DNA from: Alishewanella aestuarii B11
GTDB taxonomy: Bacteria; Pseudomonadota; Gammaproteobacteria; Enterobacterales; Alteromonadaceae
Length of the DNA stretch: 64,000 nt
Direction of reading: 5' to 3'
Assembly (NCBI RefSeq): GCF_000280055.1
Contig: NZ_ALAB01000042.1
Span: 1-64,000 of the forward strand
The notes under the pieces: model-generated
The model's input: the letters and a program-made list of their open reading frames with translations, nothing else
Databases searched by the model: none
Told to the model about the DNA's origin: nothing
Position numbers and translations under genes: made by a program
Shown here: positions 1 through 64,000 of the stretch, piece by piece
Layout of the letters: every line of letters begins with the position of its first letter
Position numbering within the stretch: the first letter of the stretch is position 1

Positions 1-1362
1 AAGCAAATCCATCAACTGGAATTGCAGTTAGAAGAGCTGGAGATGCAGACGGCCGCCTTACCGAAACTTACCGATGGCGCTGTCGAAGAGAAAGCCACTG
101 CGCGTCGTCGTGTGACCTTACCGGCACAGTTACCACGTGAAGAAAAGCGTGTTGATGCACCTTGCCAGTGTCCGGCATGTCAGGGCGAATTAACCCATAT
201 CGGTGAGGATGTCTCTGAAATGTTGGATGTCGTACCCGCATCTTATCGGGTTATCCGCATTGTACGCCCTAAGTTCAGCTGCCAGCACTGCGACACGCTG
301 GTACAAGGTCAGGCTCCGGAGCGGGTGATTAAAAAAGGCCTGGCCAGCGCAGCATTGCTGACACAAGTGATTGTCGATAAATACCTCGACCATCAACCAC
401 TGTACCGTCAGGCTGAGCGGATGGAGCGGGAAGGCATTGATATCGAGCGCTCGACGCTGGCAGACTGGGTTGGTCAATCCGGTGCATTATTAACGCCCCT
501 AGCTGAGGCGATTGGACGCCATGTCAAAGCCGGTCAACATATCTATGCGGATGACACGACCGCGCCAACCTTATCACCAGGAAAAGGCCGCACGCAAACC
601 GGTCGCTATTGGACGTATGTGCGTGATGGTCGTTCCTGGGGCGATACCACACCGCCTGCCGTGTGGCTGCAATACAGTGAAGATAGAAAAAGTCTGCACC
701 CCACTGCCCATTTAACCGGGTATAAAGGTTCGCTGCAGGCTGATGCCTATGCCGGTTACAATGCCTTATACCAAAACCACATCACCCAGCATGGTTGTTG
801 GGCCCATGTGCGGCGTAAGTTCTATGACATTACCCAATCCGGCCCGTCCCCCTTGGCAGAAGAAGCCCTGACCATAATCCAATCACTGTATGTGATTGAG
901 AAACAGGCGCGAGGCCAACCACCGGATGAACGACAGCGCCTGCGAAGTCTGCAGGCAAAACCTATCCTGGTACAGTTTAACAACTGGTTACAGACAACCC
1001 TGCGCACCTTATCAAAAGGCTCTGCGTTGTCTAAAGCTATCCAATATGCACTAAAGCAATGGGACGCGTTGGTGGCGTACGTGGATAATGGTTATGCTGA
1101 GATAGATAACAACAGTGCGGAGCGGTCATTACGGCCCATCGCCCTGGGTCGGAAAAACTACCTGTTTGCCGGCTCTGTTGGCGGAGGGGAACGGGCCGCC
1201 GTGCTGTATTCGATACTTGGCACCGCCAAGCTCAATGGCATCAATCCCAATGCGTATTTAACTGCCGTGTTAAAACGTATCGGTAATCATCCGATCAACC
1301 GCATTGATGAACTGTTACCCTGGAACATCGACTTATCTGTCCAGCCAGGTGATGCGATCTAA
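1..1362 (+). CDS. tnpC: IS66 family transposase TnpC, 5' end cut by window edge
   Basis: This is the DDE transposase of an IS66-type element. The frame is open to base 1, so the TTG at 22 is only the first possible start in the window and the true N-terminus lies upstream. Numbered from that TTG, there is an N-terminal leucine-rich coiled-coil, a zinc-finger-like Cys set (CPAC near 50-53 and CQHC near 87-90), and the catalytic DDE core. The first Asp is in YADDT near 177, the second in QADAYAGY near 241, and the Glu in NNSAERSLR near 367. The C-terminal IS66 domain is intact and the gene ends in a normal TAA. The sequence gives no sign of inactivation. Confidence 0.95.
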   Translation, partial: KQIHQLELQLEELEMQTAALPKLTDGAVEEKATARRRVTLPAQLPREEKRVDAPCQCPACQGELTHIGEDVSEMLDVVPASYRVIRIVRPKFSCQHCDTLVQGQAPERVIKKGLASAALLTQVIVDKYLDHQPLYRQAERMEREGIDIERSTLADWVGQSGALLTPLAEAIGRHVKAGQHIYADDTTAPTLSPGKGRTQTGRYWTYVRDGRSWGDTTPPAVWLQYSEDRKSLHPTAHLTGYKGSLQADAYAGYNALYQNHITQHGCWAHVRRKFYDITQSGPSPLAEEALTIIQSLYVIEKQARGQPPDERQRLRSLQAKPILVQFNNWLQTTLRTLSKGSALSKAIQYALKQWDALVAYVDNGYAEIDNNSAERSLRPIALGRKNYLFAGSVGGGERAAVLYSILGTAKLNGINPNAYLTAVLKRIGNHPINRIDELLPWNIDLSVQPGDAI

Positions 1363-1399
1363 GACACTAAGTGTCCACTAAAAATTAAGTGGACACTTA
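1363..1399. repeat. Two mutually exclusive hairpins at the IS66 gene end
   Basis: TAAGTGTCCACT (1368-1379) and AGTGGACACTTA (1388-1399) form a perfect 12-bp stem with an 8-nt loop. An overlapping palindrome, GACACT-A-AGTGTC (1363-1375), shares bases with the left arm, so only one structure can form at a time. No T tract follows, so this is not a canonical intrinsic terminator. It sits between the tnpC stop codon and the terminal inverted repeat. Confidence 0.7.
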
Positions 1400-1561
1400 A
1401 ATTAGAACACCTACCTGTGATCGCCGGACGCTTACGTTAATATTGGCTTTAGTTCCGAAAATTAGCTGAAAAAAATAGACTTTAATATTCGGATAACATG
1501 TAACAAACCTTTAACAAGCTGCTGTTGCGAGCTTTCTTCACTACAAGGATAGTATTTCAAG

Positions 1562-2233
1562 ATGTTTGATAAGCCAGACTTTTCTTCATATTCATATTCA
1601 GACCTGCTTGATGCAAAAGAGCATATCGATAAAGAAGCCTACCCTGAGCGTTATGCGGAAATCGTTAATCTGTTACAAACCAGAGTGCAACCGGCAGAAC
1701 CCAGGGAGGTGCCAGAAGAAGAACGTCCGATCAGTAAGTACTCAACTTTCTGGCCCAGATTTTTTGCTGCGATGCTCGATGGCCTGGTGTTTTTTGTTGT
1801 TTTATATGTGCAATGCTTAATTTTTGGTATTGAATACGATGCCAATGATAATTTTCTACAGGCTGTAAACGGTTTGCAATTCGCCATTTACGCCATTCTG
1901 ATGCATGGCTTTTTTGGGCAGACGCTCGGCAAAATGGCGATGGGTGTAAAGGTACTCAATCACGATACCGAAACAAAGATCAATCTAACGCAAGCCCTGC
2001 GCAGAGAGTCGGTTAATTTGGGGTTAAATATTGTCTGGTTCTTTCTGATTTTGACGGTGGGGGGTTCGTTTGAGCTGCACGGCGATATTTCTGAAAATCT
2101 GGCTTTGTTAGTGCTCGGATTCGGAGTGTTTGCTTTTGTTTGGGCGGTATCAGAATTTGTCACTATGCTGTTTAACGACAAACGCCGGGCAATTCATGAC
2201 TTTATCGGTAAGACCGTGGTGGTTCGAATCTGA
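1562..2233 (+). CDS. RDD family integral membrane protein
   Basis: The 223-residue protein has a charged soluble N-terminus of about 65 residues followed by an RDD domain. The domain begins near residue 68 with WPRFFAAMLDGL, carrying the Arg and Asp that define the family. Three or four hydrophobic helices follow, and the conserved Gly-Lys-Met turn of these proteins is seen as QTLGKMAMGVKV. Start is the ATG preceded by the purine-rich stretch ACAAGGATAG. RDD proteins are inner-membrane proteins of largely unknown function, some linked to ion tolerance. The gene stands alone after the IS66 end and has a lower GC feel than the housekeeping part of the window. Confidence 0.85.
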   Translation: MFDKPDFSSYSYSDLLDAKEHIDKEAYPERYAEIVNLLQTRVQPAEPREVPEEERPISKYSTFWPRFFAAMLDGLVFFVVLYVQCLIFGIEYDANDNFLQAVNGLQFAIYAILMHGFFGQTLGKMAMGVKVLNHDTETKINLTQALRRESVNLGLNIVWFFLILTVGGSFELHGDISENLALLVLGFGVFAFVWAVSEFVTMLFNDKRRAIHDFIGKTVVVRI

Positions 2234-2256
2234 CAAGCGGCACTAACCACGACAGG

Positions 2257-2429
2257 ATGAAAGACAGTAACGCGTAAAGATTTGGTTGACCCTTAAATTG
2301 TTTCCTGCCTGGATGATTGAGTCACTTGATCAAGAGGCCAATCGGATCGGCGGTACCCGCCAGTCAATTATCAAGGTTTGGTTGGCTGAACGATTGGAAG
2401 AAATTGCAGCGAACAAAGCTCGGTCTTGA
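2257..2429 (+). pseudogene. Ribbon-helix-helix (CopG-type) antitoxin remnant
   Basis: The frame 2286-2429 reads through WMIESLDQEANRIGG then TRQSIIKVWLAERLE, a typical ribbon-helix-helix antitoxin core, and ends in TGA at 2427. It has no good start: an in-frame TAA lies at 2268, and only a TTG (2286) or the internal ATG (2313) is available. A well-placed ATG at 2257 (MKDSNA) is in another frame and stops at once, so a small indel near 2270 appears to have split the N-terminus. No partner toxin gene was found on either side. A shortened but functional protein of about 47 residues from the TTG cannot be excluded. Confidence 0.5.
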
Positions 2430-2495
2430 ATTACGCGCTAAGTGCCGATTCGTGGAGCTGTATAAATTTGACCAAGGACACAACAACATAAAAGG

Positions 2496-2558
2496 ATGAT
2501 GATGAAAACTTTGCGCGATATAACAAAGCTTGGCTCTACAGCTATTGGAGTGGTTTAA
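2496..2558 (+). CDS. 20-residue leader-like small ORF
   Basis: An ATG triplet run at 2496-2504 follows the purine-rich AAAAGG and opens a 20-codon frame (MMMKTLRDITKLGSTAIGVV) that stops at 2556-2558. The stop directly abuts the ATG of the next membrane-protein gene. The arrangement suggests translational coupling or a leader peptide. Alternatively the frame is the frameshifted N-terminus of the downstream protein. No family was recognised. Confidence 0.35.
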   Translation: MMMKTLRDITKLGSTAIGVV

Positions 2559-2864
2559 ATGTTTGGCAAGGAACGAAAGCATAAAATTTTTTCCGGCGTC
2601 TTATTACTGACGGCTGCTGTGGTTTTTGCCGGCTCGGTTATCAATGTATATGAGTATGGCACAGTTTCTTTCGAAACGGTTTCAGGTTTCGGTAGTGTTT
2701 TACTGCTGGTCTCATTCGCTTTAATTCCTGAGTTTGCGTTTTTAAAACTCTCTGAGGCTTTCAAACTAACCATGCGAAACAGCAGAGAAATATTTTCAGA
2801 AAAGCTTTTACTTATTGGCGTGCTGTTAGTCTTTGCCGGTTTTATTGGCAGATTGGTGTTTTAA
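2559..2864 (+). CDS. Small hypothetical membrane protein (101 aa)
   Basis: The protein starts MFGKERKHKIFSG, a positively charged cytoplasmic tail. Three hydrophobic helices follow, near residues 11-30, 43-62 and 83-101, with a polar loop KLSEAFKLTMRNSREIF between the last two. I do not recognise the family. It has no ribosome-binding site of its own: the ATG directly follows the TAA of a 20-codon frame that does have one, so it is probably translated by coupling. Confidence 0.6.
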   Translation: MFGKERKHKIFSGVLLLTAAVVFAGSVINVYEYGTVSFETVSGFGSVLLLVSFALIPEFAFLKLSEAFKLTMRNSREIFSEKLLLIGVLLVFAGFIGRLVF

Positions 2865-3087
2865 CCTGTATTCCCAACCATGATATCTGGCCGTTGCTAA
2901 GAATGGAGAAACGGCTGTAGCAAAGGCCAATAGTATAAGAATGCTACGGGCGTCGTGCGCTCTTTTAAGGCGCAAATTACCAAGCAAGCTATGCTACTGC
3001 CTTAGTATCACTAATAAGTAATAAGATCAAGTAACCCCCGCTGATACTTATACGGAAAACAATAACCGGGGGAAAGAAGGAAATACT

Positions 3088-3309
3088 ATGTTATCTAAAA
3101 TCGTCATTAACCTTTATACCGTGCTGCTGGAAATTGGTCTGTGGCTATTTTTGTTGGTTGGCCTGGTTGCCGGCTGGCAAAGCGGCGGCTTTTTCGGCGC
3201 CATCTTTGGACTTTTCGCTGCTGCGATCTTTGGTGCTGTGTTCTTTGGCGCCTTTTTAGTGATCAACGATATCCGGGCCAGAGTAAAGGCTATCGAAGAG
3301 AAAAACTAA
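3088..3309 (+). CDS. Small hypothetical membrane protein (73 aa)
   Basis: This is a 73-residue protein with two hydrophobic segments (about 8-27 and 33-57, the second rich in Gly, Ala and Phe) and a short charged tail NDIRARVKAIEEKN. The ATG follows a strong purine-rich site, GAAAGAAGGAAA. The family was not recognised, but the composition is that of a real two-helix membrane protein rather than chance translation. A hairpin (AGATGGC 3318-3324 with GCCATCT 3331-3337) lies just after the stop codon. Confidence 0.65.
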   Translation: MLSKIVINLYTVLLEIGLWLFLLVGLVAGWQSGGFFGAIFGLFAAAIFGAVFFGAFLVINDIRARVKAIEEKN

Positions 3310-3599
3310 ACGCATATAGATGGCTGGCGCGCCATCTGTACGCTGTTTTCAGTATCGCCGGTGTTACAGCTTAATCATGTCGCCAAAATCAGAGCCGCGA
3401 GCTTGGATACTCTGTTTGGTCGGGTTTGACTTGCCATTGGCTGGCGTATTTATTGCGCTACTGTTAGATTAATCGGCGTTGTCATTTACGCCGTGCTCAT
3501 CAGTATGTAAGCAACCTGGGGCGTTACGCGCAGGTGATAGAGTGACAAGCCGGTTGAGCAATAAACTCGGAATTTTTATTGGCACAGATTATTAATGAA

Positions 3600-4052
3600 A
3601 TGATTGCTTTGTTGGCGTTACTACTCGTAAGCCTGACTGGCGGCTATCTGGTTGCGCTTGGGCTAGTGGCGCTGTTGCGACCCCAGCAAGCGCAGTCTTT
3701 TTTGCTCGGTTTTGCCAGCTCTGCTCGGCTGCATTATCTGGAAATTGTGATCCGGATGCTGGTCGGTCTGGCATTTATCTATAGCGCTGAATACGTTTTT
3801 TCCGCCAGGGCCTTTACTGGCTTTGGTTGGTTATTGGTGCTGACGTCACTGCCGCTACTCTTGCTACCCTGGCAATGGCATCGTCATTTTGCTGCGAAAG
3901 CGGTTAGCGCCTCTCGCCACTATCTGGCGTTTATTGGGGGGGGCTGCCTTAATGCTGGGTGTTGCTATCTTATTGGCAATACTAAAAAATATATCAGCGC
4001 CGGCTGGCGCGCCGTTAAGTTTTCTGCCGGCATTAAAGGGCGACTACTTTAA
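3600..4052 (+). CDS. Hypothetical membrane protein, C-terminus probably frameshifted
   Basis: From the ATG at 3600 (a TTG at 3579 is an alternative) the protein has three clear hydrophobic helices and the motif PWQWHRHFA. It then should enter a fourth helix at residue about 112 (YLAFIGG). At the G8 tract 3936-3943 the frame instead runs into a polar, unhelical tail (CLNAGCCYLIGNTKKY) that overlaps the esterase frame. Removing one G would give IGGAALMLGVAILLAILK, a perfect fourth helix, in frame with the esterase. The last 40 residues as written are therefore unlikely to be native. The family was not recognised. Confidence 0.55.
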   Translation: MIALLALLLVSLTGGYLVALGLVALLRPQQAQSFLLGFASSARLHYLEIVIRMLVGLAFIYSAEYVFSARAFTGFGWLLVLTSLPLLLLPWQWHRHFAAKAVSASRHYLAFIGGGCLNAGCCYLIGNTKKYISAGWRAVKFSAGIKGRLL

Positions 4053-4788
4053 ATTCGATTCTGCCGAGGTCAACAGACCTTTTCATATTTATGTGCGTCT
4101 ACCTGCCGATTATGACACCGCAACGACCCGCTACCCGGTGGTTTATCTGTTGGATGGTGATTCACTGTTTCCGATCCTGGCGGCAAATCATTTATTCCTA
4201 ACTTATGATGAGGACTTACCGGAAGCCATTATCGTCGGTATTGCCTATGGCGCTTTTGACAGTAGCGTCAATAAACGCAGTTATGATTTTTCGGCGCCGA
4301 CAGCTGATGCCTCGGTAGAACAAGGTGGCGCACCGGCCTTTCAGCGTTTTCTGGAGTTGGAATTAATGCCAGAGGTGGCCAGACGTTATCGAATTGATAG
4401 TGGCAAACAAATTTTATTTGGTCAGAGTCGGGGAGGGTATTTTGTACTTTATTCTGCGTTTACCCAGCCTGATTTGTTCTGGGGGCGAATAGCCAGTAAT
4501 CCGACCTTTGAGCCGGGAGCCGCGATGTTTTTTAGCGCGCCGCCGTCCGCAACGAAGCCAGATCTGGGTCTGGTGCTCACCAGTGGTGCACGGGATTGGC
4601 CCAAACTACGTCAGGCAGCGTTAAACTGGCAGCAACACTGGCAGACTGAAGCCGAGGCACCATGGCAAACTCGAGTGATTACATTAGATAACGGGACTCA
4701 TGCTGCCAGTAGTACGGAGAGTTACCGCCAGGCGATGTTGTGGTTGTTTAATCGCTCAGATAAAGATACTGCGCCGCGAAACGAGTAG
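3889..4788 (+). CDS. Putative esterase of the EstD/IroE alpha/beta-hydrolase type
   Basis: This is an alpha/beta hydrolase of the putative esterase (PF00756-like) family. It has an N-terminal hydrophobic anchor, the strand YPVVYLLDGDS, the oxyanion/turn region IVGIAYG, and the nucleophile elbow GQSRGG. A late TLDNGTHAAS supplies the probable catalytic His. The start is uncertain: 3889 is a TTG with no ribosome-binding site, and the first ATG is at 3952, just after a G8 tract. The frame joins the upstream membrane-protein gene perfectly if one G is removed. It may therefore be the enzymatic half of one membrane-anchored esterase. Substrate unknown. Confidence 0.75.
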   Translation: MLRKRLAPLATIWRLLGGAALMLGVAILLAILKNISAPAGAPLSFLPALKGDYFKFDSAEVNRPFHIYVRLPADYDTATTRYPVVYLLDGDSLFPILAANHLFLTYDEDLPEAIIVGIAYGAFDSSVNKRSYDFSAPTADASVEQGGAPAFQRFLELELMPEVARRYRIDSGKQILFGQSRGGYFVLYSAFTQPDLFWGRIASNPTFEPGAAMFFSAPPSATKPDLGLVLTSGARDWPKLRQAALNWQQHWQTEAEAPWQTRVITLDNGTHAASSTESYRQAMLWLFNRSDKDTAPRNE

Positions 4789-4852
4789 GATGAGTTCAAC
4801 CTTGTGATGCTATGGCAAGCAACACGAGCGGATAATAGATTAACGGAGCCGT

Positions 4853-5191
4853 ATGAAAACCATTAGTTTTGAAGATTTTTTGCAGGTAGAGCTACGGGTT
4901 GGCCGCATCATCAGTGCTAAAGTCTTTGCGCAGGCACGTAAGCCGGCCTATATTCTGGAAGTAGATTTCGGCGAGGCGATTGGGGTACGCAAGTCGAGTG
5001 CGCAAATTACCGTACTGTATCAACCTGATGAGCTTGTTGGCCGGCTGGTGGTAGCGGTAACCAATTTTCCTGCCAAGCAGATTGGCCCGCTGATGTCAGA
5101 GTGTTTGGTAACCGGTTTTCATAACGCGGTCGGCGATGTCGCGCTTTGTGTGCCGGATCAGGAGGTGCCGCTGGGAACTCGCTTGCTCTAA
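4853..5191 (+). CDS. csaA: CsaA-like tRNA-binding domain protein
   Basis: The 112-residue protein is a single EMAP-II/tRNA-binding OB fold, full length for the CsaA family. Markers are the start ISFEDFLQVELRVGRI, the RKPAYILEVDFG strand, the IGVRKSSAQIT segment and VTNFPAKQIGPLMSECLVTGF. CsaA homodimers bind tRNA-like ligands and were described as a secretion-associated chaperone in Bacillus. The start ATG is preceded by ACGGAG. It is a single gene between the esterase and a small membrane protein. Confidence 0.9.
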   Translation: MKTISFEDFLQVELRVGRIISAKVFAQARKPAYILEVDFGEAIGVRKSSAQITVLYQPDELVGRLVVAVTNFPAKQIGPLMSECLVTGFHNAVGDVALCVPDQEVPLGTRLL

Positions 5192-5313
5192 TGTTTGCTG
5201 GTACCCGGTTATAACTGCAGTAGCTGCCGTTGTAACGGCTTTTAGCTCATATCATGGTGAATAAGCATGGTGAATGCAGCCGCCAGGCTATGAATATAAT
5301 AAGGAGAAATGTT

Positions 5314-5727
5314 ATGGAACAACTAAAAAATCGGGCTACCGCCCTTATTCTGGGTTTAGTGCTGGCGTATGCAGCGCTTTGGATTATTGGCGTTGGCGCA
5401 GCTATCGCTATCCCGGCTGAGCTGCTTAAACCCCTGGCGCAGCTATCAACGGTGCTTGCTTTTACCCTGGTTGATGTACTGACCATCGCAGTACCTTTGA
5501 CTGCTGCCTTCTTAATCCTGGCTTTTGTGGTTAAGTTATTGATTAAAAAGCCTGATGTTAGCTGTTATTTGTTGCTGTTAGCTCCTTTGGTGTTAACGCA
5601 GTTGTACTTTACGCTACAAGCTCAGCCCATCATTTTAGATAATCTGCTGGTTATGCTACCGCGTTATCTGCTGCTGGCTGCGTGTTTTTACTTTTTGGTA
5701 CGTGGCGATAAAGCCGTTCAAGCCTGA
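5314..5727 (+). CDS. Hypothetical four-helix membrane protein (137 aa)
   Basis: I place the start at the ATG at 5314 because AAGGAGAAAT lies 5 bases upstream; the longer frame from 5254 adds 20 unlikely residues. The protein begins MEQLKNRATALILGLVLAYA and has about four hydrophobic helices (10-30, 44-68, 74-96 and 110-132) with short charged ends. No family was recognised. No operon partner is evident; the following acetyltransferase has its own ribosome-binding site. Confidence 0.65.
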   Translation: MEQLKNRATALILGLVLAYAALWIIGVGAAIAIPAELLKPLAQLSTVLAFTLVDVLTIAVPLTAAFLILAFVVKLLIKKPDVSCYLLLLAPLVLTQLYFTLQAQPIILDNLLVMLPRYLLLAACFYFLVRGDKAVQA

Positions 5728-5771
5728 GCAGGTTTTGTATAGCGCTGTATGCTAATGATTAAGGAATAAAG

Positions 5772-6368
5772 ATGTTTGTCGAGCCGATAACCTTACAGCG
5801 GGACGATGTTCGCCTTGAGCCGCTGGCACTTGAACACGAAGCCGGCTTGCAAGCGGCAGCGGCTGATGGTGAGTTATGGCAACTGCGGGTCACCTCGGTG
5901 CCGACCGCAGAAGATACTCGCGGCTATATCGAGCGCGCCCTGCAAAGCCGGGCGGCCGGGCAGCGCTTTGCCTTTGCTGTAATTGAGGCCAGCAGCGGTA
6001 AGGTGCTGGGAACCACCAGTTACCATGACATCTTACCCGAGGTGAAACGATTAGAAATTGGCTATACCTGGTATGCCAAAAGTGTGCAGCGCAGCCACGT
6101 TAATACCTGTTGTAAGCTGCTGTTGCTTAGTCATGCTTTTGATACGCTGGGTTGTAATGTGGTCGGTTGGCGGACGGATAACTTTAACTTTGCCAGCCAG
6201 CGCGCTATTGAACGGCTGGGCGCGAAAAAGGACGGCGTGATCCGCGGCCATGCATTGCGGCGTGACGGTACTATCCGCGATACCGTCATGTATAGCCTGC
6301 ATCAGGCAGAGTGGCAAGAGGTGCGCGCCCATCTGGAATATTTGCTGCGCCGCACTAATGTTGGCTAG
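5772..6368 (+). CDS. GNAT N-acetyltransferase, RimJ/RimL type
   Basis: This 198-residue GCN5-related acetyltransferase belongs to the RimJ/RimL/YjcK-like subgroup. It starts VEPITLQRDDVRLEPLALEHE and has the beta4 region FAVIEASSGKVLGTTSYHDI. The acetyl-CoA region LEIGYTWYAKSVQRSHVNTCCKLLLLSHAF and the NFASQRAIERLGAKKDGVIR segment are typical of the subgroup. The canonical Q/RxxGxG/A loop is replaced by a Gly-poor version, as is common in RimL-type enzymes. The acceptor is unknown: a protein N-terminus or a small amine. The start follows TAAGGAATAAAG. Confidence 0.85.
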   Translation: MFVEPITLQRDDVRLEPLALEHEAGLQAAAADGELWQLRVTSVPTAEDTRGYIERALQSRAAGQRFAFAVIEASSGKVLGTTSYHDILPEVKRLEIGYTWYAKSVQRSHVNTCCKLLLLSHAFDTLGCNVVGWRTDNFNFASQRAIERLGAKKDGVIRGHALRRDGTIRDTVMYSLHQAEWQEVRAHLEYLLRRTNVG

Positions 6369-6393
6369 GGGGCTTGTTGCCCGAGGAGTGACG

Positions 6394-6756
6394 ATGGCAA
6401 ATTTAGAACAGGTGTATCAGGCGTTACGGCCACTGCTGGCGCAGCATGCTGCTGTTCTGGTAGTAACGCATGATGAGCCAGAGCAGTTATATCTGGATAC
6501 TGCCTTTTTGCAACAGAATAAAAAGCCACTGTTTTTCGGTGCGGTGCAACTAAAGAAAAACTATGTCAGCTACCATTTGATGCCGATTTATCTGGCGCCC
6601 GAACTGTTAGATGGTATTTCTGCGGCGTTGCGGGCGCGGATGCAGGGTAAATCCTGTTTTAATTTTAAAACCGTCGAGCCAGAGTTATTTGCAGAACTGG
6701 CCACCTTGACAGCGACCGGCCTGGCGTATTATCAGCAGCAGGGCTATTTGGGCTGA
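6394..6756 (+). CDS. Conserved hypothetical protein, DUF1801/YdhG-like
   Basis: The ATG at 6394, preceded by GAGGAGTGACG, gives a 120-residue soluble protein; the frame open from 6250 only overlaps the previous gene. The middle part (KKPLFFGAVQLKKNYVSYHL, then MPIYLAPELLDGISAALRAR and MQGKSCFNFK) resembles the small YdhG/DUF1801 fold often annotated as hypothetical. It lies 25 bp after the acetyltransferase and is probably co-transcribed with it. Function unknown. Confidence 0.7.
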   Translation: MANLEQVYQALRPLLAQHAAVLVVTHDEPEQLYLDTAFLQQNKKPLFFGAVQLKKNYVSYHLMPIYLAPELLDGISAALRARMQGKSCFNFKTVEPELFAELATLTATGLAYYQQQGYLG

Positions 6757-6826
6757 GCCAGGACACCAGGGCTTTGGTAGGGCCTTAAAATAGCTATTTT
6801 TTCAACCACAACCTAAGGATCAGACT

Positions 6827-7222
6827 ATGGAAGGAAAATGTCTATGTGGAGCCATTACTGTTAGCGCTCCTGAGCAGCAACAGATCGATGTCTGCCATTG
6901 CCAAATGTGTCGCAGATGGAGCGGTGGTCCAATGTTAGCTGTGCACTGTGGCTCGGCGGTGACCTTTAGTGGCAGCATAAAACCAGCGGTTTATCAGTCC
7001 TCAGATTGGGCAGAGCGGGGCTTTTGTCCGCAATGTGGCAGCCATTTGTTCTATCATCTGTTGCCAGCAGATGAGTATATTTTACCCGCTGGCTTGTTTG
7101 AGCAGGCTTTTCAAATGCACAGCCAGATTTTTATTGAACAAAAGCCTGATTACTACGAGTTTGCCAATCAGACGCCGACTCTGACCGGCGCAGAAGTATT
7201 TGCACAGTTTGCTGCAGATTAA
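6827..7222 (+). CDS. GFA (CENP-V/glutathione-dependent formaldehyde-activating) family protein
   Basis: This is a 131-residue, single-domain GFA/Mss4-fold protein. Zinc ligands are visible as the opening GKCLCGAI (Cys-x-Cys), the CHCQMCRRWSG cluster and the later FCPQCGSHLF pair. The family is named for glutathione-dependent formaldehyde-activating enzyme, but most members have no proven activity. The true formaldehyde pathway of this genome is encoded at 59376-61364, so this protein probably has another role. It ends just before a double hairpin that closes the rightward transcription unit. Confidence 0.9.
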   Translation: MEGKCLCGAITVSAPEQQQIDVCHCQMCRRWSGGPMLAVHCGSAVTFSGSIKPAVYQSSDWAERGFCPQCGSHLFYHLLPADEYILPAGLFEQAFQMHSQIFIEQKPDYYEFANQTPTLTGAEVFAQFAAD

Positions 7223-7237
7223 AGCTGAAAAGAAAAA

Positions 7238-7300
7238 CGGCCTGCAGAGCAGGCCGCTATCTGGTAGCTAATCTTAACCCACCTCCATAAGAGGTGGGTT
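7238..7300. terminator. Tandem hairpins between convergent genes
   Basis: Two perfect stems lie back to back: CGGCCTGC/GCAGGCCG (7238-7245 and 7249-7256), then AACCCACCTC/GAGGTGGGTT (7276-7285 and 7291-7300). They sit between the GFA gene and the end of the leftward TonB-receptor gene. They probably terminate transcription from both sides, although the T tracts are short. Confidence 0.7.
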
Positions 7301-7303
7301 TTA

Positions 7304-9661
7304 CTAGAAGTTTAAACTGACAGTAAAGCTGGCTGTGCGGCCGGCGCCAATCAGGTAAGCGCCTTCGCTGCCACCGGTGATGTAGTCTTTGTCGGTCAGG
7401 TTATTGATCACAAAAGCTAAATCGATACCGCTAAAGAAACTGCTGTTATCCAGGGCTTTTTCGTAGCCCAGATAGGCATTTAGCAGGGTGTGGGTAGGCA
7501 GTTTGTCGCGGTTCCACACTTCGCTGCCGTCGCTGGCAAAGGTGTGTTTTGCGGCACCAAAATAGCTATCAACATACTTAGCACTTACACCAGCACGGTA
7601 GTTACCATCGTGATAGTTCAGCGCTAATGACAACATTTTCTCCGGAATACCCGCCAGTTTATCGCCTTTACGGTAATCCCTTACCAATACCGGAGCACCG
7701 GCCGGCGTGGTTTTACTGGCCAGTACATCTTGCGAGTACTCGGCACGGTTAAGCGTTAAAGAACTGGTCAGGCTCAGGTTTTGGCTAAGACGCCAGTCGA
7801 GGCTGCTTTCCATACCGCGGGCATTAACACCACCGACGTTGTCAAAGTTACCATCACCGGCGGCCAGATAGTTTGGCGTACCATCGGCTGCGGTGGCATA
7901 ACGCAGTAATACCACCCGGTCGTTAAATTTGACATTATAGATAGCGGTGGAGAAGCTAAACTGCTGACCGAAATAGCGGATCCCCAGATCCATATTGGTC
8001 GCAGTTTCCGGCTTCAGGTTTTGCAGCTCGGCTGCCGCCTTGCCTTCGAGGATACTGTCGGCAATGGCTTTAAAGTTCTTCGAATAGCCGGCAAATAGCT
8101 CCAGATTGTTGTTCAGGGCATAAACCACACCGGCACTGGGTAACACGGATGAGTTACTGTCAATTTTGTCCTTGCCCTTACCATTTAAGTTGTCGGTACG
8201 GCTGATATCGACCAGGTATTTTTGCACCCCAAGGGTTAGCTGCAGATCACCCAGAGTGATTTGATCCTGCAGATAGAATTTGGCGACGTTGTGTTTATAG
8301 TCGTCATCAAAATGTACCCAGTATGGCTGAGCATTAAACTCGTAGGAAACCCGCGGATCGATAACATCATGCCAGTCGCGGGTTTGGTTACGTTGCTGTG
8401 ATTCCAGCCAGACACCACTGCGCAAACGGTGGTTATCCAGATCCCAGGTCAGGTTGGCAGTAGTACCGTAGCGGGTTTTATCATAGTGGGTGTGCCGGTA
8501 TGATGACACGCGCTTGGCACCCGGCTGGTTATTATTACCATCCAGGATCGGAATGCCGGCGGCGGTAACATGGGTATAGTTTTGACGACGGACACCAGCG
8601 CCTTTATTCAGGCGGTTGCCGTTGGCGTCAGTGGCATACACCTGAAACGGTGGTAACCAGTCACCGCGACCATTTTGCAGGTGCAGGTAAGGGGTAATAT
8701 CCAGCTCCAGATTATCCGACAGATACCACTCGGTTTTCACATAAAACAGCGTATTTTCACGCAGTGTAGACCAGGCTTCAGCAAAGTTTTGATCGATTTC
8801 CGGATCACCGGTCCAAACGGTGGTTAAGCCATCCCAGCGAGGCGTGCGTTTAAAGTGCGCCAGAGAAATCGGCTGATAGTTGTCTTCATGCGCATCGTCA
8901 TAGGATAAACGGGTCGTGATGCGCGCTTTATCCAGTTCGGTGACGGTTTTTAGTTCTACGTGCAGGCGATCTGCGTGGCCATTACTGCCGGTACCCATCC
9001 AGCGATTATTAAAGCTGTCTGACACGCTGAAATAGGCCGTGGTGTTGCCGATCTGGCCTGTATCATAGCGGGCAAAGTAGCGACGGGCATTATGGCTGCC
9101 GCTGGTATAAGCAAAGCGGGCACCGGCTTCGGTTTGTGGATTATCAGAGACAAAGTTTAGGGTACCGCCCAGGGCATCCAGTGAGGCGGACGCGATATCG
9201 GCGCTGCCCTGACCAACTTCAACCAGACGGGTGTTCTCAACATCCAGATAGCGGTTGGCTTTGCTACCACCTGCATAGGCCGAGCCGCCATTCGGGATAC
9301 CGTCTATTGTAATGCCCAGTTGCTGGTCGGCGCGGTCAATGACAAAGCCACGCATGCTGATGGTAGTGGTGTAATCATCGCTACCAAAGGCATCACCCTG
9401 ACCAACGTTAATGCCGGGTAAATTATTAATCAGATCCATTACGTTGCCAATTGGCGCCTGTAACAGCTTCATATTTTCATCCGTAGTGTTATTGGCATAG
9501 CTAACGCGCTTACCCAATACAGAAATCACTTCTACGGCTTTTTCATCGGCCAGTCCGGCATCCTGTGATGCTGCTTGTGTCGTGGTTTGGTCGGCCAGGG
9601 CTTGAAAGCTGAGGGCGCTGATCACCGCCAGGGTGAGCAAATTGACGTTAAAATGTCGCAC
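7304..9661 (-). CDS. TonB-dependent outer-membrane receptor, putatively Pho-controlled
   Basis: The 785-residue precursor has a signal peptide (MRHFNVNLLTLAVISALSFQALA), a TonB-box-like EVISVLGKR near residue 43, and a plug domain with SMRGFVIDRADQQLGITIDGIP near 100-120. A 22-strand barrel follows, ending in the aromatic Phe (FTVSLNF) expected of an outer-membrane protein. The ligand is not evident from sequence. It lies 144 bp downstream of, and on the same strand as, a glycerophosphodiester phosphodiesterase gene preceded by PhoB-box-like repeats. That suggests uptake of a phosphate ester or its hydrolysis product. A strong hairpin occupies the leader. Confidence 0.9.
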   Translation of the reverse strand: MRHFNVNLLTLAVISALSFQALADQTTTQAASQDAGLADEKAVEVISVLGKRVSYANNTTDENMKLLQAPIGNVMDLINNLPGINVGQGDAFGSDDYTTTISMRGFVIDRADQQLGITIDGIPNGGSAYAGGSKANRYLDVENTRLVEVGQGSADIASASLDALGGTLNFVSDNPQTEAGARFAYTSGSHNARRYFARYDTGQIGNTTAYFSVSDSFNNRWMGTGSNGHADRLHVELKTVTELDKARITTRLSYDDAHEDNYQPISLAHFKRTPRWDGLTTVWTGDPEIDQNFAEAWSTLRENTLFYVKTEWYLSDNLELDITPYLHLQNGRGDWLPPFQVYATDANGNRLNKGAGVRRQNYTHVTAAGIPILDGNNNQPGAKRVSSYRHTHYDKTRYGTTANLTWDLDNHRLRSGVWLESQQRNQTRDWHDVIDPRVSYEFNAQPYWVHFDDDYKHNVAKFYLQDQITLGDLQLTLGVQKYLVDISRTDNLNGKGKDKIDSNSSVLPSAGVVYALNNNLELFAGYSKNFKAIADSILEGKAAAELQNLKPETATNMDLGIRYFGQQFSFSTAIYNVKFNDRVVLLRYATAADGTPNYLAAGDGNFDNVGGVNARGMESSLDWRLSQNLSLTSSLTLNRAEYSQDVLASKTTPAGAPVLVRDYRKGDKLAGIPEKMLSLALNYHDGNYRAGVSAKYVDSYFGAAKHTFASDGSEVWNRDKLPTHTLLNAYLGYEKALDNSSFFSGIDLAFVINNLTDKDYITGGSEGAYLIGAGRTASFTVSLNF

Positions 9662-9694
9662 GGTATTCTCCAGAAGCGCTTTATGGTTATAGGT

Positions 9695-9725
9695 TCCGTC
9701 ATACTGGTCAGCCCAGTATGACGGA
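9695..9725 (-). promoter_or_regulatory. Strong 13-bp hairpin in the TonB-receptor leader
   Basis: TCCGTCATACTGG (9695-9707) is followed after 5 bases by its exact reverse complement (9713-9725). On the minus strand no T tract follows, so it is unlikely to be a simple terminator for the upstream phosphodiesterase gene. It could be an mRNA-stabilising structure that uncouples expression of the two genes, or a regulator-binding palindrome. Confidence 0.55.
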
Positions 9726-9805
9726 GGCTAAGTGTGCCGCTGGAATGTTACAGAAAAGTTTAAATTGAATTTCAGTTTGATGAAATATTTACTAAATATG
9801 CAATG

Positions 9806-10984
9806 TTATAACATGCAGTTAGCATAAAAGGTGGTGGTGGCAGGCCAATCTGAAAACACGCCAATCACCCCGACCTGTTGTGCCAGCACGTCGAGCAGTT
9901 GCAATGTCATGCTATCGTCACTGGTAATGCTGCTGATAGATTGATAGTACCAGCCGCCACCGGCAGCCAGTGGGCCTGAGCGCTCCAATGACCAGGTAAT
10001 GAGCTGTAAGCCGGCGGCGCGTGCTGCTTTGGCATAGGCTGAGGGGACCAGTTTGCCATTTTCGACACTAACCAGCACCCATAGCGGTGGCGCTATGATA
10101 TTCAGGCCCTCGGCCTTTAACTCGCTAAAGCTTGGGCTGAGTTGTTCCGGATGCGCGGGATCATAGTGCTCAGCGTCAACGCGATCATCCAGAAACACGG
10201 CTTGTTTGGCAAACTCCGGTTCATGTTTAAGCCAGTAACGGATATCCGCCAGCTGAAAGGATTGCGGCCATACTTCGGAAGGTTTCACGCCGGCTGCTTT
10301 ATAATCGTTAATCAGTTGCTGAGCATAGTCTTGCTGACTGTAGTCGCCTTCATAAGGCATAGCGACTTCCGGCGCTTTTAGCTCTGGCGTCATCATTACG
10401 CCGTGTTGCTGAAACAGCGCGATACTTTCCTGATGGCTCAGTGGCGCGCTGCATTGCTGATACAGGGTAGTACGCCAGTCCGGGCTGCCGTTCAGGTAAT
10501 CGGTTAAGTTATCAGCCTGAAGATTAACGCCATCCATTTTCGCACAAAGGCTTTTGTATTCAGCGAGGCTGATATCAGAGGTGCAACATTTGGCACTGGC
10601 GGTTTGGCCGTCGCTTGCCGGGGTAAAAGGTGTGCTGCATTTAGCGGCCAGCTCTGGACGCAGCAGGATATCCGTCGTCTGGTGCAGGTCACACTGCGCA
10701 TGCCGGCAAACCAACTGTTTATCCGCAGTAAAGGTGACATCACATTCGACAATGCCGGCGCCCATACGGATCGCCGCCAGATACGAGGCTTTGCTGTGTT
10801 CAGGAAACTGCAAGGGGGCACCGCGGTGACCAATTGAAAACGGGTGGCGTTTCGCCGGTTGCTGTAAGCAGGCGCTAAGCTGCTGTTTAAGGTCGCCTTC
10901 AGGCAGTAAGTCGGTTAAATAGCCGGGGCGGGGGCCGAGCTCGGCGTGGGGCAGACTGAGAATAAGCAATAAGGATGCTAACAT
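9806..10984 (-). CDS. Glycerophosphodiester phosphodiesterase, exported
   Basis: This 392-residue enzyme hydrolyses glycerophosphodiesters to sn-glycerol-3-phosphate plus an alcohol. The TIM-barrel GDPD signature is clear: [19 protein letters not shown] near residue 50-65, GAGIVECDV (metal-binding Glu and Asp) and the later [10 protein letters not shown] hydrophobic N-terminus [13 protein letters not shown] implies export to the periplasm. The length fits the longer periplasmic GlpQ-like group, with several extra Cys residues in an inserted loop (about 115-190). Upstream lie a TATAAT -10 box and six 11-bp PhoB-like repeats, consistent with induction by phosphate starvation. Confidence 0.92.
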
Positions 10985-11011
10985 AAGGCGCGAAAATGAT
11001 AATAAAGTGTA

Positions 11012-11017
11012 ATTATA
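11012..11017 (-). promoter_or_regulatory. -10 box of the phosphodiesterase promoter
   Basis: The minus strand reads GGCTATAATTAC, a consensus TATAAT about 28 bases before the ATG at 10984. The hexamer 17 bp upstream (AGTGTC) is a poor -35, as expected for an activator-dependent promoter such as one using PhoB. Confidence 0.6.
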
Positions 11018-11047
11018 GCCTAGCCCGCTAAGGTGACACTTTTATTA

Positions 11048-11113
11048 AAGCACAGAGAAAGCGCAGCGAAAGCACAGATAAATTACACAGAAATTACAGA
11101 TAAAGCACAGAGC
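11048..11113 (-). promoter_or_regulatory. Array of six 11-bp repeats resembling PhoB boxes
   Basis: Six contiguous 11-bp units fill exactly 66 bp. On the minus strand the unit is CTGTGCTTTAT or a close variant: CTGTAATTTCT, GTGTAATTTAT, CTGTGCTTTCG, CTGCGCTTTCT and CTGTGCTTTAA. The PhoB box consists of 11-bp direct repeats with a CTGTNAT-like core and A/T-rich spacer, so this reads as three tandem PhoB dimer sites. It lies about 30 bp upstream of a TATAAT box serving the exported phosphodiesterase gene. Assignment to PhoB is by consensus and context only. Confidence 0.65.
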
Positions 11114-11154
11114 GGGACTGCTATTCTGGCGAGTAGCAGTCCCTGGCAGCGCAG

Positions 11155-13113
11155 TTAGTCTGCGCTTGTTGTTGTCTCTACCGTCGCTTGCACCAGTGCC
11201 AGGCTGATGCTTTGCGTTTCCTGATTAATGTCGCTGATTTTTACCTGTACCTGTTGTCCCAGCTCAAACCGTACTGTATCACCCTGATAGCAGCGGCCTT
11301 CTTCCCAGTTAGCCGTCAGCGGGTTTTGCTCGTCGTTGATGCTGGCCAGGGCGATAAAGCCCTGAGCGCCGTTTTCCAGTAACCGTAGCCGGATCCCGGC
11401 GCGGTTGATATCCTGAATTTCACCGGTAAAGGTTTGGCCGCTATCGATGGCGTTGCTTAAAAACTGGCAATATAGCCAGTCGGCGATATCACGCTCGGCC
11501 CGGCGCTGAATTTTGCGCTGCTCTGCCAGGCGTTTGGCGAGTTCTTCTGATGGCGCCTCTGCCGGGCGTTGCAGCAGTATGGCTTTGAGTAAGCGCTGAT
11601 TGACCAAATCACTGTATTTACGGATCGGCGAAGTCCAGGTGGCATAGTGTTCAGCGCCGAGGCCAAAGTGCGGTGCCGGAGTGATACTGACGCCGGCATA
11701 AGCCTGGTAGCGGCGGATCCGGTTATCCAGATAAGGCGTGGGTAGCTGATCCAGCCAGCGACGCAGCTGGCAGAACCCGGAGAGTTGCGTCAACGCTTCA
11801 CCCTGCACTGGTGCAGCAAAGCTGGCTAGCAGCTCATTGAGTGGGTTAAGTTTGCTGCTTTCAAAGCCGCTGTGGCTATTAAAGACTCCAAAACCCAGCT
11901 GCTCTGCCAGATAACGGCCACAAGCCTGGTTGGCGGCGATCATTGCTTCTTCGACCATCACATTGGCAATACGGCGGTGTTCGGCGTGAATGGCGATCAC
12001 CTGACCTTGCTCATTTAATGCAAAGCGGTAGTCCGGCTTATCCTGAAATACGATGGCATGGGCTTTACGCCAGTGCTGGCGGGCTTTCGCCATCGCACAG
12101 AGACTATGCAGTTGGCTGACCATTACTTCAGAGTCAGGTTGCCAGTCACCACTGCCGCTCAGATAATCCGACACCAGCCGATAATCAAAGCGTGCCTGTG
12201 AGCAAATGGTTGCCAGCTGAAACTCTGGCGCCGAGCCGACGCTGCCATCTTTTTGGATCTGTAAGCGTAACACCAGCGCCGGGCGCAACTGGCCGGGATG
12301 TAATGAACAGAGCTCGTCGGCCAGTTGCCGTGGTAACATCGGTACATTGCGACCTGGCAGATAGGTCGTAAATAGCCGCTCGGCGGCAATGCTATCCAGC
12401 GCTGAGCCAGCATGGATATAGGCATCCGGATCTGCGACCGCCACCTGCAATAACCAGCCCTCGGCCGTTGAGCTGATTGCAATGGCATCATCCATATCCT
12501 GGGTGCTACTGCTGTCGATGGTAAAAAACGGCGTGGCGCTAAGATCGGCGCGTTCCAGCTCAAGCTGGGTTAATTCGGCGCTAAGTTCAGGCGCGGCTTT
12601 AGGTAAATTATGCCGGGCCAATACCACTAACCAGGGCGCGTTGGCATCATCGGCTTTGGCAATCAGCTCAGTCACCTCGACCAGAAACTGCTCGTCTTTT
12701 AAGGCATGCTGCACCAGGCTGGCTTTCACCCAATCGCCTTCACTAAGTGCTTTATCTTCCAGGCCATTTACCGCCTTGGCTTTTAAGGCCTCTTTAAATA
12801 ACGGTAGGTCGGGAAGTACTTGCAGACGATTTTTAAAGCGTTTTACCCGACCGACAAAGTGGCTCAGACCACTCTCTAACAGCGCTTCCGGCTCAGCCTG
12901 CGTTTTATCATCGGTTTCACGGATCACTGCCGTAATGCGATCGCCATGCAGCAGCTTTTTCATCAGTGGCGGGCTGATAAAGTGACTTTCTTTATCACTG
13001 ACTTCCAGAAAACCGAAGTTCTTGGCGGTGGCTCTGACCACACCCTCTTTAACGGGCAGCGATTCACGCAGTTGCTGTTTCAGCTGAGCTAACAGCGGGT
13101 TATTTTGCAGCAT
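11155..13113 (-). CDS. rnb: Exoribonuclease II
   Basis: This 652-residue enzyme degrades single-stranded RNA 3' to 5' and takes part in mRNA turnover. It has N-terminal cold-shock domains (about 15-170, with VRATAKNFGFLEV) and the catalytic RNB domain from about 190. The metal-binding Asp cluster SSTQDMDDAIAI lies near 201-212. The conserved ATWTSPIRKYSDLVNQR region follows, then a C-terminal S1 domain near 560-640. The length matches E. coli RNase II (644) rather than RNase R. It is transcribed leftward, divergent from the thiamin operon. Confidence 0.95.
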   Translation of the reverse strand: MLQNNPLLAQLKQQLRESLPVKEGVVRATAKNFGFLEVSDKESHFISPPLMKKLLHGDRITAVIRETDDKTQAEPEALLESGLSHFVGRVKRFKNRLQVLPDLPLFKEALKAKAVNGLEDKALSEGDWVKASLVQHALKDEQFLVEVTELIAKADDANAPWLVVLARHNLPKAAPELSAELTQLELERADLSATPFFTIDSSSTQDMDDAIAISSTAEGWLLQVAVADPDAYIHAGSALDSIAAERLFTTYLPGRNVPMLPRQLADELCSLHPGQLRPALVLRLQIQKDGSVGSAPEFQLATICSQARFDYRLVSDYLSGSGDWQPDSEVMVSQLHSLCAMAKARQHWRKAHAIVFQDKPDYRFALNEQGQVIAIHAEHRRIANVMVEEAMIAANQACGRYLAEQLGFGVFNSHSGFESSKLNPLNELLASFAAPVQGEALTQLSGFCQLRRWLDQLPTPYLDNRIRRYQAYAGVSITPAPHFGLGAEHYATWTSPIRKYSDLVNQRLLKAILLQRPAEAPSEELAKRLAEQRKIQRRAERDIADWLYCQFLSNAIDSGQTFTGEIQDINRAGIRLRLLENGAQGFIALASINDEQNPLTANWEEGRCYQGDTVRFELGQQVQVKISDINQETQSISLALVQATVETTTSAD

Positions 13114-13261
13114 AGATTCTTACTCTGTCCAAATTCGCCGCCATGATACGGGGTTATGCCGGCGAAGCCAACCGGTGCGTATTGTTGCCGGCCTGGCCGC
13201 AAGTCGGGCTTTTCTTTCCGGTAAATTTATGGTTAAGTAAAAAGGCAAGACCAAGATACAA

Positions 13262-13360
13262 ACTTGTCGGAGTGCATTAGGGCGATATTGCCCTGAAGCT
13301 GAGACCGCATTGCGGGATCCGTTGAACCTGATCAGGCTAATACCTGCGAAGGGAACAAGT
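13262..13360 (+). promoter_or_regulatory. TPP riboswitch (THI element)
   Basis: The P1 stem is ACTTGT (13262-13267) with ACAAGT (13355-13360). Inside are the invariant core strings CTGAGA (13299-13304) and TGAACCTGATCAGGCTAAT, followed by CCTGCGAAGGGA, the pyrophosphate-sensing and pyrimidine-sensing arms of the THI box. It precedes thiC by 180 bp. A weak stem CTGCT/AGCAG (13449-13453 and 13458-13462) followed by TTTGATTTT may be part of the expression platform. Confidence 0.96.
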
Positions 13361-13522
13361 AGTGATTATGTACCAGCTGACCAGCTACGAATACCGAGGC
13401 TTACAAATCTCTATTCTGAGTTGTGTCATCTGATAAGCAACGCAAGACCTGCTGAATAGCAGTTTGATTTTGCTGCTGACACTTAATCCTATCCAACACT
13501 CCTGACAAGCATTTTCCCTTAA

Positions 13523-17044
<3,522 letters not shown>

Positions 17045-17057
<13 letters not shown>

Positions 17058-17800
17058 CGCCAGCCCAGCAGCTGCGCTATAGCGCGCAACTGCTGCTGCC
17101 GGAAATGGATGAGAGCCAGCAATTGCGATTGTTGTATAGCAAGGTGTTGATTATTGGTTTAGGCGGTTTAGGCAGCGTGGTAGCGTCCTATTTAGCCGGA
17201 GCTGGCGTGGGGCATTTACTGCTGGCCGATGATGATCGCGTCAGCTTAAGCAATTTACCCAGGCAATTATTGTATAGCAGTGCCGGGGTTGGCCAGTTAA
17301 AAGTCGATGCTGCCACAGCGCGGTTACAGGCGCAAAACCCGGAGCTGGTCATTACCCCTCTGGCTGCACGCTTAAGCTTGTCTGATCTGCTGGCGCTGTT
17401 ACCTGAGGTTAATCTGGTATTGGATTGCACTGATAACGCCAGCAGCCGCTTAGCGATTAATCAGGCCTGTTTTTTACGGCAGGTGCCGCTGATTAGCGGT
17501 GCCGCCAGTGGTTGGCGAGGGCAGCTATTGGCGCTTCAACCCTGGCTGGGGCAGGGCTGCTATCAGTGCTTATACCCCGATTGGCAGGATAGCCCCAGCT
17601 GTTTACAAAGCGGCATCTTGGGGCCATTAGTTGGCATGGTGGCCTGCCAGCAAGCGCTGCTGGCGCTTAAACACCTCTTGCAAATAGGCGATGTGTCCTT
17701 TGGCCGCTTGTACTGTTTTGATGGTCTGCACGGCCAGAGTAGTCAGTTAAAGCTGCAACAGGAGCCGGCTTGCCCGATCTGTGCTGCCGGCGACAGCTGA
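17045..17800 (+). CDS. thiF: Sulfur-carrier protein adenylyltransferase ThiF
   Basis: ThiF adenylates the C-terminal Gly of ThiS and helps transfer sulfur to it. The 251-residue protein has the nucleotide-binding [11 protein letters not shown] near 34-44, the catalytic region [16 protein letters not shown], and [17 protein letters not shown]. The candidate persulfide Cys lies in [15 protein letters not shown] zinc site is formed by CYQC and the terminal CPIC. It overlaps the upstream thiDE gene by 13 bp. The MoeB homologue is close in sequence, but the operon identifies this as ThiF. Confidence 0.93.
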
Positions 17801-17838
17801 CCTTTTTCGCCCTAGTTCGATTAAAGAGAGCAAACACG

Positions 17839-18039
17839 ATGCTGATTTATTTTAATCAACAACCTTTTTCATTAACGCCGCCTTGTACTGTGGCAGAGTT
17901 TTTAGCCGGGCAACAACAACTACGCCCCGGTATCGCGGTTGCCATTAACCAGCAGGTGATCCCACGTAGTTGCTGGGATACTCAGCCGCTTAACGATGGC
18001 GATACGATTATGCTGTTTACTGCCATAGCTGGAGGGTAA
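17839..18039 (+). CDS. thiS: Sulfur carrier protein ThiS
   Basis: This 66-residue ubiquitin-like protein ends in the required di-glycine (FTAIAGG), which ThiF adenylates and thiocarboxylates. Sequence marks are [10 protein letters not shown] at the start, then [16 protein letters not shown] and [11 protein letters not shown] use the ATG at 17839 with AAAGAGAG upstream; the frame open from 17770 lies within thiF. The stop is two bases before thiG. Confidence 0.95.
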
Positions 18040-18041
18040 AT

Positions 18042-18812
18042 ATGGCCTATCAAATAGCAGGACACACTTTTCAATCACGTTTACTAACCGGCACCGGTAA
18101 ATTTCAAAGTGCTGGTTTAATGCAGCAAAGTTTAGCAGCCAGTGGTACCGAGCTGGTCACCATGGCGCTTAGGCGGGTCGATTTGATGACACGTCAGGAT
18201 GAAATTTTACCGGTGCTTAGCGCACTGGGCGTTAAGCTACTGCCAAATACCTCTGGTGCTCGCACCGCCGAAGAAGCAGTGTTTGTGGCTGAGCTGGCGC
18301 GTGAAGCACTGCAAACGCACTGGCTAAAATTAGAAATTCACCCTGATCCGCGCTATTTATTGCCCGATCCCATTGAAACGCTTAAAGCCGCTGAATTGTT
18401 GGTGGCCAAAGGCTTTGTGGTGTTGCCGTATTGCGGCGCCGATCCGGTGCTGTGTAAACGTTTAGAAGAAGTTGGCTGCGCAGCGGTGATGCCACTGGGC
18501 GCGCCCATTGGCTCAAATCAGGGCCTGCAAACCCGCGATTTCTTGCGCATTATTGTTGAGCAAAGCCGAGTACCAGTAATAGTTGACGCCGGTATTGGTG
18601 CACCAAGTCATGCCAGCGAGGCGCTGGAGTTAGGCGCTACCGCGGTATTAGTTAATACCGCCATTGCCAGTGCAGCGGATCCTATTGCGATGGCGCAAGC
18701 CTTTAAACTGGCGTGCCAGGCCGGGGAGTTAGCCCAGCAAGCTGGTTTAGCTGCCCGTCAGCAACAAGCCGTAGCCAGCAGCCCGTTAACGGCTTTTTTG
18801 GAGAGCCTATGA
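18042..18812 (+). CDS. thiG: Thiazole synthase ThiG
   Basis: ThiG forms the thiazole ring from deoxyxylulose phosphate, dehydroglycine and ThiS thiocarboxylate. The 256-residue TIM barrel shows [12 protein letters not shown] at the start. The catalytic Lys is in [16 protein letters not shown], and the phosphate-binding end is [20 protein letters not shown] then [10 protein letters not shown]. It partners with the radical-SAM ThiH, whose ATG overlaps the thiG stop (ATGA). Confidence 0.96.
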
Positions 18813-20044
18813 TAAGCAATGCCTTAGCCGGTGGGCGCATGGCGAATGATGCGCAAGCGCTGCAGCTTGAGCCCAGCGGTTTTAGTTTGCTGCTGGCCAG
18901 GCAAGATAGCCAGCAGTGGCAGCAAAAAATTATGCAGGCCGATACGCCTGCGGTGCAGCGCGCTTTAGCAAAAAAGCGCCGTGATTTGGATGATTTCGCA
19001 GCGTTAATTTCACCGGCGGCCGCGCCTTTTTTAGCGCAAATGGCCAGCCAGGCGCAGCTGCTTACCCGCCAGCGTTTTGGCCATGCGCTGCAGTTTTATA
19101 TTCCGCTGTATTTATCCAACTTATGCGCGAATGATTGCAGTTATTGCGGTTTCTCGATGAGCAATGCGCTAAAAAGGCGCACCCTGACGCTGGCTGAGGT
19201 CGAGCAAGAATGTCAGGCCATAAAAGCACAAGGCTTTGCAACGGTATTACTGGTCGCCGGCGAGCATGAAAAAAAAGTCGGGCTCTCGTACTTTAAGCAG
19301 GTGCTGCCGGTGGTAAAGCGCTACTTTAGCTATGTACTGCTAGAGGTGCAGCCGCTGGCCAGCCGTGATTATGCTGAGCTTAGGCAGTATGGGCTCGATG
19401 GTGTTTTGGTGTATCAGGAAACCTATGATCGCCACGGCTATGCTAAACACCATCTTAAAGGGAAAAAAATGGATTTTGACTGGCGCCTTGCAACACCAGA
19501 GCGACTGGGGCAGGCCGGGGTAGATAAAATAGGCCTTGGCGCTTTGCTGGGGTTAGGCGATTGGCGGCTAGACTCGTTATATCTGGCCTTGCACCTGCGT
19601 TACTTGCAGCAACATTATTGGCGCAGCCGCTACAGTATGTCGTTTCCACGACTGCGACCCTGCGCGGGTGGCTTGGCCGATCAGGTGCTACAGCAACATC
19701 AATCCGATACCCTGATCAGCGATAAACAATTGGTACAACTGATCTGCGCCTGGCGCTTATTTGATCCTGAGCTGGAGCTCAGTTTATCCACCCGGGAATC
19801 GGCGCATTTTCGCGATCATGTGGTGCCGCTGGCTATCACCAGTATCAGTGCCGGCTCGCGTACTGCCCCCGGCGCTTATACTGATGTAACGGCCAGTCTG
19901 GAGCAGTTTAGCACCGATGATCAGCGCTCTGCCGCTACCGTGGCCGAAGCAATGCAGCAGCGGGGCTTACAGCCTGTGTGGAAAGATTGGGAAAAAGGCT
20001 TGTGTCGCAGTAACTTATTATTGCGCCTCAGCCATCAGTTTTAA
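18809..20044 (+). CDS. thiH: 2-iminoacetate synthase ThiH
   Basis: This radical-SAM enzyme cleaves tyrosine to dehydroglycine (2-iminoacetate) and p-cresol for ThiG. The start is the ATG at 18809 in the ATGA overlap with thiG, giving 411 residues. The Fe-S motif [10 protein letters not shown] lies near residue 104, followed by ...[21 protein letters not shown]. The C-terminal domain carries [25 protein letters not shown]. Use of ThiH rather than the oxidase ThiO makes this thiazole route independent of oxygen. Its last 27 bp overlap the convergent gene on the other strand. Confidence 0.95.
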
Positions 20045-21070
20045 AAACTCCAGTCGCTGCAACTCACTGGCATCGGGTCGCCAGGGTTCGTCTGACAACA
20101 AACCTAAGCCATAAAATGCAACCTGATATTCAGATTGCTCACTTTTGCCAAATCGGCTGCGCTCACCTGGCGCGGGCGAACGGCGTTCGACGGTAAAAGT
20201 ATTAAGTAAATAGGGGCCTTCTATACCGGCCAATACGGCTTTATACGCTCGTAGTAACAGTGTGGCTTCGCCTTCGGCTAAATCGGCACTGCCGACTAAA
20301 TGAGCCAGCGGCTCGCCCTTATTGCTGAACAGATTGGCCCACACGCGATAGGTCCCGGCGGCACTAACTTCCAATTGCAGTGGGATCACTAAATCAGAGC
20401 CCTCAGCATAACCATCTTTTACACCGATGATTTCCGCGCTCGGTTGTTGATAATCGACACCGGTTTGTAAGCGATGCGGCTGACCATTGGCACGAAACGC
20501 GACTTCAAGCCGTAATTCACCCTGCCAATCCTGCTCTGCACTGAGGATGGTGCTAAAACCTTGCTCGTTAGCCTGCATGGTGTTTTCGGTTAACCTTTGC
20601 CCGGTGTCTTCGGAATACAGGCTAACCGTAACCTGGCTGGCATCAACACCTGCCACTGTTAGTACTACCTCAATATCTTCGGGATAAATAAAGCGATATT
20701 GCGGCAAAACAATGGCCGCTTGGGCGCCATTTTCTAACGGGACTTGCTGCACCACATACTGATTTGGCGTGAGCAATTGTACATCGTCGCGGCTTAATGG
20801 ACGTGAGTAGGGTGGGTAGCTAAGCTCTTGTTCATAAGCCGCTGCAATATATGCAAATTGTTGTGGCAAAGCCTCAGCGATATGCTCGGTCACGGAAATG
20901 CTCTGGGCGCCAGCGGGTTTCGCAGCCGTGTTTGAGCTTTGCTGTTGCTCATCCATTCTAACGTTACGCGCTGGCGTATCGACAGAATGAGTGGGCTTAG
21001 CTGCAGGCCAAAGCACTGCAACCAAGCCAAGGATCACGAGGGCTGTAATAAAGCCAAGGCGTTTTTTCAT
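20018..21070 (-). CDS. Unrecognised secreted/anchored protein, lipase partner
   Basis: This 350-residue protein has an N-terminal signal anchor (MKKRLGFITALVILGLVAVLWPA), a low-complexity linker to about residue 60, then beta-rich sequence that looks like two or three Ig-like domains (about 110-330). It lies 18 bp downstream of a lipase gene on the same strand. A membrane-anchored periplasmic partner beside a secreted lipase recalls lipase foldases (LifO/LipB), but I see no clear foldase motif. A DUF4785-like beta-sandwich protein is another possibility. Its 3' end overlaps thiH by 27 bp. Confidence 0.6.
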   Translation of the reverse strand: MKKRLGFITALVILGLVAVLWPAAKPTHSVDTPARNVRMDEQQQSSNTAAKPAGAQSISVTEHIAEALPQQFAYIAAAYEQELSYPPYSRPLSRDDVQLLTPNQYVVQQVPLENGAQAAIVLPQYRFIYPEDIEVVLTVAGVDASQVTVSLYSEDTGQRLTENTMQANEQGFSTILSAEQDWQGELRLEVAFRANGQPHRLQTGVDYQQPSAEIIGVKDGYAEGSDLVIPLQLEVSAAGTYRVWANLFSNKGEPLAHLVGSADLAEGEATLLLRAYKAVLAGIEGPYLLNTFTVERRSPAPGERSRFGKSEQSEYQVAFYGLGLLSDEPWRPDASELQRLEFLKLMAEAQ

Positions 21071-21088
21071 CGCTTAGCCAAACTTCCG

Positions 21089-22153
21089 TTATTGAACTGC
21101 TTGATAAACCAAAGGTGACATAGCATGCCGCTCTGAGCCATTTACTACTCGGTAGCTCGAGGCAAAAATCCACCAGCCTCGGGTTTGATCTGTACTGCTA
21201 AAGCGCACCGCACTTTGTGTGGTGAGGCTCACGCTATTGCGGGCAACGGTAATATCGCCTTTTCGCTGCTGGCCGATCACGGCGTTGTGACTGTAAGCAT
21301 CGCTCATTAACATCGGATAATGCAGCGGCATAAAATTAGTCACCCCAAGGTTCTGGCTGGTGATTTTACCGTCAAAGGCGACAGCTCTGGAGCAACTTTC
21401 AAAATTGCCAGCACTGGAAGCCCCACAGCTGGAATGACTGGCGACCACACCGTCATCAGTACCTGGTAAGAACAGCCCGGTTGTCCCTAAGAAATCAGAA
21501 GCCGCACCGACAAAGCGTAACCTTGGCACCCGGCTATCTGGAAATGCTGAAAGTTGCCGCGCGGTATTAACGCGTAAATCGTTTAATACTCCAACATTAT
21601 TCGCATTGGGTATTTGCCCCAGCCATAACGACAAAGCGAGTTGCAAAGTGCGGTCAAATAAGCCGCTGCCCGTGGCCACATTCACCGCTAAATCCGCCAG
21701 CTCTGAGCCACCCCCGGCACCGGCGAAATCCAGCGTTGCTACAATATTTAACGGGCGTAGGCCGGCGTTTTGTAACCACAGGGCCTGGTTATCCAGAATA
21801 TAGCGTGTTACTAAATCGCCAGTTGAGTGGGTAACAAAAATACAGCCAGGGTTACAGATATTCTGCCGCGAAAGTTGCTGTAGCTTCGGCCAGATATAGT
21901 CGGTGGCAATGCGACCGGTAATTCGCTCTTGTGACGGCCAGTCTATCCGCATCTCGGCATGATTAGCCCAGAACTCGCTCCAATAGGCCAGGCCATTGGC
22001 TGCCACCTGATTGGCATTAGGGCGACTTGCCAAATTATCCGGCTGAAAGCCATGAACTAACACAACCGGGTAACCGCCAACGGCTGCCTGGGCTGAAACG
22101 CTAACTAAGCTGGAAAAAAACGCTGCACCTAACAGCTTTTTAAACCTGGTCAT
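21089..22153 (-). CDS. Secreted triacylglycerol lipase-like alpha/beta hydrolase
   Basis: The start at 22153 (AAAGGATCC upstream) gives a clean signal peptide MTRFKKLLGAAFFSSLVSVSAQA and about 354 residues. The mature enzyme opens with YPVVLVHGFQPDN, the oxyanion-hole HG motif. The Ser elbow is FVTHSTGDLVTRYIL. Asp and His candidates lie in LPGTDDGVVASHSSCG and NFMPLHYPMLMSDAYSHNA. Several Cys residues suggest disulfides in the mature protein. It is probably co-transcribed with the downstream anchored protein. The exact substrate is not apparent. Confidence 0.85.
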   Translation of the reverse strand: MTRFKKLLGAAFFSSLVSVSAQAAVGGYPVVLVHGFQPDNLASRPNANQVAANGLAYWSEFWANHAEMRIDWPSQERITGRIATDYIWPKLQQLSRQNICNPGCIFVTHSTGDLVTRYILDNQALWLQNAGLRPLNIVATLDFAGAGGGSELADLAVNVATGSGLFDRTLQLALSLWLGQIPNANNVGVLNDLRVNTARQLSAFPDSRVPRLRFVGAASDFLGTTGLFLPGTDDGVVASHSSCGASSAGNFESCSRAVAFDGKITSQNLGVTNFMPLHYPMLMSDAYSHNAVIGQQRKGDITVARNSVSLTTQSAVRFSSTDQTRGWWIFASSYRVVNGSERHAMSPLVYQAVQ

Positions 22154-22573
22154 AAAGGATCCTTTTGTTGATATTCTTGTTCTTGTTTGCAAGGGATTAC
22201 CCTACTCAACAATTGGGTGTGCCCCTGATCTGCTACCTTATACCTGAACTTACCACCATGTCAGGCTTGTTTTACCTTAAATTATCAATTAAATAATGCA
22301 ACAGGCGGATTTAGGTAAAGTTGTTAATATCAGCAATATTACTCTGGATGGGTGTTTGAATTTTGCAGCACGATAAGTCGTGATGGCAGCTATCTGCTGC
22401 CAAGATTAGGGCTGAACCGCCAGTAAGTTTTAACAAGCGTCAGTCGGCGTTTAAAGTAATCACTCAAAGTTTTTTTAGTTTTTGGGGATATTGCGTTTGT
22501 TTCAGTATTAAGCAGAAACCGGGCAACCATGCCACCCTAAGAGCAGCATGGTTATTAGGTGACGTTTTTGAAC
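22154..22573. other. 420-bp intergenic region between the heme operon end and the lipase
   Basis: No convincing gene lies here. The part next to 22153 must carry the lipase promoter, but I cannot point to clear -35/-10 boxes. An imperfect hairpin AACCATGC (22525-22532)/GCATGGTT (22546-22553) lies 20 bp past the hugZ stop and may help end the heme operon, although no T tract follows on the minus strand. Confidence 0.5.
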
Positions 22574-23305
22574 TCAAGCTGCCACTTGTCTGGCTTGCTG
22601 AGTTAATTGTACCAAGGCTTTACGCACCTCTTGCGCGGTAAAGCAAGGCGCAGCAAAAGGCACAAAGAACAGCCGTTCTGCCTGCATAAAATGGCAACCA
22701 TCCGGATAAACAGTCAGCATCCTGGCGGCACCCCGCTGACCGCTGTGCTGCAGGGTAATCAGCTCGCAGGCATCGGCATGATCTTCATTCATATGCACGA
22801 CCATCGCCAGCTCATCCCGCGCTTGCCAGGCCGGCGCGGCCTGTTGCCATTCTTGCTTGGTTAGCCAGAAAATCTCGCCAAAACCACCGATAAAGCGGAT
22901 GTGTTCTACCGGCATTTTCCAAAAGTAGAAATCATGGGCTTGCTTGTAGGCCTCTGCAGCCGGAAATAAGCGAAAATAACGCCCTTCGTACTCTGCCGCT
23001 TGCTCGTAAGTGAGTTTTTGCGCGTGGCCATTTAAGGTTAAGCGGGCTTCCGTATTCTGATCGCCGGCACTGGCCTGATGATACAGTGTGATGCTTAAAC
23101 GGTTATCGTGCTCCAGATTGCGAGCATGTTGGGCAATATCGGAGACATAGAAGATCACGTCACCGGTATCGGTCAGCATCACTGTTGAAACAGAACCAAA
23201 GGGAGCGCCTTGCAGTTTATGGGACAGGGTGGAAAATACCGCACTTTGGCATTGCAGTGCTAACTGACGGGCGGCTTTCGCGGCGTTAATACGTTCTTGC
23301 ATCAT
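22574..23305 (-). CDS. hugZ: Heme utilization protein HugZ/HutZ
   Basis: The 243-residue protein combines an N-terminal pyridoxamine-oxidase-like split barrel (about 10-150) with a C-terminal DUF2470 domain carrying MVVHMNEDHADAC, the His-rich heme-handling region. HutZ/HugZ proteins bind and degrade heme to release iron in the cytoplasm. It is the last gene of the heme operon, 21 bp after hmuV, where it would receive the imported heme. Confidence 0.9.
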   Translation of the reverse strand: MMQERINAAKAARQLALQCQSAVFSTLSHKLQGAPFGSVSTVMLTDTGDVIFYVSDIAQHARNLEHDNRLSITLYHQASAGDQNTEARLTLNGHAQKLTYEQAAEYEGRYFRLFPAAEAYKQAHDFYFWKMPVEHIRFIGGFGEIFWLTKQEWQQAAPAWQARDELAMVVHMNEDHADACELITLQHSGQRGAARMLTVYPDGCHFMQAERLFFVPFAAPCFTAQEVRKALVQLTQQARQVAA

Positions 23306-23326
23306 GACTCCTGAAAAACAGTGTGG

Positions 23327-24112
23327 TTACAGTAATTCGGTATGAGGTTCGGAAAAAATCATCGGGCAGGCCAGTCGCGGGTGCTGACACACATGCATCC
23401 TGGTCTGGTAAAGCGCAGTCAGCGGTTGCTCGGCTAGCACCTGCGCTGGTTTTCCCAGGGCGCTGATGTGCCCCTGGTCCAGCAAGAGCACTTGGTCGGC
23501 ATAGAGTGCGGCCAGATTCAAATCATGCAGCACAGCAAGTACCAGATTACCAGCGTTAGCGAAGGCTTTAATTTGTTGCAAACAGCGATGTTGCTGGTGC
23601 ACATCCAGCGCCGCAGTGGGCTCGTCTAATAGCAGCAGTTTCGGTGTTGCGAAACTGTTGTCTAATTGCGTCAGGCAGCGGGCAATATGACAACGCTGTA
23701 ATTGCCCGCCTGAGAGCTGGCTCAGATCGCGCTTGGCAAATTCATGCAATTTCAGGGCGCTTAGCCAGTGGCTGGCGATGCGCACTGAGGTCTCGTGACT
23801 CTCCTGATAGCCAAAGCGGCTTAAACAAACCAGCTCCTCTACGGTTAAGCCTGCGGGGGAAATCGGCTGTTGCGGTAGTACTGCCCGCTGCAATGCCAGG
23901 CGCTCTGCTGACCACTGCGCCAGTGGCTGTTCAAATAGCTGTATCTCACCCTGAAAAGGGATGTCTAAACACAGGGCGCTTAACAAGGTTGATTTACCGG
24001 CACCATTTTCGCCCAGCAGCGCGATAAACTGGCCGGGGATAAAATGGGCGCTAATGTTGTTAATGACCGTGTTATGGCCGCGTTTTACACTAAGCTGGTG
24101 CAAATTAAGCAT
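23327..24112 (-). CDS. hmuV: Heme ABC transporter ATP-binding protein HmuV
   Basis: This 261-residue ATPase energises heme import across the inner membrane. Walker A is LLGENGAGKST near residue 33-43, the signature is QLSGGQLQRCHIARCL, and Walker B is LLLLDEPTAALD followed by the switch His in VLHDLNLAA. Its start overlaps the end of hmuU by 8 bp, which implies translational coupling. Confidence 0.93.
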   Translation of the reverse strand: MLNLHQLSVKRGHNTVINNISAHFIPGQFIALLGENGAGKSTLLSALCLDIPFQGEIQLFEQPLAQWSAERLALQRAVLPQQPISPAGLTVEELVCLSRFGYQESHETSVRIASHWLSALKLHEFAKRDLSQLSGGQLQRCHIARCLTQLDNSFATPKLLLLDEPTAALDVHQQHRCLQQIKAFANAGNLVLAVLHDLNLAALYADQVLLLDQGHISALGKPAQVLAEQPLTALYQTRMHVCQHPRLACPMIFSEPHTELL

Positions 24113-25121
24113 ACAGCCTCCGTTTTTGTTGCAGCAATAAATACAGGAAGAAAGGGGCGCCTAATAACGCGGTAATAATGCCAATAGGCAATTCTGCAGG
24201 CGGCACTGCCATGCGGGCCAGCCAATCGGCGAGTGCCAGTACCAGTGCGCCCAGTAACATCGCAACCGGCATCAGGCGTGGAATGGCTGCACCGACTAAC
24301 AAGCGGGCGATATGGGGGATCACCAAACCAATAAAGCCGATAATCCCGGTTAGTGCCACAGCGGCACCGACGCCAAGCGCCACCAGCACAATAAGTTCGC
24401 GCTTTAAACGTGGCACATTCACACCCAGATAGCGCGCTTGCTGCTCACCTAGTAATAACAAGTTGATGGCTTTACGCCGATACCAGAGTAGGGCGCTGCA
24501 CAGCCCCAAGCTGGCAAAAGCCATTGGTAACGGCTGCCAGGTTACGGCCGCCAGAGAGCCCATCTGCCAGAAGCTCATTAAGCGTAAGGCATCGTCGGAG
24601 GCATAATAGCTAATTAACCCAATCACTGCTGCGGCCAAGGCATTGATAGCAACACCACAAAGCAACAAGGTAGCGACATTAACACCATGGCTGCTGCGCG
24701 AGAGTTGATACACCAGTAACGAGGTCACCAGCGCACCAATAAAAGCTGCTGCACTTACCCAATAATGGCCGCTTAACCCCAGCTGTGGTCCAAACGCAAT
24801 CACCAACAGCGCCAACATGGCGGCGCCAGCCGCGATACCAATTAATGAGGGATCGGCCAACGGGTTGCGACACAGCGTTTGCATGGCGCAACCGGCTTGC
24901 GCCAATACCGCACCGACTATCAACCCTAACAATAAGCGCGGTAGGCGTAATTCGGTGACCACATTTAATTGCAGTGCAGAAAAGTCCTCACTAAAACCTG
25001 GCCACCACCAAGCAAAGGCTAGGCGCCAATCGGTGAGTACCGCACCACTGCTCAGTGCCAGTACAGCACAAGCGAAAATAGCCAGCACTAACAGCGTAAT
25101 AATTAACGGAAAACGTAGCAT
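24105..25121 (-). CDS. hmuU: Heme ABC transporter permease HmuU
   Basis: This FecCD/BtuC-type permease has 338 residues and about ten hydrophobic helices. Family marks are LRLPRLLLGLIVGAVLAQAG near 57-76, CRNPLADPSLIGIAAGAA, and the C-terminal coupling segment GFIGLVIPHIARLLVG followed by ELPIGIITALLGAPFFLYLL. It forms the membrane channel for periplasmic heme. Its start codon overlaps the hmuT stop by one base. Confidence 0.93.
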   Translation of the reverse strand: MLRFPLIITLLVLAIFACAVLALSSGAVLTDWRLAFAWWWPGFSEDFSALQLNVVTELRLPRLLLGLIVGAVLAQAGCAMQTLCRNPLADPSLIGIAAGAAMLALLVIAFGPQLGLSGHYWVSAAAFIGALVTSLLVYQLSRSSHGVNVATLLLCGVAINALAAAVIGLISYYASDDALRLMSFWQMGSLAAVTWQPLPMAFASLGLCSALLWYRRKAINLLLLGEQQARYLGVNVPRLKRELIVLVALGVGAAVALTGIIGFIGLVIPHIARLLVGAAIPRLMPVAMLLGALVLALADWLARMAVPPAELPIGIITALLGAPFFLYLLLQQKRRLYA

Positions 25122-26095
25122 TATTGACCTAAAGCGTGTTTTGCGGTTTTTTGCAGACCACTGTCAGTGCCTGAGTTCACGCCAGCCGTGTCCTTTAAGT
25201 TAACTCGCGTTGCGCTGGGCTGAGCGAGCCTTGACTGACTTGTTGCTGGTGTTAAAGCCATTTGCTGGCCAAACTGGTACAGTTGCTGAATAGCCTCACC
25301 AATGCGGCTGGTCATGCCCATCGACAGCAAGGAATCCATAACCAATACGCGGCAGTCTTTGGCGGCAGCCAGCATCCGTAATTCCGGTAACTGACAAAAG
25401 GCGTTAAGCCCACCCGCACTTTGTGCCACATGCTCCGGCACGACCAGTAAATCGGGTTGTTGCAGCATCAAAAACTCAGCAGAAATCGGTTTAAAGCCAT
25501 TATGCGTGGCTAAATTTTGCATAGCGCTGTAGTGAAACAACAGATCTGGCACGGTTTCGCTACCGGCAACTATCACCCCGCGGCTAGAGGCCTGCAGGAC
25601 AAACAGAGCCGATAAAGGTTTTACTTCAGTCTTGGTGGCAGGCAGCACGGGTAAGCTCTGTTTAATCTGGTTAATTAGCGCCGTGGCTGCCGCTTCTTTC
25701 TGCAATTTAGCGCCGAGCAACCCAATAAACTCATAGAGTTCAGCTAAATCACGCGGTTTGGCAAAGTGCTCTACCTTGATGCCGGTATTACGCAGTTGGC
25801 TTAGCGTCGCGGCAGGGCCGGTGCCTTCCAGCGCCCATAATTCGGTTGCCCCAGTGGCAATAAGTGACTCTGCCGATAAGCTGCGGTAATAACCAATACT
25901 GGCTTTATTGGCCGCCGCCGCTGGGCTGGTACTGGACGTATCCACCGCCAGTAGCTGATCGCCAGCGCCTAAAGCAAAGATAATATCCGTTAGCGTACCA
26001 CCAGCACTGGCAATCCGTTCTTTTGCGAGAGAAGGCATTGCTGATAAACTGAGAAGTAATGTGACTATGCTCAGTGCGCTAGAAAATGTTTTCAT
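25121..26095 (-). CDS. hmuT: Periplasmic hemin-binding protein HmuT
   Basis: This 324-residue substrate-binding protein of the helical-backbone (BtuF/FepB) class has signal peptide MKTFSSALSIVTLLLSLSAMPSLA. The binding fold begins KERIASAGGTLTDIIFALGAGDQLLAVDTSS, and SIGYYRSLSAESLIA provides the Tyr expected to ligand heme iron. The last 45 residues after GQQMALTPATS are low complexity and longer than usual. It delivers heme from the receptor to HmuUV. Confidence 0.92.
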   Translation of the reverse strand: MKTFSSALSIVTLLLSLSAMPSLAKERIASAGGTLTDIIFALGAGDQLLAVDTSSTSPAAAANKASIGYYRSLSAESLIATGATELWALEGTGPAATLSQLRNTGIKVEHFAKPRDLAELYEFIGLLGAKLQKEAAATALINQIKQSLPVLPATKTEVKPLSALFVLQASSRGVIVAGSETVPDLLFHYSAMQNLATHNGFKPISAEFLMLQQPDLLVVPEHVAQSAGGLNAFCQLPELRMLAAAKDCRVLVMDSLLSMGMTSRIGEAIQQLYQFGQQMALTPATSQSRLAQPSATRVNLKDTAGVNSGTDSGLQKTAKHALGQ

Positions 26096-26105
26096 CTTGA
26101 TAGCC

Positions 26106-28289
26106 TCAGAACGTATAGCGAGTCGTAACGCTAATATTGCGCCCTGGCTGAGTATAGGCGCGTAAGTCGCTGTCTACCGCATGACCGGCAATGCTGTTAT
26201 AACGCACATAGTCTTTATCCAGCAGGTTATTAACCGCCAGATTAAGCTGCCAGGCAGCAGTTAATTGATAGCTGTTTAACCAATCCAGCGTAACAAAACC
26301 TGGACTTTGTCTGGCTCCTTCGTTGACTTTCGTCATCCGTTTAGCCCAGCTTGCCATCAGCTGAGACTGCAGCTTTTCGCCGCCAAAACTGATGCCGGTA
26401 CTGCCTGAAAGTGGACTGATAGAGGTAATGTAGGCTTGGGTTTGATCGTTCTTGCCATCCTGATAGGACACCGCTGCCAGCAGACTCCACTGGTCACTAA
26501 TCGCATAATCCAGACTTAACTCCGCGCCTTTAATTGTCACTTTATCCACGTTTTGGTAGTGGAAGGTATCGTGTTGATACTGAAACTGTCCTTGGGCGTT
26601 TAGTACCGTTTTGCTGTCAATCAGTGCGGTTTCTAAGAAGTCGGTAAAGCGGTTATAAAATACTGCTGAGCTAAAGCTAAGCTGGTTTAGCTGGCCGCGC
26701 AGACCTAACTCATAAGTGTGACTGGTCTCCGGCTTTAAATCGGTATTCGGCACCAGTGTGTAGCGATAAGTTGAGGTTGGTTGTAAATCGTGTTCAATAT
26801 AGGCCAGATCATAGGCGGGTACTTTAAAACCCTGACCATACTGCGCGTAAAGGTTTAGCGTGTCGGTCAACTGATACAAGCTACCTAAGTTTAACGAGAT
26901 CTTATCATCGCTGATTTTCTCAAAGGCGGTACCATCTAGCTTTAATGCGCCGTTAGGATCCATCGCAAAGCGGTCGTAACGTACGCCTGGCGTTAGCCGC
27001 CAACGGCCGTCTGCCAGCTTGATGGTATCGTTCAGGTACAAGCCATAGCGGGCGATATCATTCTTCGGAAATTTATTGGTCAGCAGATCCCGCAGCGGCT
27101 CCGTTACCCCCTCTGCGGTACGATATTCATACTGGCTACGTTGAGTATCGGTTTTCTCAAGATCCAGCCCATAGGCCAGGGCGTGCCGGGAATTTAGCGT
27201 CTTAGCGGCGCTCAGCAACACGCCCTGGGTATTTTGCTCATATAAATTGTTTTGCCACATATGGCGGATTTGAAACAGATTAAATCTTGGGGCATTGATG
27301 TCCAGCTTGGCATATTCCAAATCCGTTTGTTTGCTTTTGTTGCTATACAGACTGAGATCTAAATAGTTATACAGTGCCGTATCGGCTTCAGAGCGGTAAT
27401 GTAAGCGTAATGCCTGAGTTTTCTTGTTACTTTCATTCGATTCTGCCGCAATCTGATAACCAAATTGGGCTAGGCTGCGGAAGTAAGCGAGTAGGCCATT
27501 AGCCCGATCGCCAGATGCATCCTGCTGGTAAAAGTCGATACTAAAACCTAAGCTGTCAGTGCTATTGAGTTGGTAAATAGCTTTGTAAAGCATGCTATCT
27601 GAGTCGATAGAAAAGGGTTCCAGATTGCTGGCATGGTTTTGTTGCTCTTCGCCCCGCCGCAAGGTGCCACTGAGCATGTGGCTGAAGTGGTTACCAATTC
27701 GTTGGGCCAGTGTAGTACCGCCATGATATTGGCTGGAGAGATCAGCATAGCCAAGACTGACATTACCACCGAATTCGGCCTGTTCTGTCAGATAATCTAA
27801 CGGGTCTTTTGTTGTAAATACTACTATACCGGCAAGTGCATCAGACCCATACAGCGAGGAGCTCGCCCCTTTGGCCACCTCGACTTGTTTTAGCGTAGAG
27901 GTATCCAGAAAGCCACGACCAATAATATCGTTCAGGCCGTTAGCACCATAACCCTCGTTAATGCGCATCCCATCCTTAATCATTAATACCCGATTACCGC
28001 CCATGCCCCGGACCAAAAAGTTCTGCGCGCCCCCAACACTACCAGTGACCTGAATGGAAGGGTCATAGCGGAATAACTGACTGTAATCGTTAACTTGTTG
28101 TAGTTCGAGCTCATCGGCCGTTTGAATCGAAATACTGCCCGCAACATCCTGCAGCGGTTGTTCAATCCGACTGCCACTGACGACCATAACTTCTATCGCT
28201 GCAGCTTCTGCTGCGTGGTCAGCCAGAGTAAGTGGGCTAAAGGTAACGGCAATAGCGCTGGCCAGCAGGCTAAGGCGAGGGGTAAACAT
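26106..28289 (-). CDS. hmuR: TonB-dependent heme/hemoglobin receptor
   Basis: This 727-residue outer-membrane receptor starts the heme operon. It has signal peptide MFTPRLSLLASAIAVTFSPLTLA, TonB box EVMVVSGSRIEQP near 33, and a plug with FLVRGMGGNRVLMIKDGMRINEGYG near 87-111. The barrel includes YAQYGQGFKVPAYDLAYIEH, the FRAP/NPNL-like region of heme receptors, and the terminus is VTTRYTF. A near-perfect Fur box lies 58 bp upstream. The order receptor, HmuT, HmuU, HmuV, HugZ is a complete heme uptake and breakdown path. Confidence 0.92.
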   Translation of the reverse strand: MFTPRLSLLASAIAVTFSPLTLADHAAEAAAIEVMVVSGSRIEQPLQDVAGSISIQTADELELQQVNDYSQLFRYDPSIQVTGSVGGAQNFLVRGMGGNRVLMIKDGMRINEGYGANGLNDIIGRGFLDTSTLKQVEVAKGASSSLYGSDALAGIVVFTTKDPLDYLTEQAEFGGNVSLGYADLSSQYHGGTTLAQRIGNHFSHMLSGTLRRGEEQQNHASNLEPFSIDSDSMLYKAIYQLNSTDSLGFSIDFYQQDASGDRANGLLAYFRSLAQFGYQIAAESNESNKKTQALRLHYRSEADTALYNYLDLSLYSNKSKQTDLEYAKLDINAPRFNLFQIRHMWQNNLYEQNTQGVLLSAAKTLNSRHALAYGLDLEKTDTQRSQYEYRTAEGVTEPLRDLLTNKFPKNDIARYGLYLNDTIKLADGRWRLTPGVRYDRFAMDPNGALKLDGTAFEKISDDKISLNLGSLYQLTDTLNLYAQYGQGFKVPAYDLAYIEHDLQPTSTYRYTLVPNTDLKPETSHTYELGLRGQLNQLSFSSAVFYNRFTDFLETALIDSKTVLNAQGQFQYQHDTFHYQNVDKVTIKGAELSLDYAISDQWSLLAAVSYQDGKNDQTQAYITSISPLSGSTGISFGGEKLQSQLMASWAKRMTKVNEGARQSPGFVTLDWLNSYQLTAAWQLNLAVNNLLDKDYVRYNSIAGHAVDSDLRAYTQPGRNISVTTRYTF

Positions 28290-28346
28290 AGCAGGCTCCT
28301 GTTAGTTAAAAACAGCGGCATGCTATGATCTTTAAATGCGATAGTC

Positions 28347-28365
28347 AATGATAATCATTATCATT
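28347..28365. promoter_or_regulatory. Fur box of the heme operon
   Basis: AATGATAATCATTATCATT is a perfect 9-1-9 palindrome matching the 19-bp Fur consensus almost exactly. It lies upstream of the heme-receptor start at 28289 and between it and rluF. It implies Fe(II)-Fur repression of the whole hmu operon; fur itself is encoded at 37581-38021. Confidence 0.93.
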
Positions 28366-28403
28366 TGTATCGATTGGTGAGTGTTGCTGAGCTGATTGTT
28401 GGC

Positions 28404-29162
28404 TTACTCGTCAAAATCGTCCGTTTTAGTGTGTGGTAGTGGTGTTTTGCTGGAGTCCTGCAGCAGTTGCTCCAGCTCGGCAATCTCATATTTATCCAGT
28501 AAGCGCCACTGGCCGGTTTTTAACTCTGCCAGCCGTACGTGCATAATACGGGTGCGTTTTAGCTTTACCACTTCGTAACCGAGAAATTCAGCCATGCGCC
28601 GGATCTGCCGGTTTAAGCCCTGAGTCAGAATAATATTAAAGGTATTACGCGACACCTGCCTGACTTTACAGGGCAGGGTAACAGTATCCAGAATGGGCAC
28701 GCCCTGGCTCATGCGTTTAATAAATTGCTCAGTAATAGGTTTATTTACCGTGACCACGTACTCTTTTTCGTGTGCATTACCGGCGCGCAGAATTTTATTG
28801 ACGATATCGCCGTCGTTGGTCAGAAAAATCAGGCCTTCAGAGGGCTTATCCAGCCGGCCAATCGGGAAAATCCGCTCCGGATATTTTAAGGCATCGACAA
28901 TATTACCGGCGACTTTACGCTCGGTGGTGCAGGTTATGCCTACCGGCTTGTGATAGGCAATATAGACGCGCTGCGGCTTGGCTTTTAGCGGTTTACCCTC
29001 AACCAGTACCCTGTCAGTTGCCGCGACCTTGACCCCCATGCCCGCGATCTGGTCATTGACGCTGACTTTGCCGGCGGCAATCAGGGCATCGGCCTCGCGC
29101 CGTGAACAATAACCGGTATCACTGATAAATTTATTTAATCGGGTAAGACTCTGCTCAGACAT
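28404..29162 (-). CDS. rluF: 23S rRNA pseudouridine(2604) synthase RluF
   Basis: This RsuA/RluB/E/F-type pseudouridine synthase has 252 residues from the ATG at 29162; the longer frame to 29324 would run into the divergent gene. An N-terminal S4 domain (TRLNKFISDTGYCSRREADALI) is followed by the catalytic GRLDKPSEGLIFLTNDG with its Asp. GLNRQIRRMAEFLGYEV marks the RluF/RsuA group. Assignment to RluF rather than RluB or RluE rests on the short tail and general resemblance. Confidence 0.85.
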   Translation of the reverse strand: MSEQSLTRLNKFISDTGYCSRREADALIAAGKVSVNDQIAGMGVKVAATDRVLVEGKPLKAKPQRVYIAYHKPVGITCTTERKVAGNIVDALKYPERIFPIGRLDKPSEGLIFLTNDGDIVNKILRAGNAHEKEYVVTVNKPITEQFIKRMSQGVPILDTVTLPCKVRQVSRNTFNIILTQGLNRQIRRMAEFLGYEVVKLKRTRIMHVRLAELKTGQWRLLDKYEIAELEQLLQDSSKTPLPHTKTDDFDE

Positions 29163-29311
29163 AGCTCTCGGTATTGGCTTAATAGATTGGCAAGGTGCAC
29201 AGTGTAAGGGGCGGCGCCCGGCAGAGCAAGGTTTTGCCGCTGCGCTGCGAATAGCGCTTGGGTTATCGGTCAGGTTACGGCTAAAATACGCGCAACTAAC
29301 AGGGAACTGGC

Positions 29312-30277
29312 ATGACATTACCAATTAATCATACCCTGCCTGGCGCCAGCCGCCTGGTACTGGGCTGTATGGGGCTCGGCGGTGGCTGGAATACCACCCC
29401 GCTAACACAGCAAGACGAACAGCAAGCTTTTGCACTGATTGAAGCGGCGCTTGACTGCGGTATTAACCTATTTGACCACGCTGATATCTACACCTTTGGC
29501 AAAGCGGAAGCGGTATTTGGCCGCTATCTGCAAGCCTTTCCGGCGCAGCGGCAGCAATTATTACTGCAGTCAAAATGCGGTATTAAACTTGGCAATGCTG
29601 AGCAGCCCGGCCATTACGATCTGAGTAAAACCGCTATTCTGGCCGCGGTGGAGCAAAGTCTTGAACGGCTAAATACTGACTATCTCGATCTGTTACTGTT
29701 GCACCGGCCGGATCCACTTATGGAGCCTGACGAGATTGCTGCCGCTTTTGAGCAGTTACAACAGCAAGGTAAGGTGCGTCACTTTGGTGTGTCGAATATG
29801 GGCTGGCCGCAGCTGCAGCTGTTACAACGCAGCCTGACGGTACCATTAGTGGTTAATCAGCTGGAGATGAGTCTGTATCGTCATCACTGGCTGGAGGAAA
29901 GCCTGCTGACCGGCATGCCGGAGGGCGCTGGCTGTTATTTTGGCTATGGTACCGTCGAATATTGCCAGCGCGAGCAAATTCAACTGCAAAGTTGGGGCAG
30001 CCTGGCTCAAGGTCGCTATTTTAGTGCCCGCGCCGATGAAACCGTGGCTGAACAGGCGACGCGTCAGTTAGTGGCGAAGTTGGCTGCGGAGTATCAGAGT
30101 ACGCCGGAAGCGATAGTGCTGGCGTGGCTGTTACGGCATCCGGCCAGGATCCAGCCGGTGCTGGGTACCAGTCAGCCGGCACGCTTAGCTGCGGCGGTGC
30201 GCGCAGAACAGCTTAACCTGAGTCGGATCCACTGGTATCAACTCTATATTGCGGCCCGTGGCGGCGCCTTGCCCTAA
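29312..30277 (+). CDS. Aldo/keto reductase, YdhF-like
   Basis: This 321-residue NADPH-dependent oxidoreductase of the AKR superfamily shows RLVLGCMGLGGGWN at the start. The catalytic tetrad is visible as Asp and Tyr in NLFDHADIYTFGKAE, Lys in LLQSKCGIK, and His in LLLLHRPDPL. The coenzyme end is VLGTSQPARLAAAV. It is similar to E. coli YdhF; the physiological substrate is unknown. It runs divergent from rluF and is followed 16 bp later by a sensor diguanylate cyclase, so the two may be co-transcribed. Confidence 0.9.
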   Translation: MTLPINHTLPGASRLVLGCMGLGGGWNTTPLTQQDEQQAFALIEAALDCGINLFDHADIYTFGKAEAVFGRYLQAFPAQRQQLLLQSKCGIKLGNAEQPGHYDLSKTAILAAVEQSLERLNTDYLDLLLLHRPDPLMEPDEIAAAFEQLQQQGKVRHFGVSNMGWPQLQLLQRSLTVPLVVNQLEMSLYRHHWLEESLLTGMPEGAGCYFGYGTVEYCQREQIQLQSWGSLAQGRYFSARADETVAEQATRQLVAKLAAEYQSTPEAIVLAWLLRHPARIQPVLGTSQPARLAAAVRAEQLNLSRIHWYQLYIAARGGALP

Positions 30278-30293
30278 ATCCGGAGTCTGTGCG

Positions 30294-33200
30294 ATGCAGT
30301 TATGGCAGAAACTACTCTTGGTGTTGCTATCAGGCATGATGTTATGGCTTGCCGGCTCGACAGCACAGGCCGGAACCGAGGTTAAACCGTTTTCTCAGCT
30401 ACACCAGCGGATCTGGAATACGGAGCATGGCCTGCCACAAGTATCGGTCGTGGCGATTACCCAGGATCAGCAAGGCAATATGTGGCTGGCAACCGAAGGC
30501 GGGCTGGCCCGCTTTGATGGCAACCGTTTTCAGGTATTTAATGCCAGCCATTCACCGCTGTTTCGCAATCCGTTATTACGCACCCTGCACACCACTGCTG
30601 GCGGTGACGTACTGATTGGCAGCTCTGACAAACTTATCCGTTACCGTCAGCAGCAGTTTGCCGAACTCACCCTAAATGGCCAAAGTGTCGGCAGTGTCGA
30701 GGCTATGGCCGAAACAGCCTCTGGCCGGGTCTTTATTGCCGCCGAGCAACTACTGTTGTTGGAGCAGGGGCAGTTGAGTGTACTGGCAGTGCCACCGCGG
30801 CCGGTTTCCAGTTTGTTGGTTGACGGTGAGCAGTTATGGATAGCTGGCCCGGGCTATTTGGCGTTCTGGACTGAGCAGGGCTGGCAGGAGCGTTATCAGC
30901 ACCCTGAGCCAGGTTGGTTAGTGACCCGGATGCTGGCTGATGGTGACGGCATTCTGCTCGCCACCCCTCAAGGCTTGTGGCGCTATGCTGATGGTAAGGT
31001 AAGTCTGACACAACATCAGGTACAGGACGAGGTGTTGCTGCTGTTCCGGCAGCAACAACAACTGTGGGTGGCAACCTATCATGAACTGCTGCAGTTCCAT
31101 GGTGATCAGCTCATTTCCCGTACTGATTTACGGCAACTGCCGAATATTGGTTGGCTGGTTAGTGCCTACCAAAGCCGGGACGGTTTGTTGTGGTTTGGTA
31201 GCAAAACGCATGGCTTGCTGCGCTTTCGATCGGATGCTACAACTAACTATCAGGTTGATCCTGCCAGCTCAGATCCCTATGTCTGGGCGCTCTGGCCCAC
31301 AGAGCATGAGTTATTGGTCGGCCACAATGGTGGCCTGGCTGGCTTTGATGGGCAGCGGTTTGAGCGCAAAATTGCCCCGGAGCGGCTATCGCACCCGGTC
31401 GTATACTCACTGTACCGACAGGCTGACGGCACCTTGTGGGCCGGCACCCGCCGCGGCTTAAACCGTATCAGTGCCGATTACCAGCAGGTACAGCGTTATC
31501 CGGCGCTGGATCATATTCAAATCAACGGTATCGTAGAGCGTAATGACGGCAGTATCTGGATCGCCAGTTTTGATGGCCTGTACCGGCTGCTACCGGGCAG
31601 TAATGAGCCCGAATCTATGGCCGAGCAGCTTGGATTGCCGGTGACACGTTTTCGGGTGATCCTGCGCGACAGTCAGGATCGGCTGTGGCTGGGGACGCCA
31701 CGCGGTGCCTATGTCTGGGATGGTAAGCAATTGACTGCCATCGAGGATCCGTTGCTTAGCGATATTTATATCAGCTATATCACACAACTGAGTGACGGCC
31801 GGATCGTGCTGGGAACCTTGCAGCACGGCTTTGCCATCGAGGACCCGCGGGGCGGCTGGCAGAAGATCCTGCCACAGCAAGGACTGCCCAATGCGGATGT
31901 GATTTATCTGGCCGAAACCGATAAAGGCTTAGTGATTTCAAACTTTAATGGCGTCTATCGCCTGGCCTCAGAACTGCTGACCGGCGGTGAGCTCGTCGCC
32001 AGCATTATTATTGATGATATTGGTCCTGAGGCCGGGGTCGACGGCTTACGTTGTTGTAATGGTGCCGGTAACAGCAAGGGTGCTAAATGGCGGCGGGGGA
32101 TCTACCTGCCCAGCCTGAAAGGACTGGTAGCCATTGAACTGGATGCGCTGACGGAGCAACGTCCGGTACCTGAGGTACTGATTGAACAATTGCTTGCCGA
32201 GCAGCTGTATTACCCCTCAGGGCAGACAATCAAGCTGGGCGCCGCCCAGCGCGATCTGGAAATCCAGTTTACTGCGCCGGCCTATTACCGGCCGCGCACC
32301 CTGATTTTCCGCTACCGCTTACTCGGTTATGAACAGGATTGGACAGAGGTCAGCGACAGACGCCAGGCCTTTTATACCAATCTGCCGCCAGGCGAGCTGA
32401 CGTTTGAAGTTCAGGCGCGGTTTCGCGGTGAGGGCGAATGGAGTGAGGTCGTCAGCCAGACCTTCAGCATTCAGGCGCATTGGTATGAACAATATTGGTT
32501 TTATGTGGTGTTACTGCTGCTGTTGTTAAGTGGGTTATTTGCATTGCATCGCTACCGTTTAAGTCATTTGGCCAGACTGCAGTCTAAACTAGAGCTGATG
32601 GTCAGCGAACGGACCCGGGAGCTGAATAACGCCAACCAGCAGTTGGAACTGCTTAATCAGCGCTTACAGCTGCTCAGTGTTACCGATGCACTCACCGGTT
32701 TGCACAACCGGCACTATTTACAGCAAACACAGGAGGCGATACTGGCACGCGCCCGCCGCCAGCAGAAGCCGCTGTTGTGTGTATTGCTGGATTTGGACAA
32801 TTTTAAAAAGGTTAATGATCTGCTGGGGCATCAGGCCGGTGATGCGGTACTGCGGCAAATGGCGGCGCTGTTAAAACGTCTGCTGAGGCAATCAGATCAT
32901 CTGATTCGCTGGGGCGGTGAGGAGTTTTTAATTATTCAGGAGCAGCAGGACGACCCCATCGCCTTTTTAAACCGCTTGCTGCAGGCAGTGGCCGATGAAC
33001 CCTGGGTCATTGCCTCGGAATTGCCGTTTAAGCTTAGTTGCTCAGTGGGGGCGGTGCAGTACCCGTTACCGGATAATAGTGGCTGGAGTTGGACCCAGGC
33101 GCTGGCGCTGGCCGATAAAGCCCTGTATCAGGTGAAATGCCAGGGCAAGGCGGGTTGGTTAATGCTGAGGCCGCAGGCTAAAGCTCTGAATGCCGGTGAT

Positions 33201-33308
33201 TGGCTGCAGCGCGAAGTTGCGCAAATGTTGCAGTCGGGTGCCTTTAGCGCTATTGCCAGCGCCGATATCAGTGAGCGTCTGACCCGGCAACAGACTGAGC
33301 AGGTATAA
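30294..33308 (+). CDS. Two-component-regulator-propeller diguanylate cyclase
   Basis: The start at 30294 (CGGAG upstream) gives a signal peptide (MQLWQKLLLVLLSGMMLWLAG...) and 1004 residues. A periplasmic sensor of repeated propeller blades (about 35-620, units like GNMWLATEGGLARFDG and GTLWAGTRRGLNRIS) is followed by a Y_Y_Y domain (about 650-730). A membrane helix lies near 735-752, then a coiled coil and a GGDEF domain. The active site is RWGGEEFLI near 873, with the inhibitory I-site RQSD just before it, so the enzyme should make c-di-GMP under product control. There is no EAL domain. A Cys-Cys pair (LRCCNG) lies in the sensor. The ligand is unknown; related HTCS-like sensors detect oligosaccharides. 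Confidence 0.93.
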   Translation: MQLWQKLLLVLLSGMMLWLAGSTAQAGTEVKPFSQLHQRIWNTEHGLPQVSVVAITQDQQGNMWLATEGGLARFDGNRFQVFNASHSPLFRNPLLRTLHTTAGGDVLIGSSDKLIRYRQQQFAELTLNGQSVGSVEAMAETASGRVFIAAEQLLLLEQGQLSVLAVPPRPVSSLLVDGEQLWIAGPGYLAFWTEQGWQERYQHPEPGWLVTRMLADGDGILLATPQGLWRYADGKVSLTQHQVQDEVLLLFRQQQQLWVATYHELLQFHGDQLISRTDLRQLPNIGWLVSAYQSRDGLLWFGSKTHGLLRFRSDATTNYQVDPASSDPYVWALWPTEHELLVGHNGGLAGFDGQRFERKIAPERLSHPVVYSLYRQADGTLWAGTRRGLNRISADYQQVQRYPALDHIQINGIVERNDGSIWIASFDGLYRLLPGSNEPESMAEQLGLPVTRFRVILRDSQDRLWLGTPRGAYVWDGKQLTAIEDPLLSDIYISYITQLSDGRIVLGTLQHGFAIEDPRGGWQKILPQQGLPNADVIYLAETDKGLVISNFNGVYRLASELLTGGELVASIIIDDIGPEAGVDGLRCCNGAGNSKGAKWRRGIYLPSLKGLVAIELDALTEQRPVPEVLIEQLLAEQLYYPSGQTIKLGAAQRDLEIQFTAPAYYRPRTLIFRYRLLGYEQDWTEVSDRRQAFYTNLPPGELTFEVQARFRGEGEWSEVVSQTFSIQAHWYEQYWFYVVLLLLLLSGLFALHRYRLSHLARLQSKLELMVSERTRELNNANQQLELLNQRLQLLSVTDALTGLHNRHYLQQTQEAILARARRQQKPLLCVLLDLDNFKKVNDLLGHQAGDAVLRQMAALLKRLLRQSDHLIRWGGEEFLIIQEQQDDPIAFLNRLLQAVADEPWVIASELPFKLSCSVGAVQYPLPDNSGWSWTQALALADKALYQVKCQGKAGWLMLRPQAKALNAGDWLQREVAQMLQSGAFSAIASADISERLTRQQTEQV

Positions 33309-33310
33309 AA

Positions 33311-33336
33311 TAAAACGGGCGCCTGCTGGCGCCCGT
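33311..33336 (-). terminator. Intrinsic terminator of the ETF-QO gene
   Basis: The 9-bp stem ACGGGCGCC/GGCGCCCGT (33315-33323 and 33328-33336) with a TGCT loop is followed, on the minus strand, by TTTTATTTTA. It lies just past the stop of the leftward ETF-QO gene and also separates it from the convergent cyclase gene. Confidence 0.8.
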
Positions 33337-33360
33337 GCTGAACTTAGCTATCGGGGTAGT

Positions 33361-34992
33361 TTACATATTCGGATAGTTAGGACCACCACCGCCCTCTGGT
33401 GTCACCCAGGTAATATTCTGGCTCGGATCTTTAATATCACAGGTTTTACAGTGAATGCAGTTTTGGGCATTGATCTGCAGTCGCGGCCCTTTATCCTGCT
33501 CTTCGACTATTTCATAAACGCCAGCCGGGCAGTAGCGCTGGGCCGGCTCAGCATACTTAGCCAGGTTCACCTGGATCGGAATGCTGGCATCTCTCAGTTT
33601 CAGATGGCAGGGTTGTTCTTCTTCATGGTTGGTATTCGACAGGTAAACCGAGCTTAAGCGATCGAAACTGATTTGATTATCCGGCTTCGGATAAACAATA
33701 GGGCTGCAACTGGCAGCCGGTTTTAGCTGGGCATAATCGTGCTGTTCGTCTTTTAAGGTCAGCGGTAAGCGACCACCAAACCAGTTTTGATCCAAAGTAT
33801 TAAAGGCGCCGCCCCAGAAGGTGCCGAACTTATGGATCGCCGGGCCGAAATTACGCGAGCGGTACAGCTCATCGTACAACCAGCTGTTTGCAAAGGCACT
33901 GGCAAAGCCGGTCAGATCCTGACCACCGTTATCGCCACTTAATAAGGCCTGGGCGACCACTTCGGCCGCCAGCATGCCGGATTTCATCGCGGTATGATTG
34001 CCTTTAATCTTGGCAAAGTTCAGGGTGCCGGCATCACAGCCAATTAATAAACCACCATTAAAACTCATTTTCGGCAGGCTGTTCAGGCCACCTTTGGCAA
34101 TAGCGCGGGCACCATAGGACACGCGCTTACCGCCTTTTAAATATTGTTTTAGTGTCGGATGCTGCTTATAGCGCTGAAACTCTTCAAAGGGGTTCAGGTA
34201 AGGGTTGCTGTAGTTCAGGTCAATAATTAAACCGACCACGACCTGCTGACCTTCAGCATGATAGAGATAGCCACCGCCGCTGGCATCGTTAAGCGGCCAA
34301 CCGGCAGAGTGCACCACCAAACCAGCATGATGCTGTTCGGCCGGCACATCCCAGATTTCTTTAAAGCCAATCGCATAATGCTGCGGCGACTTGCCGTCAT
34401 CCAGCGCAAAGTGTTTAATCAGTTGTTTGCCCAGATGGCCGCGGCAGCCTTCGGCAAACAGGGTGTATTTGGCCAGTAATGCCATGCCGGGGGTAAAGCT
34501 GTCTTTGGGTTGGCCTTCGCGATCCAGGCCCATATCACCAATCAGAATACCTTTGACCCTGTTATCTTCCAGTACCAGCTCACTGGCGGCAAAGCCCGGG
34601 AAAATCTCTACGCCAAGCGCTTCGGCTTGCTCCGCCAGCCAGCGGCACAGGTTAGCGGCTGAGATAATATAGTTACCGCTGTTATGCATGGTCTTTGGTA
34701 CGGCAAAGCCCGGTAGCTTGCGCGCATTCTGCTCATCACTAAACAAATAGATATCATCATGGGTGACCGGGGTATTAAGCGGTGCGCCGCGCTCTGCCCA
34801 ATCCGGGAACAGTTCGTTCAGCGCGCGTGGTTCAAAGACAGCACCGGATAAAATATGGGCGCCGACTTCAGAGCCTTTTTCTACCACACAAACACTGATC
34901 TCCTGGCCTGCGCTTTCGGCCTGTTGCTTTAAACGAATAGCAGCCGACAGCCCCGCCGGGCCTGCGCCAACGATGACCACATCGTATTCCAT
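33361..34992 (-). CDS. etfD: Electron transfer flavoprotein-ubiquinone oxidoreductase
   Basis: ETF-QO passes electrons from reduced ETF to the quinone pool at the inner membrane. From the ATG at 34992 (AGAGAAG upstream) the protein has 543 residues. It has FAD-binding VVIVGAGPAGLSAAIRLK at the N-terminus, EKGSEVGAHILSGAVFEP, and ...FAEGCRGHLGKQLIKHF in the middle. A C-terminal 4Fe-4S ferredoxin domain carries YCPAGVYE and CIHCKTCDIKDPSQNI. It is divergent from etfBA; two LiuR-like inverted repeats lie in the shared promoter region. Confidence 0.96.
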   Translation of the reverse strand: MEYDVVIVGAGPAGLSAAIRLKQQAESAGQEISVCVVEKGSEVGAHILSGAVFEPRALNELFPDWAERGAPLNTPVTHDDIYLFSDEQNARKLPGFAVPKTMHNSGNYIISAANLCRWLAEQAEALGVEIFPGFAASELVLEDNRVKGILIGDMGLDREGQPKDSFTPGMALLAKYTLFAEGCRGHLGKQLIKHFALDDGKSPQHYAIGFKEIWDVPAEQHHAGLVVHSAGWPLNDASGGGYLYHAEGQQVVVGLIIDLNYSNPYLNPFEEFQRYKQHPTLKQYLKGGKRVSYGARAIAKGGLNSLPKMSFNGGLLIGCDAGTLNFAKIKGNHTAMKSGMLAAEVVAQALLSGDNGGQDLTGFASAFANSWLYDELYRSRNFGPAIHKFGTFWGGAFNTLDQNWFGGRLPLTLKDEQHDYAQLKPAASCSPIVYPKPDNQISFDRLSSVYLSNTNHEEEQPCHLKLRDASIPIQVNLAKYAEPAQRYCPAGVYEIVEEQDKGPRLQINAQNCIHCKTCDIKDPSQNITWVTPEGGGGPNYPNM

Positions 34993-35155
34993 TGCTTCTC
35001 TTTCCACCGGGTTACCTCTCTTGCGTTGGCAGGTTAGGCTGTGTTTGTTGTAGAGTATGCCTGAGCTTTGGCACAGCCGCCTGTTTTGTGGATGCTATTG
35101 TTTACAGAATTTTTTATAAACATGGGAATTTATTGAGGGTAGCAGGATATTGCAG

Positions 35156-35173
35156 GTTGACGTTAACGTCAAC
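35156..35173. promoter_or_regulatory. Perfect 18-bp palindrome, candidate LiuR-type operator
   Basis: GTTGACGTTAACGTCAAC is a perfect inverted repeat of form TTGAC-N6-GTCAA, in the divergent control region of ETF-QO and etfBA. LiuR-type MerR regulators of branched-chain amino-acid catabolism in gammaproteobacteria are known to control etf genes through sites of this shape. The assignment is by resemblance and gene content. Confidence 0.6.
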
Positions 35174-35208
35174 AGGAAGTAGATTGTCGGCCATACTCAA
35201 AGTTATTA

Positions 35209-35226
35209 GTTTACCTGCACGTAAAG
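35209..35226. promoter_or_regulatory. Second inverted-repeat site of the same architecture
   Basis: GTTTACCTGCACGTAAAG has the form TTTAC-N6-GTAAA. It lies 53 bp (five helical turns) from the perfect palindrome at 35156 and 40 bp before the etfB start. It matches the site upstream of the bkd operon more closely than the first palindrome does. Confidence 0.55.
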
Positions 35227-35265
35227 CAGCCCGGGCAAGGGTTGTCGCATTCAGATGAGGCCATT

Positions 35266-36015
35266 ATGAAGATACTAGTTCCGGTAAAACGGGTTATCGA
35301 TTACAACGTTAAGGTTCGGGTTAAACCGGATAACAGTGGTGTGGATCTGGCGAACGTGAAGATGGCGTTAAACCCATTCTGCGAAATTGCGGTGGAAGAA
35401 GCCGTGCGTTTAAAAGAAGCCGGCGTTGCCACTGAGGTCGTGGTGGTCACTATCGGGAATAAAGCCGCACAAGAACAGCTGCGTACCGCGCTGGCGCTGG
35501 GCGCCGATCGTGCGCTGCAGCTGGAGACTGAACTGAACCTGGATTCACTGCAAGTGGCCAAGTTACTGGCCAAGGTGGTCGCAGAAGAACAGCCACAGCT
35601 GGTGATTATGGGGAAGCAAGCCATCGATTCGGATAATAACCAAACGGCACAGATGCTGGCGGCCTTAACCGGTATGGGGCAAGGTACGTTCGCGTCGAAA
35701 GTGGTGGTAGCAGACGGTAAGGTGCAGGTGACTCGTGAGATTGACGGTGGTCTGCAAACGGTTGCCTTGACACTGCCGGCCATAGTATCTACGGATCTGC
35801 GTTTAAATGAGCCGCGCTATGCCTCCTTACCGAATATTATGAAAGCGAAGAAAAAGCCGCTGGATGTCAAAGCTGCCGATAGCCTGGGCGTGGCACTGGA
35901 AAGTAAGGTCAATACGCTGAAAGTGACGACACCACCAAGCCGTCAGGCCGGAGTGAAGGTAGAAAGCGTCGCCGAATTGGTAGCCAAGTTAAAAGATGAA
36001 GCAAAGGTGATCTGA
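35266..36015 (+). CDS. etfB: Electron transfer flavoprotein subunit beta
   Basis: This 249-residue subunit binds AMP and docks acyl-CoA dehydrogenases. The ATG at 35266 follows GATGAGGCC; the earlier frame start at 35242 is discarded. Family signs are [59 protein letters not shown], and the signature region [26 protein letters not shown]. Its stop overlaps the etfA start (TGATG). Confidence 0.97.
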
Positions 36016-36941
36016 TGAGCATTCTGGTAATAGCTGAACATAACAATAGTGCGCTGAAGGCGGATACCTTTAAAACCGTACAGGCTGCCAGTCAGCTTGG
36101 TGGTGAAATCCATGTGCTGGTTGCTGGTCAGGCGTGTCAGGCTGCGGCAGCTGAAGCCGCGAGCATTGCCGGTGTTAGCAAGGTATTGCTGGCCGATGCC
36201 GCGCCTTATGCACATCAGCTGGCAGAAAACGTCGCTGCCTTAGTGGCAGAGTTAGGTGCCGGTTATAGTCATATTCTGGCAGCAGCCACCACCGGTGGTA
36301 AGAATATGCTACCACGGGTAGCGGCACTGTTAGATGTGGCGCAAATTTCTGACATTATCGCCATTGAAAGTGCCGATACCTTTGTACGGCCAATCTATGC
36401 CGGTAATGCTATCGCTACCGTACAATCGGCTGATGCCATTAAAGTATTAACAGTTCGTAGTGCAGCCTTTGCTGCGGCAGCTACCGGCAATAACGCGCCT
36501 ATTGAGGCCGTCGCTGTGGTAAAAGATTTAGGCGTATCCAGCTTTGTTGCCGAAGAGCTGACCAAATCAGAGCGGCCAGAGCTGACGGCTGCCCGGGTGA
36601 TTATCTCCGGTGGCCGCGGCATGCAAAATGGCGAAAACTTTGCGCTGTTAAATGGGATTGCCGATAAGCTGAACGCTGCCATTGGTGCCTCGCGCGCTGC
36701 GGTCGATGCCGGTTTTGTGCCAAATGATATGCAGGTCGGTCAGACCGGTAAAATTGTGGCACCTGATCTGTACATTGCCGTCGGTATTTCTGGCGCTATC
36801 CAGCATCTGGCTGGTATGAAAGACTCAAAAGTGATCGTCGCTATCAACAAAGATCCGGAAGCACCGATTTTCCAGGTCGCTGATTATGGTCTGGTCGGCG
36901 ATCTCTTTAGCGTATTACCGGAGTTGGAAGCTGCGCTCTAG
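36015..36941 (+). CDS. etfA: Electron transfer flavoprotein subunit alpha
   Basis: This 308-residue FAD-carrying subunit shows [21 protein letters not shown] at the start. The C-terminal FAD domain has [59 protein letters not shown] and the end [15 protein letters not shown]. With EtfB it collects electrons from acyl-CoA and related dehydrogenases for ETF-QO, encoded divergently. A strong terminator follows. Confidence 0.97.
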
Positions 36942-36965
36942 GCCGGTAAAACCTAATGCCCAACT

Positions 36966-36992
36966 AAGCCAGCCTCGCCGCTGGCTTTTTTT
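36966..36992 (+). terminator. Intrinsic terminator after etfBA
   Basis: Stem AAGCCAGC/GCTGGCTT (36966-36973 and 36980-36987) with a 6-nt loop is followed by a run of seven T. Confidence 0.92.
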
Positions 36993-37036
36993 ATGCCGCA
37001 AACTTAGTATATCAATGTACTTCAGGGAGAAACCTT

Positions 37037-37531
37037 ATGCCACCTGTGATCCGCCATGCCGAGCCGGCCGATTTAGCCGCCGTCAAAGCCATCTATGACC
37101 AACCCAGCGTCTATGCCAATACGTTGCAGCTGCCGTTTCAACCGCAAGCTAAGTGGCAGAGTCTGTTTGAGCCACAGCCGGGTTTTTATAATCTGGTGGC
37201 AGAGCTCGACGGCCAGGTGGTGGGGCAGCTCGGGTTACAGGTGATGCAAAACCCGCGGCGACGGCATGTGGCGGAATTTGGTATGGGCGTATCTGAGCCA
37301 TTCCAGGGGCAGGGTATTGGTTCGGCCTTGTTACGTGCCGCGCTGGATTTAGCCGATAACTGGTTGGCCCTGCGGCGGGTGGAGCTGCTGGTATACAGCA
37401 GTAACGAGTCAGCCATTGCACTGTATGAACGCTTTGGCTTTGAAGTTGAAGCCGAACTGGCCGATTATGCCTATCAATACGGCAACTATATCAGTGCGCT
37501 GGTGATGTCGCGGCTGCGAAATACGGCTTAA
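37037..37531 (+). CDS. yhhY: GNAT N-acetyltransferase YhhY
   Basis: This 164-residue acetyltransferase closely follows E. coli YhhY: VIRHAEPADLAAVKAIYDQPSVYANTLQLP, then GQLGLQVMQNPRRRHVAEFGMGV. The acetyl-CoA loop is QGQGIGSALL (the classic Q-x-x-G-x-G/A), followed by NESAIALYERFGFEVE. YhhY has been linked to amino-acid N-acetylation and resistance to toxic aminoacyl compounds. It is a single gene converging on fur. Confidence 0.9.
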   Translation: MPPVIRHAEPADLAAVKAIYDQPSVYANTLQLPFQPQAKWQSLFEPQPGFYNLVAELDGQVVGQLGLQVMQNPRRRHVAEFGMGVSEPFQGQGIGSALLRAALDLADNWLALRRVELLVYSSNESAIALYERFGFEVEAELADYAYQYGNYISALVMSRLRNTA

Positions 37532-37538
37532 GGGCAAT

Positions 37539-37565
37539 AAAAAACCGCCGGTGGGCGGTTTTTTT
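37539..37565. terminator. Bidirectional terminator between yhhY and fur
   Basis: Stem AACCGCC/GGCGGTT (37543-37549 and 37554-37560) with a GGTG loop is flanked by an A run on the left and a T run on the right, so it works in both directions between the convergent genes. Confidence 0.92.
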
Positions 37566-37580
37566 ATTCAGAGCCAGTAG

Positions 37581-38021
37581 TTAGTTCTGCTCGCTGTTTT
37601 TCTTGCACTGCACGGTGTCTTCACACTCACCATACATATATAAGCTGTGGTGAGTCAGTTTAATACCATGCTGTTTGGCAATCGCCAGCTGGCGCTGCTC
37701 GATGGTGTCGTCTTCAAACTCAACCACCTTGCCGCACTTCAGGCAAACTAAATGGTCGTGGTGGTTGGCGCCGGCCAACTCGAACACTGACTTACCGCCT
37801 TCGAAATGGTGGCGGGTTAAAATGCCAGCATCATCAAACTGGTTTAGTACCCGGTATACGGTCGCCAGACCGATATCCTCACCGATGTCCAGTAATAGCT
37901 TATATACATCTTCGGCACTGATATGCTGGTTTTTCGGATCCTGCAGGATCTCCAGGATCTTCACCCGTGGCAGTGTGACTTTTAAGCCAGCCTTACGTAA
38001 CTCGGTATTATGATCGTTCAT
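37581..38021 (-). CDS. fur: Ferric uptake regulator Fur
   Basis: This 146-residue Fe(II)-dependent repressor has a winged helix at 1-82 (GLKVTLPRVKILEILQ, then LATVYRVLNQFDDAGIL). The metal sites are EGGKSVFELAGANHHDHLVCLKCGKVVEF and the C-terminal His/Cys cluster. It is the likely repressor of the hmu operon at 28289, which has a consensus Fur box. Gene order beside fldA is conserved in related genera. Confidence 0.97.
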   Translation of the reverse strand: MNDHNTELRKAGLKVTLPRVKILEILQDPKNQHISAEDVYKLLLDIGEDIGLATVYRVLNQFDDAGILTRHHFEGGKSVFELAGANHHDHLVCLKCGKVVEFEDDTIEQRQLAIAKQHGIKLTHHSLYMYGECEDTVQCKKNSEQN

Positions 38022-38253
38022 AGCAACTCTTATCTAAACGTGAACTTACAGGGATTATAAAGAGATTAGTTTTATATTCAATTGCTTTATCCCTTTTCTA
38101 TTTTTAGTTGAACATCTGGACGCATACTGCTTGGTTTTACAGCTGTTTCGTTGAGGGCACTGCTGCTGATTTGTCGTGATAGGCGTTACCAAACTTGCTG
38201 AAATCGAAAAGCCGGGTAGAATGCACTCCACAGGTCATACCAGAGAGTGATTT

Positions 38254-38742
38254 ATGCGTTGGGCATTTAAACCGGGCGTGATGCGCCATTTACTGAATTT
38301 CTGGCCACCGTTTTTTTTCAGTGGCATTAAGGTCGCGGAGCTGAGCAGCGACTATCGCTATTGCCGGGTCGAGCTGAAATCACGGCCCTGGACCCGCAAT
38401 ATTAATAGTAGCCAGTTTGGTGGTTCGATGTTTGCGATGACCGATCCGATTTATCCGTTGCTGCTAATGGGCGCCCTGGGTAAAGAATATCTGGTGTGGG
38501 ATAAACAGGCCGATATCAACTATATCAAACCGGGTTACAGCCGTTTAACCGCTGAGTTCTGGCTGTCGGATGAGATGGTGGAGCAGGTTAAACGTGAGAC
38601 CGACGGCGGCGAGAAGTCTTTTCCGCAGTTTCTGGTGCATATTAAAGATACTAATAACCAGGTGGTATGCGAAGTCAATCGCACTGTCTATATCCGGAAA
38701 AAGCCAAAGTACCGCGCAACCGAGTCAGCAACTAAGGCATAA
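38254..38742 (+). CDS. DUF4442 hotdog-fold putative thioesterase
   Basis: This 162-residue protein of the DUF4442 family has a hotdog (YiiD C-terminal/PaaI-like) fold. Typical strings are LLNFWPPFFFSGIKV, RNINSSQFGGSMFAMTDPIYPLLL, and ADINYIKPGYSRLTAEF. Family members are presumed acyl-CoA thioesterases, unproven here. It is a single gene between fur and fldA with its own terminator. Confidence 0.85.
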   Translation: MRWAFKPGVMRHLLNFWPPFFFSGIKVAELSSDYRYCRVELKSRPWTRNINSSQFGGSMFAMTDPIYPLLLMGALGKEYLVWDKQADINYIKPGYSRLTAEFWLSDEMVEQVKRETDGGEKSFPQFLVHIKDTNNQVVCEVNRTVYIRKKPKYRATESATKA

Positions 38743-38743
38743 A

Positions 38744-38768
38744 AAAAGCCGGCGAACCGGCTTTTTCT
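38744..38768. terminator. Bidirectional terminator between DUF4442 gene and fldA
   Basis: Stem AAAAGCCGG/CCGGCTTTT (38744-38752 and 38757-38765) with a CGAA tetraloop has an A run before and a T run after. Confidence 0.9.
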
Positions 38769-38795
38769 GCTGTGAGCTGCTGCTACAAAGGTAGC

Positions 38796-39326
38796 TTACA
38801 GCTTGGCAAATTCCGCCAGGCTCATTTCATCATAAATTTGTTTGCACCATTGCTTAACCCGTTGCTCGGTTAGTTCCGGCTGACGATCTTCATCAATACC
38901 CAGGCCAACAAAGTGGTTGTCATCGACCAGCGCTTTGGAAGCGACAAAGTTATAACCGGCAGTTGGCCAATGGCCGACAATAATGGCGCCTTTCGGCTCG
39001 ATAATATCGCGCAGGGTGCCCATCGCATCCAGGAAGTACTCAGCGTAATCTTCCTGATCGCCACAGCCGAAAATCGCGACCAGCTTGTTATTAAAGTCGA
39101 TATTTTCTAATTCCGGGAAGAAATCATCCCAGTCGCATTGGGCTTCGCCGTAGTACCAGGTTGGGATCCCGAGCAGCAGCAGATCGAAGCTTGCAATATC
39201 TTCTTTGCTGCTTTTCGCGATATCACGAATATCGATTAAGTTTTTACCCAGCTCTTTCTGGATCATTTTGGCGATATGTTCGGTGTTACCGGTATCGCTA
39301 CCAAAAAAAATACCCACTGTTGCCAT
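38796..39326 (-). CDS. fldA: Flavodoxin I
   Basis: This 176-residue long-chain flavodoxin is an FMN electron carrier for reductive biosynthesis and Fe-S-independent electron transfer. The FMN phosphate loop is IFFGSDTGNTEHIAKMI, and the isoalloxazine loops are LGIPTWYYGEAQCDWDDFF and FGCGDQEDYAEYFLDAMG. It is last in the ybfF, DUF2788, ybfE, fldA cluster, close to fur, as in related genera. Confidence 0.96.
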   Translation of the reverse strand: MATVGIFFGSDTGNTEHIAKMIQKELGKNLIDIRDIAKSSKEDIASFDLLLLGIPTWYYGEAQCDWDDFFPELENIDFNNKLVAIFGCGDQEDYAEYFLDAMGTLRDIIEPKGAIIVGHWPTAGYNFVASKALVDDNHFVGLGIDEDRQPELTEQRVKQWCKQIYDEMSLAEFAKL

Positions 39327-39339
39327 AGTTAACGCCTTC

Positions 39340-39612
39340 TTACCTGGCCAAAGCCTGTTCTAACAGATGTTCAATAAAATTACTGCGTGTCATCTTGGCC
39401 AAAGCCGCTGCCTGATCGAGTTTGTCACACAGCTGCTCTGACACCTTACATTCGATACGCTTTAACCCTTTTACGCGATCGCGCTTGATTTGGTTGCGCT
39501 TGTTCAGTTTTAACTGTTCTTCCCGCGGCAGGGGGTTGGTTTTTGGTCTGCCGGGGCGCTTGTCCAGCGCAAATAAATCAATGGTGGTGCGATCGGTGGC
39601 TATTTTCGCCAT
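39340..39612 (-). CDS. ybfE: LexA-regulated protein YbfE
   Basis: From the ATG at 39612 the protein has 90 residues: MAKIATDRTTIDLFALDKRP, GRPKTNPLPREEQL, a basic middle, then CDKLDQAAALAKMTRSNFIEH. This is the YbfE family, a small basic protein with a ribbon-helix-helix-like C-terminus; in E. coli it is LexA-regulated. The longer frame to 39789 only overlaps the upstream DUF2788 gene. I saw no clear LexA box here, so SOS control is inherited from the family name only. Confidence 0.88.
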   Translation of the reverse strand: MAKIATDRTTIDLFALDKRPGRPKTNPLPREEQLKLNKRNQIKRDRVKGLKRIECKVSEQLCDKLDQAAALAKMTRSNFIEHLLEQALAR

Positions 39613-39623
39613 GACGTCGCCTC

Positions 39624-39821
39624 TTATTCGAAAAAATACTGCATTACACTTTTCACGATAAAGACCAGCGGTGATAAAAATAGCACCAGCCAGACAAAAA
39701 ATTGCCCGATTTTCGGAGCCTGACTTTTCTTCAGTACATCCCGGATCGCCAGTACGATAAAGATGTACAGGGCACCTAAACCCAGCCATAAGCCAATGCT
39801 TTCAAACTGCTCTACATTCAT
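39624..39821 (-). CDS. DUF2788 small membrane protein
   Basis: From the ATG at 39821 the protein has 65 residues with two helices (LWLGLGALYIFIVLAI and IGQFFVWLVLFLSPLVFIV) joined by a basic loop RDVLKKSQAPK. This small family is nearly always found between ybfF and ybfE/fldA in gammaproteobacteria. Function unknown. It ends 11 bp before the ybfE ATG. Confidence 0.85.
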   Translation of the reverse strand: MNVEQFESIGLWLGLGALYIFIVLAIRDVLKKSQAPKIGQFFVWLVLFLSPLVFIVKSVMQYFFE

Positions 39822-39884
39822 GCGTATTGGTCGTCCCGAAAAAAGTGCGCGCACTATAGCACAATTGGCCCGCCTTTTTCTGCG

Positions 39885-40646
39885 CTAGCTCAATAAAAAA
39901 TCGCGGACAATTTTATTAAAAGCAGCAGGTTTCTCAGCATGTAACCAGTGGCCGGTGCCTTCGATCACCTTGGCCTGTGCCGCCGGAAAATGGGCCAGAA
40001 TAGTGGGTCTGTGCTCCGCTAAGATGTAATCTGAGTTGCCGCCTTTGATAAAGAGTGTCGGGCCGTCAAACACGCCCTCCGCCACTGGTGCACCAATTAA
40101 CGCCTGATAATGCGTACTTAAGGCAGCAAGATTAAAACGCCAGCGAAAGCCGGTCTCGGTTTTATCCAGACTTTTTAATAAAAACTGCCGCACGCCGGCT
40201 TCCTTTATATAGGCCGCCAGCAGCTGATCGGCTTCGGCCCGGCTGCTTAGCGTACTTAAATCAAGGCTTTTCAGCCCGGCGAAGATACTGTTATGCCGCG
40301 GCGGATAACCGACCGGGGCGATATCGGCCAGAATTAGGCGCTGTGGTTTCGTCGTGTTTTGCAGCGCAAATTGCATGGCAATTTTGCCACCCATTGAATG
40401 GCCAAGCAGTGCAAAGGGCGTTAGTGCCAGACTGTCCAGCGTTTCTGCCAGATCAGCGGCCAGTAACGGATAACTCATGTCGCTACTCTGTGGCGAACGG
40501 CCATGGTTACGCACATCGATATTCAGTACCTGAAATTCATCCTGTAAGGCGCGGGCAATGACACCCAGATTTTCAAAGCTGCCGAACAGGCCGTGGATCA
40601 GCACCACCAGCGGCCCCTGACCGCTGAGTTGATAATTTAGCATCAT
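39885..40646 (-). CDS. ybfF: Esterase YbfF, alpha/beta hydrolase
   Basis: This 253-residue alpha/beta hydrolase has LVVLIHGLFGSFENLGVIAR (HG oxyanion motif), the VRNHGRSP strand, the Ser elbow LLGHSMGGKIAM near residue 88-99, Asp in LFIKGGNSDYI, and His in VIEGTGHWLHAEKP. E. coli YbfF hydrolyses short-chain esters and acyl-CoA in vitro. It is first in the leftward cluster and divergent from seqA. Confidence 0.93.
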   Translation of the reverse strand: MMLNYQLSGQGPLVVLIHGLFGSFENLGVIARALQDEFQVLNIDVRNHGRSPQSSDMSYPLLAADLAETLDSLALTPFALLGHSMGGKIAMQFALQNTTKPQRLILADIAPVGYPPRHNSIFAGLKSLDLSTLSSRAEADQLLAAYIKEAGVRQFLLKSLDKTETGFRWRFNLAALSTHYQALIGAPVAEGVFDGPTLFIKGGNSDYILAEHRPTILAHFPAAQAKVIEGTGHWLHAEKPAAFNKIVRDFLLS

Positions 40647-40793
40647 AACCGCTACTCTTTTGGCTGATAGACTGATTGCATTAGCGGGCTATTCTAGCAA
40701 AACATCGGCCCTGCGTCAGGCGCCGGCGGAAACTCGCATCTTTTGCTGCTTTGGGTATATAATCAGGCCAATTTGAGGTAACGGATTAACACT

Positions 40794-41330
40794 ATGAAAA
40801 CCATTGAAATTGACGACGATCTTTATCAGTTTATCGCGGGGCAGACCCAGCGTATCGGCGAAAGTGCCTCAGATATCCTGCGTCGTTTATTACCTGGCGC
40901 GCCGTTGAAAGCCGGTGTGACAGCGTCAGCCGCCGCCGTCAGCGCTGAGCCGGCAGCGGCAGCCCAGACCGAGCCAGTGACCAGCGCCAAAGCCGGCAAT
41001 ATTTTTGATCTGGTGACACCACAGGATTTACAAACCGAGCAGAATATCGTTGGCCGCTTTTTATACCTGTTATCGGTTTTGGCGCGGGTGCACAAAAAAG
41101 ATTTTGCCAAGGTGCTGGAGATTAAAGGTCGTAACCGGCTGTATTTTGGTACCTCGGCCGAGGCGTTAAACGAAGCGGGGAGCAGCACTAACCCGAAGCA
41201 AATTCCTAATACTAACTTCTGGGTGATCACCAATTCTAATACCACCCGGAAAAAAATGATGCTAACTGAAACTGCCATCAAACTTGGCTATAGTGCTGAA
41301 GATGCTGAGCGTATCCGCGACTTACTCTGA
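40794..41330 (+). CDS. seqA: Negative modulator of replication initiation SeqA
   Basis: This 178-residue protein has the N-terminal oligomerisation helix (MKTIEIDDDLYQFIAGQTQ...ASDILRRLL, about 1-38), an Ala-rich linker (about 40-65), and the C-terminal domain that binds hemimethylated GATC (FLYLLSVLARVHKKDFAKVL and YFGTSAEALNEAGSS...TNFWVITNSNTTRKK). It sequesters new origins and delays reinitiation. A TATAAT at 40758-40763 is a plausible -10. Pgm follows 31 bp later, the usual seqA-pgm pair. Confidence 0.95.
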   Translation: MKTIEIDDDLYQFIAGQTQRIGESASDILRRLLPGAPLKAGVTASAAAVSAEPAAAAQTEPVTSAKAGNIFDLVTPQDLQTEQNIVGRFLYLLSVLARVHKKDFAKVLEIKGRNRLYFGTSAEALNEAGSSTNPKQIPNTNFWVITNSNTTRKKMMLTETAIKLGYSAEDAERIRDLL

Positions 41331-41361
41331 TTAACTGAATTACGCAAAAAAGGAAGTGCCC

Positions 41362-43011
41362 ATGTCATTACATCCGCTGGCAGGTCAGCCGGTTCCAAAC
41401 GAACTTATTCCGAATATCTGCCGGTTGATGACGGCTTACTATGTACTGGAGCCCGATGTGCATCAACATCCGGAGCATAAAGTCAGTTTTGGTACTTCCG
41501 GCCATCGCGGTAGCGCCTTGCAGCACACCTTTAATGAGCCACACGTACTGGCTGTTTGTCAGGCAATTGCCGAGTATCGGAAAAAACAGGGCATTACCGG
41601 GCCATTATTTTTGGGTAAAGATACCCATGCTTTGTCAGAAGCGGCCTTTGCCAGCGCACTGGAAGTGCTGATTGCCAATAAAATTCAGGTCTGCATCCAG
41701 AAAGACTTAGGTTATACCCCGACACCCGTCATTTCCCACGCTATCCTGACCCACAACGACGGTGAAAGCAGCCAACTGGCCGACGGTATCGTGATTACGC
41801 CTTCGCATAATCCACCGGAAGACGGCGGCATTAAATACAACCCGCCGCACGGTGGTCCGGCGGATAACGATGTCACCGATTGGATTGAAAAGCGCGCCAA
41901 CGAGCTGTTAGCTAAAGATCTGGAAGGCGTACGGATGATGCCTTATGCACTGGCGATTCAGTCCGGCTATTGTCAGCACATTGATTATATTCAGCACTAT
42001 GTTGATGACTTAGAAAACGTGATTGATATGGCGGCCATTGCCAAAGCCGGCATTCGTATTGCCGTCGATCCGATGGGCGGTTCGGGCATTGCGTTCTGGC
42101 CCAGAATTGCTGAGCGCTATGGCCTGAATATCACCGTGGTCAATGACAAGATCGATCCGTCTTTTAGTTTTATGTCGCTGGATAAAGACGGCAAAATCCG
42201 CATGGATTGCTCGTCAGCGCATGCGATGGCCGGTTTAATTCAACTGAAAGATCAATTTGATATTGCCATTGGCAATGATCCGGATTTTGACCGCCATGGC
42301 ATAGTGACCCGTAGTGGCGGTCTGATGAACCCGAATCATTATCTGGCCGTTGCCATTAACTATCTGCTGGCCAACCGGCCACAATGGGGCGCTGAGCTGG
42401 CTATTGGTAAAACCCTGGTGTCCAGTGCGCTGATTGACCGTGTGGTTGCGGCGCAGGGCCGGGTGCTAAGCGAAGTGCCGGTCGGCTTTAAATGGTTTGT
42501 CGATGGCTTACATAAAGGCGAGATCGCCTTTGGTGGCGAAGAAAGTGCCGGCGCCAGTTTCCTTCGCCATAATGGCACTGTCTGGTCGACCGATAAAGAT
42601 GGCTTTATTCTGGGCTTACTGGCCGCCGAAATGCTGGCAAAAACCGGGGTTGACCCTTATCTGCAGTATCAGGCGTTAACCCGTAAGCTAGGTTCGCCAC
42701 TATACCGGCGTCTGGATGCACCGGCGTCTGCGGCACAGAAAGCCGCGCTGAAAAATCTGGATGTCAGCAGTGTTAAGGCCACCAGCCTGGCCGGCGATCC
42801 CATCACTGCGGTGCTGACCAAGGCGCCGGGTAATAATGCCGGCATCGGCGGCGTTAAGGTCGTTACCAAAAACGGCTGGTTTGCCGCCCGTCCTTCTGGC
42901 ACCGAAAATGCCTATAAAATCTATCTGGAGAGCTTTGTCGATCAGGCACATCTGGAGCAACTGGAACAGGATGCGAAAGCCTTTGTGGCAGCGGTATTTG
43001 CGAACAGTTGA
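41362..43011 (+). CDS. pgm: Phosphoglucomutase (alpha-D-glucose phosphate-specific)
   Basis: This enzyme interconverts glucose-1-phosphate and glucose-6-phosphate. From the ATG at 41362 (AGGAAG upstream) it has 549 residues. The phosphoserine loop is [15 protein letters not shown], the metal loop is [14 protein letters not shown], the sugar-binding loop is [13 protein letters not shown], and the phosphate loop is [13 protein letters not shown]. Together with the following glycogen phosphorylase it covers glycogen breakdown to glucose-6-phosphate. Confidence 0.96.
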
Positions 43012-43032
43012 ATATAAAAAGGACTTAAAAGT

Positions 43033-43062
43033 AAGGGGTTAGATAAGGCTAACCCCTTTTTT
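43033..43062 (+). terminator. Intrinsic terminator after pgm
   Basis: Stem AAGGGGTTAG/CTAACCCCTT (43033-43042 and 43049-43058) is followed by a T run to 43062. Confidence 0.93.
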
Positions 43063-43217
43063 GTTACTTGCGTACTGACAGTTAGTTATGTAATTAACTT
43101 ACGAAATGATGGGTAGCCTTTGCCAAAAGTGCGATTTTGCGGTATTGTTTTTGTAATTTTTCTACAATTATAACTGTGTAACATCGCTGACTGTGGCGAA
43201 TACATTTGGGACTGGCA

Positions 43218-45701
43218 ATGAAAAAGACCTCTACAGCTTCGGCAGCAAAGGCTGCCAACACTGCCACTGAGCAGCTTAAAGAAAGTATTATCAAACACTT
43301 ACACTCCACGCTTGGCACCGACGTTAATAAAGCCAGCCATCAGGCCTGGTGGCGCGCGACCTGTGCTGCGGTAAACGAGCAGGTTTTCGATGGCCTGCGC
43401 AATACCCAACGCACCCATTATGAGCAAGATACCCGGGCGCTGCACTATTTTAGCCTCGAGTATCTGATGGGGCGGATGTTCAGCAATAACCTGCATAACC
43501 TTGGGATTTATCAGGACGCCAAACAGGCACTGGCTGAGCTGGGGCTGGATATTGCCGATCTGGAGCAGCAGGAAGAGGATATGGCGCTGGGTAACGGCGG
43601 CCTGGGTCGTCTGGCAGCCTGCTTTATCGAATCACTGGCGACGTTAAATTACCCGGCCGTGGGTTACGGCATTCACTATGAGAACGGCCTGTTCCAGCAG
43701 AGCTTCCAGGATGGCCGGCAAATTGAGCGGCCGGATAGCTGGCGTGAGTACGGTAACCCGTGGGAAATTTGCCGCCCGGAATCGGTGCAGGAAATTGCCG
43801 TGTATGGCTATGTCGAAACCGTATTTGACTTACAAGGCCAGATGAAAAAAGTCTGGCACCCGGGCCGGATCATCAAGGGGGTGCCGTGGGATATTCCTAT
43901 CGTCGGCTATGATGGCGGTGCGGTAAACGTATTGCGCTTGTGGGAAAGCCGCGCCTCTGACTTCTTTAACTGGGACGTGTTTAACTCCGGCGGTTATATT
44001 GATGCCGCGCGGGAAAACGTGGAAGCGGAAAACATCTCTAAGGTCCTGTACCCGAACGATGAAACTGATGCCGGTAAAGAGCTGCGTCTGATTCAGCAGT
44101 ATTTCTTCTGCTCCTGCTCGTTAAAAGACATTATCCGCCGCTATAAGCGTCGCCATGGCGATGACTGGAGCCACTTTGGCAAGCAGGTTGTCATTCAATT
44201 AAACGATACCCACCCGGCGGTGGCGATCCCGGAACTGATGCGGATTCTGGTTGACCGTGCTGAAATGGCATGGGATGACGCCTGGGCGATTTGTCAGCAG
44301 GTATTTGCCTACACTAACCATACCTTATTGCCAGAAGCCCTGGAAAAATGGCCACTGCGCTTATTTGAAAAAGTGCTGCCGCGGCATATCGAAATTATTT
44401 ATGAAATTAACCGCCGCTTCCTGCTTGAGCAGGTAGAAATGCGCTGGCCGGGTGACGATGCGAAGAAGCGCAAGCTGTCGATTATCGAAGAAGGCCATGA
44501 GCAGATGGTGCGGATGGGGCATTTGTCGGTGGTGGGCTCCTTTAAGGTGAACGGGGTGGCAGAAATTCACTCCAAGCTGGTGAAATCTGATCTGTTCCCG
44601 GAAATGGTGGCGCTGTGGCCGGATAAATTTACTAACGTTACTAACGGTGTAACACCGCGGCGCTGGTTAAAAGCCTGTAACCCAAGGCTGGCTACCTTGC
44701 TGGATGCCAAGGTCGGTGACGATTGGCCAACCGATCTGAAAAAGCTGCATAAGCTGGCTGACTTTGCTAAAGATCCTGCATTGCAGGATAACTTTATGGC
44801 GATTAAGCAGCAGAACAAAGCTGATCTGGCGAAGGAAATTAAAAAGCTGACCCGGATTGAAGTGGACCCGGCGGCGCTGTTTGATGTGCAGATCAAACGC
44901 CTGCATGAATACAAACGGCAGCACCTGAACCTGCTGCATATCTTGGCGTTGTACCGGCGTATTCTGCAAAACCCCGATTACGATATGGTGCCTCGGGTGT
45001 TCCTGTTTGGTGCTAAGGCGGCACCGGGCTATAAGCTGGCAAAAGAGATTATCTATGCGATTAACAAGGTCGCCGATAAGATCAACCACGATAAGCGGGT
45101 GAAAAACCGTATTAAAGTGGTGTTTATGCCAAACTACCGGGTGAGCTTAGCTGAGAAGATGATCCCGGCCGCGGATGTCTCGGAGCAGATCTCCACCGCC
45201 GGTAAAGAGGCCTCAGGTACCGGTAATATGAAGCTGGCGTTAAACGGTGCTATTACGGTCGGTACCCTGGATGGCGCCAATATTGAAATCGCTGAGGAAG
45301 TTGGTGACGATAATATCGCGATCTTCGGTTTAACCGTTGATGAAGTGAAAGCCTTATATGAGAGCGGCTATAACAGTTACGATTATTACCATAATAATCC
45401 GGAGCTGAAAGCTATTCTGGACTGGCTGGAAACCGATTACTTTACGCCAGGTAAACCGGGTGAGTTAGCAGCGATTAAACACAGCTTACTGCAAGGCGGT
45501 GACCCTTATCTGGTGCTGGCTGACTTTGAATCCTACCTGGCGGCACAGCAAAAAGTGGATACCTGGTATCGTGATAAAGCGCTGTGGGCAGAAAAAGCCA
45601 TTCTGAATACCGCTTCGGTTGGTAAATTTACCTCAGATCGCTCGATTGAAGATTATGTAGAGCGGGTGTGGCAATTAAAGCCGTGCCGGATTAAAAACTA
45701 G
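43218..45701 (+). CDS. glgP: Glycogen/maltodextrin phosphorylase
   Basis: This GT35 enzyme releases glucose-1-phosphate from alpha-1,4-glucans. I use the ATG at 43218 (a TTG at 43206 is upstream), giving 827 residues. Sequence marks are [55 protein letters not shown], and the pyridoxal-phosphate lysine segment [20 protein letters not shown] near the C-terminus. The N-terminus has an extra Ala/Lys/Thr-rich tail of about 18 residues. It is preceded by its own promoter region after the pgm terminator. Confidence 0.94.
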
Positions 45702-45764
45702 TTCCTACAAAGGTTTAAGCCAGTGGCGTGACCATCTGACCACCGGCTACAAATCAGACTTTGT

Positions 45765-45795
45765 AAAAAGGCAGCGCTTTTGGCTGCCTTTTTTT
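45765..45795 (+). terminator. Intrinsic terminator after glgP
   Basis: Stem AAAAAGGCAGC/GCTGCCTTTTT (45765-45775 and 45783-45793) has a 7-nt loop and a T run. Confidence 0.92.
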
Positions 45796-45846
45796 ATTGC
45801 CGCAGATGTTATATGCTGATTTTCAACCTTTTTCCCAGGCTGCAAT

Positions 45847-46710
45847 ATGTTGCATGGTATTGTGATCAGCATGCTGTTGCTGCTGGCGGGCGCGAGCCTG
45901 GCAGTGGCACCCAGCCGCATTCAGTGGGCGATCAATGATGCGCCACCTTTTCATATTGTTAATGGACCTTATCAGAATAAAGGCATTTGCGATGCGTTGA
46001 TTGCGGCGGTGCATCGCGCTTTGCCGGAAGTGGAGGCCTCCGTTTGGCTGATGCCGCAGCCGCGGATCGCGCAGGCTCTCGGCGATCAGATCAATCTGTG
46101 TTTTCCCTGTATGATTTTCCGCGGTGCCCATGATCAACTGGCCAATTTTACGCTACCCACCCATATCTACGAGCCGTATCGCTTACTGAGCAAGCCTGGC
46201 ATGGCACTTGAGCTCAGCAGCCGTTTCGGCAGCCCGGTCGCCTTTGAACGCTTGTTGCAGCAGCGGCAATACCGTTTAGGCTATCCGGCGGGCCGCCGCT
46301 ACGCCGAATTACAACCTTTGCTGGATCAGTATCCGCCTTTTCTGGCCCGGCCCGGCACCGGTGGCGTGATTGCTATTCTGCAGATGATCCAGGCCGACCG
46401 GCTGGACTACACCCTCGACTATCCTATTGTCGCCAACTACTTTAACCGCACTCAGCAAGGGGCCCTGAGCAGTTTGCCAATTCTGGAGCAACAACAAGAC
46501 CATATTCCCGGCGCGATCGGCTGTGCCCGCAGTGACTGGGGGCAGCAGGTGGTGCAGATGATTAACGGTGTGATGCCGCAGGTGCGTCAGGATCCGGAAT
46601 TTATCGAGGTATTAAACTTATGGGCGGGTGAGCAGTCTGAGGCTTATCAGCAGTTTAACCAGCGCCAGTTAGCGCGACCCGAATATCAGGTACCCAGCGC
46701 TCAGCCTTAG
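45847..46710 (+). CDS. Periplasmic solute-binding-like protein (SBP_bac_3, TIGR02285-like)
   Basis: This 287-residue protein has signal peptide MLHGIVISMLLLLAGASLAVA and a bilobal solute-binding fold beginning IQWAINDAPPFHIVNGPYQNKGICDALI. The second-lobe string YRLGYPAGRRYAELQPLLD and IQADRLDYTLDYPIVANYF match a group of lone periplasmic proteins (TIGR02285-like) without transporter genes. No ABC permease is nearby, so it is unlikely to serve classical amino-acid import. Function unknown. Confidence 0.75.
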   Translation: MLHGIVISMLLLLAGASLAVAPSRIQWAINDAPPFHIVNGPYQNKGICDALIAAVHRALPEVEASVWLMPQPRIAQALGDQINLCFPCMIFRGAHDQLANFTLPTHIYEPYRLLSKPGMALELSSRFGSPVAFERLLQQRQYRLGYPAGRRYAELQPLLDQYPPFLARPGTGGVIAILQMIQADRLDYTLDYPIVANYFNRTQQGALSSLPILEQQQDHIPGAIGCARSDWGQQVVQMINGVMPQVRQDPEFIEVLNLWAGEQSEAYQQFNQRQLARPEYQVPSAQP

Positions 46711-46811
46711 CCAACAGCGAATATTCAGCACGATGCGACTTGGCGTGCTGCGGCTTACAGGGTAACATCCGGCTGCGTAGTTTGCCGTACAGCAGTTAAC
46801 AGAGAAGTCAT

Positions 46812-47849
46812 ATGCCAGCACAACAACTTAAACAAGATGGTGATTTTTTAGCACTAACCCTGGCAAACCCCGATGGGTTATCGCCGGCGCACTTTAGCCT
46901 CGACAATGGTACTCAGGTTGAAATCTGGGATACCGGGGTCATTTACTTTGAACCTGCCCAGAGTGGCCAGCAGGATATCGTGCTCAGTTGTGGCGTACAT
47001 GGTAATGAAACGGCACCGATAGAGATCTGCGCCGCACTGGTGCGGGATGTGTTGCTCGGTAAGCTACAGCTGAGCGAGCGGTTACTGGTATTATTTGGTA
47101 ATCCGGCGGCGATCAATAACGGCACGCGGGAGATTGAAGAGAACTTAAACCGCTTGTTCTCCGGCCATCATAGCAAGGGCGCAGGCCTGATTAATGCCGA
47201 GCGGCGCCGGGCGCAGGCATTAGAAAATTATGTCAGCCGCTTTTATCAGCACGGCGGTGAGGGCCGCGAGCGCGCGCTCTATGATCTGCATACCGCTATT
47301 CGCGGCTCGCGCTTTGAAAAATTTGCTGTTTGTCCATTCCTGCACGGTAAACCCTGGAAAAAAGCTCAATTTCAGTTACTGGCAGCCTGTGAAGTCAGCA
47401 CGGTATTGCTGATGCAAACCCCGGCCAGTACCTTTAGTTATTATGCCTCTAATAGCCATGGTGCCGATGCCTTTACCGTTGAGTTGGGTAAGGTGCGTCC
47501 CTTTGGTGAAAATGATATGCGGCGCTTTGCCAAAGCCGAGCAGACGTTACGGGCGCTGGTTAGCGGGGCCTTGCCGCCGTTTAGCGAGTTCAGGCAAGCC
47601 GATTTTCAGCTGTACGAGGTGTATCGCAGTATTAATAAGCAAACCCAGGATTTTAAACTGCATTTTGCCGATGATGTGGAAAACTTTACCAGTTATCCGC
47701 TGGGATCCTTGCTGGCAACGGATGGCGATTTGGAATACCGGGTCGAACGTGAAGGTGAGGCCATAATCTTCCCCAATGCCAAGGTGGCGATCGGGCAACG
47801 GGCGATGCTGATGGTGGTACCCAAAGATGTCAGCGGCCAGTTGATTTAG
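46812..47849 (+). CDS. astE: Succinylglutamate desuccinylase AstE
   Basis: AstE catalyses the last step of the arginine succinyltransferase pathway, N-succinylglutamate to glutamate plus succinate. The 345-residue zinc hydrolase has the metal motif LSCGVHGNETAPIEIC (His and Glu near 63-66), FGNPAAINNGTREIEENLNRLF, and the third ligand in ALYDLHTAIRGSRFE. The end is ...GQRAMLMVVPKD. The other ast genes are not in the window, so this copy stands apart from any astCADB cluster. Confidence 0.92.
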   Translation: MPAQQLKQDGDFLALTLANPDGLSPAHFSLDNGTQVEIWDTGVIYFEPAQSGQQDIVLSCGVHGNETAPIEICAALVRDVLLGKLQLSERLLVLFGNPAAINNGTREIEENLNRLFSGHHSKGAGLINAERRRAQALENYVSRFYQHGGEGRERALYDLHTAIRGSRFEKFAVCPFLHGKPWKKAQFQLLAACEVSTVLLMQTPASTFSYYASNSHGADAFTVELGKVRPFGENDMRRFAKAEQTLRALVSGALPPFSEFRQADFQLYEVYRSINKQTQDFKLHFADDVENFTSYPLGSLLATDGDLEYRVEREGEAIIFPNAKVAIGQRAMLMVVPKDVSGQLI

Positions 47850-47877
47850 TGGCGAAAAGCAGACACTGAGTAAATAT

Positions 47878-47911
47878 AACCTGACAGCTTGGTTGCTGAT
47901 CAGGTTTTTTT
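47878..47911 (+). terminator. Intrinsic terminator after astE
   Basis: AACCTGA (47878-47884) pairs with TCAGGTT (47900-47906), with an inner CAGC/GCTG extension, followed by a T run. Confidence 0.88.
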
Positions 47912-47935
47912 ATGCCCGCCGGCGGTTGCAATGCA

Positions 47936-47953
47936 GTTTACGTAAAGGTAAAG
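47936..47953. promoter_or_regulatory. Candidate LiuR-type operator upstream of the bkd operon
   Basis: GTTTACGTAAAGGTAAAG has the same TTTAC-N6-GTAAA architecture as the sites in the etf control region. It lies 108 bp before the E1-alpha start. The shared site links two gene sets that work in the same pathway. Confidence 0.55.
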
Positions 47954-48060
47954 TTCGGCGCAAAAATTTAAGTTAAAACCGGAATGTCTGCGGTGTGATA
48001 CCTGCGCCACGACGTGTCGGACGCGACTATAATCTATAAAAAACAACCAAGAGACTCCTT

Positions 48061-49245
48061 ATGACTAATCCAAATAACGCCACCATTACCACGGTGCACC
48101 GCGCGGAGTTCACTGCCAGTGATGCGTTAAAAATACCTACCTTAAGGATCCTGCAAGACGATGGCAGTCTGTATGACGGGGCAACAGCGCCAGAGTTAGA
48201 TAAAGACACCGCATTAAAGATGTACGACACCATGGTGTTTATCCGGGTGTTGGATGAGCGGATGCTGGCCGCACAGCGCCAGGGCCGGATCAGCTTCTAT
48301 ATGCAGTGTTTAGGGGAAGAAGCGACCACGGTCGGCAGTGCTGCCGCACTGAGCGATCAGGATATGATTATGGCGCAATACCGGGAGCAGGGCGCCTTGC
48401 GCTATCGCGGTTTTACGCTGGAACAATTTATGAACCAGTTGTTCTCGAATGAGAAAGATCTGGGTAAAGGCCGGCAAATGCCGGTGCATTATGGCTCAAA
48501 CGCCATTAACTATATGACCATTTCGTCACCGCTGGGCACGCAAATTCCGCAGGCCTCGGGTTATGCCTATGCCCAGAAGCTGCGCGGCCTGGATGCGCTG
48601 ACGCTGTGCTACTTCGGTGAAGGCGCCGCCTCTGAAGGTGACTTCCATGCCGGTTTAAATATGGCCGCGGTGCATAAGGCGCCGGTGCTGTTTTTCTGCC
48701 GCAATAACGGCTATGCCATTTCGACGCCGGCCAATGAGCAGTTTGTCGGTGACGGCATTGCCTGCCGCGCGGTCGGTTATGGTATGAAAGCCATTCGCGT
48801 GGACGGTGCTGATATTCTGGCGGTGTATCAGGCCACTAAAATGGCCCGTGACTATGCGCTGAAGCACAACGAGCCGATATTACTGGAGTCGATGGCTTAC
48901 CGCTTAGGGGCACACTCCTCATCAGATGACCCCAGCGGTTACCGCTCCAAAGAAGAAGAAGCGCTGTGGCGTAAAAACGATCCGATCGCCCGCTTTAAAG
49001 CCTGGTTGCTAAAGCAAGGCTGGCTGGATGAAGCTGCCGATAATGCCAAAACTGAGCAGCTGCGCACCGATATCCTGGACGCGTTAAAAGTAGCGGAAAA
49101 AGTCGCCAAGCCTGGTATTGAACACCTGATCTCTGATGTCTACGCTGAGCCTATCCCGGCTTTGCAACAACAACTGGATGAATTAAAAGCACATATCCAC
49201 AAATATCCGGATGCTTATCCTATTACTGCCGGGAGACTCGACTAA
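48061..49245 (+). CDS. bkdA1: Branched-chain 2-oxoacid dehydrogenase E1 alpha
   Basis: This 394-residue thiamin-diphosphate subunit decarboxylates 2-oxoacids from Val, Leu and Ile. It carries FYMQCLGEEATTVGSAAAL, the ThDP-binding region CYFGEGAASEGDFHAGLNMAAVHKAPVLFFCRNNGYAIST, and the phosphorylation-loop-like YRLGAHSSSDDPSGYRSKEE. The N-terminal extension of about 40 residues is typical of the BCKDH rather than the PDH alpha chain. It begins a three-gene operon; the start overlaps nothing upstream. Confidence 0.93.
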   Translation: MTNPNNATITTVHRAEFTASDALKIPTLRILQDDGSLYDGATAPELDKDTALKMYDTMVFIRVLDERMLAAQRQGRISFYMQCLGEEATTVGSAAALSDQDMIMAQYREQGALRYRGFTLEQFMNQLFSNEKDLGKGRQMPVHYGSNAINYMTISSPLGTQIPQASGYAYAQKLRGLDALTLCYFGEGAASEGDFHAGLNMAAVHKAPVLFFCRNNGYAISTPANEQFVGDGIACRAVGYGMKAIRVDGADILAVYQATKMARDYALKHNEPILLESMAYRLGAHSSSDDPSGYRSKEEEALWRKNDPIARFKAWLLKQGWLDEAADNAKTEQLRTDILDALKVAEKVAKPGIEHLISDVYAEPIPALQQQLDELKAHIHKYPDAYPITAGRLD

Positions 49246-50222
49246 TGGCAAAAATGAATATGTTACAGGCCATTAATAATGCGCTGGATCTGGCGATGGC
49301 CAAAGACGATGGCGTGGTCTGCTTTGGTGAAGACGTCGGCCATTTCGGCGGCGTGTTTCGTGCCACCAGCAAGCTGCAGGAAAAATATGGTAAGGCCCGC
49401 TGTTTTAATACGCCATTAACTGAACAAGGTATCGCTGGTTTTGCTAATGGTATGGCGGCACAGGGGATGAAGCCAGTGGCTGAAATCCAGTTTGCTGACT
49501 ATATCTTCCCGGCCTTTGACCAGATCGTCAACGAAACCGCCAAGTTTCGCTATCGCTCGGGTAATGAATTTAATGTCGGTGGCTTAGTATTCCGCACCCC
49601 TTATGGTGGCGGTATTGCTGGTGGTCATTACCACAGCCAGAGCCCGGAAGCCTATTTTGCCCATACGCCGGGCCTGAAAATCGTGGTACCGCGTGACCCT
49701 TATCAGGCCAAAGGTTTACTGCTGGCGTCGATCGCCTGCCCGGATCCGGTGATTTTCTTTGAACCGAAGAAACTGTACCGTGCCTCTGTTGGCGAAGTAC
49801 CGGAAGACTATTACGAGCTGCCCATCGGTAAGGCCGAAGTGCTGCAACAGGGTAAGGACGTAACAGTGCTAGCCTGGGGTGCGCAGATGGAAATCGTGCA
49901 AAAGGCGGTAGAAATGGCGGCCGAGCAGGGCGTATCGTGCGAAGTGATTGACCTGCGCAGTATTCTGCCATGGGATGCGGATACCGTTGCGGCATCAGTA
50001 AAGAAAACCGGTCGTCTGGTGATTAACCATGAAGCGCCGTTAACCGGTGGTTTTGCCGGTGAAATTGCCGCTACGATTCAGAAAATGTGTTTCCTGCATC
50101 TGGAAAGCCCGATCGAGCGGGTTTGTGGTTTAGATACACCGTACCCGTTGGCACTGGAAAAAGAATATGTGGCCGATCATCTGAAAACTTTCGAAGCCAT
50201 TATGCGCTCGGTTAATTTCTAA
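49245..50222 (+). CDS. bkdA2: Branched-chain 2-oxoacid dehydrogenase E1 beta
   Basis: This 325-residue transketolase-like subunit pairs with E1 alpha in a heterotetramer. Signs are NMLQAINNALDLAMAKDDGVVCFGEDVGHFGGVFRATSKL, FNTPLTEQGIAGFANGMAAQGMKPVAEIQFADYIFPAFDQI, and HYHSQSPEAYFAHTPGLKIVVPRDPYQAKGLL. Its ATG shares one base with the upstream TAA. It is followed 10 bp later by the E2 gene, with AAGGAG before that start. Confidence 0.95.
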   Translation: MAKMNMLQAINNALDLAMAKDDGVVCFGEDVGHFGGVFRATSKLQEKYGKARCFNTPLTEQGIAGFANGMAAQGMKPVAEIQFADYIFPAFDQIVNETAKFRYRSGNEFNVGGLVFRTPYGGGIAGGHYHSQSPEAYFAHTPGLKIVVPRDPYQAKGLLLASIACPDPVIFFEPKKLYRASVGEVPEDYYELPIGKAEVLQQGKDVTVLAWGAQMEIVQKAVEMAAEQGVSCEVIDLRSILPWDADTVAASVKKTGRLVINHEAPLTGGFAGEIAATIQKMCFLHLESPIERVCGLDTPYPLALEKEYVADHLKTFEAIMRSVNF

Positions 50223-50232
50223 GGAGTTTTCG

Positions 50233-51852
50233 ATGAAACAGGATTTTATTCTGCCGGATATCGGTGAAGGTATCGTCGAGTGCGAAATCGTCGAGTGGCT
50301 GGTCAAAGAAGGCGATGTGATTAAAGAAGATCAGCCGGTTTGTGATGTGATGACCGACAAAGCCCTGGTGCAAATTCCGGCGGTGTATGATGGCGTGGTC
50401 AGCAAGCTGTATTACGCCAAAGGCGATATTGCTAAGGTACATGCGCCATTATTTGAGATGGAAGTGGCTGGTGGTGCAGCTTCCGCACCGGCTGCAGCTT
50501 CGGCTGCCACTTCGGGGTCAGATCATGATCTGACCCCGAAGATCAGCGAAATTACTGAAGACTTTATCCTGCCGGATATCGGTGAAGGTATTGTGGAGTG
50601 TGAAATCGTTGACTGGCTGGTCGCGGAAGGCGATACCATCGCAGAAGATCAGCCGGTCTGTGATGTGATGACCGACAAAGCGCTGGTGCAAATCCCGGCC
50701 AAATATGCCGGTGTGGTCAGTAAGCTGTACTATGCCAAGGGCGATATTGCCAAGGTGCATGCACCGCTGTTTGCGATTCGCCGCCAGGGAGATGTAACTG
50801 CGGCAGCGCCGGTCGCTTCGGGGTCAGATCATGATCTGACCCCGAAGGTTACCGCCACTGCCGCAAGACCTGCTGCCGGTGATAGTGCAGCGGCGAAAGG
50901 CAGCAAAGCCTTAGCCAGCCCGGCCGTGCGCCGTCTGGCCCGTGAGCTGGGTGTCGATTTACAATGGGTGCCAGGCTCGGGCGATAAAGGCCGGGTTTAT
51001 AAAGAGGATGTGCGCGCCTTTGCCCAAGGCACCCCTGTTGCCGCTGTTAGTGCGCCGGCCGCTAAACCGGTCGCCGCGACAAGCACAGCTGTCGTTAGCA
51101 GTGCGGATCATGATCTGACCCCGAAGGTTCAGGACGCCAAACCGGCAACCAACCGGGTTGAACCTATTCGTGGCATTAAAGCGGCGATGGCACGGCAGAT
51201 GGCCGAATCTGTATCGACCATTCCGCACTTTACGTATTGCGAAGAAATCGATTTAACCGATCTGATTGCGCTGCGGCTACAACTTAAAGATCAGTATGCC
51301 AAACAGGGCGTGAAGCTGACGATGATGCCGTTCTTTATGAAGGCGTTGTCGCTGGCGATTAACGAGTTCCCGGTGATGAACAGTCAGCCGAATGCCGACT
51401 GTACTGAACTGACTTATTTTAGCGCCCATAATATCGGCGTCGCGGTGGACTCGAAAATTGGCTTGTTGGTACCTAATGTCAAAGGCTGTGAGCAAAAGTC
51501 CATTCTGGAAATTGCTGCCGAGTTGACCCGTTTAACCGATGCCGCGCGCGAAGGACGGGTAAGTCCGGCCGATCTGAAAGGCGGCACCATTACCATCAGT
51601 AATATCGGTGCTATTGGTGGTAATGTGGCGACCCCCATTATCAATAAGCCGGAAGTGGCGATCGTGGCACTGGGTAAGGTACAAGCCTTACCACGCTTTG
51701 CTGCCAACGGCCAGGTTGTGGCGCGGCAGCTGATGCAGGTGAGCTGGTCTGGTGATCACCGTATTATTGATGGTGGCACCATTGCCCGCTTTACCAATCT
51801 GTGGAAGCAATATCTGGAGCAGCCAAGCAGTATGTTGTTGTCGCTGCGCTAA
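50233..51852 (+). CDS. bkdB: Dihydrolipoamide acyltransferase E2 of the bkd complex, with palindrome-encoded linkers
   Basis: The 539-residue E2 core has two near-identical lipoyl domains (about 1-77 and 109-183; lipoyl lysines K43 and K149 in MTDKALV). A peripheral E1/E3-binding domain follows (about 228-262, ALASPAVRRLARELGVDL), then the catalytic domain with SWSGDHRIIDGGTIARF. The inter-domain linkers contain SGSDHDLTPK at 94-103 and 196-205 and SADHDLTPK at 290-298. Each is encoded by a copy of a palindromic DNA repeat. The E3 (lpd) gene is not present, so the general E3 is presumably used. A further palindrome copy begins at the stop codon. Confidence 0.95.
   Translation: MKQDFILPDIGEGIVECEIVEWLVKEGDVIKEDQPVCDVMTDKALVQIPAVYDGVVSKLYYAKGDIAKVHAPLFEMEVAGGAASAPAAASAATSGSDHDLTPKISEITEDFILPDIGEGIVECEIVDWLVAEGDTIAEDQPVCDVMTDKALVQIPAKYAGVVSKLYYAKGDIAKVHAPLFAIRRQGDVTAAAPVASGSDHDLTPKVTATAARPAAGDSAAAKGSKALASPAVRRLARELGVDLQWVPGSGDKGRVYKEDVRAFAQGTPVAAVSAPAAKPVAATSTAVVSSADHDLTPKVQDAKPATNRVEPIRGIKAAMARQMAESVSTIPHFTYCEEIDLTDLIALRLQLKDQYAKQGVKLTMMPFFMKALSLAINEFPVMNSQPNADCTELTYFSAHNIGVAVDSKIGLLVPNVKGCEQKSILEIAAELTRLTDAAREGRVSPADLKGGTITISNIGAIGGNVATPIINKPEVAIVALGKVQALPRFAANGQVVARQLMQVSWSGDHRIIDGGTIARFTNLWKQYLEQPSSMLLSLR
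50510..50541. repeat. Palindromic element copy 1, inside bkdB
   Basis: This is a perfect 32-bp palindrome: CTTCGGGGTCAGATCA followed directly by its reverse complement. It sits in the linker after the first lipoyl domain and is translated as SGSDHDLTPK. Because it is a palindrome, either orientation would encode the same peptide in this frame. Confidence 0.95.
50816..50847. repeat. Palindromic element copy 2, inside bkdB
   Basis: This copy is identical over 32 bp to the one at 50510 and exactly 306 bp (102 codons) away, the same spacing as the two lipoyl domains. It lies after the second lipoyl domain and is translated in the same frame. Confidence 0.95.
51106..51126. repeat. Palindromic element copy 3, degenerate left arm, inside bkdB
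   Basis: The core GATCATGATC and the complete right arm (through CCCCGAAG) are intact, but the left arm has decayed. It encodes ADHDLTPK in the linker before the catalytic domain. Confidence 0.88.
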
Positions 51853-51889
51853 ACCTTCGGGGGCAGATCATGATCTGACCCCGAAGGTT
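51852..51889. repeat. Palindromic element copy 4, at the bkdB stop codon
   Basis: The element has one mismatch (T to G at 51863) and is extended by AAC/GTT at its ends to a 38-bp imperfect palindrome. It begins at the last base of the TAA. The hairpin could end or stabilise the bkd transcript. Confidence 0.92.
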
Positions 51890-51920
51890 CTATAACGCTC
51901 CCATCCTTAAAGGAATAAAG

Positions 51921-52409
51921 ATGAAACAACTAAGCTTGCTGCTTTGCGCAGTAATAACGCTCAGTGCCTGCCAAACTACAACCCAACCTAGCCCGGATGC
52001 GCGTTTCGCTAATCTGCCGGTAACCAAGCAACCGCACGCTAGTGGCCTTTTTAGAGATTTAGCCAGATTAGGACCGAGGTACCCGGTGGAAGAGGCGAGA
52101 GCCGGTGGTGAAGGCTGTGCCACTATTGAGTATGTTGTGACACCAGATTATCAGCTGCATGACGTGGTTACCCTGGATGCCTCAAACCGCTTTTTTGCCC
52201 GTGAAGCCAAGGCGGCGATCCTAAAGTGGCAATGGCAGCAACTGCCAGCCGGCTTATTAACTGAGCCGGTAAAATTGCAAACCCGCTTTGAGTTCTGTCT
52301 GGAAACGGTTGAGGGACGTTGCGACCCTGAACAACTCAATGCCCGCACCCAGTGTCGCGGTGACGATATGTTGCCTGCCGTAGGCTACCGAGTATTGGTT
52401 CGCAGCTAA
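51921..52409 (+). CDS. Lipoprotein with TonB C-terminal-like domain
   Basis: The 162-residue precursor has a lipoprotein signal (MKQLSLLLCAVITLSACQ, lipobox LSAC). A TonB_C-like fold follows, with EGCATIEYVVTPDYQLHDVVTLDASNRFFAREAKAAILKWQWQQLP. Such small TonB-domain lipoproteins are not true energy transducers because they lack the inner-membrane helix. Four Cys in the last 40 residues may form disulfides. It has its own site (AAAGGAATAAAG). A complete palindromic element lies just before it and a half copy just after. Confidence 0.75.
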   Translation: MKQLSLLLCAVITLSACQTTTQPSPDARFANLPVTKQPHASGLFRDLARLGPRYPVEEARAGGEGCATIEYVVTPDYQLHDVVTLDASNRFFAREAKAAILKWQWQQLPAGLLTEPVKLQTRFEFCLETVEGRCDPEQLNARTQCRGDDMLPAVGYRVLVRS

Positions 52410-52417
52410 CGTTGAAA

Positions 52418-52440
52418 CTTCGGGGTCAGATCATGATCTG
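52418..52440. repeat. Palindromic element copy 5, right arm truncated
   Basis: The left arm CTTCGGGGTCAGATCA and the core are intact to 52440. The rest of the right arm has been replaced by the start of a different hairpin. Confidence 0.9.
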
Positions 52441-52441
52441 C

Positions 52442-52465
52442 TGGGGCAGCCTCTACGCTGCCCCA
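52442..52465. terminator. Hairpin between lipoprotein and RND operon
   Basis: Stem TGGGGCAGC/GCTGCCCCA (52442-52450 and 52457-52465) lies just beyond the stop of the leftward RND gene. There is no strong T tract on either strand, so terminator activity is inferred from position. Confidence 0.6.
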
Positions 52466-52471
52466 ATAAAC

Positions 52472-55400
52472 TTAATACTGCCGTTTTAAAACCTTATCGC
52501 CCAGTACCAACAACGCCGGGGTTAAAAATAGTGTCAGTAGGGTAGCAAAGCTTAAACCGCCGGCGATGGCACTGGATAATTGCGTCCACCACATGGTGGA
52601 GGGCGCACCAAAACCCAGGCTGGGCTCCAGCAAATTAACATTGACTGCCAGCACCATCGGCATTAACCCCAGCACAGTGGTAACAGAGGTTAGTAATACC
52701 GGGCGTAAGCGCAAGGTGCCTGTTTCCAGCGCAGCCTCGATACTGTTTAGCCCTTGTTGCCGCAGTTGGTTATAGGTATCAATCAAGACGATATTATTGT
52801 TTACCACGATACCCGCCAGCCCGATAATCCCCATCCCCACCATGACGATACCAAAGGGCTGAGCATTAACGAGTAATCCCAGCAAGACACCGGCCGTGGA
52901 GAGTACGATAGCCGACAGGATCAGCAGCGTTTGATACCAGCTATTAAATTGCACCAGTAAAATCATCAACATCAAAAATATTGCAATAAAGAACGCGCTG
53001 ATTAAAAAGTTCATTGCTTCCTGCTGATCGGCATCTTCACCGGCAGTTTTGATCATAACCCCCTCAGGCAGGACCAGGCCACTGCCGCGCAGTGCCGCCA
53101 GCCGCTCTGCTACCTGATAGCCGGGAGCGAGATCGCTTTTAATGGTAACGGCGCGGTTACTGTCAATCCGCCGGATCACACTGGTTTTCTCGCCGGGTTC
53201 TAAGCTAACGAAGTTGGTGAGTGGTACCTGACCGCGCGGTGTTTCTACGGTTAAACGCTCAAGCTGGGCTAACGAGCGCCAGTTTGCCGGAAAGCGCACC
53301 CGGATATCCACTTCATCACTGGCATACTCCGGGCGAAACTTCGCCAGCAGCAGGCCATTGCTGACCAGTTGGATCGCATTACCTACTGTCAGCACATCGG
53401 CGCCAAAACGGGCGGCTTCTGCACGATCAACGGTTAGCCGCCATTCAATGCCAGGTAAACTGCGATCATCTTCAATATCGATAAAGCCACCAAGTTGCTG
53501 CATCCGGGCCAGGATCTGGTTAACAGCAGCGTCAATCTGGCTGCTGTCTTCGGCACTAACTTGCAGCTCTATCGGCTTGCCACCGGCCGGGCCTTCCTGT
53601 TGCTGGCGAAATGCCAGGACCAGGCCGGGCAGGTCAGCGGTGCGCTCGCGCATCTCATCCAGGATCACCGCAGCGCGGCGGCGCTGGTGCCAGTCGATAA
53701 ACTGAAACTGGATAGTACCAATCACATCTGCGGTTAGCTCGCCACTGGCAGCAGCCAGACTGCGGGCATAGAGGGCTTTGACTTCCGGCATGCCGAGCAA
53801 GCGTTGTTCGACCTGACGCAGGATGGCATCTTTTTCATAGATCGACAGATCGCCGCGGGCCCGCACCCATACCTGTGCCGACTCCGGCTCGACGGAGGGG
53901 AAAAACTCCAGGCCATGGTTAAACTTGCCATAGGCCAGGTAGATCAGCACCACACCGCTTAAGGCTGCGCAGAGTGTTAACAACGGGCGTTGGATCAAGC
54001 GGCCGAGGATGCGGCGATAGAGCAGGGTATAGCGGCTGGCGCGGTTTGGCGCGGGCGCGCGCTGGGGCGCTTTATGGCTGGCGGCGCCCATTACCGGTAA
54101 AAATACCAATGCCATGGCCAGTGACGCCAGCAAACAGAGGATCACGGTCGCGGGTAAATACAACATAAACTGGCCGACAATACCGGGCCAGAATAGCAGC
54201 GGTACAAACACGGCCAGTGTGGTAAAGGTAGACGCAATAATGGGCCAGCTCATCCGATCGGCGGCATTAAGCCAGGCGTCTTTTGGTGTCTGGCCGTCCT
54301 GAATATGGCGATCAGCCAGCTCACTGACTACGATAGCGCCATCGACCAGCATGCCGGCTACCAGGATCAGCGAGAACAGCACGATAATATTCATCGTAAA
54401 GCCGAGCAGCCAAATCAGCAGGATCCCGGCAAAAAATGCACCTGGGATGGTAATGCCAACAAGTAGCGCCGAGCGCATGCCCATGGTGGCGAGGATCAAA
54501 ATTAACACCAGCACCACCGCGGTCAGCACATTATTCAATAAGTCAGATAACATCTCTTTGACGTCTTTTGACTGATCCATAATGTAATCAATTTGCATTC
54601 CGGGCGGAAACTGGCGCTCTGCCTGTGCAAGCAAGGCCTTGGTTTGCTCGATGGCTGAGATAATATTCGCGCCACTGCGCTTTTTCACTTCCAGTACCAG
54701 GGCCGGCTGACCATTAATGCGGGCGAAACTAAGCGGATCTTTAAAGCCGGCATTGACGGTAGCGACATCGGCAAAGGTGAGCACGGTATCGCCACTGACT
54801 TTGATTGGGATCGACAGCACATCATTCAGATCTTCAATTATACCCGGCACTTTAATGGCCATCCGGCCGGCACCGGTATCTAAACTGCCGGCGGCAACCA
54901 GACGGTTATTATTCGATACCAAACGAAACAGCTGCTGATAATCCAGGCCATAGCTTTGCAACACTTGCGGATCGACGATGATCTCCAGCACATCTTCCCG
55001 ATCGCCACCAATATCGACCTCCAGAATTTCCGGGATGGCTTCAATTTGTTCCTTTAAGCGCCGGGCGATCCCTACCAGCACCGACTCCGGAACCGGGCCG
55101 GACAGACCTATAGATAATACCGGAAACAGCGCCACGTTAATTTCCTTAACGGTGGGTTCCTTCGCTTCGGCTGGCAGTTTAGCGCGCGCAGCGTCCACTT
55201 TCACCCGCACATCGGCCAGTGCCTTATCGGCATTAAAGCCGGCATCAAACTCCAGCATCACCGAGGCATGGCCCTCACTGGCGACCGAGGTCATTTTCTT
55301 AATGCCTTCCAGTGAACGCAACTCGTGCTCCATCGGCCGAACCAGCAAGCGTTCACCGTCTTCCGGACTGATGCCGTCCAGTGACATCGACACATACATC

Positions 55401-55534
55401 ATTGGGATGGCGACATCGGGGTTGGCTTCTTTCGGGATCACCAGATAGGCACTGATACCAGCGATAAATAAAAACAGTAGCAGCATCAGGCTGGCACGGC
55501 TGCGTTGAATAGCGGCAGCGATCAGGCTTCTCAT
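52472..55534 (-). CDS. RND efflux pump permease
   Basis: This 1020-residue inner-membrane proton antiporter of the AcrB/HAE1-like superfamily has the expected 12 helices in two repeats and two large periplasmic loops. TM1 is near 16-34. The TM4 motif is VAGMLVDGAIVVSELADRH, with a single Asp where many pumps have Asp-Asp; this variant recurs in a known subgroup. The second repeat has GIAGIVVNNNIVLIDTYNQ. The adaptor gene precedes it with an ATGA overlap. No outer-membrane factor gene is adjacent, so the pump must borrow a TolC-like channel. Confidence 0.95.
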   Translation of the reverse strand: MRSLIAAAIQRSRASLMLLLFLFIAGISAYLVIPKEANPDVAIPMMYVSMSLDGISPEDGERLLVRPMEHELRSLEGIKKMTSVASEGHASVMLEFDAGFNADKALADVRVKVDAARAKLPAEAKEPTVKEINVALFPVLSIGLSGPVPESVLVGIARRLKEQIEAIPEILEVDIGGDREDVLEIIVDPQVLQSYGLDYQQLFRLVSNNNRLVAAGSLDTGAGRMAIKVPGIIEDLNDVLSIPIKVSGDTVLTFADVATVNAGFKDPLSFARINGQPALVLEVKKRSGANIISAIEQTKALLAQAERQFPPGMQIDYIMDQSKDVKEMLSDLLNNVLTAVVLVLILILATMGMRSALLVGITIPGAFFAGILLIWLLGFTMNIIVLFSLILVAGMLVDGAIVVSELADRHIQDGQTPKDAWLNAADRMSWPIIASTFTTLAVFVPLLFWPGIVGQFMLYLPATVILCLLASLAMALVFLPVMGAASHKAPQRAPAPNRASRYTLLYRRILGRLIQRPLLTLCAALSGVVLIYLAYGKFNHGLEFFPSVEPESAQVWVRARGDLSIYEKDAILRQVEQRLLGMPEVKALYARSLAAASGELTADVIGTIQFQFIDWHQRRRAAVILDEMRERTADLPGLVLAFRQQQEGPAGGKPIELQVSAEDSSQIDAAVNQILARMQQLGGFIDIEDDRSLPGIEWRLTVDRAEAARFGADVLTVGNAIQLVSNGLLLAKFRPEYASDEVDIRVRFPANWRSLAQLERLTVETPRGQVPLTNFVSLEPGEKTSVIRRIDSNRAVTIKSDLAPGYQVAERLAALRGSGLVLPEGVMIKTAGEDADQQEAMNFLISAFFIAIFLMLMILLVQFNSWYQTLLILSAIVLSTAGVLLGLLVNAQPFGIVMVGMGIIGLAGIVVNNNIVLIDTYNQLRQQGLNSIEAALETGTLRLRPVLLTSVTTVLGLMPMVLAVNVNLLEPSLGFGAPSTMWWTQLSSAIAGGLSFATLLTLFLTPALLVLGDKVLKRQY

Positions 55535-56598
55535 GGCGTGGCCTCGCGCACCACACTGACCTGTTGTCCAACCTCGACAAAGCCGGCTCCCAGGGTGATC
55601 AACTCAACCTCTGTTGCCAAGCCACTAACCCAGGCCAACTGATTGTCGGCACTGAGCAGCTGCACCGGATAAAAGGCGACGCGACTTTGCTCTACCGTAT
55701 AGACGCCAAGCCGGCCTTGCGGATCCAGTTTTAATAGCGCTGGGGATAACGCATGCGCCTGGCGCGCCGAGAGGCTGATCTGCAAGGTGGCACTGGCACC
55801 GGCCAACGGCAGCTGTTCGGGGTTAGCAATACTGGCCTCGATATAATAGCTGCGGGTGGCGACATCGGCTGCCGGGCTGATAAAGCTGAGCTCGCCTGAT
55901 AGCTGGCGGCCATCCAATAAGGTGATAATGACGGCTTGTCCCAGAGCCAGTTCGCTGACTTGCTGTTGCGGTACCTGGGCGCTGGCGCGCAATTTTACGA
56001 TATCTAACAGCTGAAACAGACTTTGGCCGGGCTGTACCAGCGCGCCGGGCTCGATCAAACGTCGTCCCAGTACGCCGTCAAAGGGTGCAACCGGGTTTTG
56101 ATGTTGTACCGCCAGTTGGGCATCGGTGAGAGCGGTTTCGGCCAGGCGTAATTCGTTGGTTAACCGTGCCAGTTCGGTTTCAGAGACAAACTGCCGTTGC
56201 TTTAACGCTGTCGCGCTTTGCAGTTCGCTCTGGCGCAGCGCCAACAGCGCCTTCGCTTGCTGCAGGCGGCTGTGCCGGCCCTCATCACTCAGTTGTAGTA
56301 GCGTGCTGCCGCGGCTGACTGCTGCGCCTTGCTCCACCAGAATGCGCTCAACCTTGCCGCTGATTTGCGCTTTGACTTCCAGCTGATGCCAGGCGGCAAG
56401 TTGGCCTTGGAGTTTTAGTTGGGCAGGATAGTCTGTGGCTTGCGAGAGCCGGGTTTGTACGCTAAAGCCTGTCGCCTGCTGCTCAGTTTTGATTGGCGGG
56501 GCTTCAGATTGACTACGGTAGTGATTACCCAGCGCCAACCAAAGCAGAAACAGCAGGCTAACGACAATAGCAATCTTAACGGGCGTCAGGCGAGGCAT
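55531..56598 (-). CDS. RND efflux periplasmic adaptor (membrane fusion protein)
   Basis: This 355-residue adaptor has an N-terminal membrane anchor (TPVKIAIVVSLLFLLWLALG), a barrel-sandwich lipoyl domain split around a helical hairpin (QLKLQGQLAAWHQLEVKAQISGKVERILVEQGAAVSRGSTLLQL, then ...NPVAPFDGVLGRRLIEPGALVQPGQSLFQLLD), and a beta-barrel. It links the RND permease to an outer-membrane channel. Its start overlaps the M48 peptidase gene by 23 bp. Confidence 0.95.
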   Translation of the reverse strand: MPRLTPVKIAIVVSLLFLLWLALGNHYRSQSEAPPIKTEQQATGFSVQTRLSQATDYPAQLKLQGQLAAWHQLEVKAQISGKVERILVEQGAAVSRGSTLLQLSDEGRHSRLQQAKALLALRQSELQSATALKQRQFVSETELARLTNELRLAETALTDAQLAVQHQNPVAPFDGVLGRRLIEPGALVQPGQSLFQLLDIVKLRASAQVPQQQVSELALGQAVIITLLDGRQLSGELSFISPAADVATRSYYIEASIANPEQLPLAGASATLQISLSARQAHALSPALLKLDPQGRLGVYTVEQSRVAFYPVQLLSADNQLAWVSGLATEVELITLGAGFVEVGQQVSVVREATP

Positions 56599-57424
56599 AC
56601 TCTATCCTTATTGATTTTGCGGTGGTCAGTTGTTGTAACACCTCTGGCAGCGGCTGTTCAGCTTGCACCGGGTAGCCGTGACGCTGCTGCTCGCTCTGTA
56701 ACGCGGTGAGCCGTTTCTGCAGCGCCGGGTGGCTGGCAAACCAGTCCGGTAGCTGGCTGTTGTCGCTGGCCGCCAGTGTTTGAAAAAAACGCTCTGCGCC
56801 GCCGATATGACCATAATGACAATGTAAAATCGCCAGCGCCCTGGCATCGGCGGCCAGTTCCCGCTGCTGCGAGTGGCGCGCCATGCCAAGTTCAGTGGCG
56901 GGTAGAAAGATCTGGCCGGCATTCGCATTACCGGTAAGGGTAGCGCTTAGCACGGCCAGCACCAGGCCGCGGCCCAGGCCCCGTAAATGATCGCGTTGTT
57001 CCAGATGTGCCAGCTCATGGGCCAGCAAAAAGGCCAGGGCATTCTCGGTGTGCAGTTGCGTCAGTAAGCCCCGATATACCAACATGCTGCCACCTGGTAA
57101 AACACCGGCATTAACCAGTGGCTGGTCAAGATAACTGACGCGTACCGGATAGGCCAGGGCAGTGCATTGCTGTAGCTGATCGCTTAGTTGCTGTAATTGC
57201 TGCTGCACGGGCGATGATGCACTGTGTTGCTGCCATTGCCCAAACCATTGATATTCGAGCTTAGGATCAAGCTGGGAAATGGCTTTATCTACCGCCAGGC
57301 CCAGTAACCAATACAGTAATAGTAGCAACAGTGTCAGGGCGGAGCCGATCAGCAGCAAATCCGCCAGCGGGCGCTGGCGGCTGACGTTAACATTGGTTTT
57401 GGGCAGGCGCGGCTGATAGGCCAT
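56576..57424 (-). CDS. M48-family membrane-anchored metalloprotease
   Basis: This 282-residue zinc peptidase has one N-terminal membrane helix (LLLIGSALTLLLLLLYWLLG) and the HExxH motif LLAHELAHLEQRDH near residue 137-150. The third ligand is in the downstream Glu helix GMARHSQQRELAADARAL. A Ser/Pro-rich tail follows. It resembles the HtpX/YggG/BepA group but is shorter. It is translationally coupled to the efflux adaptor, which is unusual and suggests quality control of the pump or of membrane proteins. Confidence 0.9.
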   Translation of the reverse strand: MAYQPRLPKTNVNVSRQRPLADLLLIGSALTLLLLLLYWLLGLAVDKAISQLDPKLEYQWFGQWQQHSASSPVQQQLQQLSDQLQQCTALAYPVRVSYLDQPLVNAGVLPGGSMLVYRGLLTQLHTENALAFLLAHELAHLEQRDHLRGLGRGLVLAVLSATLTGNANAGQIFLPATELGMARHSQQRELAADARALAILHCHYGHIGGAERFFQTLAASDNSQLPDWFASHPALQKRLTALQSEQQRHGYPVQAEQPLPEVLQQLTTAKSIRIEYASPDAR

Positions 57425-57433
57425 CTGGCAGCC

Positions 57434-57943
57434 TTAATGTGTTATCGATTGCAGCGACGCAGCTAATACCGATGCGGTGGCGGCGGTAGTGGCTGTTTGG
57501 ACGCGACCATAGATGGCAGTGCCATAGGCCAGGAGCTCAACCGAACCTATACCATTGCCAGCGGCATTATGGATAGCCGAGGTTTCAATCCGGATATTAA
57601 TCAGTTGACAGGCATCCGGACATTGTTGTTTTAAACGCAGTATGGCTTCCCGTCTGGCACGATCAATCAGGGTTTCATAGCTGGCCACCGGGCCGCCAAC
57701 CAGGCTGCGCAGGATGGCAACAACGCGCTTAAAGTAGTCAATTGAGATCACCACACTGCCGGCAAGCAATTCGACCCGCGTAATGTCTTGCATCGGCAGC
57801 AGCAAGTCACGACTGTTGCTGTGTGGCAGGTTTTGTAGCTGCTGTTCCCGCTCAATAATACTGCGGTAATGGCGCCGCTCCAGCCACTGACCGGACAGAT
57901 AGCCGAGCAGCAGTAGTGTCAGAAAAGTCAGTAATGGCAGCAT
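57434..57943 (-). CDS. Membrane-anchored YbjQ-like protein
   Basis: This 169-residue protein has an N-terminal helix (LLTFLTLLLLGYLSGQWL) and a degenerate YbjQ/DUF74 domain: SYETLIDRARREAILRLKQQC, then INIRIETSAIH and SVELLAYGTAIYGRV. It parallels the soluble YbjQ protein encoded just upstream and looks like a diverged, membrane-tethered duplicate. It ends 9 bp before the M48 peptidase start. Confidence 0.8.
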   Translation of the reverse strand: MLPLLTFLTLLLLGYLSGQWLERRHYRSIIEREQQLQNLPHSNSRDLLLPMQDITRVELLAGSVVISIDYFKRVVAILRSLVGGPVASYETLIDRARREAILRLKQQCPDACQLINIRIETSAIHNAAGNGIGSVELLAYGTAIYGRVQTATTAATASVLAASLQSITH

Positions 57944-57945
57944 CG

Positions 57946-58260
57946 TCAGCCAACCCGCACTGCAGTGCCGTAAACGTAAATTTCAGCTGCGCCAGCGGCG
58001 ATGGAGGAAGTAGAAAACCGCACATTGATGATCGCATTGGCACCCAGCTCGGCGGCTTGCGCCTGCATGCGCTTGATCGCTTCATCACGTGACTCGTTTA
58101 GAAGCTCAGTATAGCCGCGCAGCTCGCCACCAAACACATTTTTAATACCAGCCATAATATCGCGGCCAACATGCTTGGCACGCACCGTACTGCCAGACAC
58201 TACGCCATAACAATCAATAATAGTTTTGCCGGGCACGGTTTCAATATTGGTCATATACAT
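57946..58260 (-). CDS. YbjQ/UPF0145 family protein
   Basis: This 104-residue soluble YbjQ-family protein has NIETVPGKTIIDCYGVVSGST, GGELRGYTELLNESRDEAIKRM, and ELGANAIINVRFSTSSI. The fold is pentameric and was called heavy-metal-binding in early surveys, without firm functional proof. The start is the ATG at 58260; a second ATG lies two codons later. It begins the five-gene leftward operon with the membrane YbjQ, M48, adaptor and RND genes. Confidence 0.9.
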   Translation of the reverse strand: MYMTNIETVPGKTIIDCYGVVSGSTVRAKHVGRDIMAGIKNVFGGELRGYTELLNESRDEAIKRMQAQAAELGANAIINVRFSTSSIAAGAAEIYVYGTAVRVG

Positions 58261-58378
58261 CGGATTATCCCTAATTTACTGTGTCAGACTATCTTACGCT
58301 GCAGCAGGGCAAATAGCAGCGATCGACATAATTTTTTACACTTTTTCTGGTCAGTTGCTCGTTGCCAGTTGCCGGAGC

Positions 58379-59251
58379 TTAAGTGCTTAGCGCAACAGCC
58401 AGATAGTCGACCAACTGCCGTACCTTGGCCGACAGATGGCGGTTTTGCGGATACAGCGCCCAGATGCCGTCATCCGGCTGGCGGTACGCCCCTAACACTT
58501 CAACCAGGCTGCCATTCGCCAACTCATCACTGATATAGTAATCCGGCAGCTGCGCCAGCCCGAGGCCACAGAGGGCGGCATCTTTTAATGCTAAACCACT
58601 ATTACACTGCAGCCGGCCGCGCGGACGATACGATACGGTTTTCTGTTGTTCGGCAAAGCGCCAGATATTGACGGTACCTATCAGGCACTGATGTTGGTCC
58701 AGATCCGCTAACGACTCTGGCGTGCCCTGGGCGGCCAGATAGGCTGGCGCGGCAACCAGATACTGGCGCCGGCTGGCCAGTCGCCGCGCAATCAGGCTGG
58801 AGTCGGTTAACTGCCCGAGCCGTAGCGCCAGATCAAAGCCGCCTTGCACCAGATCCAGCTTATCGTTGGTGAGCACCAGTTCCAGCTCAAGTTCAGGGTA
58901 ACGCTGTAAAAAGCGATGGAGTAGCGGGGAGAGTCGGGTTTCTCCGTAGAATACGGGTGCCGTCACCTTTAGCAGGCCGCGTGGCGACGCCGTAAGATTG
59001 GCCATGGCGCGGTTGGCTTCGGCCAGACTGCTGACCAAATGCCGGCAATGTTGTAAATACAGCAAGCCTTCTGCCGTCAGGCTGACGCTGCGGGTAGAGC
59101 GGTATAGCAGTTTTAACGCCAGTTGTTGCTCCAGCGCGGCTATATTGCGGCTAACCTGCGCCACCGACAGGCCAAGTTGGCGTGCTGCCTTAGTAAAGCT
59201 TTGCTGTTCCGCCACCGCCACGAATTCACTGATCCCTTGCCATTCACTCAT
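58379..59251 (-). CDS. LysR-family transcriptional regulator
   Basis: This 290-residue regulator has an N-terminal winged helix (ISEFVAVAEQQSFTKAARQLGLSVAQVSRNIAALEQQL) and an effector domain of the CrgA/DsdC-like LysR group (GLLKVTAPVFYGETRLSPLL, ...LALRLGQLTDSSLIARRL). It is transcribed divergently from the formaldehyde dehydrogenase gene at 59376, and a LysR gene at this position is recurrent in related bacteria. It probably controls that operon, perhaps in response to a formaldehyde adduct. Confidence 0.92.
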   Translation of the reverse strand: MSEWQGISEFVAVAEQQSFTKAARQLGLSVAQVSRNIAALEQQLALKLLYRSTRSVSLTAEGLLYLQHCRHLVSSLAEANRAMANLTASPRGLLKVTAPVFYGETRLSPLLHRFLQRYPELELELVLTNDKLDLVQGGFDLALRLGQLTDSSLIARRLASRRQYLVAAPAYLAAQGTPESLADLDQHQCLIGTVNIWRFAEQQKTVSYRPRGRLQCNSGLALKDAALCGLGLAQLPDYYISDELANGSLVEVLGAYRQPDDGIWALYPQNRHLSAKVRQLVDYLAVALST

Positions 59252-59291
59252 CTTTATTATTACGTTTATGCAAAACTGCTTTGTATTTTAG

Positions 59292-60494
<1,203 letters not shown>

Positions 60495-60512
60495 TAGTCA
60501 ATTGGGGCAAAG

Positions 60513-61364
60513 ATGAGTCTGAATCAGATCAGTGAACAGCGTTGTTTTGACGGTCGTCAACTGCGCTTTAAACATCAGTCGGCGGTACTGCATTGCGAGA
60601 TGCAGTTCTCAGTGTATCTGCCGCCGCAGGCGGCCAGTCAGCGCGTACCGGCGCTGTACTGGTTATCGGGGTTAACCTGCACCGATGAAAACTTTGCCAG
60701 CAAGGCCGGAGCCCAGCGTATCGCGGCCGAGCTTGGTCTGGCGCTGGTGATCCCGGATACCAGCCCACGTGGCGAAGGGGTAGCGGATGATCCACAAGGT
60801 AGCTATGACTTTGGGCTGGGTGCCGGCTTTTATGTCAACGCCACCGAGGAGCCTTACGCTAAGCATTATCAGATGTATGACTACATTGTGCAGGAACTAC
60901 CTGCTTTGCTGGAAGCGGAGCTACCACTGACACCGCAGCGGGCAATCAGTGGTCATTCGATGGGCGGCCATGGGGCGCTGGTGATCGGCCTGCGCAACAG
61001 CAGTCGCTATCGCAGCATTTCTGCCTTTTCACCGATCTGTCATCCCAGCGCCTGCCCTTGGGGGATCAAGGCGCTGACTGGCTATCTGGGTGCGGATCCT
61101 AACCGTTGGCAGCAATATGATGCGGCTCTGTTACTGGCACAGCAGGGCAGTGATCTGCCTATTTTGGTGGATCAGGGACTGGCAGATCAGTTCTATCCTG
61201 AGCAGCTGCGCACGGAAACCTTGCTTGCCGCAGCAAAGCGAAGCGGGGCGCAGGCTGAGATCCGGCTGCAGCCAGGTTATGACCATAGCTATTATTTTAT
61301 TGCCAGCTTTATTGAACAGCATTTGCGCTTTCACGCCCGTTATCTTGGGTTATTAGCGGCATAA
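60513..61364 (+). CDS. frmB: S-formylglutathione hydrolase
   Basis: This 283-residue esterase-D family enzyme splits S-formylglutathione to formate and glutathione, completing detoxification. Signs are YWLSGLTCTDENFASKAGAQRIAAELGLALVIPDTSPRGEGVADDPQGSYDFGLGAGFYV, the Ser elbow ISGHSMGGHGALV, and the catalytic His in QPGYDHSYYFIASFIEQHL. It is co-transcribed with frmA. A 14-bp perfect hairpin follows the stop. Confidence 0.96.
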   Translation: MSLNQISEQRCFDGRQLRFKHQSAVLHCEMQFSVYLPPQAASQRVPALYWLSGLTCTDENFASKAGAQRIAAELGLALVIPDTSPRGEGVADDPQGSYDFGLGAGFYVNATEEPYAKHYQMYDYIVQELPALLEAELPLTPQRAISGHSMGGHGALVIGLRNSSRYRSISAFSPICHPSACPWGIKALTGYLGADPNRWQQYDAALLLAQQGSDLPILVDQGLADQFYPEQLRTETLLAAAKRSGAQAEIRLQPGYDHSYYFIASFIEQHLRFHARYLGLLAA

Positions 61365-61367
61365 CGT

Positions 61368-61405
61368 GCTAAAGAGCAGCAGATAACTAATTGCTGCTCT
61401 TTAGC
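61368..61405 (+). terminator. Strong 14-bp hairpin after frmB
   Basis: GCTAAAGAGCAGCA (61368-61381) pairs with TGCTGCTCTTTAGC (61392-61405) across a 10-nt loop. No T tract follows, so it may stabilise mRNA ends or terminate with help. Confidence 0.7.
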
Positions 61406-61462
61406 GGACTTGCTGGCATAATTTCCGCTACCGCGAAATCCCTTTTGCTGATGGAGCCCGAG

Positions 61463-61879
61463 ATGAGCTATAACCCGGATAATGTGTTTGCCAAAATTCT
61501 GCGCGGCGACTTGCCGTGTTTTAAGATCTACGAAGATGACCACAGCCTGGCCTTTATGGATATTATGCCGCAGGCAAGCGGTCATGCGCTGGTGATCCCT
61601 AAGTACGCAGCGGTAACGCTGGCTGACTTACCGCTGGCATATGCTCAGCCAGTGTTAGCGGCGGTGCAGAAGGTGATGGCGGCACAACAGCAGGTGTTAG
61701 CTGCCAAAGGCGTGGTGCTGATGCAACTTAATGGTACTGAAGCCGGGCAAACCGTACCACACCTGCACTTTCATTTAATCCCGGCGCACCTCAGTACGCT
61801 AAAAGCGCATGGCGCCGAGCAGGGTGATATGGCACAAATCAAGGCTATCGGTGAGCAGTTAGCCGCTGTGTTACAATAA
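61463..61879 (+). CDS. HIT-family nucleotide-binding protein
   Basis: This 138-residue histidine-triad protein (Hint/Fhit-type nucleotidyl hydrolase) starts at the ATG at 61463. DNVFAKILRGDLPCFKIYEDD begins the fold, MDIMPQASGHALVIPK forms the beta core, and the catalytic triad is VPHLHFHLIPA. Members split purine nucleoside phosphoramidates. The gene lies 68 bp before a 5'-nucleotidase lipoprotein gene, a plausible nucleotide-scavenging pair. Confidence 0.93.
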   Translation: MSYNPDNVFAKILRGDLPCFKIYEDDHSLAFMDIMPQASGHALVIPKYAAVTLADLPLAYAQPVLAAVQKVMAAQQQVLAAKGVVLMQLNGTEAGQTVPHLHFHLIPAHLSTLKAHGAEQGDMAQIKAIGEQLAAVLQ

Positions 61880-61947
61880 TCCGCATGACACCTGCCCGGC
61901 AGTTGCCCGGGCGGTTATCTTCCCGCTGTTCTGCTAAAGGTAGTGCT

Positions 61948-63984
61948 ATGTTGACTGCTCGCCTCACGTTTGGCTTATTATTAATTGTTGGACTAACTGC
62001 CTGCACCCGACCTGCCGGCCCTGATGCTGCAGTCCATGATGCAGCCGTCCGTGTTGCAGCCAACAATGTTGCAGCTAGTACTGACGCTGACTGGCAGCTG
62101 GCGATTATCCATATTAATGATACCCACTCGCAATTTGACCCCTCGCCGGCCAAGGTCGAATTGGCGCCGGGGGAGGCGCTTTATACCTTTATTGGCGGCC
62201 ATCCGCGGTTACTGACGAAAGCCAGACAGTTGCAGCAACGAGCGCAGGCGGCGGGCACCCCCTCATTATTTTTGCACGGTGGTGATGCGTTTAAAGGCAG
62301 TGCCTATTTCGAGCTGTTTGAGCATCAGATCAATATCGATATTTTAAACCGGATGCAGCTGGACGCGATGGCACTGGGCAACCATGAATTTGATATCGGC
62401 CTGCCTAAGCTGGCGCAATTTGCCAGTGAAATTAATTTTCCGCTGCTGGCAGCCAATGTCGATACCCGGGCCGAACCCTTACTGGCCGGAGTGACTAACC
62501 TTAAGCCTTATCAGCTCTACCGGCAGCAGGGCGAACGCTGGCAGCCAATCGCAGCGGTAGAACAGGCTGAAGGGGCGCGCTTGCTGGCAATCTTTGGTGT
62601 GGCACTGGAAGATATGCGTACCATGGTGCCGGATACCGGCGCGTTGGAATTTAGCGCCGAAATTACTTCAGCACAACAAACCGTCGATCACCTGACCGCG
62701 CTGGGGGTGCCGCATATTATCGCGCTAACGCATTTAGGCCACCAGCGCGATCTGAATCTGGCTACCTGGGTCAATGGAATTGATGTGATTGTCGGTGGCC
62801 ATTCGCATTCGTTATTGGGAGATTTCCGGCACTGGTATCTGGGGCAGCAACCACCTTATGCCCAACAGGTGCCCAATCCGGATGGCCAGGGCATAACCTG
62901 TGTGGTGCAGGCCGGACAGTATGCACAGGCGATTGGCGCTCTGACCGTAAGTTTTAACCTGGCGGGCCAGGTTACCGCTTGTCAGGGACAAAATACCCTG
63001 TTAGCCGGGCGTGATTATTATCCTTCCGCCTTGCGCCGTGCCGACGCAAAGCTTACGGGATTGGCGTTAAGCCGCACCCTACAGCAGGTACAGCAGCTGG
63101 CCAATACGGCCATTGTCGATGAAGACCCGCTGCTGCGCGAGGTGCTGGATACGGTTTATTTACCGGCGGTACAACAAGCCTATGGCACCGCTATCAGCAG
63201 TACTGAGCGCAGCATTGCCCATGTGCGCTTACCGGGCACAGGTGGCAGCGACCAGCATGGCTCTGAGCTCGCCGGGCATATTGCCGATGCCATGCTGAAT
63301 TATGTCAATACCCCGGCGGTGCAGGCTCTGGTTGCCGGGCCGGTGCAGCTCAGTTTAATTGGCGCGGGCAATATCCGTAGTCATCTTGAGGCCGGCACGA
63401 TTTATGAAGGGCATATCCGGCTTGAAGTATTACCCTTTGATACACCGCTGAGCGTGCTAACTGTCTCGGGGGCGGATTTGTTAGCGCTGTTGCAGCAAAC
63501 CATCAGTGCCACGCTACCACCTGGCGCCCATGCCGGTAAATTTCCATATGGCAGTGGCCTGCGCTATGTGGCCCGGCAGGAGGATGATTACAGCGCCAGC
63601 GTAGCGGTGGAGGTTTGGCAGGAGCAAAGCTGGCAGGCATTGGATCCACAGCGCGAGTACCGGCTGGTCACCACCAATTATCTGGCCAACGGTAATGATG
63701 GCTGGCAGCAATTACAGCAAGCCCAGGCGGAGCAGACAGACAGACGTGATATTATTTTGCTGAACGGTCAGCCGAAAGCCTTTGTGGTCGAGCGGGTCAC
63801 CGCTAGCCTGGATAGCCGTGGCCAGCCAGCCTTTACCCCGTTGTATCAGGGGCTGACGCAGTGGCCGTGCGGTGAACCCGGTGTGGATTGCAAAACGGCA
63901 GCACAGGCGGTGATTGACCACCTGCAGGCGCAACCGGACTTATGGCAGCGGACCAGACCCGCCACCGTAACCCTGTATCGCTAG
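61948..63984 (+). CDS. Lipoprotein 5'-nucleotidase / metallophosphatase (UshA-like)
   Basis: From the ATG at 61948 (AAAGG upstream) the 678-residue precursor has a lipoprotein signal (LLLIVGLTACTRP). An Ala-rich spacer with a DAAV-type repeat follows. The N-terminal metallophosphoesterase domain has IIHINDTHSQFD, HGGDAFKGS, ALGNHEFDIGLPK, LTHLGHQRD and VGGHSHSLLG. The C-terminal 5'-nucleotidase domain (about 400-640) has LIGAGNIRSHLEAGTI, LPFDTPLSVLTVSGADLLALL and YLANGNDGWQQL. It likely hydrolyses nucleotides or other phosphate esters at the cell surface. Confidence 0.93.
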   Translation: MLTARLTFGLLLIVGLTACTRPAGPDAAVHDAAVRVAANNVAASTDADWQLAIIHINDTHSQFDPSPAKVELAPGEALYTFIGGHPRLLTKARQLQQRAQAAGTPSLFLHGGDAFKGSAYFELFEHQINIDILNRMQLDAMALGNHEFDIGLPKLAQFASEINFPLLAANVDTRAEPLLAGVTNLKPYQLYRQQGERWQPIAAVEQAEGARLLAIFGVALEDMRTMVPDTGALEFSAEITSAQQTVDHLTALGVPHIIALTHLGHQRDLNLATWVNGIDVIVGGHSHSLLGDFRHWYLGQQPPYAQQVPNPDGQGITCVVQAGQYAQAIGALTVSFNLAGQVTACQGQNTLLAGRDYYPSALRRADAKLTGLALSRTLQQVQQLANTAIVDEDPLLREVLDTVYLPAVQQAYGTAISSTERSIAHVRLPGTGGSDQHGSELAGHIADAMLNYVNTPAVQALVAGPVQLSLIGAGNIRSHLEAGTIYEGHIRLEVLPFDTPLSVLTVSGADLLALLQQTISATLPPGAHAGKFPYGSGLRYVARQEDDYSASVAVEVWQEQSWQALDPQREYRLVTTNYLANGNDGWQQLQQAQAEQTDRRDIILLNGQPKAFVVERVTASLDSRGQPAFTPLYQGLTQWPCGEPGVDCKTAAQAVIDHLQAQPDLWQRTRPATVTLYR

Positions 63985-64000
63985 TTATCCACAGCACTCC

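Follow-up and report, generated by a model that had tools for sequence, protein, structure and literature searches.

The gene bkdB of Alishewanella aestuarii B11, assigned to the E2 component of a branched-chain 2-oxoacid dehydrogenase, carries in each of its three inter-domain linkers a translated copy of a short palindromic DNA repeat, with two further, non-coding copies lying downstream. On balance, this repeat was probably seeded at the bkd locus by an element of the TIRYT type and then spread locally into permissive linkers of BkdB. As such, the locus would offer a small, clear case of mobile-type DNA having become protein, unusual in that the repeat has stayed at one locus.

The window considered here corresponds to the whole stretch of 64,000 nucleotides that was analysed, with the features of interest being listed in Table 1. 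The naming of bkdB rests on its domains and its neighbours, with Pfam recognizing two lipoyl stretches, an E3-binding domain and a 2-oxoacid dehydrogenase acyltransferase domain in the product. Copies 1-3 are in frame, one in each of the three inter-domain linkers of the protein. Long linkers are usual in the E2 family and those of BkdB are flexible, to judge from their composition and from general knowledge of E2 proteins.

Table 1. Palindrome copies and surrounding genes in the window.
Feature	Position	Strand	Description
bkdB	50233..51852	+	539 aa; E2 of branched-chain 2-oxoacid dehydrogenase, host of copies 1-3
Copy 1	50510..50541		Perfect palindrome of 32 bp in linker 1 of bkdB, which joins the lipoyl domains; translated SGSDHDLTPK
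Copy 2	50816..50847		Perfect palindrome of 32 bp in linker 2 of bkdB, which joins lipoyl 2 and the E3-binding domain; translated SGSDHDLTPK
Copy 3	51106..51129	-	Half copy GATCATGATCTGACCCCGAAGGTT in bkdB linker 3, translated ADHDLTPKV
Copy 4	51852..51889		Palindrome of 38 bp, one position mismatched, sharing the final base of the bkdB stop codon
TonB_C-domain gene	51921..52409	+	Between copies 4 and 5; start read as lipoprotein-like
Copy 5	52418..52440	+	Half copy in the gap where the TonB_C-domain and RND genes converge
RND (ACR_tran) gene	52472..55534	-	Convergent; 3' end is the boundary of the palindrome-bearing interval

The perfect 32-bp palindrome CTTCGGGGTCAGATCATGATCTGACCCCGAAG is found unchanged as copies 1 and 2 and, with one mismatch, at 51855-51886, with no match being obtained in any of 100 shuffled sequences. 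With up to three mismatches allowed, the 17-mer half of the palindrome gave eight matches, as compared with 0.06 expected, and revealed the half copies, on the minus strand at 51106-51122 and on the plus strand at 52422-52438. An earlier note on this DNA had claimed two perfect palindromes, three linker copies in the same frame, a 38-bp imperfect palindrome at the bkdB stop codon and a half copy after the next gene, all of which were borne out. The mismatch in copy 4 is a T-to-G change, and the AACC with which this copy begins takes its first letter from the end of the stop codon (position 51852); a perfect counterpart is found at the same place in A. agri (G004). For copy 5, genome G016 has a half copy at the corresponding position with matching surroundings, and A. 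agri has a full palindrome in this gap. In these same two genomes, the gap directly 3' of bkdB also contains, respectively, a group II intron (Rfam; L112:6209-7997 in G016) and an ORF of 442 codons that appears transposase-like by reading alone (C1:439206-440534, L110, in A. agri).

Of the three reading frames of the palindrome, the one encoding SGSDHDLTPK alone is open, TGA being present in the other two. Because the palindrome is its own reverse complement, this single open frame holds for both orientations of an insertion and, because the other two frames contain TGA, the common frame of the coding copies is no separate coincidence. Survival would be expected to leave just such a common frame.

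In the 3.59-Mb genome containing the window (G000), the palindrome was found nowhere outside bkd when up to three mismatches were allowed. The genome-wide mobile repeat envisaged in the earlier note was thus not sustained, this absence being an outcome that the note itself had named as counting against its reading, and a genome-wide REP population was rejected, the palindromes being at the bkd locus only. The 17-nt head of the palindrome does occur outside bkd, namely in the RAYT island of this same genome. At the same threshold, 31 genomes of the genus contained 13 palindromes in four genomes, with three in A. aestuarii, two in A. agri, one in A. longhuensis (G023) and seven in A. tabrizica (G010). 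All 13 fall within the stretch from the first bkdB linker to the 3' terminus of the convergent RND gene, eight within bkdB and five in gene gaps, and the interval bearing them measures at most 4.7 kb in each of the four carriers. A 24-mer is exact in nine of the 13. G016 presents a half copy only, in the bkd-RND gap. The exact 14-base arm TTCGGGGTCAGATC gave 49 matches in 12 of the 31 genomes, 26 of these at the bkd locus, where it is absent from 26 genomes; the reversed control pattern gave no matches in the 31 genomes. An exact scan of genome contigs of 84,980 species, from which the records of the window's own genome were possibly excluded, returned five stretches on three contigs, belonging to A. 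tabrizica, A. longhuensis and A. agri. The exact scan of viral contigs returned no palindromes, and a viral source was rejected on this basis. Because two further E2-type genes of the window's genome contain no copy at up to three mismatches, the location of the palindromes calls for more than permissive linkers.

The earlier note had also anticipated sister bkdB linkers with and without the insert. Indeed, the closest relatives, A. agri (93% identity) and G016 (91%), lack the segment in all three linkers. Among 39 BkdB homologues, that of the window included, the SDHDLTPK peptide is found in three, with three copies in A. aestuarii, five in A. tabrizica and one in A. longhuensis. It is found in none of the eight homologues from outside the genus, and conservation across distant genera, considered in the earlier note, was thus not seen. 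Compared with homologues lacking it, the segment in linker 3 of the window's bkdB is a clean in-frame gain, this linker being 42 nt longer than in A. agri and G016; in linkers 1 and 2 the palindrome replaces linker DNA of similar length, and differences from the sisters in linker 1 reach beyond the palindrome.

In a tree built from bkdA2 and bkdB codons, the carriers fell into two well supported groups, namely A. aestuarii with A. agri and G016, and A. tabrizica with A. longhuensis, and the node joining the two groups without G019 had a support of 0.13. Agreement between the two carrier groups at 4-fold sites is 38-58%. Because an exact 24-mer in nine of 13 copies exceeds neutral vertical descent, constraint, exchange or re-copying must act. 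Linkers 1 and 2 are occupied in A. aestuarii and A. tabrizica and unoccupied in A. agri, G016 and A. longhuensis, corresponding to two gains, or to one gain and two losses. The identical DNA of coding and non-coding copies, together with the lack of the peptide in 36 of 39 homologues, supports the view that the segments would have originated as DNA rather than as selected protein.

As to the TnpA-REP gene that the earlier note had proposed be sought in the same genome, one Y1_Tnp gene (236 aa) is present, in an island on contig C2, with its best NCBIfam model being that of REP-associated tyrosine transposase, at 79.1 bits just under the cut-off of 80. The island contains ATCTGACCCCGAAGGTT 12 times, and the reverse complement of ATCTGACCCCGAAGGTT is AACCTTCGGGGTCAGAT, the arm of the bkd palindrome. 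A RAYT locus of A. longhuensis holds nine copies of AACCTTCGGGGTCAGAT, and in G020, TTCGGGGTCAGATC flanks a RAYT gene on both sides in direct orientation. At the level of sequence, a relationship of the bkd arm to RAYT-associated repeats is thereby supported. Among the five species with bkd copies, the AACCTTCGGGGTCAGAT head is found at a RAYT gene in A. aestuarii and A. longhuensis only, no such head lying within 1 kb of the Y1 genes examined in A. agri, G016 and A. tabrizica. The bkd palindrome itself never flanks a transposase gene, all 13 examples (up to three mismatches) being at bkd.

The placement of the motif GGGTCAG was surveyed around 30 of 58 Y1 matches, mostly the best match per genome, L107 being set aside since it corresponds to the latter half of the L081 gene. 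Peaks were obtained at -200..-101 (34 occurrences) and +600..+799 (29), with no other 100-bp bin exceeding four. The motif was present at -260..-40 in 23 of the 26 loci having a Y1 match of at least 300 nt, with L080, L100 and L101 lacking it there, as did the four partial Y1 genes. At these 26 full-length loci, GGGTCAG lies on both sides in 14, upstream only in nine and on neither side in three; at the RAYT of the window's genome, it is on the upstream side only. An inverted arrangement is possible in 12 of the 14 two-sided loci, the other two (L094 and L116) being direct only, and the copies flanking the RAYT genes of G020 and G001 are direct rather than inverted.

The C2 island (C2:285400-296200 of G000; L115:1400-12300) comprises toxin-antitoxin-type modules and the sole Y1 gene of the genome, with an adjoining pilin-like gene; a pilin-like gene likewise adjoins the RAYT of G020 (L116). 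Throughout the 19.9 kb of L115, ATCTGACCCCGAAGGTT is confined to one strand (12 vs 0) and AAGGTT is strongly skewed (44 vs 2). At positions 295199-295393 and 296077-296160, the island contains tandem 5'-shortened pieces, every one ending in AAGGTT, with one end fixed and the other variable, as in one-ended insertion. By eye, L116:5700-5850 of G020 repeats the 3' end of the adjoining RAYT gene in a 5'-truncated form, ending at the same CCCCGAAGGTT. Integron attC sites were considered as the origin of the arm and rejected, the bases following GGTT in the island being, by eye, unlike what we take to be the attC pattern. Eight other RAYT loci (L083, L084, L086, L089, L096, L099, L105 and L106) have GGTCAGGTCTTGC in common in their flanks in a 9-mer comparison, and the open frames of five of these are of 286-321 codons. 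Long-form RAYTs are a subclass for which a lack of REP-like flanks has been reported, and GGTCAGGTCTTGC may possibly represent their terminal repeats.

Dimers of GGGGTCAG, sought as exact pairs with any centre of 4-34 bases, are also found elsewhere. Besides those at bkd, 25 were identified in the genus, one of them in the window's genome (C1:21023, with a different centre), nine in G018 and five in G011. Of these 25, 22 lie outside all ORFs of at least 80 aa, and 18 of the 22 have an ORF of 100 aa or more no further than 30 bases away; at bkd, the palindromes inside a gene number eight of 13. The dimers L130 and L132, representing one site in two species, are overlapped by an ORF of 115 codons that starts at the element, and dimer L135 lies in an ORF of 219 codons, before its VTT domain, the start of this ORF being uncertain. 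The nine sites in G018 correspond to dispersed palindromes of 44-50 bp with GGGGTCAG ends, two of which flank a Y1 gene at 964016. The G018 palindromes are a REPIN-like population of the TIRYT kind.

In the scenario that we consider somewhat more probable than not, the palindrome would be a short dimer of the GGGGTCAG-headed terminal-repeat motif of RAYT/TIRYT-type Y1 genes of the Alishewanella/Rheinheimera group. Seeding by a TIRYT-type element, at the end of bkdB and in the convergent gap between bkd and the RND gene, would have taken place in the ancestry of the five species; this step is inferred, as is the subsequent short-range copying. From there, copies would have reached the BkdB linkers across distances of hundreds to a few thousand bases, and three species carry them in these linkers today. 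Survivors would be those linker insertions in the sole open frame, yielding the SDHDLTPK segments of the enzyme. The linker copies could have arisen through hairpin-provoked template switching or through a Y1 enzyme acting at short range on single-stranded DNA. Nearness to existing copies would explain the place of the insertions, and either process would give such nearness. In A. tabrizica and A. longhuensis, composite copies are seen by eye, consisting of the palindrome and, after it, an additional piece that terminates in GGTT. Their likeness, again by eye, to the tandem 5'-shortened pieces in the island on C2 is in favour of a common process. Against this scenario, the palindrome is at no second locus in any genome and, because of this, mobility is not directly seen. 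Also weighing against it are the lack of the AACCTTCGGGGTCAGAT head at the Y1 genes examined in three of the five species, the upstream-only GGGTCAG at the RAYT of A. aestuarii and the direct copies in G020 and G001, the replacement of linker DNA in linkers 1 and 2, the choice between gain and loss in these linkers, the low support for the union of the two carrier groups, and the exactness of the 24-mer.

The same confinement speaks against ordinary, REPIN-like transposition of a TIRYT-type dimer throughout the genome, with all copies lost except those at bkd. The dispersal of related GGGGTCAG dimers in the genus, including those of G018 and G011 and the one on C1, is in line with such transposition, yet the four carrier genomes have no further copy at up to three mismatches, and loss everywhere but in an interval of at most 4.7 kb in each carrier would be unlikely; this explanation is accordingly regarded as improbable. 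Nor are the linker copies likely to be old, or to have been exchanged between species by recombination of bkdB alleles, with the sisters having lost or rewritten them, although such a history deserves some weight given that A. aestuarii and A. tabrizica are occupied in all three linkers at similar places and that the 24-mer is so often exact despite diverged 4-fold sites. The A. longhuensis copy, however, lies at a different point of linker 3, linker 2 of A. agri and G016 is, by eye, nearer to the palindrome-free linker 2 of A. longhuensis, and the A. aestuarii linker flanks outside the palindromes match those of A. agri, not A. tabrizica.

A hairpin with a selected role in DNA or RNA, be it as an mRNA 3'-end hairpin, a regulator site or a cause of ribosome pausing at domain boundaries, was likewise judged rather unlikely. 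RNA folding of copies 1, 2 and 4 is strong, at -25.7 (z -6.25), -26.0 (z -6.37) and -26.1 kcal/mol (z -6.30), respectively, the sequence is exact across diverged species and the non-coding copies lie directly 3' of bkdB and in the convergent gap, all of which would suit selection for a hairpin. Yet the folding of copies 3 and 5 does not surpass that of shuffles, copy number varies from the one half copy of G016 to the seven palindromes of A. tabrizica, and most of the genus (26 of 31 genomes) is without the exact arm at bkd. Moreover, no run of T follows copy 4, and GGGGTCAG occurs in the window solely in the five copies, with none upstream of bkd, leading to the rejection of an upstream operator. 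A combined version, in which a hairpin element was copied over short range to enzyme domain boundaries and kept there as mRNA or DNA punctuation, e.g., for ribosome pausing, is given only a slight chance. Least credible of all is that SDHDLTPK represents conserved protein sequence selected for E2 function. Although the peptide is in each linker of two species, its restriction to three of 39 homologues and none of the eight outside the genus, together with the identical DNA outside genes, speaks against this, and protein-level conservation was rejected on the peptide counts.

If local spread of a TIRYT-type dimer did occur, the bkd locus would serve as a natural experiment in the short-range copying of transposase-linked palindromes, separable from genome-wide transposition, given that every palindrome in the four genomes lies within an interval of at most 4.7 kb. 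It would also illustrate a permissive route from non-coding repeat to protein, involving one open frame and tolerant linkers, with insert-free sisters for comparison. Were the punctuation reading true, a transposase-type repeat would now be both linker peptide and folding signal.

Comparison with known repeat classes, based on excerpts of the sources cited, points to TIRYT genes, the terminal repeats of which have GGGGWSAS in common, can be dimers and can recur (PMC3733652). GGGGTCAG, present in each intact bkd arm, fits this consensus, and the TIRYT repeats flank Y1 HUH transposase genes, some at a roughly equal distance from the gene, and are also found elsewhere as dimers or clusters (PMC3733652). 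By contrast to TIRtron repeats, the bkd dimer is a perfect palindrome, at one locus and partly translated (PMC3733652). The tags that mark the REP super-families, GTAG and CGTC (PMC3733652), are both absent from the 38-bp unit. As such, that part of the REP/RAYT likeness drawn in the earlier note that concerns kinship to RAYT-associated repeats held, and the REP tags gave way to the TIRYT consensus; judged by its motifs, the bkd palindrome is a TIR-type dimer and not a GTAG-type REP. In the excerpt of PMC6006769, no REP-like flanks were found for RAYT subclasses 2.1 and 2.3, the former probably corresponding to TIRYT.

REPs and REPINs, like the bkd copies, occur as inverted pairs, near gene ends and between convergent genes, in-frame REP insertions have already been published, along with the proposal that flexible linkers or loops accommodate them without harm, and double insertions in one gene are known (PMC3733652, PMC6006769, PMC3116915). 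The intragenic cases described involve GTAG and CGTC repeats, and most such repeats sit after genes and between convergent genes (PMC3733652). The non-coding bkd copies lie at these usual sites, suggesting that they came first. The hairpin-forming inverted pair typical of REPINs is present in copies 1, 2 and 4, but the many dispersed extragenic copies typical of REPs were not seen. Unlike REPs and REPINs, the bkd unit is without GTAG or CGTC, is of few copies at one locus and has one gene carrying several copies across all of its linkers. The likeness to Rickettsia palindromic elements raised in the earlier note is supported, in that these too are palindromic repeats in frame within protein-encoding genes, although they are of about 150 bp and found in many unrelated genes, as opposed to 32-38 bp and one gene here (PMC10969869). 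PARCELs are also palindromic coding repeats with signs of mobility, but correspond to a tandem repeat motif of 25 residues, with many found in proteins with membrane-targeting sequences (PMC2996958). A search of the open-access literature combining Alishewanella, repeat and transposase found nothing, and the matches listed there for the motif strings concerned, by title, unrelated subjects. What appears to be new here is a TIRYT-type dimer bound to one locus, in multiple sites of one enzyme, with sister species lacking it.
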